A DNA stretch of 34,130 nucleotides from Synechococcus sp. BS301-5m-G53 (GTDB lineage Bacteria > Cyanobacteriota > Cyanobacteriia > PCC-6307 > Cyanobiaceae): positions 1 to 34,130 of the forward strand of contig JADHMX010000010.1 of assembly GCA_016779825.1 (NCBI GenBank), given 5' to 3'. Each line of letters begins with the position of its first letter. The first letter of the stretch is position 1. The notes beneath the pieces were generated by a model. It worked only from the letters and a program-made list of their open reading frames with translations, searched no databases and was not told where the DNA came from. Below, in pieces: positions 1-34,130 of this stretch. A program made the translations under genes and the position numbers.

Positions 1-533
1 TCGACGTAATACAGCCGTTTGGGCACATTCACTTCGATGCCCCCCACCAGGTTGGCCAGGGTTTCGATCGCATCCAGACGCACCAGGATGTGATGGCGGA
101 TCGGGCGGTTCATCAGGCGCGACAACTCCCGCTCCACCGCCTCGACACCGCCATAGGCCATCAGCGCATTGAGCTTCATGCCGCCGAAGCCCTCGGCATC
201 GATGTAGCTGTCGCGTGGGATCTGGGTGATCGTCGTGGTGGCGCCATTCACCCGAACCGTGAAGATCACATCGGTGTTGCTGCCGGAGCGGTCCCGGCCC
301 AGCACCACCACCTCCCTGGCGCCGAAGCCGGTCCAACCAGCAAACGGGTTGGCCAGCGGCGCGGGCTGAGGCATCACCAGCGGTTGGTCTGCCGTCCTTG
401 ACGGTTTCGTGTTGATCAACCGACTCAGCGGCACCGACAGCATCAGGCCGCCACTGAGACCCACCACCACGGCTCCAACCACGGGCCAGGTGATGGCCTG
501 AGACGACGGCTTGGCAGGGGGCTCTTGTGCCAT
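1..533 (-). CDS. LytR-CpsA-Psr (LCP) family protein, C-terminus truncated by window edge
   Basis: Reverse translation from ATG at 533: MAQEPPAKPSSQAITWPVVGAVVVGLSGGLMLSVPLSRLIN...VVVLGRDRSGSNTDVIFTVRVNGATTTITQIPRDSYIDAEGFGGMKLNALMAYGGVEAVERELSRLMNRPIRHHILVRLDAIETLANLVGGIEVNVPKRLYYVD; N-terminal TM plus LCP-domain hallmark (GRDRSGSNTD, IPRDSYI, NALMAYGG, GGIEV). Confidence 0.88.
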   Translation of the reverse strand, partial: MAQEPPAKPSSQAITWPVVGAVVVGLSGGLMLSVPLSRLINTKPSRTADQPLVMPQPAPLANPFAGWTGFGAREVVVLGRDRSGSNTDVIFTVRVNGATTTITQIPRDSYIDAEGFGGMKLNALMAYGGVEAVERELSRLMNRPIRHHILVRLDAIETLANLVGGIEVNVPKRLYYV

Positions 534-601
534 GGGCTACACGCTACGTCGCATCTTGGCGTGCTGGTCCCGTCTCCGGTAGAGGGTCGGACGTCCGCTA
601 C

Positions 602-2755
602 TTAAACCAGCGGATCGCTGATCACCATCGAGGCGCAGGGGAGCTGGCGGATCAATTGGCTGGTGCGATCACTGCCGGGAATCGGCAGACCGGCCACCCG
701 CCTGCGCTGGGTGCGCAGGATCACAAGATCGTGTTCGCGACTGAGCCGGTGAATGGCCCCATCGATGCCCGGCCCTCGCACGATCACGATGTGAAAGCGC
801 TCCTCAGGAATCCCCGGCGGACGCCAGCGGATCAGCTGCTCCTCCATCCAATGACGGTCCTGCCCGCTGAAGCGGGGATCGTGCACATGCAGCAGGGTGA
901 TGCGGATGCGCTGATCCTCCGGAGCTGAGTTGATCACCCGCAGCGCCAGTTCGAACTGCTCGCGGGCGCTGGCGGAGAGGTCTTTGATCGGAACAAGGAT
1001 CCGGCCCAAGCCGCTGTCGGCCTCTCGACCCAGGTTCACCACCACCACCGGGCAGTGGGCCGTACGGCAGACCCCATCAACGATGTCGCCCATCAGCCAG
1101 GCCCTGAGCTGATCTGTGGGGGCGGCACCGATCAGCAACAGATCCGCGGCCTGTTCCAGCGCCGTGCGGCTCATTCCACCCGCGATGTCTTCATCCAGCC
1201 GCAGCAGGCTGCGGGTGGGCACAGCCAACTGAGCGCCGATGGTCTCCGCTGTGCTGAGGCGTCCGCGTGCCGCAGCAACAGCCCGGTTCAACCCACCGCG
1301 CATCTCCTCAAGGCTTGGATTCACCATCGCCAGGGGAAGCAGCAGCCCTTCGCCCCCAGACGACCCCCGCACCAAACGGGACGCCATGCTCAACAACCCT
1401 TTCTCGGTGCTGGGGTTGGCCACCGGCACCACGATGCGCAGGGGGCGCTGCACCACTTCATTGACGCCATCCAGCACCGCCGCCTCTTCACCGAAGCTGA
1501 CCGGCAGCGCATCAGGCCTGGGCTCCTTGAGCCGGGTCACCGACTGCTCGGTGAGGATCGGCCCCAGGGTGGCCGTCACCACCATCACCGCCAGCACGCT
1601 GTTGAGCACGGTCTGATTGAGCAGTCCCGCCTGAAAACCGATGAAGGCGGTGGCCAGCGTCGCCGCCACCTTGGGCATCGTCAGCGACCACATCATCAGG
1701 ATCTGGGCGCGGCGATAACCGAACAGCCGTCCGCTCAGCCACGAGGCCAGACCCTTGCCGCCAATGGCGCCCACCAGCATCAGCGCGGTGAACTGAAAGT
1801 TGCCCAGGCTCTGGCCCAGGCTGCCCAGATCCAGCAGCAGTCCCAGATCGATGAAGAAGATCGGGATGAACAGCACCCCGCCCACAAAAATCACCAGCTC
1901 CTTCACCCGGCCTTCCGGCAGCACGGAATTCACCGCCAGACCGGCCAGGAAGGCGCCGACAATCTTCTCGACACCAGCCAGCTCGGCCCCCAGGGACGCC
2001 AGGAACAGGGCCACCAAAACAGCGAGCACCATCCTGTTCTCATCGCTGATGCCCCGCAGCACCAGGCGCCGGCCCAACCAGCGAATGCCCAGCACCACAA
2101 GGAGAGCGAAGCCACCGATTTTGAGCAGCAGCAGGGTGAGGCCCATGCCACTGAGGTTCCCCTGACCCAGGCCCAGACCCACGGCCAGCAGCAGCAGAGC
2201 CACGATGTCGGTGAAGATCGTGCTGCCCACGCTCACCACCACCGACTCATCCTTCTGGGCGCCGTAGCTGCGCACGATCGGATAGCCCAGGGGGGTGTGG
2301 GTGGCCATCAGGGCGCCGAGCAACAGGCACGACACCGAGGCGAAGCCCGCCATCAGGCCGATCGACACGCCCGTGCCTACACCAATCAACAGGATCAGCA
2401 GGCCATAGATGAAGGAGCGGCGCTTGACCCGGTTGAACTCCTCCAGGTCAATCTCCAAACCCATCGTGAACAGCAGGTACACCGCCCCGAGATCCGAGAG
2501 CAGCCGAACTGTTTCGCTGCCGCTATCGACCCAGTCCAAGGCGTGGGGGCCCACCAACACCCCGGCCGCCAGCAGCCCCACCAGATCGGGCAGACCCAGC
2601 CGCCTGATCAACGGCGGTACCGCCGCACTGATCGCCACCAACAGCGAGAACACCCCGAGCGGGTGATGCATGACATGGCTGATCGAGGCCTGCATGGCCA
2701 TGGCTGCACCGCCGGCTTGCGGCCCCAGCATGGTCGCCGGATCTGCCGCCAACAA
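602..2755 (-). CDS. cation:proton antiporter (CPA2/KefB-like) with C-terminal universal-stress-protein-like domains
   Basis: 717 aa ORF; multi-TM N-terminal half (LVGLLAAGVLVGPHALDWV, VGAFLAGLAVNSVL) followed by a soluble USP-like region (DLLLIGAAPTDQLRAWLMGDIVDGVCRTAHCPVVVVNLGR). Confidence 0.9.
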   Translation of the reverse strand: MLAADPATMLGPQAGGAAMAMQASISHVMHHPLGVFSLLVAISAAVPPLIRRLGLPDLVGLLAAGVLVGPHALDWVDSGSETVRLLSDLGAVYLLFTMGLEIDLEEFNRVKRRSFIYGLLILLIGVGTGVSIGLMAGFASVSCLLLGALMATHTPLGYPIVRSYGAQKDESVVVSVGSTIFTDIVALLLLAVGLGLGQGNLSGMGLTLLLLKIGGFALLVVLGIRWLGRRLVLRGISDENRMVLAVLVALFLASLGAELAGVEKIVGAFLAGLAVNSVLPEGRVKELVIFVGGVLFIPIFFIDLGLLLDLGSLGQSLGNFQFTALMLVGAIGGKGLASWLSGRLFGYRRAQILMMWSLTMPKVAATLATAFIGFQAGLLNQTVLNSVLAVMVVTATLGPILTEQSVTRLKEPRPDALPVSFGEEAAVLDGVNEVVQRPLRIVVPVANPSTEKGLLSMASRLVRGSSGGEGLLLPLAMVNPSLEEMRGGLNRAVAAARGRLSTAETIGAQLAVPTRSLLRLDEDIAGGMSRTALEQAADLLLIGAAPTDQLRAWLMGDIVDGVCRTAHCPVVVVNLGREADSGLGRILVPIKDLSASAREQFELALRVINSAPEDQRIRITLLHVHDPRFSGQDRHWMEEQLIRWRPPGIPEERFHIVIVRGPGIDGAIHRLSREHDLVILRTQRRRVAGLPIPGSDRTSQLIRQLPCASMVISDPLV

Positions 2756-2763
2756 CAGCTGCT

Positions 2764-4578
2764 TCAGGAAGCGATAACCCCTTCGCCGGCCTGCACCTGC
2801 CAGAGATTGGTGTAAATCCCGCCCTGGGCCACCAGGCTGTCGTGGCTGCCCTGCTCCACAATCTGGCCCTGGTCCATCACCACGATCCAGTCGGCATGGC
2901 GGACGGTGCTGAGCCGGTGGGCGATCACGACGGTGGTGCGGTGCTGGGTGATCTGCGCCAAGGACCGCTGAATGGCGGCTTCGGTGTCGTTGTCCACCGC
3001 AGCGGTGGCTTCATCGAGCACCAGCACAGGCGCGTCCTTGAGGATGGCGCGGGCCAAGGCGATGCGCTGGCGCTGGCCGCCGGAAAGGCGCTGGCCCCGC
3101 TCCCCCACCAGGGTGTCGTAACCCTGGGGCAAGGCATCGATGAATCCGGCAGCTTCCGCCAGCCGAGCGGCCTGCTCAATCGCCACCGGATCAGGATCCG
3201 CCACCCCGTAGGCGATGTTCTCGGCCACGGTGCCGTGGAAGAGGTAAACGTCCTGACTCACCAGGGCGATGCAGCGGCGCAGGTCCTGAAGTTGCAAGGT
3301 GTCGATCGGCATCCCATCCAGGCAGATGCGTCCGCCATCGCGTTCGTACAGCCGCAGCAGCAGTTTCACCACCGTGCTCTTGCCGGACCCCGTGGCTCCG
3401 ACGATGCCGAGGGTCGATCCCGCTGGCACGGTCAGATCGAAGCCCTGCAGCAGTGCTGAACGGCCGGCATAGGCGAAATCCACCGCTTCAAAGCGAATCT
3501 CACCTCGCAGCCGCTGCGGATCCACAGACGCCGTTCCTCCCTGGATCAGCACCGGCGTGTCGATCAGATCGAGCACCCGCTGCGTGGAGGCCATCGAGCG
3601 CTGGTATTCGTCCAGGGTTCGGCCAATGGCGGTCAGCGGCCAGAGCAGCCGCTGGGTGATGAACACCAGAACGCTGTAGGTGGCCACCGGCAATTCGCCG
3701 GCCAGAGCCTTGAAGCCACCGATCAACAGGATCGCCAGAAAGGCGAACAGGATCGCAAAGCGAATCAAAGGGATGAAGGCGGCCGAGAGACGGATCGCCC
3801 GGGCATTGCTCCGGCGGTAGGCCAGGCTTTCCGCCCGCAGGCGCTCCAGTTCGAGGGCTTCGGCGGTAAAGCTCTTGATCGTGAGCATCCCCCCCAGGTT
3901 GTTGGCAAGCCGGGAGGCGAGATCACCAGCCCGAGCCCGCACCTCCCGGTAAAGCGGCGCCAGCTGACGCTGGAAGTGCAGCGATCCCCAGAGAATCACC
4001 GGGATCGGCAGGTAGGCGAACAGGGCCACCTCCGGCGCCACCATCGCCATGCCGATGCCCACCACCAACACGGTGGTGATCAACTGCAGGATCTGATTGG
4101 CACCCCGATCCAGAAACCGTTCGAGCTGATTGATGTCGTCATTGAGCACCGCCATCAGACGACCGGTGCTGTCCTGCTCGAAAAAGGCCAGCTCCAGCTT
4201 CTGCAGGTGGTCGTAGGCCTCGAGCCGCAGGCTGTGTTGCGTGGTTTGGGCCAGGTTGCGCCAGAGCACGTCGTAGAGGTATTCGAACAGCGACTCCGCC
4301 GCCCAAATCACAAAGGTGAGCAGGGCCAGCCCCCAAAGTTGCTGCCCGGCGGTCCTCAGACCGAAACCGGCCAGCACGGATTGCTCCTTGAGCAACACCA
4401 CATCCACGGCCAAGCCGATCAAGACCGGCGGCGCCAGATCGAACAGCTTGTTGAGCAGAGAGCAGCTGACCGCTGCAACCACCAGTCGGCGCTGAGGCGC
4501 CAGATGGCGCACCAACCGCATCAAGGGGGAGCGAATTGCTGAAGCTTTGCTGAGGGTTCGTTCCGACACGGTTTTCAC
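2764..4578 (-). CDS. ABC transporter, fused permease/ATP-binding protein (type I exporter)
   Basis: Walker A GATGSGKSTVV, signature LSGGQRQRIALARAIL, Walker B VLVLDEATAAVD, H-loop IAHRLSTV; N-terminal TM domain. The ORF extends to 4635 but overlaps the divergent ORF with a strong SD, so a GTG start near 4578 or an internal ATG is more likely. Confidence 0.9.
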   Translation of the reverse strand: MKTVSERTLSKASAIRSPLMRLVRHLAPQRRLVVAAVSCSLLNKLFDLAPPVLIGLAVDVVLLKEQSVLAGFGLRTAGQQLWGLALLTFVIWAAESLFEYLYDVLWRNLAQTTQHSLRLEAYDHLQKLELAFFEQDSTGRLMAVLNDDINQLERFLDRGANQILQLITTVLVVGIGMAMVAPEVALFAYLPIPVILWGSLHFQRQLAPLYREVRARAGDLASRLANNLGGMLTIKSFTAEALELERLRAESLAYRRSNARAIRLSAAFIPLIRFAILFAFLAILLIGGFKALAGELPVATYSVLVFITQRLLWPLTAIGRTLDEYQRSMASTQRVLDLIDTPVLIQGGTASVDPQRLRGEIRFEAVDFAYAGRSALLQGFDLTVPAGSTLGIVGATGSGKSTVVKLLLRLYERDGGRICLDGMPIDTLQLQDLRRCIALVSQDVYLFHGTVAENIAYGVADPDPVAIEQAARLAEAAGFIDALPQGYDTLVGERGQRLSGGQRQRIALARAILKDAPVLVLDEATAAVDNDTEAAIQRSLAQITQHRTTVVIAHRLSTVRHADWIVVMDQGQIVEQGSHDSLVAQGGIYTNLWQVQAGEGVIAS

Positions 4579-4622
4579 CCCTAAAGACGCACTACAACGG
4601 AACCACAACTGAAGGAGGTGCC

Positions 4623-4817
4623 ATGAGCCGATCAAGGTCGTTCAACCGCTTTCACCGCCACCTGGCGCGGCAGAAACGCCGCGGAATGCGGGCTGTCTTG
4701 CCCCAATTCCAGGACGCCCGTGTGCATCAGGAAAGCCCAGCCGACTGCAGCGATGGCGTGCTGCGTCGGCTGAGCTTGCGTGAAATGGAATTGGACCTGA
4801 TGGAGGCCGAGGTCTGA
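4623..4817 (+). CDS. small basic/acidic hypothetical protein (64 aa)
   Basis: ATG preceded by strong Shine-Dalgarno (gaaggaggtgccATG); MSRSRSFNRFHRHLARQKRRGMRAVLPQF...LREMELDLMEAEV. Confidence 0.6.
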   Translation: MSRSRSFNRFHRHLARQKRRGMRAVLPQFQDARVHQESPADCSDGVLRRLSLREMELDLMEAEV

Positions 4818-4820
4818 GCC

Positions 4821-5114
4821 TCAGTCGCGGTAACCGCCGCCACCACCACCGCCACGGGGGCCGCCGGAGCGCTCCCGAGGGGTGGCTTTGCTGACGCGGA
4901 TCATGCGGCCCATCCATTCCACATCCTGGAGATCGTCGATGGCTTTCTGCTCATCGGCATCGTTGACCATCTCGACAAAGGCGAAACCGCGTTTGCGGCC
5001 CGTCTCGCGATCCAGGGGGAGGCTGCAGGTCTTGACTTCGCCGTACTCATTGAAGAGATCAACGAGATGCTCTTGCTCCGCCTGGAAGGAAAGATTGCCG
5101 ATGTAGATGGTCAT
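4821..5114 (-). CDS. RRM-domain RNA-binding protein with Gly-rich C-terminal tail
   Basis: MTIYIGNLSFQAEQEHLVDLFNEYGEVKTCSLPLDRETGRKRGFAFVEM: RNP-2 (IYIGNLSF) and RNP-1 (RGFAFVEM); tail SGGPRGGGGGGGYRD. Start taken at the internal ATG at 5114. Confidence 0.92.
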   Translation of the reverse strand: MTIYIGNLSFQAEQEHLVDLFNEYGEVKTCSLPLDRETGRKRGFAFVEMVNDADEQKAIDDLQDVEWMGRMIRVSKATPRERSGGPRGGGGGGGYRD

Positions 5115-5311
5115 GGACCGTGGAACCGTTGGAATTGTTCGATCGCTTGAGCCGGTTCCGAAAGCTCGGAGAGGGCCAATGCTCATGCATGAACCCGATG
5201 ACGTTACAGGGCTGTCGTACGAATCAAGACGAAAAGCAGAAGCAATTACGAAGAGTTGGCCGCGATTCAAGGATCAGCTCCATTGTCAGAAGACCCTGAC
5301 GCAGGAGAGAG

Positions 5312-5506
5312 ATGACATTCGACAGCCTTTGCTTCCAAGCCCTCTGCTGGACCGCAGATGGAGAACTGGACACTGATGACAGGCTTGTGCTGCTCAACAA
5401 CATGATTCGGCAGTCCACGCCGAGCGAGCAGATCGAGCTGATTCAAGTTGTGGAGCAGTTGGCCTTACTACAGCCTGAAGCCACGGTTCAGGTCAGCAAT
5501 CTCTGA
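5312..5506 (+). CDS. hypothetical protein (64 aa)
   Basis: ATG preceded by gcaggagagag (SD-like); protein-like composition MTFDSLCFQALCWTADGELDTDDRLVLLNNMIRQSTPSEQIELIQVVEQLALLQ. Confidence 0.55.
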   Translation: MTFDSLCFQALCWTADGELDTDDRLVLLNNMIRQSTPSEQIELIQVVEQLALLQPEATVQVSNL

Positions 5507-5526
5507 CCCAAATCGAGCCCCGGGGA

Positions 5527-5778
5527 TCAGAAGCCGTAGGCCTCAGCCGCCTTGGCTTTGCAGGTGTCCTGGGCTGCCTTGATCCCAGCCCCGTTCTGCA
5601 CCTCCGCCAAAAAACAGCGGCAGGTGTGATCCACCATTCCTTCAGGCGGAACGGTGCCAGAGCTCTGCAGCTCGGCCTTGACAGCCGTTTTGCAGAACTG
5701 AGTGATCAGGCTGTTGTCCGAGGCCGCGACGGCAAGAGGCGTCGAGGCCAGAGCAACAGCCAGCAGCACACGCATCAA
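5527..5778 (-). CDS. small secreted Cys-containing hypothetical protein (83 aa)
   Basis: N-terminal signal peptide MMRVLLAVALASTPLAVAA; start overlaps the stop of the upstream helicase gene by 4 nt. Confidence 0.65.
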   Translation of the reverse strand: MMRVLLAVALASTPLAVAASDNSLITQFCKTAVKAELQSSGTVPPEGMVDHTCRCFLAEVQNGAGIKAAQDTCKAKAAEAYGF

Positions 5779-7568
5779 GACGCCTGGCTGATTTGCAGTT
5801 CGCGGTTCATCACGCGCAGGCTTTTGAGGCTGGAGAACACATCCTCCGGCATGCCCTTGGGAAGATCCACCAGGCTGTGATTGTCAAAAATCTGGATGCG
5901 GCCGATCATCCGGCCCTGCAGACCGGTCTCGCCGGCGATGGCACCCACCAGGTTGCCCGGCTTGACCCGATCGCGATGACCCACCTCAACGCGGTAGCGC
6001 TGCATGTTCTCCTCAGGAGCCCGTGCCGGACGCTCGCGCCGCTCACGGCGGTCTCCTGACTGGCGGTCACTGTCACGGTCACGGTCGCGGTCGTTGCGAC
6101 GGGTGTTCTGAATCCAGTCATCGTCACCCTTGCGCAGCAGCGCATCGGGTCCGATGGCCAGGTTGAGGGCCGCCATGGCCAGCTGCTCGGGACTGAGCTC
6201 AAGCTCAGTCGCCACCCGCTGCATCAGTTCCTGAAGCAGAGCCTGTTCATCGGCCTCCGGGCGTTGCGCCTGGGCTGCCTCGCTTAAGCGCTTGCGCAGA
6301 CGGTCCAGACGTCCCTGGTTGATGGCCGTGTTGCCGGGAACCTCCATCGCTTCGATCGGCTGACCGGTGGCCCGCTCGAGGTTGCGAATGAAGCGTCGTT
6401 CGCGTGGGGTCACGAACAGAACGGCTTCACCGGTTCGACCAGCCCGGCCCGTTCGGCCGATGCGGTGCACATAGGCCTCGCTGTCGAACGGCATGTCGTA
6501 GTTGATCACCAGACCGATGCGCTCCACATCGAGACCCCGGGCCGCCACATCCGTCGCCACCAGGATGTCGACCGATCCACTGCGCAGCCGCTCCACCGTG
6601 CGTTCCCGCTGGTTCTGGGGAACGTCGCCATTGAGCACAGCCACTTGATGACCTCCGGCCTCGAGGGTTTCGGCCACCGTCAGGGTGATCGCCTTGGTCC
6701 GGGCAAAAATGATCACACCCTCACCACCACAGGCATCGAGAACCCGTTGCAGGGCTTCGAGCTTGTGCGGCATCGGCACCGTGATCGAGCGCTGACGGAT
6801 CCGCTTGCCCTCCTGATCCTTGGTGCGGATCGTCACCTCAGCCGGATCCTTGAGATAACGCTTGGAAAGGCGTCGAATCTCCGGAGGCATCGTGGCGGAG
6901 AACAGCACAACCTGACGCTGTTCAGGCAACTGATCGAGGATCCACTCCACATCGTCGATGAAACCCATGCGGAGCATTTCGTCCGCTTCATCGAGCACCA
7001 GGCTGCGCAGGCCGCTGGTGTCGAGCGTGCCTTGGCGCATGTGGTCCATCACCCGGCCGGGGGTGCCCACCACCACATCAACGCCACGCTTGAGGGCACT
7101 GATCTGGGAGCGGAAATCCGTTCCGCCGTACACCGCCAACACCTTCAGGTGAGGATGGCCGGCGGAATAGGCCTTAAAGGAATCGGCCACCTGCATCGCC
7201 AGTTCCCGTGTGGGAGCAAGCACCAGGGCCTGGGGTGTTTTCTGACCGCTCTCGAGACGCTCGAGCAAGGGCAACGCAAACGCTGCTGTTTTGCCCGTAC
7301 CGGTCTGGGCCTGGCCCACCAGATCGCGGCCGAGCATCAGCTCTGGGAAGGCAGCCTTCTGAATGGGAGAAGGTTCGCTGTATCCCTTGTCGGCCAAGGT
7401 GCGCAGCAGGGCATCGCTGAAGCCAAAACCGGCAAAACCGGATTCCGGCTCAGCCGAGGTGATGGTGGTGGTGAACACCTCAGCATTGGGGGTGGATTCC
7501 GGCAGCGCCGATGCAGAAAGATCCACTGCGCAGGCGGAATCGTCGCGCTGCTGTTGCTGCTCAGTCAT
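5775..7568 (-). CDS. deaD: DEAD-box RNA helicase, DeaD/CsdA-like
   Basis: Q motif, AQTGTGKT, PTRELA, VLDEADEML, SAT, HRIGRTGRAG; C-terminal DbpA-like RNA-binding domain. ORF open to 7610; start MTEQQQQRDD at 7568 is one candidate. Confidence 0.93.
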   Translation of the reverse strand: MTEQQQQRDDSACAVDLSASALPESTPNAEVFTTTITSAEPESGFAGFGFSDALLRTLADKGYSEPSPIQKAAFPELMLGRDLVGQAQTGTGKTAAFALPLLERLESGQKTPQALVLAPTRELAMQVADSFKAYSAGHPHLKVLAVYGGTDFRSQISALKRGVDVVVGTPGRVMDHMRQGTLDTSGLRSLVLDEADEMLRMGFIDDVEWILDQLPEQRQVVLFSATMPPEIRRLSKRYLKDPAEVTIRTKDQEGKRIRQRSITVPMPHKLEALQRVLDACGGEGVIIFARTKAITLTVAETLEAGGHQVAVLNGDVPQNQRERTVERLRSGSVDILVATDVAARGLDVERIGLVINYDMPFDSEAYVHRIGRTGRAGRTGEAVLFVTPRERRFIRNLERATGQPIEAMEVPGNTAINQGRLDRLRKRLSEAAQAQRPEADEQALLQELMQRVATELELSPEQLAMAALNLAIGPDALLRKGDDDWIQNTRRNDRDRDRDSDRQSGDRRERRERPARAPEENMQRYRVEVGHRDRVKPGNLVGAIAGETGLQGRMIGRIQIFDNHSLVDLPKGMPEDVFSSLKSLRVMNRELQISQAS

Positions 7569-7673
7569 GGAAGGTGGCTTCGCCTGATTGATCTCTGAAA
7601 TCAGGCTCACAACCTCCCTGCAACGAAAAGAGTTGCGCTCTGGTTGTGTTGCCTACGCTTCAAAGGTTGGCCT

Positions 7674-8015
7674 TCAAGCTATCACCCGGCCGTAATCATC
7701 CTGGAGACGTTCGATGTCGTCTTCCCGCAGATCCTCCCCATGCTGAACCTCGAGAATCAGCAGATCAGAGTCGTCTGCACGGGCACGATGCACAGCGCCG
7801 CAGGGGATGGAGAGCATCACGCCCGCGCTCGCGGCGTGCCAACACTCACCACAGAGCAGAGCTCCTGAACCCGACACCACCGTCCAACTTTCACTGCGGT
7901 GACGATGCCGCTGCAGGGACAACTGCTGCCCGGTGCGGACCAGCAGACGTTTGACCAAATAGTTCTCCCCCTGGATCAACGTTTCGTACCAGCCCCAGGG
8001 ACGCTCAACACGCAT
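7674..8015 (-). CDS. cupin, mannose-6-phosphate isomerase type II-like
   Basis: MRVERPWGWYETLIQGENYLVKRLLVRTGQQLSLQRHRHRSESWTVVSG...: typical ManC/PMI C-terminal cupin. Confidence 0.88.
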   Translation of the reverse strand: MRVERPWGWYETLIQGENYLVKRLLVRTGQQLSLQRHRHRSESWTVVSGSGALLCGECWHAASAGVMLSIPCGAVHRARADDSDLLILEVQHGEDLREDDIERLQDDYGRVIA

Positions 8016-8028
8016 CAGCCCACCCGCG

Positions 8029-9609
8029 TCAGATCACCGTCACCAGGTCAAGGCTGGCACGGGCACGGGTGATCGCTGTGTAGAGCAGACGGCGCTGATG
8101 CTCAGCCGATGGTCCATCCTCCAGGGGATCAGGCCAGAGCACGATCACCCGCTCCGCCTCACTGCCCTGAGCCCGATGGATGGTGAGGGCGACCGCGGGC
8201 TCCAACCGCCGCAAACGGGCTGGATGCAAACGGCGCACCTCGAGCTGGCCTTCAGGGTCCACCACCTGGAACAACAGACGTCGTTCGGCGCCAGCACCGA
8301 TCACCACCCCGAGGTCACCATTGGCCAAGCCCAGTTCGGGTTGATTGCTGCCGCAGATCACCGGCAAACCGATAGGCCAACGTTCCACCTTGGCCGCTGC
8401 ATTGGCACCCAGCAGCGTGCGATGCACATCATCCAAACTCCATGGCCCCCGACGGCGTGGGCAGAGCAACAGGTCTTGCTCAAGGAGAGCGAACAAGGGC
8501 CGGGACTCCGCCATCAGCTCTTGGTCGGCACAGCGGTCGAGATCAACAGCCAGCTCCTGCAGTTGCTGGAGGCGCTGCATCCAGCGCTCCCGCACCAACG
8601 CAGGAAAACGACGCAGGGGACTGGGGTGCACCTGGAGATTGGCCTGTTCAGGCAAAGCGGCTAGATCCGCTGCAAAGGCCTGCAGATCCCCCTTGCGCAG
8701 CTTTTGGGCCACTTTTGCCAAGGCACCGCGATTGCGATAAGTGCGCTCGAGATGCACGGCGCCGGCACCGAAACGGGCGCGCACGTCGGGCTGCTGCAGT
8801 CGATGCCAGACCGCTCCACTGCCCACCGGCGGAAGCTGGGCTGGATCCCCCACCAACAGCAACCGACAACCGCTGGGCAACGCCTCCAGTAAGGCCTGGG
8901 TCAAAGCCAGATCCAGCATCGACATTTCATCGATCACCAGAAGATCCAGCTCCAAAGGACGCTGGCGGTGCCTGCCAAAGCCTCGGCTGCCGGCCTCCAA
9001 CCAGCGGTGAAGGGTGCTGCAGGGCAATGGGGCCCGCTGGGCCAGCACCGCCTCGCCCAGGCGCCGGGCCGCCTTGCCCGTGGGGGCCGCCAAACCGATT
9101 CGCAGGCCGGGGTGACGGGCTTCCGCCCGGGCCAGAACCTCCACCACCGTGCTGGTCTTGCCCGTGCCCGGGCCACCGCTGAGCAGCACAACCGACGCCT
9201 GATCCAGGGCGCGCACCGCGACGCACTGTTCGGCATTGAGACGATTCGACAGCTCGGGGGCGGCAGCATGGCCGGGTTTTGGAACGGGAGCGTGGGCTCG
9301 CTCCACCAGCGCATCCACCACCTGCTCCATGGCCTGCAACCAGCGGCGCCAGCCGATCCGGTCTCCCTGACGCAGCAGGGGGGACGCGTCCCCCTCCAGC
9401 CAACCACTGGCTTGGGCAACGGCCAGCCGTTCCGGCGTCAGCGCCACCGTCAATTCCCCCTGCTCCAAGGCCAGCACCAGATCGCGACTGAGCGCCTCCA
9501 ACTCCGGAGCATCGGTTTGGGGCGGAATCCGCCGCCGCAGCGCGGCATGCAAACCGGCAGTGAAGCTGGAGGGCCAAGCGCTGGTTGCCTGGGGCAGCAA
9601 GTCCGTCAT
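8029..9609 (-). CDS. recD: exodeoxyribonuclease V alpha subunit (RecD)
   Basis: Walker A LSGGPGTGKTST, Walker B LLVIDEMSMLD, LVGDPAQLPPVGSG, C-terminal TIHRAQGSEAERVIVLWP / LYTAITRAR; start MTDLLPQATSAW at 9609 overlaps the recB stop (ATGA). Confidence 0.93.
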   Translation of the reverse strand: MTDLLPQATSAWPSSFTAGLHAALRRRIPPQTDAPELEALSRDLVLALEQGELTVALTPERLAVAQASGWLEGDASPLLRQGDRIGWRRWLQAMEQVVDALVERAHAPVPKPGHAAAPELSNRLNAEQCVAVRALDQASVVLLSGGPGTGKTSTVVEVLARAEARHPGLRIGLAAPTGKAARRLGEAVLAQRAPLPCSTLHRWLEAGSRGFGRHRQRPLELDLLVIDEMSMLDLALTQALLEALPSGCRLLLVGDPAQLPPVGSGAVWHRLQQPDVRARFGAGAVHLERTYRNRGALAKVAQKLRKGDLQAFAADLAALPEQANLQVHPSPLRRFPALVRERWMQRLQQLQELAVDLDRCADQELMAESRPLFALLEQDLLLCPRRRGPWSLDDVHRTLLGANAAAKVERWPIGLPVICGSNQPELGLANGDLGVVIGAGAERRLLFQVVDPEGQLEVRRLHPARLRRLEPAVALTIHRAQGSEAERVIVLWPDPLEDGPSAEHQRRLLYTAITRARASLDLVTVI

Positions 9610-12600
9610 GCCGCCACCTCCCCCAGGGCACGATCCAGGGCGGCGATGCGGTTGAGCGGCACGGGTTCGACGATGCGCCCAGGGCCGACATCGCCCTCGG
9701 AGGACGCCCCCACCGATCCGGGCATCCCCCTCAGGAAGCAGTAGACGTAGCCCCCCAGATGCTGATCCGGGTCGTAATCCGGCAACCGCCAACGCAGATG
9801 GCGATGCAGGGCCACGAGGTAGAGGTGGGCCTGCAGGGGGTAGTGATGGTGCAGCATCTGCTCCTCCATCGCCTCCTGGGAGTAGTGATGCGGACCGCAC
9901 AATCCCGGCTCAGTCCCAGTGCGCCGCTCACCGATCCAGTTGCTCTTCCAATCAAGAACCCACCAGCGCTTGTTTTGGGGGTCCTGAAACACCAGATCGA
10001 TCGAGCCGGTGAGAAACCCGCGGCTGTTGATCGATAACGACGCCAGAGCAGGGCTGTAGGAGCGGCCAAAACGGGCTTGGGCATCACAGCCGAAGGCGGC
10101 GACCAGATCAGCGGTGCGCACGTGCTGCACCGGCAGATCAAAACTGAGTTCAGGCAGGCGCTGGTCTGGCCCCAGCTGATCCAGCGACAACGTCCCCAGC
10201 GGTCCCCCCAAGGGCGTCTGCAGCACCTGCTCCAGACCCATCAGCACATCGTTCTGCAGGTCGAGATCGAGGCCCGCTCGCCGTAACTCAGCGGCGACCA
10301 GGTCGAGCCGCTGGCTGGGCTCCGTGGCCTCCGCAGCGGAAAAGGGGATTTGTTCGAGGATCCTGTGCAGACAGTCCCCCGCTCCGGCCCCACGGGGGAA
10401 GGCCGCCAGCGGCCCCGTCTCGGACCACACCGGTCTGGGACCCGCCAAGAGCGATTCCTCAGCCCCGGGATCGCGATCGCGACCCCGTTCATGCAGCTGA
10501 ACGTCGTCGGATGAGGCAATCCAGGCCGAGTAACTGGCCCGTCCCCAACTGCGGTCGATGCGCTTGGGGATCGCACCGAGGGCCAGCGGCTCCGCCGCCA
10601 GCGGAGGCCGCCAACGCTTGCCGATGGGCAGACTCTCGGCCAGGACATCGATGCTGATCGGCACCTTTCGCTCCTCCAGGGCCTCGCTCAGCCGCTCATC
10701 GGTGAGGCTCTCGATTGCGTCTCCAGCGGCCTCAGCACCGAACAGCCAGGCCGGCAAGGGCGAATCCTCCTGGCCGTTGGCCCTGGCCCAGATCAGGATC
10801 AGCTGGGATTGGGCTCGGGTCACGGCGACATAAGCCAGCCGCTCGGCCTCGGCCGCAGCCTCCTGCTGCGCCTGTTGCACCGCCTGCCAGCCCTCCCCCC
10901 AGTGGACATCCACCCGCACCAGGCACTCCCCAGAGCGGGGGTCACGCCAGAGCGGACCGGACACGGCTGGGGGCGACTGCCAAAGGTATGGGCAGATCAC
11001 CACCGGATATTCGAGCCCCTTACTGCGGTGAACAGTCACCACAGCAATGGCGCTATCCGCCTGATCACTGTGGGGCTGGCGGGCATCCGGCACCGGCTGG
11101 ATGGGATGCAACCGCTCCCGCCGCAACCAATCCGCCGCAGTGGCCACATCCAGCCCCTGGCGGTGCATCGCCTCCTGCACCAGCCGCGCCGCCTGCTGCA
11201 GATCCCCCAGCATTCGGCCCCGCTCCGACAGACCCGCCATCTGTTCACCCTTCAGCAGATCGGCCAGCGCCCCGAGCAGGCCCAGGCGCGGCATCGCCTC
11301 AGCCAAACCCCGCAACTGCAGCGCCAGCTGATCCAGCAGGCCCGGCTCCAGGGCATCGGGAGCGACGTTCATCAGTCCCGAGCAGGCCAGCAGGCGCAGG
11401 CGACCGTCATCACCCGGCTCCGCCAGGGCATCCAGGAACCACTGCAGCAGCAACGCGGCTTCACTGTCGAGCACATCCCCCTGGGTCACCAGGCGGGTGG
11501 GGAGACCGCAGGCACCCAAGGCGCGGCGCAGGTCTTCCGCCTGTTGATGGCGACTCACCAGCACACAGAGATCTGCTGGGCTGAGGTCCTCCCGTTGTTG
11601 CAGTTGCTCCAGCACCATCGCGGCGAGCCGCTGGGGCAGCTCTTCCTCCAGAGAAGTGCGGCTGGAGGGCGCCTCGGTGGAGAGCAACAGCAGTTGCAAC
11701 GCCGGGGCGTCCTGCGGTGGGGTGGCGGAGCTGCGGGGCTGCACCGCGGGCACTGGAAGTTCAGAGCGGGGGAGACCCGGAGCCATCAAGCCGTTCAACC
11801 CCTCCATCAGCGGTGCCGTTGTGCGGAAGTTGTCGAGCAGGTGATCGATCCGCTCCACCTGATCACGCGCTGCCATGTAAGTGGCCAGATCACCGCCCCG
11901 GAAGCGGTAGATCGCCTGCTTGGGATCCCCGACCATCAGCAGCAGATGGCGTTCACCACCACCAAAGGCGCGCTGCAACAGACGCCACTGCACAGGGTCT
12001 GTGTCCTGAAACTCATCCACCATCACAGCCCGGTAGCGCTGTTGCAGGGGCGCAAGCCAGGCGACGTCACCATCACCAGGGTCCATGGCGGCCAACAGAC
12101 CGCCAAAGGTGATCACACCGCGACGGCGGCGACGGCGGTCCAGCTCCTGCAAGCCCCGTTCCAGCAGGTACTGCCAGGTGTTCTCGATCGGGGCATCCCA
12201 AAGCGCTGCAACAGCGGCCTGCAAAGCCGGCGTCACCAGGCTGGGGTCGGTTTCACCGCACTTGCGCGCGACCTTGCACCAACTGCCGGGATGGAAGTAC
12301 TCCTTCAGCGGCTTCTCACGGGCTGCAATCTCCAGCAGCGATGGCACTGAGGCCTGCCCATTCAGCCACTGGTTGATCTGCGCGCAACGATCGCTCTTGG
12401 GCTTGGCGGAGTAGGGGGTGGTGGGCCCATAGCCCTGGGCTTTCCACTGCTCTGCCGCCTGACGGAACCCGGCATCCAGGGCGGCATGGTCCCGATGCCA
12501 GAGCGGGACGAAGTCGTTCCAAAGCTGGGACAGCCAGTGGTCCAGCTGTGGGGCGAGAGCCTGATCCAGATCGATGGCCGTTTCAATGGCCCTGAAGCGA

Positions 12601-13214
12601 GGCTGTTGTTCGCCATCAAGTTGTGCCAACCCCCTGCGCAGGGCCTGCGGCGAGAGGCCGCGTTGACGCAACCCCTTGAGCTGATCCGGCGGCAGGCTCA
12701 GCAGCTCCTGTTGCCAGAGGTCCTGCACCACCTCGGCCTGAAGCGCAGTGGCATCGGTGTCCAGCTGGGGCTCCATCGCCGCAGCATTACTGAGGGCAAG
12801 ACGGCGAAGACTGCGGCGGCAAAAGCCATGGATGGTGGTGATGTCGGCCCGATCCAACTGCTCCAGGGCCACCAACAGGCGCCGTATCCACCGCTGACGC
12901 GCCTCCCCGGGCTGCGACCCCGCCAGCCAATGCGCCAGAACGGGGTCCGGGGCGCAGGCCTCCAGCCCCTGCTCCAGTTGCTCGAGGCCCTGCAATGCCT
13001 GTTGCAGCCGCTGGCCGATGCGGGAGCACAGCTCTTCGGCCGCCGCATCGGTGAAGGTCACCACCAACAAGGCCTCGAGAGCGTGGTCGGCCTCCGTGAT
13101 CAGCCGCAGGCAGAGATGCGCCAGGGCAAAAGTTTTGCCGGTGCCAGCGCTGGCCTCGAGCAGGCGGACCCCAGGGCCGAGGGGGTAGGTGTTGGCATCG
13201 AAGCGCTGAGCCAT
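9606..13214 (-). CDS. recB: exodeoxyribonuclease V beta subunit (RecB)
   Basis: 1202 aa; EASAGTGKTFALAHL, VMVDEFQDTDPVQW, VMVGDPKQAIYRFRGGD, TVHRSKGLEYPVVICPYLW, C-terminal nuclease core GSIDLVFQ...VLDWKSNW. Confidence 0.95.
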   Translation of the reverse strand: MAQRFDANTYPLGPGVRLLEASAGTGKTFALAHLCLRLITEADHALEALLVVTFTDAAAEELCSRIGQRLQQALQGLEQLEQGLEACAPDPVLAHWLAGSQPGEARQRWIRRLLVALEQLDRADITTIHGFCRRSLRRLALSNAAAMEPQLDTDATALQAEVVQDLWQQELLSLPPDQLKGLRQRGLSPQALRRGLAQLDGEQQPRFRAIETAIDLDQALAPQLDHWLSQLWNDFVPLWHRDHAALDAGFRQAAEQWKAQGYGPTTPYSAKPKSDRCAQINQWLNGQASVPSLLEIAAREKPLKEYFHPGSWCKVARKCGETDPSLVTPALQAAVAALWDAPIENTWQYLLERGLQELDRRRRRRGVITFGGLLAAMDPGDGDVAWLAPLQQRYRAVMVDEFQDTDPVQWRLLQRAFGGGERHLLLMVGDPKQAIYRFRGGDLATYMAARDQVERIDHLLDNFRTTAPLMEGLNGLMAPGLPRSELPVPAVQPRSSATPPQDAPALQLLLLSTEAPSSRTSLEEELPQRLAAMVLEQLQQREDLSPADLCVLVSRHQQAEDLRRALGACGLPTRLVTQGDVLDSEAALLLQWFLDALAEPGDDGRLRLLACSGLMNVAPDALEPGLLDQLALQLRGLAEAMPRLGLLGALADLLKGEQMAGLSERGRMLGDLQQAARLVQEAMHRQGLDVATAADWLRRERLHPIQPVPDARQPHSDQADSAIAVVTVHRSKGLEYPVVICPYLWQSPPAVSGPLWRDPRSGECLVRVDVHWGEGWQAVQQAQQEAAAEAERLAYVAVTRAQSQLILIWARANGQEDSPLPAWLFGAEAAGDAIESLTDERLSEALEERKVPISIDVLAESLPIGKRWRPPLAAEPLALGAIPKRIDRSWGRASYSAWIASSDDVQLHERGRDRDPGAEESLLAGPRPVWSETGPLAAFPRGAGAGDCLHRILEQIPFSAAEATEPSQRLDLVAAELRRAGLDLDLQNDVLMGLEQVLQTPLGGPLGTLSLDQLGPDQRLPELSFDLPVQHVRTADLVAAFGCDAQARFGRSYSPALASLSINSRGFLTGSIDLVFQDPQNKRWWVLDWKSNWIGERRTGTEPGLCGPHHYSQEAMEEQMLHHHYPLQAHLYLVALHRHLRWRLPDYDPDQHLGGYVYCFLRGMPGSVGASSEGDVGPGRIVEPVPLNRIAALDRALGEVAA

Positions 13215-13244
13215 CAGAGAAGTTTGATCGGCCCCAGCCTCAAA

Positions 13245-13360
13245 ACCAGTGTTAACTTCCGTGAAGCAGCCGGCGAAAGCTGCGAACTGGACTGGGTGCA
13301 GTCACACCCCAGGACAGAAGACGACCTGAGCGAGGGCCTGAAGAACCCTCGCTTTTTTTT
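13245..13360 (+). ncRNA. putative structured RNA / cis-regulatory leader ending in an intrinsic terminator
   Basis: No CDS on + strand; three consecutive predicted stems: GCAGC(13266-13270)/GCTGC(13279-13283), CTGGGTG...CACCCCAG (~13292-13312), and GCGAGGG/CCCTCGC + T8 terminator (13330-13360). Boundaries approximate. Confidence 0.45.
13330..13360 (+). terminator. Rho-independent terminator
   Basis: gcgaggg cctgaagaa ccctcgc tttttttt: perfect 7-bp GC-rich stem followed by 8 T. Confidence 0.9.
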
Positions 13361-13408
13361 GGGCTTGTTAACGGATGCAACTCAACCCTTGAGGGAACAG
13401 GGGCTTGC

Positions 13409-13630
13409 GTGGATGCGGTGCCAGCAGGGCCACAGCTTGGTGGAAGCCACCGGCCAGCTTTGTCCCCCGAACGTCGTCAGAAACTGGCCCAGCTGCTGGT
13501 GCGCAAAGCCGCTGCTGTCGAAAGCATCAGCGAGGAACATCGGGCCTACTTCTTCCGCAGACAGGCAGGTGATCCCGTCGTGATCTCCAAAGAACGCATG
13601 CGCGAAATGCTCGAGGAGCTCTTCGATTAA
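13409..13630 (+). CDS. hypothetical protein (73 aa), convergent with recC
   Basis: GTG start; SPERRQKLAQLLVRKAAAVESISEEHRAYFFRRQAGDPVVISKERMREMLEELFD is protein-like, whereas the overlapping minus ORF is not; 3' end overlaps recC stop by 4 nt. Confidence 0.55.
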   Translation: MDAVPAGPQLGGSHRPALSPERRQKLAQLLVRKAAAVESISEEHRAYFFRRQAGDPVVISKERMREMLEELFD

Positions 13631-16600
13631 CGCAGCTGTGCCAGAAGGGGGCCGTAGAGCAGCTGACACGCCTCCTGAAATCCGGCCTGATCCATCAAGT
13701 GATCCGCGGCGATCTCCGTGCCGAAGCAGAGCTGCATCACCGCAGTGGCCCCTTCCTCCTGCCAGGTCTTGCGAAATTCCTGCTCCCCCGTTCCCGGTTT
13801 GCGCTGGTCTTTGGCCACCATCTGCCAGCCGCTCTTCGGAGGAACCGGCCAGCACTGCTCCCGCCCCTGGCGCGACAGACGATCAAGCTGGTGCAGCTGA
13901 TCCTTGGCTTCAGCCGCTGGCAATGCTGCCCAGCGCAGGTGCACCTCGGCGCCGGCAACACGGGTGCTGCGGGCCACCACCGCTGAACCGCCTGCAGGAG
14001 TGAGACCCTCAGCGCACAGCAACAGATGCTGCAACCAACCGCGCATCACCGCCGCGGCCGTGAGCATGCCGGGCTGCACCACCACCTGGGTGTCACCGGC
14101 GAAGAGCAGGGGCATCGGCAGACCGGCGAGCACAGGCAGCTCACGCCGGCAGGGCCCGAGCGATGCCAGCTGCCGTTGCAGGGCCTGCCAACGCTGCTGC
14201 AGTTCCTCCTGCTCAAGAGCAGCTCCAGCCCCCGCCGGCAACACACCCTGACCGGCCAGCAACGCCGGCCAATCCGGTGCCGATCCAAGAATGAATTGCT
14301 CCTCAAGGTCGTGGTTGAGCAGCAGATAGCGCTGCAGGCCCTCCAACTCGAGCCCCTCGAGATCCTCCACCGCCTCAATGCCCTCTCCTGGCCTCAAGCC
14401 GCGTGCATGCAACCAGGCTTTCTGGGGCTGCTGCATCCAGGCCAGCAACGCTTCAGGGTCCAGGGACCGGTCGTCATCATCACCATCCATCGCCTGATCC
14501 GCAGCGAGCGGTTCACGCCAGAGCGTTGACCAGGCCAGCCCAAGGGCATCCTGGGCCGATGCTGGAGCGCGATCCAGACAGCGCCGGGCTTCCAGTTGAC
14601 GCCGATCACAACTGAGCGGCGCCTCGGACCTGAAGTTCTCGCGGGAGAGGGGGTTGGCCGCCGGCGTGATCAGCAACCCCTCCGTGGAAGCACCAGCCCG
14701 TTGCAACTGCTCCTGCAGCACGGCAAACCACTGTTCCACCGGAGCAGCAGGCGGCTGGGGCTCACCGGTGCGCTCCAGCCGTGCGCACCAGCTGATCAGC
14801 AGATGACGGCGTGCCGACATCAAGGCTTCCAGCAGCACATAGCGATCCTGGTCGCTGCTGCGGGGATCCCCCAAGCGCCGCTGCTGCTCGAGCAGATGAA
14901 AGCCAGGACGGCGGCTCGGGCGCGGGAAGTCGGCGCTGTCGAGGCCCATCAAGACGACCACCTTGTGAGGAATCGCCCGCATCGGCTCCAGGGCGCTGAT
15001 GGTGAGGGCTCCACTGCGGTGACCGAAGCGGCCGCTGTCCACCGACAACGCCTCCTGCAGCACCTCCAAGGCCACGGCTGCATCGAGGTCCAGGGGGCAA
15101 TCACTGGCCCGCAGCCGCCACTCCTCCAGCGCCGCCGCCCAGCTCTGCGACTCGTCGGCCCATCCCCCGCCATCAGCGAACAGTTCCTGCAACAGGGTCT
15201 GCAGCAACGACACCCAGCCATGGCACGGCCGGGGCTGTCGCAGGCGATCGAGCATGCGGGCCAGACGGTCCAGCAGCGTCCACCAACGCACCAGGCGATC
15301 GGGATCCAGCTCCTGCTGGAACGGTGCCGCCCCTGCCGGAGCCAGCCCCGGCTCCACCGGCAGCACCAGCCCCAGCAGCCAACGGTCGAGACACCAGCGC
15401 AGGCTGTGCACCTCATCACCGCCCCGCTCACGGGCATCCAACCCCCAGCGAAAACCGCTGCGTTGCAGCGTTTGGGTGATCAGCACCGCCTCCTCCGCCG
15501 TCAGGCCCTGCTGACCCTGCAGGGCAGGGTTGGCCAGGAGACGTTCCAGCCCCGTGGCGGTGAGGCGTGTGGCGGCCAGCTCCAACAGCGTGAACATTGC
15601 CATCGACAACCCCGGACTGCTCTGCTGACTGCGGTCGGTGAGGCGCCAGGGCAAATCGACACCAATGGCCGCCGTGTCGTTGAACACGGAGCTGAGCAGC
15701 GGTGCATAGCGCTCAATCTGCGGCGTCATCACCAGCACGTCGCGTGGGGCGAGATCGGGATCGGCCGCCAGCCATTGCAGGATGCGATCCCGCACCAGTT
15801 GAACCTCCCGCCAAGGTCCCGGTGCCGCCTGAAACAACAGCGACTGATCGCTTGAGGAACGGCGTAGTTCGGGGACGCTCTCGGCATCCACCAGCTGCTG
15901 CTGAAGCTGATCCAGCAGGGTGGGCTGACGCTCTTCCGCCGCGGCGATCTGCAGGGAGCCTGCAAACAGATCCCCCTCGCGTCGCTCCCCGAGCTGCGCT
16001 TCACCGGAGCCCTCCAGCAACTGCTGAAATTCAGCCCCCATCCGCCCGAGAACGGCCTCCAAACGCGGCGCCTCCGCCAACCAGCCCCCATCTGGCGGGA
16101 CCAGCCAGTCGTCCCCGAGCGAGGCACGCCGATTGGCGCAGCGCTGCCACAAATCCGGACAGGGGGTGAGCAAGTAGATCTCCACCTCAAGCAGGCCGGA
16201 CAAGGCCTGGATCAGATCCACCTGCACCGGTGCCAAAGCACTGATACCAAACAGCCGCAACCGCTCTGGCAGCAGGGCCGGATTAACCTCTCCACGCCGG
16301 AGACGATCGACGGCCTCACGCACCTGCAGGCCAAAGGGAGCCCGGGGCAGCCGTTGGGCCAGCAGGCGCCAGAGCACGGGCTGCCAGTCATCATCAGGCC
16401 GCGGCCGTTTCCATTGCTCCAGTTGATCGGGCCGATAGAGGGCGTAATCGTCCATGGCGTCGGCGATGGAGCGCGCCAGCTGCCAGCGATCCCGCGTCAA
16501 CCCCGAGGCGGTTCCCTCCCGCTGGGCCAGCCAGACCTGAAGCGGCTGGGCGACCGGCTGCTCCAACAGCTCCGGCAGCAGCTCGAGCACAGCCCACACC

Positions 16601-16872
16601 AGCTGACCCGCCCGCCAGGGATCGTCCTCCTGGGCTGGGAGGTGCAGCACCTGGCGCACCAGCTGCCGCAGGCGACTGCCTGGGAACGGGAAACGCACCA
16701 GGGAGCTGATGCCATTGGCTGCGGCCAGCTGTTCCCCCAACCATCGACTGGTGGGCCAGGTGTTGACCATCACCTCCACCGTCTCAAGGGGGCCCGGCTG
16801 CTGCTCGATCAACTGACGGGAGAGCAAGCGAGCCAGGAATTCAGCCCTGTTGCTTCGATAAACCGTCAGCAA
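13627..16872 (-). CDS. recC: exodeoxyribonuclease V gamma subunit (RecC)
   Basis: 1081 aa starting MLTVYRSNRAEFLARLLSRQL...VEVMVNTWPTSRWLGEQLAAANGISSLVRFPFPGSRLRQLV: typical RecC N-terminus; location beside recB/recD. Confidence 0.93.
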   Translation of the reverse strand: MLTVYRSNRAEFLARLLSRQLIEQQPGPLETVEVMVNTWPTSRWLGEQLAAANGISSLVRFPFPGSRLRQLVRQVLHLPAQEDDPWRAGQLVWAVLELLPELLEQPVAQPLQVWLAQREGTASGLTRDRWQLARSIADAMDDYALYRPDQLEQWKRPRPDDDWQPVLWRLLAQRLPRAPFGLQVREAVDRLRRGEVNPALLPERLRLFGISALAPVQVDLIQALSGLLEVEIYLLTPCPDLWQRCANRRASLGDDWLVPPDGGWLAEAPRLEAVLGRMGAEFQQLLEGSGEAQLGERREGDLFAGSLQIAAAEERQPTLLDQLQQQLVDAESVPELRRSSSDQSLLFQAAPGPWREVQLVRDRILQWLAADPDLAPRDVLVMTPQIERYAPLLSSVFNDTAAIGVDLPWRLTDRSQQSSPGLSMAMFTLLELAATRLTATGLERLLANPALQGQQGLTAEEAVLITQTLQRSGFRWGLDARERGGDEVHSLRWCLDRWLLGLVLPVEPGLAPAGAAPFQQELDPDRLVRWWTLLDRLARMLDRLRQPRPCHGWVSLLQTLLQELFADGGGWADESQSWAAALEEWRLRASDCPLDLDAAVALEVLQEALSVDSGRFGHRSGALTISALEPMRAIPHKVVVLMGLDSADFPRPSRRPGFHLLEQQRRLGDPRSSDQDRYVLLEALMSARRHLLISWCARLERTGEPQPPAAPVEQWFAVLQEQLQRAGASTEGLLITPAANPLSRENFRSEAPLSCDRRQLEARRCLDRAPASAQDALGLAWSTLWREPLAADQAMDGDDDDRSLDPEALLAWMQQPQKAWLHARGLRPGEGIEAVEDLEGLELEGLQRYLLLNHDLEEQFILGSAPDWPALLAGQGVLPAGAGAALEQEELQQRWQALQRQLASLGPCRRELPVLAGLPMPLLFAGDTQVVVQPGMLTAAAVMRGWLQHLLLCAEGLTPAGGSAVVARSTRVAGAEVHLRWAALPAAEAKDQLHQLDRLSRQGREQCWPVPPKSGWQMVAKDQRKPGTGEQEFRKTWQEEGATAVMQLCFGTEIAADHLMDQAGFQEACQLLYGPLLAQLR

Positions 16873-17552
16873 GGGCCTGCCTCTCCAGCCAGCACCGACA
16901 GCCGCCGATTGAGGTCCGTAGGACGGGGAAAACTGGTATCGGTTGCGGCCCCCTGCACCTGCACGACCGCATCTGTTTCGGGGCAGTAAGCCGACAGATA
17001 GCCCCCATAAACCGCCCCGGTGTCGATCAAAACGATGGAGCCAAGGCGTTCCACCTGGGGACGGGGCGTGTGCCCCACAACAACCAGGCCAAAACGACCG
17101 TCATAGGCCTCCCAGAAGGGATCGCGAATCGACAGATCCGGCTGGCCCTCGGCGTTGAACCCGGCATGGGTGGCGCACCAACCGTCACCGCGATAGATGA
17201 GCGGAAGCTGTTGCAGGCGCGGCAGCCACTGGTGTGCGCGGCTGTCGCCCAACTGGCCGTAGGTGGCGTGTTCACTCAAGCCGTCCTGGGATTCAAGAGC
17301 CTCAATGAGGTCTTGCTCATGGTTCCCGCGCAGCCACGTGGCACGACCGGCCTGGATCAGATCCCAGACCAGATTCAGCGTGGCGGGGATGGCCTCGCCA
17401 CGGTTGATCACATCCCCGCAGAAGACCAGATGGTCGTTCGGCGGCAGGCTGGCGAGCAGATGGCATAGGGGCTGGTAACAGCCATGAACATCTCCAATCA
17501 CCCAATGCCGGCGGCTGCGCAGGTTCAAAGCAACAACCTGGAGATGCATCAA
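16866..17552 (-). CDS. metallophosphoesterase (ApaH/PrpA-like Ser/Thr phosphatase family)
   Basis: Motifs VIGDVHGCYQPL, FCGDVINRG, LRGNHEQDLIEA, VVVGHTPRPQ; overlaps recC start. Confidence 0.9.
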   Translation of the reverse strand: MMHLQVVALNLRSRRHWVIGDVHGCYQPLCHLLASLPPNDHLVFCGDVINRGEAIPATLNLVWDLIQAGRATWLRGNHEQDLIEALESQDGLSEHATYGQLGDSRAHQWLPRLQQLPLIYRGDGWCATHAGFNAEGQPDLSIRDPFWEAYDGRFGLVVVGHTPRPQVERLGSIVLIDTGAVYGGYLSAYCPETDAVVQVQGAATDTSFPRPTDLNRRLSVLAGEAGPC

Positions 17553-17595
17553 TTCTGATGCTCAGCCAGGCACCGCCAATACTCCGTAATGCAGA

Positions 17596-17931
17596 TCAGA
17601 ACAAACCGAGAAAACGCTTGCGTTCCGTCTGTTGGCTGGGGTCTGGCTTGGGCTTTTCTGGGATTTCGCGCCGATAGCGGGGCTTGGCATCACCCACGGT
17701 GACCAACGGGTCGTTGTTCTTGAACCAGATCCAGTCGCGAATCGGTGGCGTCTCCGTGAGATCGCGACGGGTCAGCCCCAACCCCAATTTGGCCGAAGCC
17801 CCCAGAAGGATGTCGACCATCGCATCACCATCGGCGCAGGTGGCCAAAGCCTTGTTGGTTTTCTCAGCACCGTCGAGGGCCTTGACCAGAAGAGCGATGC
17901 GCTGCTGAACGGGGAGAGAACTGGGATTCAT
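17596..17931 (-). CDS. conserved-looking hypothetical protein (111 aa)
   Basis: Well-formed ORF whose start abuts/overlaps the ycf54 stop; sequence ...KALATCADGDAMVDILLGASAKLGLGLTRRDLTETPPIRDWIWFKNND... Confidence 0.7.
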   Translation of the reverse strand: MNPSSLPVQQRIALLVKALDGAEKTNKALATCADGDAMVDILLGASAKLGLGLTRRDLTETPPIRDWIWFKNNDPLVTVGDAKPRYRREIPEKPKPDPSQQTERKRFLGLF

Positions 17932-18251
17932 CAGACGACACCGGCGAGGGCATCGGGAATCAGCTCAGAGGGTGCCTCGAAGGAACCAACCACCACGTAT
18001 TCGAGGCGCAGTTTGAGGAAGGTGATGAAGGTGGGATCGGTGGACACCACAGCCGCAGCTGGTTGGGGGATGGTCGCCTTGAGCTCAGCCAACTCAGGAG
18101 AAGAGAGAAAAGCCGGTTGCTTCACCAACCAGAAATCGATGGTCTTGCCGGTTTCGGCGTAATTGCGTTGGCGCTCCCGCAGCACTTCCTCCAGCGGCTC
18201 CTCGACAGTGAGGAAGCGCTCGCTGGCTGCAACGAAGTGATAGGTGGTCAT
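17931..18251 (-). CDS. ycf54: Ycf54 (Mg-protoporphyrin IX monomethyl ester cyclase auxiliary protein)
   Basis: [49 protein letters not shown]...[17 protein letters not shown]: recognisable Ycf54 family. Confidence 0.9.
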
Positions 18252-18997
18252 CCGGGCGCCTGTCCGAAAAGGGGATCAAGGCGGGGATTCTGAACCAAGA
18301 CCTTCATATCCCGCACAGCCTGTTGCAGTCCGACGGCCACGGACCGGGCCACGATCGTGTGGCCGATGTTGAGTTCCTCCATTCCAGGAATGGCCGCAAT
18401 GGGCTCGACGTTCTGATAGGTGAGGCCATGGCCGGCATTGACCCGCAAACCAAGCTGCCGCGCGATCGCTGTGCCTTCGTGCAACCGCGCCAGCTCCTGC
18501 GGCTGGGTGCTCCAGTCGGCATCGGCATAGCGGCCCGTGTGCAATTCCACCCAGCAGGCCCCTGTGTTTTTGCAGGCCTGAAGTTGGGTGGGCTCCGGAT
18601 CCACAAACAGGCTCACTGGAATCTTGGCGGCCTGAAGGGTTTGCACCAGAGCAGCCAGTGAGGCGTCCTGTCCCGCCACATCCAGCCCCCCCTCCGTTGT
18701 CACCTCCTCCCGCCGTTCCGGCACGAGGGTGACCATGTCGGGCTTAATGCGCAGCGCAATCGCCGCCATCTCATCAGTGGCGGCCATTTCCAGGTTGAGC
18801 CTGGAGCGCACGGTTTGGCGCAGCAACTCCACATCACGATCCTGGATGTGACGCCGGTCTTCCCTCAGGTGCACGGTGATGCCATCGGCCCCACCAAGTT
18901 CGGCCAGAAGTGCCATCGACACCGGGTCCGGCTCGACGGTTCGCCGCGCTTCACGGATGTTGGCGATGTGGTCGATATTGACGCCGAGGCTGGCCAT
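18248..18997 (-). CDS. pdxJ: pyridoxine 5'-phosphate synthase
   Basis: [56 protein letters not shown]: classic PdxJ N-terminus; [24 protein letters not shown]. Confidence 0.97.
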
Positions 18998-19778
18998 GAC
19001 GGGGCAATCGTTGGCTGGATCCTATGCAGCTTTGCCAGAGGGCCTTAAGTTCTCAAACGTCGAATTCGATCACCCGTTGCAAGCGGCCCTGGCGACCCGA
19101 GAAAGCGCCCTGAGTGTCGGAATCGACAACTTCTGGGCCCCCCTGGCGATGTTCACCACCCAGGATCTGGCGCTGCAGCTTCAGTTTCGTGAGCGGCTGG
19201 TGCTGAATCCGGAGAACCTCCCCCATCAGGGGCCAGTTCTGCTGGCACCAACACACCGCGCCCGCTGGGATGCCCTGATGCTGCCCATGGCCGCCGGCCG
19301 TCGTGTCAGTGGCCGCGACTGCCGGTTCATGGTGACCACCACGGAAATGCGGGGGCTGCAGGGTTGGTTTCTGCAACGGCTGGGCTGCTTTCCGGTGGAC
19401 CAGGGACGCCCATCGATGACCACGCTGCGGCTGGCCATCGACCTCTTGGCTGACGGACAGCAGGTGGTGATGTTCCCCGAAGGCAGGATCCATCGAAAAG
19501 ACGAGAAGATTCAGTTGCGGCCCGGTCTTGTGCGTCTAGCCCAACTCGCCCAGAGCCGCGGCGTTTCCGTTCCTGTGGTTCCCGTCGGTTTGGGCTACAG
19601 CCAGGCCCCACCACGGCCCTTCAGCCGGGCGGCGCTCTGTTTCGGTTCGCCCCTCCAGGTGCCGCCCAAAGTTGAGCGTGAGGCGACGCGCCAGTTCAAC
19701 AGCCAACTTGCCGCGTCGATGCATGCAGCTGAACAAGCGGCCCGTGCAGCCGTTGGCCGACCGCTGGAGAGCTTCTAA
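18996..19778 (+). CDS. plsC: 1-acyl-sn-glycerol-3-phosphate acyltransferase-like (PlsC)
   Basis: HX4D-type motif [11 protein letters not shown] and FPEGRIHR motif. Start uncertain; ATG at 18996 is divergent to and overlaps the pdxJ start. Confidence 0.85.
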
Positions 19779-19806
19779 AGTCCGCCAAACTTTTCTTGCT
19801 GTTCTC

Positions 19807-20334
19807 ATGGGTTGTCGCGCACTGCTGACGACTGCTGCACTGGTGGCGACCCTGGGCGTTACCGCCGCTCCTGGCATCGCCCAGACGGCATCAGAAAACC
19901 GCGTTCTGGCTCAGGCCCAGGGCGGGTTCAACCCAGCGGCCGTCCGTTCCATGCTGGCCGAAGGTGATGCTGCCGCCAGCCGGGGAGACCTTGAAGAGGC
20001 CCGCGCCGATTACGACAAGGCCCGTAAAGCCTCCAAGCAACTCCTGGCCTTCTACCGGGACCTGAGTGGCGCCTTCCGCGGACTGGACGCTCGGATCCCC
20101 CGTGAGATGGACACCAAGGGCCGTGAAGCCCTGGAGCTTCTGGCCGAAACCAACCTCCGACTGGCTGCATTGTTCCGCCGCCAGAACCAACCCGAAGTGG
20201 CTGTTCCGGTGTTAGTCGAGGTGGTCAAGCTGATGACACCGGCCAAGCCCCAGGGGCAGAAGGCCTACCAGAGCCTGCTCGAACTGGGTTTCGTCGAAAC
20301 GGAATTCCGCGGCGCATCTGCAGCTGGCCAGTGA
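19807..20334 (+). CDS. secreted conserved-type hypothetical protein
   Basis: MGCRALLTTAALVATLGVTAAPGIAQTA signal peptide then helical region; ORF continues in frame to 20334. Confidence 0.75.
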   Translation: MGCRALLTTAALVATLGVTAAPGIAQTASENRVLAQAQGGFNPAAVRSMLAEGDAAASRGDLEEARADYDKARKASKQLLAFYRDLSGAFRGLDARIPREMDTKGREALELLAETNLRLAALFRRQNQPEVAVPVLVEVVKLMTPAKPQGQKAYQSLLELGFVETEFRGASAAGQ

Positions 20335-20382
20335 GCCGGTCTGTCAGCATCTGAGCCAGTTCCCCTTTGCGCAACCACCGCC

Positions 20383-20631
20383 ATGGTGCAGCCGGATGCT
20401 GTTGAAGCCGCGATCCAACAGGTCATTCCCGACGCCAACGTCACCGTGGAAGACCTGACTGGCGGCGGTGATCACCTTCAAGTGACGGTTGTCTCATCCG
20501 CTTTTGCTGGCCTTTCACGCATTCGTCAGCATCAGATGGTCTACGGCGCGCTGCAGCAGGAATTGGCCAGCGAAGCGATTCACGCCCTCGCCCTCAACAC
20601 TTCAACACCCTCGGACGCAGCGTCCGCCTAA
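20383..20631 (+). CDS. BolA family protein
   Basis: [73 protein letters not shown]; adjacent to monothiol glutaredoxin. Confidence 0.93.
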
Positions 20632-20651
20632 AGCTCAATTCAGGATCAACG

Positions 20652-20975
20652 ATGGACACTTCCACCAAAGCTCGCATCGAAACGCTGGTCTCTTCCAGCC
20701 CGATTTTCGTGTTCATGAAGGGCTCGAAGCTGATGCCCCAGTGCGGATTCTCAAACAATGTGGTGCAGATCCTGCATTCCCTCGGTGTGGCATTCGAGAC
20801 ATTTGACGTGCTTTCCGATCCGGAGATTCGTCAGGGAATCAAAGAGTTTTCCAGCTGGCCCACCATTCCCCAGGTGTACGTCAAAGGAGAATTCATTGGC
20901 GGTTCCGACATCTTGATCGAGATGTATAACTCCGGCGAACTGCGCGAAAAGCTGGAAATTGCACTCGCCAGCTAA
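20652..20975 (+). CDS. grxD: monothiol glutaredoxin, Grx4 family
   Basis: VFMKGSKLMPQCGFSNNVVQIL (CGFS active site), FSSWPTIPQVYVKGEFIGGSDILIEMY. Confidence 0.96.
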   Translation: MDTSTKARIETLVSSSPIFVFMKGSKLMPQCGFSNNVVQILHSLGVAFETFDVLSDPEIRQGIKEFSSWPTIPQVYVKGEFIGGSDILIEMYNSGELREKLEIALAS

Positions 20976-20976
20976 C

Positions 20977-21249
20977 TCAATAGCCCTGGGGATGACGCAT
21001 GTACAAGGTGCTCACATCCCCGTCAGGGCCAATAAAGCTGGAGGGATCCATGATCCAGCGATCGATCAATTGTTCGAGTCGGTGCTGAGAACGGGAATCA
21101 AGGGAGCCCGATTTTCTCAAGGCATGCAGGTAGCCATCTGAATAAAGCCGCAGCTCAGAAGGGGTGTGATATCGCGTTGTGAGCTCCTGGCAGGCATCGC
21201 ACAGGGACTGGAAATGACGGATGGCTTCAGGGTCGTCGAGTGATGTCAT
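20977..21249 (-). CDS. small hypothetical protein
   Basis: MTSLDDPEAIRHFQSLCDACQELTTRYHTPSELRLYSDGYLHALRKSGSLDSRSQHRLEQLIDRWIMDPSSFIGPDGDVSTLYMRHPQGY; coherent helical small protein, convergent with grxD. Confidence 0.75.
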   Translation of the reverse strand: MTSLDDPEAIRHFQSLCDACQELTTRYHTPSELRLYSDGYLHALRKSGSLDSRSQHRLEQLIDRWIMDPSSFIGPDGDVSTLYMRHPQGY

Positions 21250-21323
21250 GAGATACAACAGCAGCCCCTGCTACCAGCCTGCCAGGAATTTCGGCTTAGC
21301 GTAGGTCCGCCTGAGCCGATCCA

Positions 21324-22100
21324 GTGACCTCCACTCCCCACGACCTCACGGCTGAAGCATCTACAGCCAACTCCGATCCGGTTGTGATGCCAACCTCGAA
21401 CACCGGTCAGGAGCCTTCGCGGGTCTTGGTGGTCGAGCCGCATCCAACGTTGCGCACGGTGCTGGTTCAGCGCCTACGTCAGGACGGTCATCTCACGGCC
21501 GCAGTCGGAAGCGCTGCTGAGGCGCTGGATGTCTGCCAGGAGCAGTCGCCAGATTTGCTGGTGAGTGCTGAACTGCTGGAGCGCAGCTCTGCCCTGCGGT
21601 TGGCTGAACAGCTGCGTTGCCCTGTGATTGTGCTGACAGCACGTGCTGGTGCCGAGCCGGTGGTTGGCCTGCTGGATGACGGCGCCGACGATGTGTTGCG
21701 GAAACCCTTTGGCCTTGAGGAATTGGCGGCCCGTTGCCGAACCCTGCTGAAGCGGGGCCACAGCGGCCTGCAGGAACGGGTCACCGTTGGCCCCCTCGAA
21801 GTTCATCTTCTGCTGCGCCAGGTGACGCTGAGGGATCAGCCCGTGGAGCTCAGTCCCCGCGAATTTGCTCTGCTTTGTGCGCTGTTGATGCCACCCGGTC
21901 TGGTGCGCAGCCGTCAGGAACTGCTGCGGATGGCCTGGCCTCCCTTCAGCGGTGGCCCCCGCTCGGTGGACACTCAGGTGCTGACCCTGCGCCGCAAGTT
22001 GGAGCAGGCCGGTCTTGGCGAAGGCGGTGGAATCACCACCGTGCGCCAGCGGGGCTACCGCTTCAGCCTCGACAACCTTCCAGCCAGCTCAATCAGCTGA
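21324..22100 (+). CDS. OmpR/PhoB-family response regulator with degenerate receiver domain
   Basis: Receiver-like RVLVVEPHPTLRTVLVQRL...CPVIVLTARAGAEPVVGLLDDGADDVLRKPF plus C-terminal wHTH (LSPREFALLCALLMPPGLVRSRQELLRMAW...RSVDTQVLTLRRKLE...TVRQRGYRFS). Confidence 0.9.
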   Translation: MTSTPHDLTAEASTANSDPVVMPTSNTGQEPSRVLVVEPHPTLRTVLVQRLRQDGHLTAAVGSAAEALDVCQEQSPDLLVSAELLERSSALRLAEQLRCPVIVLTARAGAEPVVGLLDDGADDVLRKPFGLEELAARCRTLLKRGHSGLQERVTVGPLEVHLLLRQVTLRDQPVELSPREFALLCALLMPPGLVRSRQELLRMAWPPFSGGPRSVDTQVLTLRRKLEQAGLGEGGGITTVRQRGYRFSLDNLPASSIS

Positions 22101-22104
22101 ATCC

Positions 22105-22125
22105 ATTCCAGTCAGAGACTGGAAT
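22105..22125. repeat. perfect inverted repeat just downstream of the response-regulator stop
   Basis: attccagtc aga gactggaat: 9-bp perfect stem, 3-nt loop; followed by only TTT, so a weak terminator or binding site. Confidence 0.7.
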
Positions 22126-22188
22126 TTGGGGATCAAGGCCAATCAACGTTCGGCCCGACGCAATTCGTTTGGTTGAGCCCTTTTAGGC

Positions 22189-22347
22189 TCACTCATTGGT
22201 CTTTTGCAGACGAATCGCCTGCTTGAGTTGGGCCTCTTTGGTCGGGACCAGATGGTGCGACGTGACCCAACCCAATTCACAGAGATGATTCACGCAGACT
22301 TTGACCTGAACCGTTCCGCAGGGAAGGTTGGTGAGTTCGGTTGTCAT
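22189..22347 (-). CDS. possible small protein (52 aa)
   Basis: MTTELTNLPCGTVQVKVCVNHLCELGWVTSHHLVPTKEAQLKQAIRLQKTNE; protein-like. Start chosen inside longer track ORF 22189..22470. Confidence 0.4.
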   Translation of the reverse strand: MTTELTNLPCGTVQVKVCVNHLCELGWVTSHHLVPTKEAQLKQAIRLQKTNE

Positions 22348-22502
22348 CCCATCGGAGCAACTGAATTGATTCCAACGTCTGAGCGACAGATGGCAACGCC
22401 AGAGATCTGGACAAAATCGAGAGTTGTTCGCAGGACAGTCCTCATTGCCTGATCGCTGCAGGAGGGGCAAAATGGCGTTGTCGACACCCGGGAGCCCCCG
22501 CC

Positions 22503-22640
22503 GTGATCGGATTAACCAGGTTGTATTGCAACCAAGGAGAGAGATTTCTCCTCATCGATGTTGCATCTGAAGACGCTTCCCAAAGAGCCGAAGAGCTGCT
22601 CAGCGACGGCTGGGAGATCGAAGCAGCAATACCGGTCTGA
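22503..22640 (+). CDS. possible microprotein (45 aa)
   Basis: GTG start: VIGLTRLYCNQGERFLLIDVASEDASQRAEELLSDGWEIEAAIPV*; protein-like, below ORF-track cutoff. Confidence 0.45.
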   Translation: MIGLTRLYCNQGERFLLIDVASEDASQRAEELLSDGWEIEAAIPV

Positions 22641-22823
22641 TCGGACGGTTCCTCATCCAATCAAAAAGATATTGATGGCGCACTCTGTCTTGAGCTCCAA
22701 TTGGGAGAGCTTCAAGAGCAGGCATCCCTGGAATGAGGGAATTGGCTCAGGCAACAAATCACTCAACTGGGGGAGGTGATTCCCAGCAGGATCGGAGATG
22801 GTGTCTTCAGAGAGGAGAACACC

Positions 22824-22910
22824 ATGCTTCCAATGCTCACCATCGCAGTAGCCATTGGCATCTGGACTCCCGTCACCGTTGCCGCCTGCAAGTGGATTGC
22901 TGATGCCTGA
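22824..22910 (+). CDS. possible 28-aa hydrophobic microprotein
   Basis: agaggagaacaccATG SD-like site followed by MLPMLTIAVAIGIWTPVTVAACKWIADA*. Confidence 0.4.
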   Translation: MLPMLTIAVAIGIWTPVTVAACKWIADA

Positions 22911-23029
22911 CAGGTTGTGACGGGAAGCCTGATGCCTGCCGAGGGCGTCTCTAAGACAGGATGAAAGCCATACAAGACCCGCGAGGAAAAGCAGGGGGAG
23001 CTGATTGTCGTTATCCATCTCCCGTCAGA

Positions 23030-23068
23030 ACATTCACCCCGTCAGCAATGGCGGGAGTGTTTTTTATT
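23030..23068 (+). terminator. possible intrinsic terminator
   Basis: aacattcaccccgtcagcaatggcgggagtgttttttatt: imperfect stem then T6; located between convergent genes. Confidence 0.5.
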
Positions 23069-23080
23069 CAGGGGCCTTCA

Positions 23081-23635
23081 TTAACCTGGATAAGCCGCCG
23101 GCAAACTGATCCATCCCTGAGCCAGAGCCAGGGACGTGAGCAGTTCACCTGTGATCATCAGAACGGCCAGTCCAGCCAAAAGTTGATAGGTCCAGGGCGG
23201 CGTCAGACGCCCGATGCCCTTGGTCGACACCTTGGTGTTGGCCGCCAGAAGCTCCAGAAATCGATCGAAGCGCTCAATGCGTTGCGGCAAGAGCTGGTGA
23301 CGCAGATCCGCGGCCTTCACGTAATACACCGTTCCCCCCTGACTGGTGCCAACGGGAACCAAGGCCCGAATGTCCTGCCAACGCATGGTCCAGCCGCGCC
23401 GCAGCAACCAACGGATCCAGGCTGGGTAACGCACCTGAATTCCCTCGGCATCAGTTTCCACCCGTTCACTCAACAGACCGATCACCAACACCAGGCCCAG
23501 CAGCAGTCCAGCCACCATCAGCCAGCGCGACTCTGCAGGGGCGAGCAACGGCAAGGGCAACACCAAGGCCCCATAAAGGCTGAGCAGGGTGAAACGGATC
23601 AGGGGCGATAACCCGAAGCGTTCGATGCCGGTCAT
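23081..23635 (-). CDS. membrane protein, hypothetical (184 aa)
   Basis: Two N-terminal TM helices, soluble middle (WQDIRALVPVGTSQGGTVYYVKAADLRHQLLPQRIERFDRFLELL), C-terminal TM; overlaps upstream gene by 4 nt. Confidence 0.75.
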   Translation of the reverse strand: MTGIERFGLSPLIRFTLLSLYGALVLPLPLLAPAESRWLMVAGLLLGLVLVIGLLSERVETDAEGIQVRYPAWIRWLLRRGWTMRWQDIRALVPVGTSQGGTVYYVKAADLRHQLLPQRIERFDRFLELLAANTKVSTKGIGRLTPPWTYQLLAGLAVLMITGELLTSLALAQGWISLPAAYPG

Positions 23636-23916
23636 CGGTCGTCCGGAGAACCCGGCAAGGGTTCGATCAGTTGTGGGGGTTGATAGGTGCCATCAAACAC
23701 CTCCTGTTCACGGCCTTTCCAGAACTGGCCCAGACGCATCAGATCGGCATGGGCCTCCTGCACCTTCTCGAGATAGAGCTGAGGATCCATCGAGTCTTTG
23801 GCTTCCTTGAGCTTTTTGAGCCGCAGCATCTGCAGATTCCAAGGCTTGGTCAGCTCGCCCCTCTGCTCGAGGTAGCGGGCCAGATCTTCCGACGACGGCT
23901 GAAACTCAGGCGGCAT
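23632..23916 (-). CDS. hypothetical protein (94 aa)
   Basis: MPPEFQPSSEDLARYLEQRGELTKPWNLQMLRLKKLKEAKDSMDPQLYLEKVQEAHADLMRLGQFWKGREQEVFDG; translationally coupled to next gene. Confidence 0.75.
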   Translation of the reverse strand: MPPEFQPSSEDLARYLEQRGELTKPWNLQMLRLKKLKEAKDSMDPQLYLEKVQEAHADLMRLGQFWKGREQEVFDGTYQPPQLIEPLPGSPDDR

Positions 23917-23951
23917 CCCAACTCCTACGCCAGATCACGCTAGGCAGAAGT

Positions 23952-25508
23952 TCAGGCGGGCAGCGCCCAGGGGTTCAGGCCGAGGTCAGCCCCAACCCGA
24001 TGGGCACAGGCAAACCCACTGAAGGCCACAGCATTCAGGCCCTGACCGGGGAAACAGGAATCGCCCACGCAGTAGAGGTTTTTCAACCCGGTGCGGTTGA
24101 ACGGCATCGGCAGAAGCCCTGGGAGTTGCATCGCAGGGATGGGGCCGTAGCTGCCCTGAAAGCGCCCCAGGAAACGCCGGTGGCTGCGTGGCGTGCCGAT
24201 CTCCTTGTGGGTGATGGCATCGGCGAGGCCCGGCAAGATCGACTCCAGGCGCTGGATCAACCGTGCCGCATCCGCCTCCTTTTTCTCGCGGTACTGGCTG
24301 GGGGTCAGCCCTTGCCACGCCTCCATCGATGAGGGCGTGAAGGTGTGGACGATGTGATGCCCAGCCGGGGCCAGATCCGGATCCAGAAGAGAAGGCATCG
24401 ACACGAAGATCACCCCCTGCTCGTCCTCCATCCGGTTCCAGTCTTCGAGCAGGAGGTGATGGCAGTGGGTACCCGCCTGAATCAGATCGGCCCGAACACC
24501 CAGGTGCAGTGAGAGGAAAGAGGGTGAGGGCACATAACGCTTGCGCCAGAACTGTTCCTTGCCCGGCGTGTGGGCGGCATCCACCAGGGATTGGCTGGAG
24601 CGGTGCTGTTCGTCCCCCTCTCCCGAGAAGGTGTCCCAGCGGGTGGCATTGGAGATCACACGCTTGGCGCGGATGACCTCGCCATCGGCCAGCTTCACGC
24701 CCACGGCCTGATCGTTCTCGATCAACACCTCGGTGACCCTGGACTTGTAGCGGATGGCGCCGCCGTGGCGTTCCAATCCCTTCACCAGCTTTTCGGCAAT
24801 CACGCCGACGCCTCCCTTGGGGTAGTTGATCCCTCCCGCATGCCGATCGGAAAACACCATGCCGGCGTTGATCATCGGCGTGCGATCCGCCGGCATCACC
24901 GACCAGCAGAAGCACTCGATGTCGATGAACTTGAGCAGCTGCTCGTCCTTGATGTGCTGGCGGGCCACGGCCCCGACGTTGAAGGGCAGCCAGCGGGCCA
25001 GTCCCAGGCAGGCCAGAGGTGCTTTGAAGAACACCTTGGTGAGGTAGGCCGGATCCTCCAGCGAGAGAAGCGGCATGGCATCGAGGCAGTTGAACACCTG
25101 CCAGCAGGTGTCGTAGAAGCGGCGAATCCCCTCGGCCTCATGGGGAAACCGCGCCGTGAGGTCGGCGATGAACTGCTCATAGTCGCGATCCACCGCAATG
25201 CGCAGCCCACCGGGCATGTGGTATTCCAGCTGGGCGGGGTCGGGGATGGTGTCGCAGTGCTCCCCCACATCGGCCAAGGCCCGGGTGAGCAGGTTGGTGA
25301 ACCCCTTCTTGCCGAAGCCGAAGATCATCGAGGCCCCCACATCAAAGGTGTAGCCCTCGCGCTTGAAGGCACCGCCACTGCCGCCCGGGATCAGATATCG
25401 CTCCAAGACGAGGGTCTTGGCTCCTTTGGCCGCCAACTGACTGGCAGTGACCAAACCACCGATGCCGGAACCGATCACAACGGCATCCCACTGCTGGTTC
25501 TCGCTCAT
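23952..25508 (-). CDS. crtH: carotenoid (prolycopene) isomerase, CrtH/CRTISO
   Basis: DAVVIGSGIGGLVTASQLAAKGAKTLVLERYLIPGGSGGAFKREGYTFDVGASMIFGFGKKG; C-terminal YCVGDSCFPGQGLNAVAFSGFACAHRVGADLGL. Confidence 0.93.
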   Translation of the reverse strand: MSENQQWDAVVIGSGIGGLVTASQLAAKGAKTLVLERYLIPGGSGGAFKREGYTFDVGASMIFGFGKKGFTNLLTRALADVGEHCDTIPDPAQLEYHMPGGLRIAVDRDYEQFIADLTARFPHEAEGIRRFYDTCWQVFNCLDAMPLLSLEDPAYLTKVFFKAPLACLGLARWLPFNVGAVARQHIKDEQLLKFIDIECFCWSVMPADRTPMINAGMVFSDRHAGGINYPKGGVGVIAEKLVKGLERHGGAIRYKSRVTEVLIENDQAVGVKLADGEVIRAKRVISNATRWDTFSGEGDEQHRSSQSLVDAAHTPGKEQFWRKRYVPSPSFLSLHLGVRADLIQAGTHCHHLLLEDWNRMEDEQGVIFVSMPSLLDPDLAPAGHHIVHTFTPSSMEAWQGLTPSQYREKKEADAARLIQRLESILPGLADAITHKEIGTPRSHRRFLGRFQGSYGPIPAMQLPGLLPMPFNRTGLKNLYCVGDSCFPGQGLNAVAFSGFACAHRVGADLGLNPWALPA

Positions 25509-25532
25509 GGCATCGCTTCTTTGGGGATGACG

Positions 25533-26498
25533 CTAAGGGGCCGTCTGCGGCCTTGGCTCCTGGCGGTGAATCGGCGGCATCACCGTGAGGATCACCTCAG
25601 AACGCACTGGACGTCGGAGTTCGGCACTGCAGCGGGCATCGATGTGATGGCGCAGCCCATCAATCACCCGACTTTCCATGGGCTGCAGCGGATTGATGTA
25701 AACCACGACAAATGCCGTGCGGCCCAGCTGCTGCACCGTGAAGTCCATCATCTGCAGCTGAAGCCCCACCAGCTCCTGCATCAACACCAGCCGTGTGCGC
25801 TGCAGCACATCCGGGTCGGCAGCACATCCGGCGGCCTGGGCCATGGCATCCCGCAGGGCCGCCAGCGGTTCGCGCAGCAAGGCCAGGCTCACCGCCAGCA
25901 CCAGCAGGGCATCGGTGATCGGCGCCAGGGCAGACAACGGCGTTGACAAGAGCAGAGGCGACGCCAGTAGGGCCAGACCGGTGGCCAGAGTGATCACAGC
26001 ATCGATCCGGGCATTGCGCGCCTCTGTGAGCAACAGCAACGACACCCGCCCCGTGCGGCGCCAATCGCGGCGGTGCCGCCAGGCCAACAGTCCGCACAGC
26101 GCAGTCATCAGAGCGGTGTAGAGCGCCACCGGCTCCAGATGCAGCGGCGCGATGCTGCTCCCCCGCCACCAGTCGATCAAGGTGGAACAGGCGCTGCCGA
26201 CGCCAAAGCCGATCACCCCGAGCAGCACCAGGGAGCGAAACAGCACATACAAAGCTTCCTGGCCTTCGTAGCCGTAGGGCCAGGCTCGATCCGGCGGCCG
26301 CACCACATTGCAGCTGATGCGACTGGCAATCAAAGACGACCCCACCAACACGGCGGAATAAAGGCCATCCAAGAGAAGGGCCGAGGATCCGGTGAGCACA
26401 TGGGCGGAAAAACCAGCCAATGCCATCACTGCGTTGGCTCCGACCCCGAAGCGCAGGGAACGCTGTTCGATCCGGCGCGCCTCCGCAGGGGTTGTCAT
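25533..26498 (-). CDS. cation diffusion facilitator (CDF)-like membrane protein
   Basis: Six-TM-like N-terminal region plus cytoplasmic CDF C-terminal-like domain ([39 protein letters not shown]). Confidence 0.75.
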
Positions 26499-27865
26499 GC
26501 CGTCACGGTCTGGGGTTGAAGCGCCCGGACCGGCTCAAGATCCTGCAGGGCGCGATCGCGATAGGCGCCATAGCGCGCGCGCTTGTCGCGAATGCGTTCC
26601 GGCAGATCCGGCAACAAACCGAAATTGGGGGGCATCGGCTGGAACTTGGCCGAGGGCGCCTCGCTGACGAAATGGGTGAGGGCTCCACTCATGCAGGTGG
26701 CCGGCAGATCAATGGGCTCCAAGCCCCGGGCCAAGCGGGCCGCATTGGTGCCAGCCAACCAGCCACCGGCCACGGCGGCGGCATAGCCCTCAGTGCCCGT
26801 GATCTGGCCTGCGGCCAGGAGGTTCGGACGCTGCCGGAACTGCAGCGTGGGCTGCAACAGCTGCGGCGATTCGAGAAAGGTGTTGCGGTGCATCACCCCG
26901 AAGCGCACGAATTCCGCCTGGCCCAGCCCGGGAATCATCTGCAGAACGCGCTTCTGCTCACCCCATTTGAGGTTCGTCTGGAAGCCCACCAGATTCCAGA
27001 GGCGACCGTCCTTGTCTTCCTGCCGCAGCTGCACCACGGCGTAGGCACGCTTGGCCCGGCGCACATCGCGATCGTTCACATCGCCCCAACGGGGATCCCA
27101 GAGCCCGATTGGCTTCAGGGGGCCGTAGCGCATGGTGTCTTCACCCCGACGCGCCAACTCCTCAATCGGCAGGCAGCCTTCAAAGAAGGTGGCGTCGTTC
27201 TTGTCGAAGTCTTTGAGTTCCGCCTGTTCTGCCTCAAGCAGGGCCTGGCGAAACGCCAGATACTGCTCCTTGTCCATCGGACAATTGATGTAGTCCGCAT
27301 CGCCCTTGTCGTAACGGCTGGCGCGGAAGGCCACCGAAAGATCGATGCTCTCGCCATGCACGATCGGGCTGGCCGCATCGAAGAAATGGCAGTCGGCACG
27401 ACCGGTGAACTGGCGAAGATCCTCTGCCAACGGTTCACTCGTGAGCGGCCCGGTCGCCAGAACGGTGATCGCATCCTCCGGCGGCAGAGCTTGCTGCTCG
27501 CCTCGCTCAATCGTGACCAAGGGATGCTGGTCGAGGGCTTCGGTGAGGGCCGCGCTGTAGCGACCGCGATCCACCGCCAAGGCTCCGCCCGCCGGCACAG
27601 CGTGGATATCGGCCGTGCCGATCACCAAAGAGCCAAGCCGGCGCAGCTCTTCCTGCAGCAAACCCGCTGCACGGTCGCTGCTCAGAGCACCGAAGCTGTT
27701 GCTGCACACCAACTCAGCGAAATCACTGCTGTGGTGCGCGGGGGAGCGGCGAATTGGACGCATCTCCACCAGCGTGACCGCAACCCCTGCACGGGCGATC
27801 TGCCAAGCCGCCTCAGTACCGGCCAGACCGGCACCAAGAACGGTGACATGGGGAGATTGAGACAA
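26495..27865 (-). CDS. trmFO: methylenetetrahydrofolate-tRNA-(uracil-5-)-methyltransferase TrmFO
   Basis: [31 protein letters not shown]...[17 protein letters not shown]...[14 protein letters not shown]...[23 protein letters not shown]. Confidence 0.97.
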
Positions 27866-27912
27866 CCAGCTGCATCAAGCAGCCTTCACCCTACGAAGCT
27901 CGGTTGCCTGGA

Positions 27913-28125
27913 TCAGGCGCGGCTGCGCTTGAGCATCAGCTGCAGCTGACCCACGGCCGCACGGCCGATGTTGAAAGCAGCCCAGCTGACAGCAGCAAGG
28001 ATCGGGGCGACCACAAGGAACAGGCGAGCATCGATACCCAGCACTTGGCCCGTGGTGATCACACTGAAGGCCGAGTAACCGACGATCACAAGGATGAGGA
28101 CCAGACCGATGGCAACTCGGACCAT
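27913..28125 (-). CDS. psbY: PsbY-like photosystem II protein with N-terminal extension
   Basis: C-terminal half IDARLFLVVAPILAAVSWAAFNIGRAAVGQLQLMLKRSRA matches the PsbY pattern from memory; preceded in frame by MVRVAIGLVLILVIVGYSAFSVITTGQVLG. Confidence 0.75.
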   Translation of the reverse strand: MVRVAIGLVLILVIVGYSAFSVITTGQVLGIDARLFLVVAPILAAVSWAAFNIGRAAVGQLQLMLKRSRA

Positions 28126-28228
28126 TCTTGAAAACGGAAATCTGTGTCGCCGATCTTACGGACTTCTCCGTTGATCCCACGACCTTCTCTGAAAGCTGAT
28201 CGAATTCGCAGCAATCAGGCGGTTGCGT

Positions 28229-28741
28229 TCAAGGCGTGATTCGGGCGTGGGATGCCGCCAATTGGGCGTAGCGCTGGGCATGGCAACGCTGCTCATCGAT
28301 CGCTTCCGTCGACAACTCCCGCTTCACGGCCGCAGGCGCGCCCATCACCAGGGTGCCGGGGGGCACATCCTTTGTGACCACAGATCCGGCGGCAACCAGG
28401 GCACCAGCACCAACGGTGACGCCATTAAGAACAATGGCGCCAATCCCCACCAAACATCCATCCTCGAGCGTGGCGCCATGGATCACGGCCCGATGCCCCA
28501 CGGTGACGTCAACACCGATGTGCACCGGCTGCCCCGGATCGCCATGGAGCACAGCACCGTCTTGAACATTGCTGCCAGCGCCGATGCTGATCAGTTCCAA
28601 ATCACCACGCGCTACGGCCGTGGGCCAAAGGCTGCTGCCCGCTGCCATCTGCACATTGCCGATCACGACGGCGGATTCGGCCACCCAGGCATCTGCATCG
28701 ATCTGGGGAACGGGCCAGGGCTTGGATCCAGTCATGGCCAT
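28229..28741 (-). CDS. gamma-carbonic anhydrase-like hexapeptide-repeat protein
   Basis: [51 protein letters not shown]...[44 protein letters not shown]. Confidence 0.92.
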
Positions 28742-28820
28742 GGTTCAGCAGCCCCCAGTCTCCCCGGCGACCTGAGTGATAACCTCATTTGGTGCCGATA
28801 TGGCATGCCCAAGCGGGCAC

Positions 28821-28892
28821 GGGTCGCTAGCTCAGCGGTAGAGCATCCGGCTTTTAACCGGCTGGTCCTGAGTTCGAATCTCAGGCGACCCA
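28821..28892 (+). tRNA. tRNA-Lys (anticodon UUU)
   Basis: GGGTCGC acceptor pairs GCGACCC; D-loop TAGCTCAGCGGTAGAGCA; anticodon loop CTTTTAA; TpsiC GTTCGAATC; discriminator A. Confidence 0.97.
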
Positions 28893-28905
28893 TACCAGCG
28901 CTTTG

Positions 28906-29079
28906 ATGTCGTCTCGTGACTCAAGCGAGCCGAACCCTCGGCGACTGTTAGAAAACCCTGAATTCCTGATCAGTCCAACAGTTCAGATGGCGTATTTCGC
29001 GTTTTTTGGCGTCACGATTCTTCTGGCTCTTCTGGGCGGATTGTTTTCTCGGGTCGCTGCAGAGCGCTATTGGATGTGA
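28906..29079 (+). CDS. possible single-TM microprotein (57 aa from ATG 28906, or 30 aa from ATG 28987)
   Basis: MSSRDSSEPNPRRLLENPEFLISPTVQMAYFAFFGVTILLALLGGLFSRVAAERYWM*; below ORF-track cutoff. Confidence 0.55.
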   Translation: MSSRDSSEPNPRRLLENPEFLISPTVQMAYFAFFGVTILLALLGGLFSRVAAERYWM

Positions 29080-29103
29080 TCAACGGAGGAAGCTTCAGCG
29101 CAG

Positions 29104-30255
29104 ATGGCTGAAGTTGATCTCGCCGTTATCGGTGCAGGACTGGCTGGTTGCAGCCTGATTGGCCGGCTCCAACAGCTGGGATCGGATCTCAACATTGCGT
29201 TGATTGAGGCCGGCCGTGGCCTCGGAGGCAGGGCTGCCACCCGTCGCCGGAGGGACCAAAGCGGGTGGCTTCTGAACCATGGAGCACCGGGCTTTGGCTT
29301 GAGTGAATCCATGACCGAGGGAATGGAAGCTCTGCTTGAGCCGGTGCGCTCGTCGGGTGTTCTTCAGCGTGACGAACGACCTGTGCTGTCGCTCGACGCC
29401 GCAGCAGGTTTATCGCCAGCCACCATCCCTGAAGCCTGTCCGAACGGGGGTTGGTGGCATGGGATTCCCTGCATGGCCAGCATCTGCGAAGCGCTGATTG
29501 ATGGTGCTGGCTCCGTTCAACTGAGCCGGCAGTTCGAAACCCGCGTGCGCTGGCTGGAGCGACGCCAGGATCATTGGCTAATCGAAAACGAAGATCGAAG
29601 CTGGAGCCTCAAAGCGAAACGTTTGGTGCTCAGCGGAGCCCTGCTGGCCCATCCCCGGTCGTTGAAAATGCTGGCCTGGGAGGACGTTCCCCTGCGATCC
29701 GCCGTGGCGGAGGGTGTGGACCTTGGCCTCGATACGGCGCTGAGCCTGCTGCAACACAGCCAAGCCGAGGTGCGCTGGAACCTGATGGTGGACCTCGGCA
29801 TGCTCGAGCTCAACGGCGAAGAGCTTCCGGCACAGATCTGGTTGAACGCCGCCGCCAAAGAACGCTGGAAGGTGGAACGCCTCGTGCTGCAGCCTCAACG
29901 CGATGGACGCTGGGGGGTGGTGGTGCATGGCCTGGATTCCGGGGAAGCAATCACACCCGAGAGCCAGGGCCGCCTGCTCGCCAAGGAGCAACGGCGCCTG
30001 ATCGGCCTGCTGCCCGAACTGCTGCAAGGCCTGCCCGTTGTTTCAGCCGCGTTGAAACAGGCGAACCCATTGGGGGTGATGCGCTGGGGCGCTTCTCGGC
30101 CCCTCAACCACCCTCTGCCACAGAAGCTGCAGTGGTGCCCCACCAGCGCAGTGGGGTTCTGCGGCGACTGGATCGAAGGGCCTGGCTTTGGCAAAGCAGA
30201 GGGAGCGATCCACAGCGGTGTCAACCTCGCTGAACAGCTGCACGCTGACCGCTAA
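29104..30255 (+). CDS. FAD/NAD(P)-dependent oxidoreductase (renalase/amine oxidase-like)
   Basis: Rossmann DLAVIGAGLAGCSLIGRLQQLGSDLNIALIEAGRGLGGRAATRRR; C-terminal VGFCGDWIEGPGFGKAEGAIHSGVNLAEQL. Confidence 0.9.
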   Translation: MAEVDLAVIGAGLAGCSLIGRLQQLGSDLNIALIEAGRGLGGRAATRRRRDQSGWLLNHGAPGFGLSESMTEGMEALLEPVRSSGVLQRDERPVLSLDAAAGLSPATIPEACPNGGWWHGIPCMASICEALIDGAGSVQLSRQFETRVRWLERRQDHWLIENEDRSWSLKAKRLVLSGALLAHPRSLKMLAWEDVPLRSAVAEGVDLGLDTALSLLQHSQAEVRWNLMVDLGMLELNGEELPAQIWLNAAAKERWKVERLVLQPQRDGRWGVVVHGLDSGEAITPESQGRLLAKEQRRLIGLLPELLQGLPVVSAALKQANPLGVMRWGASRPLNHPLPQKLQWCPTSAVGFCGDWIEGPGFGKAEGAIHSGVNLAEQLHADR

Positions 30256-30268
30256 TCTCTGAGGGCGT

Positions 30269-30342
30269 CGGGGAGTGGCGCAGTTTGGTAGCGCGCTTGC
30301 TTTGGGAGCAAGATGCCGCAGGTTCGAATCCTGTCTCCCCGA
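30269..30342 (+). tRNA. tRNA-Pro (anticodon UGG)
   Basis: CGGGGAG/CTCCCCG acceptor, anticodon arm CTTGC-TTTGGGA-GCAAG, TpsiC GGTTCGAATCC, discriminator A. Confidence 0.96.
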
Positions 30343-30377
30343 TGCCTCAAAAAGTCAGTCCCCAGCTGACATCTTCA

Positions 30378-30401
30378 CCGCTCCGCAAGGGGCGGTTTTT
30401 T
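30378..30401 (+). terminator. Rho-independent terminator after tRNA-Pro
   Basis: ccgctcc gcaa ggggcgg tttttt: 7-bp stem (with G-T pairing) and T6. Confidence 0.88.
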
Positions 30402-30482
30402 ATGCCTCTGGCCAGCAGTGGGTCCTACGCGGGTGGATCAGTGCAAGGTGATCAACAACGAGTCACCTGGAGCAAGCGTGAC

Positions 30483-30593
30483 TCAAATGATCTCTTTACG
30501 GCCGTTCTTGATCTTGGCTTTGGCTGATATGAGACCAAAAATCAGCAGAAACAGCAGGCCCGCGTTCACACCAACGAAAAACATTGTTTCCAT
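30483..30593 (-). CDS. possible single-TM microprotein (36 aa)
   Basis: METMFFVGVNAGLLFLLIFGLISAKAKIKNGRKEII*: hydrophobic helix followed by basic tail; no strong SD; below track cutoff. Confidence 0.5.
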   Translation of the reverse strand: METMFFVGVNAGLLFLLIFGLISAKAKIKNGRKEII

Positions 30594-30723
30594 GACTTCA
30601 AGATGGCTTGGCTCGTAATAAGGAAAAAAAGCAAGACAGACCATCAGTTAAAAAACTCATTCAGCCCCAGAGGAAGATGAAGCCTTGGGCTGATTTTGGG
30701 AGATCTGTTGAGACCATCTACGA

Positions 30724-30906
30724 CTACAAACCGCTATCGCCATCACGATCAGCACAGCCCTCCCCTTGCAGCTGGCGCAGACGGGCCAAAAGCTCTGAAT
30801 CACCAACAATCTGACGACGACAACCGTCCTCCCCCATGTAGGTCAAACGCCCATCGGCATCGATGACCAGGGCCGTCATGGGGATAACTGGGGACGACGC
30901 ATCCAT
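30724..30906 (-). CDS. small hypothetical protein (60 aa)
   Basis: SD ttgaggagcgttccccATG; MDASSPVIPMTALVIDADGRLTYMGEDGCRRQIVGDSELLARLRQLQGEGCADRDGDSGL. Confidence 0.6.
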   Translation of the reverse strand: MDASSPVIPMTALVIDADGRLTYMGEDGCRRQIVGDSELLARLRQLQGEGCADRDGDSGL

Positions 30907-31025
30907 GGGGAACGCTCCTCAATCCGATCACCTCAGTTTGCTTCCGCGCAGCACTCCAGCCCAAAGCCATAACCAACCATGCCGTTGGTCCAGCCGGAAG
31001 TACGGCATTGCTCTATGAAAGGGCA

Positions 31026-31211
31026 ATGGACTGGATTCTTTCGAAGCGCATGACCGATCAACAGGACAAGGACAAGACCTACTGGATTGATGAGATTGCT
31101 TTCCTGGAGGCACGCTTGAACGGCAGCCAGGGTGATATCGACAACGAAGACCGAGCTGCCTGCGAGGAAGCCCTGAAAGCAGCGAAGGCGAACTTGGCGG
31201 CCTCACGCTGA
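31026..31211 (+). CDS. small hypothetical protein
   Basis: MDWILSKRMTDQQDKDKTYWIDEIAFLEARLNGSQGDIDNEDRAACEEALKAAKANLAASR; helical, protein-like; start may be internal ATG (MTDQQ). Confidence 0.5.
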   Translation: MDWILSKRMTDQQDKDKTYWIDEIAFLEARLNGSQGDIDNEDRAACEEALKAAKANLAASR

Positions 31212-31335
31212 GCATGGGGCTGACCGCAGCTCGAGCCAGACCTATGGTTTGGATGTGAGAGGGAGACCTCTTCGGGCGTGGTTGCTTGATTTGGTGGGTG
31301 GTGTCACGACCTACTGCCTCTCTCACACCTCTTCG

Positions 31336-31560
31336 TTACGACTGATCAAGGCCTCTTTCCTTGGCGTAACTCTTGTAGTGATTGGGGAATTCATCGGCCA
31401 GCCGAGCCAGTGCATCGCTTGAAGAGCCCATAAGCTCATTAACTTCATCAAAAACAGAGGCAAAGCAGCTCTCACACCTGATTTCAAGGCAAAGCTCTTC
31501 CCAGCTCGTTTGTTGTTGATTGAAACTGGCCACAAGCTCTTTAAAAGTCATCAGCAACAA
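31336..31560 (-). CDS. small hypothetical protein (74 aa)
   Basis: MLLMTFKELVASFNQQQTSWEELCLEIRCESCFASVFDEVNELMGSSSDALARLADEFPNHYKSYAKERGLDQS. Confidence 0.5.
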   Translation of the reverse strand: MLLMTFKELVASFNQQQTSWEELCLEIRCESCFASVFDEVNELMGSSSDALARLADEFPNHYKSYAKERGLDQS

Positions 31561-31674
31561 ACTGTTCTTCTGAGAATGAGCCTAAAGCCAATGGCGTCAA
31601 ACAATTCTGAACCGCATGAATTCAAGATCGCCATACCCTGATGAGCCAGGGCTGTGATGGCGCAAAATCGAAGC

Positions 31675-31800
31675 ATGAAACGACTGCTGCAACTGCTTCA
31701 GCGATGGACAGGCAAACGGGAGAAGCCCCCATTGCACACCCCCGAAGAGCTGGAGTGCTTTAAAACAGATGCGATTGACAACCGCGGCAAACACTACTGA
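31675..31800 (+). CDS. possible microprotein (41 aa), first of an overlapping pair
   Basis: MKRLLQLLQRWTGKREKPPLHTPEELECFKTDAIDNRGKHY*; stop overlaps the next ATG (acTGATGcag); below track cutoff. Confidence 0.5.
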   Translation: MKRLLQLLQRWTGKREKPPLHTPEELECFKTDAIDNRGKHY

Positions 31801-31979
31801 TGCAGGGCGCAACTGAACTGGCTTTACTTGCCCTCGCTTTTGTCGGGCTCCAGATTTGGTGGCTCAGCAAGGTCTTTTTGAATCGGCCTCGACAGCCCAG
31901 ACCGCTTGGCAAACCGATGAGGGCCAATTCACTCCAAAACGAGAGAACCACCCTGCAAAAGCTCTTTGATCAATCCTGA
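31800..31979 (+). CDS. possible single-TM microprotein (59 aa), second of an overlapping pair
   Basis: MQGATELALLALAFVGLQIWWLSKVFLNRPRQPRPLGKPMRANSLQNERTTLQKLFDQS*; starts within the upstream stop. Confidence 0.5.
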   Translation: MQGATELALLALAFVGLQIWWLSKVFLNRPRQPRPLGKPMRANSLQNERTTLQKLFDQS

Positions 31980-32068
31980 TCACAACCGACCATAGGGTCT
32001 GTCTAGGGACAAACACCGATGCCTGATGTGATCTGAACGATCAGCGTGGTGCATCAGCAACAACATCC

Positions 32069-32218
32069 ATGGCACTGATTTGTTGTTCCCATTGCGGTCA
32101 CATGCACTCAAGCCTGCGAGGGGACTGCCCCCAGTGCAACAAGCAGGCAGCAGGGCAGAGCAACGATCATGCATCTGGCCAGCGAAGACCGTGGTCCACC
32201 AACCTTTGGCAGGTCTGA
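32069..32218 (+). CDS. possible zinc-ribbon-like microprotein (49 aa)
   Basis: MALICCSHCGHMHSSLRGDCPQCNKQAAGQSNDHASGQRRPWSTNLWQV*: CxxC pair (CSHC...CPQC); below track cutoff. Confidence 0.45.
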   Translation: MALICCSHCGHMHSSLRGDCPQCNKQAAGQSNDHASGQRRPWSTNLWQV

Positions 32219-32360
32219 TCAAGACACGGCCGAGCAACTCCAACCTCCCGTGAAGCCCCCTCGGCATGACAAGAGCTTGCACACAAGGGGGAAAGCTCCT
32301 GCGAAAAAAGTAGAGAGCTGCGTTTTGGTTGCTAGGTGTTGAGTGTGTGAAGAAGCCACC

Positions 32361-32525
32361 ATGGCCTTTGAAGCTCCCCCTGCAGAAGGACGCCAGTGCA
32401 TCGGTTGCGGTGAGATCCAACCACTCAATTTCTTCGGCTTGGACAGCAAGGAGTGCCGAAGCTGTGAAGCCATACGCCGCCAACATGCTGTTAAACAGGA
32501 TGCCGATCAGGCTGGAGAGGGTTAA
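32361..32525 (+). CDS. zinc-ribbon-like small protein (54 aa)
   Basis: MAFEAPPAEGRQCIGCGEIQPLNFFGLDSKECRSCEAIRRQHAVKQDADQAGEG: CIGC...CRSC four-Cys site; start inside track ORF 32343..32525. Confidence 0.55.
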   Translation: MAFEAPPAEGRQCIGCGEIQPLNFFGLDSKECRSCEAIRRQHAVKQDADQAGEG

Positions 32526-32651
32526 AAAATCCCACAGGCCTCAACAGCTTCAATCAAAGTCTTGAATCAATACAGTTAGCAATAAGCATATGCACCAATG
32601 TTCAAGCCAGAGCCAGGAGCTATCACAGGGGCATAGTTGAAAAGAGTTCTC

Positions 32652-32840
32652 ATGGGCAAGGTTCTTTCTGCAGCAAAATGGTCGTTCGATCTTCTTGGTC
32701 AACGCATTGCGGCTCTTCGTCTTAAAAAAAGCTTTTCCGAATCAAGGATTTATAGCGAACTGGCATACGACGAATCACAGATGAAGGAGGCAGATGCCGG
32801 CAAACGAGAGCAGAAGTCAAATCTCGAGTACGACTGCTGA
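32652..32840 (+). CDS. small hypothetical protein (62 aa)
   Basis: MGKVLSAAKWSFDLLGQRIAALRLKKSFSESRIYSELAYDESQMKEADAGKREQKSNLEYDC. Confidence 0.4.
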   Translation: MGKVLSAAKWSFDLLGQRIAALRLKKSFSESRIYSELAYDESQMKEADAGKREQKSNLEYDC

Positions 32841-32978
32841 CATCTGAATCCAGCATTCCTCCCGCACCCGATCTGGGCCCGACAAATCAACGTCTCAAAA
32901 CATCACCGGGAGATGCATGATCCAACAGCTTCGACTTCAAATCACTGCCATCGGGGCCTAAACCGCTGTGAGAGGAGA

Positions 32979-33008
32979 TTGGCAGTTTCAGCCCAAACCC
33001 CCTAGAAC
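32979..33008 (+). promoter_or_regulatory. possible sigma70-type promoter
   Basis: TTGGCA - 18 nt - TAGAAC, about 22 nt upstream of ATG at 33031. Confidence 0.3.
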
Positions 33009-33030
33009 GCATACCAACATCGTTCTCGCT

Positions 33031-33207
33031 ATGGCCTTGATTCCCCGCTGGCAGGTCATGACTGACAGCAGCAAATCCATGGTGAAACGATCCGCAATCA
33101 CGATTGTGGTCGTCTTGATCGGGTTAACGCTGCTGCGTGCAATGTTTGGGTGGATCCTGCTCGGCCTCGCCTTCTACGGCGCCTGGTGTCTACTGAACCG
33201 GAAATAA
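33031..33207 (+). CDS. small membrane protein (58 aa)
   Basis: MALIPRWQVMTDSSKSMVKRSAITIVVVLIGLTLLRAMFGWILLGLAFYGAWCLLNRK; two hydrophobic stretches. Confidence 0.55.
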   Translation: MALIPRWQVMTDSSKSMVKRSAITIVVVLIGLTLLRAMFGWILLGLAFYGAWCLLNRK

Positions 33208-33210
33208 CCG

Positions 33211-33357
33211 ATGAACGAAGAGCCAAAGCAAACCAGACGATCGCTGTACATCTGGGCCCTTGCACTCAATGTGGTGGCTTGGGGTGGTTACTTTTATCTG
33301 ACCAAGGTGATGGGAATCGACTTCGAATCGATTCGTCAGGCCAGAATGGCTGGTTAA
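33211..33357 (+). CDS. small single-TM protein (48 aa)
   Basis: 3 nt after previous stop; MNEEPKQTRRSLYIWALALNVVAWGGYFYLTKVMGIDFESIRQARMAG*; below track cutoff. Confidence 0.55.
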   Translation: MNEEPKQTRRSLYIWALALNVVAWGGYFYLTKVMGIDFESIRQARMAG

Positions 33358-33612
33358 ATCTCGAGTCCACCCAAGGGGAGGAGCTCAACTGCTCCCGAGC
33401 AGACCGAGAGCTGACGCCCTCCGCTGGAAGCCGGTCAACAGCGCATCAGGTCCCTTCTTCTGGCCGATGAGGATTCCTTGCCCCATGGCAATAGCGGAAG
33501 GGATCACGTCATAACCTCCTCTTAAAGAGCAGGTCGCTTTCCCTTGAATCGCCCCTTTAGACCAGATTCCAGAACTCACCCAGGCTTGGGTGACAACCGA
33601 TCCGAACGCTTG

Positions 33613-34130
33613 ATGAGGCAAAAGACTGTGCAGCGCATCTGCGGCCAGGCTTTTGTTTTTTTTGGAGTTGTTGTTCTTGGGGTTTCACTTTATAAGTTTG
33701 TCATTGCTTTCTGGCTCGATGGCTCTCCATGGGCTGAGTTGCAGCTGAGTGCCGCTGGCTTGCTCTTGGTTGTATCCGGACGATTTTTCCGGAACTCAGG
33801 CTTCTTAACATCCTTACTTTCAGAAATCAGTCCTTCCGCTCAAGCACGGCGCTCATCTCTGATGCTTGCCCTTGCATTGTTCCTCATGGGCTGTGTGGTT
33901 GTGCTCAAGATTTCTATCCAGGACATTTATCGCTACAAGCGCCTTCTCGGAGAAGGGGGGATTCTGGAGTACTTGCAAGCTCTGATTCTTTTTACCTCTG
34001 CCTGGGTTTCCTGGCTCATCTCCAAAGATCTACGTAAGCGCTTATCCAAGCGCTTGCATTCCTTGATTTACGCGATAATTTCTTTCGCCATGCTTTTTAT
34101 TGGACTGGAGGAAATTGCCTGGGGTCAGAT
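33613..34130 (+). CDS. multi-TM membrane protein, truncated by window edge
   Basis: Continuous ORF to the edge: MRQKTVQRICGQAFVFFGVVVLGVSLYKFVIAFWLDG...LLGEGGILEYLQALILFTSAWVSWLISKDLRKRL...AMLFIGLEEIAWGQ. Confidence 0.7.
   Translation, partial: MRQKTVQRICGQAFVFFGVVVLGVSLYKFVIAFWLDGSPWAELQLSAAGLLLVVSGRFFRNSGFLTSLLSEISPSAQARRSSLMLALALFLMGCVVVLKISIQDIYRYKRLLGEGGILEYLQALILFTSAWVSWLISKDLRKRLSKRLHSLIYAIISFAMLFIGLEEIAWGQ

Follow-up and report, generated by a model that had tools for sequence, protein, structure and literature searches.

We present evidence that positions 13262 to 13360 on the + strand of the window (the whole stretch analysed, 34,130 nucleotides of contig JADHMX010000010.1 of Synechococcus sp. 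BS301-5m-G53) are likely to be a free-standing small RNA (sRNA) gene, belonging to a family dispersed within one marine Synechococcus genus, whose product probably acts in trans. Such a gene best explains the conservation, covariation, dispersal and non-coding character of the element, and brings with it a predicted promoter, a predicted transcript and a putative action in trans. Marine Synechococcus are among the most abundant phototrophs, and their post-transcriptional regulators are few and mostly without an assigned function. A family that covaries strongly, shares one exposed motif universally and occupies about eleven distinct loci offers a concrete object for experiment, and throughout one clade a copy has kept its place within the recombination-repair locus.

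The host genome (G000), that of an uncultured marine Synechococcus, comprises 114 contigs and is 79% complete. The sRNA unit lies on the + strand in the gap between recB (9606 to 13214) and recC (13627 to 16872), both of which are on the − strand. The preliminary description had placed the element in the recBCD locus, divergent from recB, and the best NCBIfam matches agree for both genes (TIGR00609 for recB, E = 1.8e-174; TIGR01450 for recC, E = 1e-149), each match being below the curated equivalog cut-off.

Upstream of the RNA is a −10-like element, TGTTAACTT (13250 to 13258, +), composed of TAACTT at 13253 to 13258 and an extended TG at 13250 to 13251, which from its sequence is a candidate promoter; a promoter scan of the window element found no sigma-70 −35/−10 pair. 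The sRNA gene itself is about 99 nt long, scores 105.8 bits against model R3 (see below) and has a predicted transcription start site (TSS) at approximately 13262 to 13265. Three successive stems had been proposed for this gap, at 13266 to 13283, at 13292 to 13312 and as a terminator at 13330 to 13360, and all three are found at these positions. Hairpin 1 pairs GCAGC with GCTGC (13266 to 13283, +; pair probability 0.98). Hairpin 2 has the core CTGGGTG/CACCCCAG (13292 to 13312), which a CTG/CAG extension lengthens to 13287 to 13317 (+), giving CUG-GA-CUGGGUG/CACCCCAG-GA-CAG around the apical loop CAGUCA (13299 to 13304). The outer pairs of the two hairpins have probabilities of 0.98 to 0.999 in the ensemble calculation. 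The following stretch, AAGACGACCT (13318 to 13327, +), which begins with AAGAC at 13318 to 13322, is mostly unpaired in the ensemble. The unit ends in an intrinsic terminator (13328 to 13360, +) with a 9-bp stem, GAGCGAGGG/CCCTCGCTT (13328 to 13354), a 9-nt loop, CCUGAAGAA, and a run of eight U (13353 to 13360); its stem is present in the minimum-energy structure. This hairpin was not called by a simple terminator scan, which accepts loops of at most 8 nt; the loop length is presumably the reason. Taken alone, this copy of the element is only slightly unusual in its fold, with a z score of −1.9 and 7 of 200 shuffles folding equally well, so the evidence from a single sequence is weak; the comparative evidence is strong.

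A 124-nt stretch (13238 to 13361) containing the element occurs in 13 of 34 genus genomes, counting that of the window, with 88 to 97% identity and always adjoining recB; in G002 the element occupies C1:1523097-1523204 (+), and the carriers with names are Synechococcus sp. AG-670-B23 and one uncultured Synechococcus MAG. The 105-nt core is 0.87 to 0.96 identical to that of the 12 relatives; third codon positions over the first 522 nt of recB show 0.70 to 0.81 identity in the relatives with alignable frames. Conservation peaks in two places: 12 of 13 positions are invariant in the −10-like element plus its flank, and 9 of 10 in ACGACCTGAG. Several outgroups (e.g. L086-L090) have recC directly after the recB start, with neither the RNA nor the small open reading frame (ORF) that follows it, and the insert of RNA plus ORF is therefore specific to the 13-genome clade. 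A coding reading of the element was considered and rejected: two crossing frames appear protein-like in one sequence, yet are interrupted among relatives. The frame beginning ATG AAG CAG is open in several genomes and has lost its start or gained stops in L007, L008, L011 and L012, while the second frame (..EAAGESCELDW..) contains a stop in L005 and in the alignment is truncated at its upstream end in L007, L011 and L012. These lost starts and acquired stops indicate that the element is not coding.

The family extends well beyond recB. We searched the 34 genus genomes with three models, R1 built from the 13 sequences at recB, R2 from a diverse set of seven members and R3 trained with non-recB loci included; E-values are per genome throughout. 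R1 identified three divergent members (G027:C9, 57 bits, E = 3e-11; G011:C50, 38.8 bits, 2e-6; G019:C1, 30.8 bits, 2e-4). A further member, in G005, was added through the shared-letter pattern GTCA...AGAAGAC...TTTTTT; the reversed control pattern gave five matches in the 34 genomes, so that a lone pattern match is no proof. R2 recovered members outside its training set in G006 (3e-7), G016 (2e-6), G032 (2e-5), a second G013 locus (6e-5) and G010 (0.001), and matched G020 weakly (0.12). R3 gives ten non-recB loci at E < 1e-9, these being loci on which it was trained. In total the family comprises 23 loci in 21 of the 34 genomes, about ten of its members being divergent and placed at unrelated loci. 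An R2 search of 400 genomes of the bacterial family found no match below 0.004 outside the genus, which serves as a specificity control. The structure was found in none of the viral contigs and phages searched, and 65 viral loci picked for AGAAGACGGATGAGG contained no R3 match. The contig pattern scan, from whose set near relatives were left out, yielded few records.

Two further groups of matches were discarded. We considered GGCCTGAAGAACC as a general terminator type; with the exception of the family's own copies and a single partial one in G015, its matches lack a T run behind them. Matches to the 124-nt query in other genera coincide with the 3′ end of the gene preceding secY and were read as chance; over 300 genomes they have E-values of 1e-4 to 0.005 per genome and share only 27 to 32 nt of hairpin 1. 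The resemblance of the end of this gene (rplO by frame) to hairpin 1 amounts to 83 to 89% identity and was seen in L045-L050 and L015, from other genera and G011.

The genomic neighborhoods of the divergent members are diverse. Those of G005 and G006 lie upstream of an AbrB-like regulator gene (PF14250), that of G019 between an ABC permease gene and an ABC ATPase gene, and that of G011 after one encoding an SdiA-regulated domain. The G027:C9 member is on an island whose phage-type integrase gene lies immediately at ssrA (tmRNA), and the members in G013, G016, G032, G020 and G010 are found amid small hypothetical or unrelated genes. The lack of anything in common among these neighbors argues for action in trans. 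We also observed that the G027:C9 island (L156:4416-8571) carries a second copy of the RNA, together with paired small membrane-protein-like genes.

The recB clade by itself varies too little to show covariation, and the structural comparison therefore draws on the divergent members. When 16 members were aligned to R2 (alignment A7), 89.8% of cells were paired and compensatory changes were present at 18 of 24 pairs (63 cells), counts that are inflated by fitting the alignment to the model. Shuffled controls gave 10.9 pairs and 24.5 cells, with none of 500 reaching the observed values, and slid partners gave 4 to 12 cells. A plain MAFFT alignment of seven members provides a cleaner figure, with compensatory changes at 10 of 24 pairs (22 cells); its shuffles average 10.0 cells, and of the 500 none reaches 22 cells and 11 reach the pair count. 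Across the 16 members compensatory changes affect all 10 model pairs of hairpin 2 and 6 of the 9 terminator pairs, the terminator being paired in 98.6% of cells. Hairpin 1 is paired in 92% of cells and shows G-C to G-U changes inside the recB-locus clade. The retention of base pairs between strongly diverged copies shows selection on RNA structure. For the structured RNA suspected in the preliminary description, comparison among relatives returned both conservation and covariation.

Some sequence motifs are also shared. AAGAC precedes the terminator in all 16 aligned members. A TAnnnT box lies upstream of hairpin 1 in every aligned member except G006 (TAAATA), in variants including TAACTT, TAAGTT, TAAGAT, TACATT and TAGGGT. 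The GUCA sequence in the loop of hairpin 2 is kept in the recB-locus copies, G027b, G011, G019, G005 and G006, and is not found in G016, G032, G010 or G020.

We propose that a promoter with the TAnnnT −10 box would give rise to a transcript of about 99 nt, which would fold into hairpin 1, hairpin 2 with its GUCA loop, the exposed AAGAC stretch and the intrinsic terminator. Of these parts AAGAC and its flanks are the only one both exposed and universal, as would fit a pairing or protein-binding site, and we regard the AAGACGACCT stretch as a candidate for such a site on sequence grounds. In Yfr1, too, two hairpins flank an unpaired, conserved motif, comparable to AAGAC here. Lying between hairpin 2 and the terminator, the AAGAC stretch would most likely contact either mRNAs, through short pairing, or a protein, and these contacts would bring about regulation of genes other than the neighbors. 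Of 1,084 start regions in 1.2 Mb of the relative G004, 58 contain a 7-base complement of this stretch, as compared with 50 ± 14 for shuffled sequences, in a test of low power that covers one genome with crude gene starts. There is thus no enrichment of complements at G004 starts, and action by pairing stays putative. It is probable that recB is not a special target of the sRNA. The recB-recC site and the 56-aa ORF would have been acquired jointly in the ancestor of the 13-species clade.

The ORF in question is relevant to the alternative that the element is a leader, in which a signal-dependent fold (an attenuator or riboswitch) terminates transcription or permits it to continue into the ORF. 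A small ORF downstream of the terminator had been noted as 73 aa long, starting at GTG 13409 after a gap of 49 nt; its position downstream holds, and the relatives and two distant homologues place the start instead at TTG 13460, giving 56 aa and a gap of about 100 nt. So defined, the ORF (13460 to 13630, +; GTG start in relatives) is a neighbor of the sRNA and lies outside the RNA. Its product (MSPERRQKLAQLLVRKAAAVES..EHRAYFFRRQ..) has no Pfam, NCBIfam or PHROG match above cut-off and is 81 to 89% identical within the clade and 63 to 67% identical in G011 and G012. Between the RNA and the ORF is a block conserved in the clade, GGATGCAACTCAACCCTTGAGGGAACAGGGGCTTG (13373 to 13407, +), reading GGATGCAAC..CTTGAGAGAACAGG and lying about 55 nt before the ORF start; it is shared with the G011 homologue (L068, upstream of 1501) and is probably the ORF's own upstream region.

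We consider control of this ORF by the RNA unlikely. The terminator and ORF do run in the same direction at a distance of about 100 nt, the two co-occur throughout the 13-species clade, and CAGTGTTAACTTC might pair with GAAGACGACCTG to close a three-way junction. Against this, the ORF homologues of G011 and G012 are at other loci with no such RNA directly upstream, the ORF is missing downstream of the other family members, and a conserved block of its own precedes the ORF. No compensatory change backs the P1-like CAGTGTTAACTTC/GAAGACGACCTG pairing, which in relatives loses two pairs without repair and whose 5′ arm reads as the −10-like TAnnnT in divergent members. Mutually exclusive folds had also been suggested, but when the terminator 3′ arm is blocked (13262 to 13361) hairpins 1 and 2 persist and the 5′ arm is not drawn into any stable structure; there is no competing antiterminator, and the cost is 12 kcal/mol. 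Attenuation, one of the two roles put forward in the preliminary description, is accordingly disfavored. The other, a free-standing sRNA, accords with the −10-like element, the covarying structure, the intrinsic terminator and the relatives at unrelated loci without the ORF. It is very improbable that the element is instead a dispersed repeat, or the remnant of a terminator-bearing mobile cassette, devoid of RNA function. Copies at many loci, one of them in the integrase island at ssrA, and the partial copy in G015 are what such a repeat would leave, but base pairs would not be expected to survive the strong sequence divergence among copies as they do, and the recB-locus copy stays at the same place across 13 species. 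That same stability, and the location on the opposite strand between recC and recB, would suit a cis element through which either the RNA itself or the act of transcribing it controls the divergent or overlapping recBC transcripts, by antisense action or interference. To this we likewise attach very little weight: other members are far from recBC, and the RNA and recB are non-overlapping, with some 50 nt separating the recB start codon from the predicted TSS downstream of it.

The free-standing sRNA favored here has no match among the Rfam families. At gathering threshold an Rfam 15 scan of the whole window returned only two tRNAs, and within 13100 to 13700 a scan at E up to 5 gave nothing but a meaningless viral snoRNA match. 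The cmscan comparison thus left the element without a known family, and scans of the divergent members' elements also returned none. A weak likeness of AGGACAGAAGACGACCTGAGC to the 3′ part of cobalamin riboswitches, noted in the preliminary description, is the only resemblance to these; cmscan does not return them at any E up to 5, and the covarying structure here is different. The Yfr sRNAs of marine picocyanobacteria, including Yfr1 (RF01116), are similarly intergenic, with their own −10 element and terminator (PMC1242208, PMC2190773). However, Yfr1 is 54 to 57 nt long, as against about 99 nt, differs in motif and locus and is not matched by the window region in Rfam, and the reported Yfr RNAs are at other loci (PMC1242208). 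Yfr103, as described in PMC5069720, is a multi-locus non-coding RNA (ncRNA) family with a conserved structure that occurs in both marine Synechococcus and Prochlorococcus; its Synechococcus CC9605 paralogues differ in length, at 290 to 328 nt against about 100 nt. The same paper lists 58 ncRNA TSSs for this strain, among which the present transcript may already be included, nameless. We found no paper describing an sRNA at the recB-recC locus in the open literature searched. As far as Rfam and the searched open papers show the family is new; in kind it would be an ordinary bacterial sRNA.

A wider picture can be offered only tentatively, in which an uncatalogued sRNA family disperses horizontally, has some members on integrase islands and others fixed in core loci, recB-recC among them, uses its universal AAGAC to regulate shared targets or bind a common protein, and possibly has distant relatives in the picocyanobacterial genus g34. 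With at least one member in an integrase island, the role of RNA regulators in the interplay of island and host becomes testable. The g34 element (..GCGAAAGCAAGACGCGCTGAGAGGGGTTGAGAGCCCTCTCATTTTTAT) was seen in seven genomes (L229, L230, L231, L234, L235, L237:1126-1249(−) and L241:737-855(−)). It matches R3 weakly (E down to 2e-5 per genome) and shares the AAGACG before the terminator but not the hairpin layout; a distant relationship to the sRNA family is possible.

A second sRNA-like element was noticed in five genomes of the genus, G022, G030, G023, G024 and G007 (L147:1501-1592(−), L148:1501-1610(+), L219:1501-1587(−), L150:1501-1603(−) and L143:1501-1579(+)). Three of these have the layout ..CACAATGA..GACCCCCAGCTCAGAACAGGGGGAA..TGCGTC..GGGAGGGACTAGGGAACCCTCCCTTTTTT and the other two the TGCGTC and terminator parts. 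The four of these elements that were scanned have no Rfam match, and this is probably another uncatalogued RNA. Near the second-type element in G024 is a guanidine-I riboswitch (RF00442, 87 bits; L150:1051-1151(−)).
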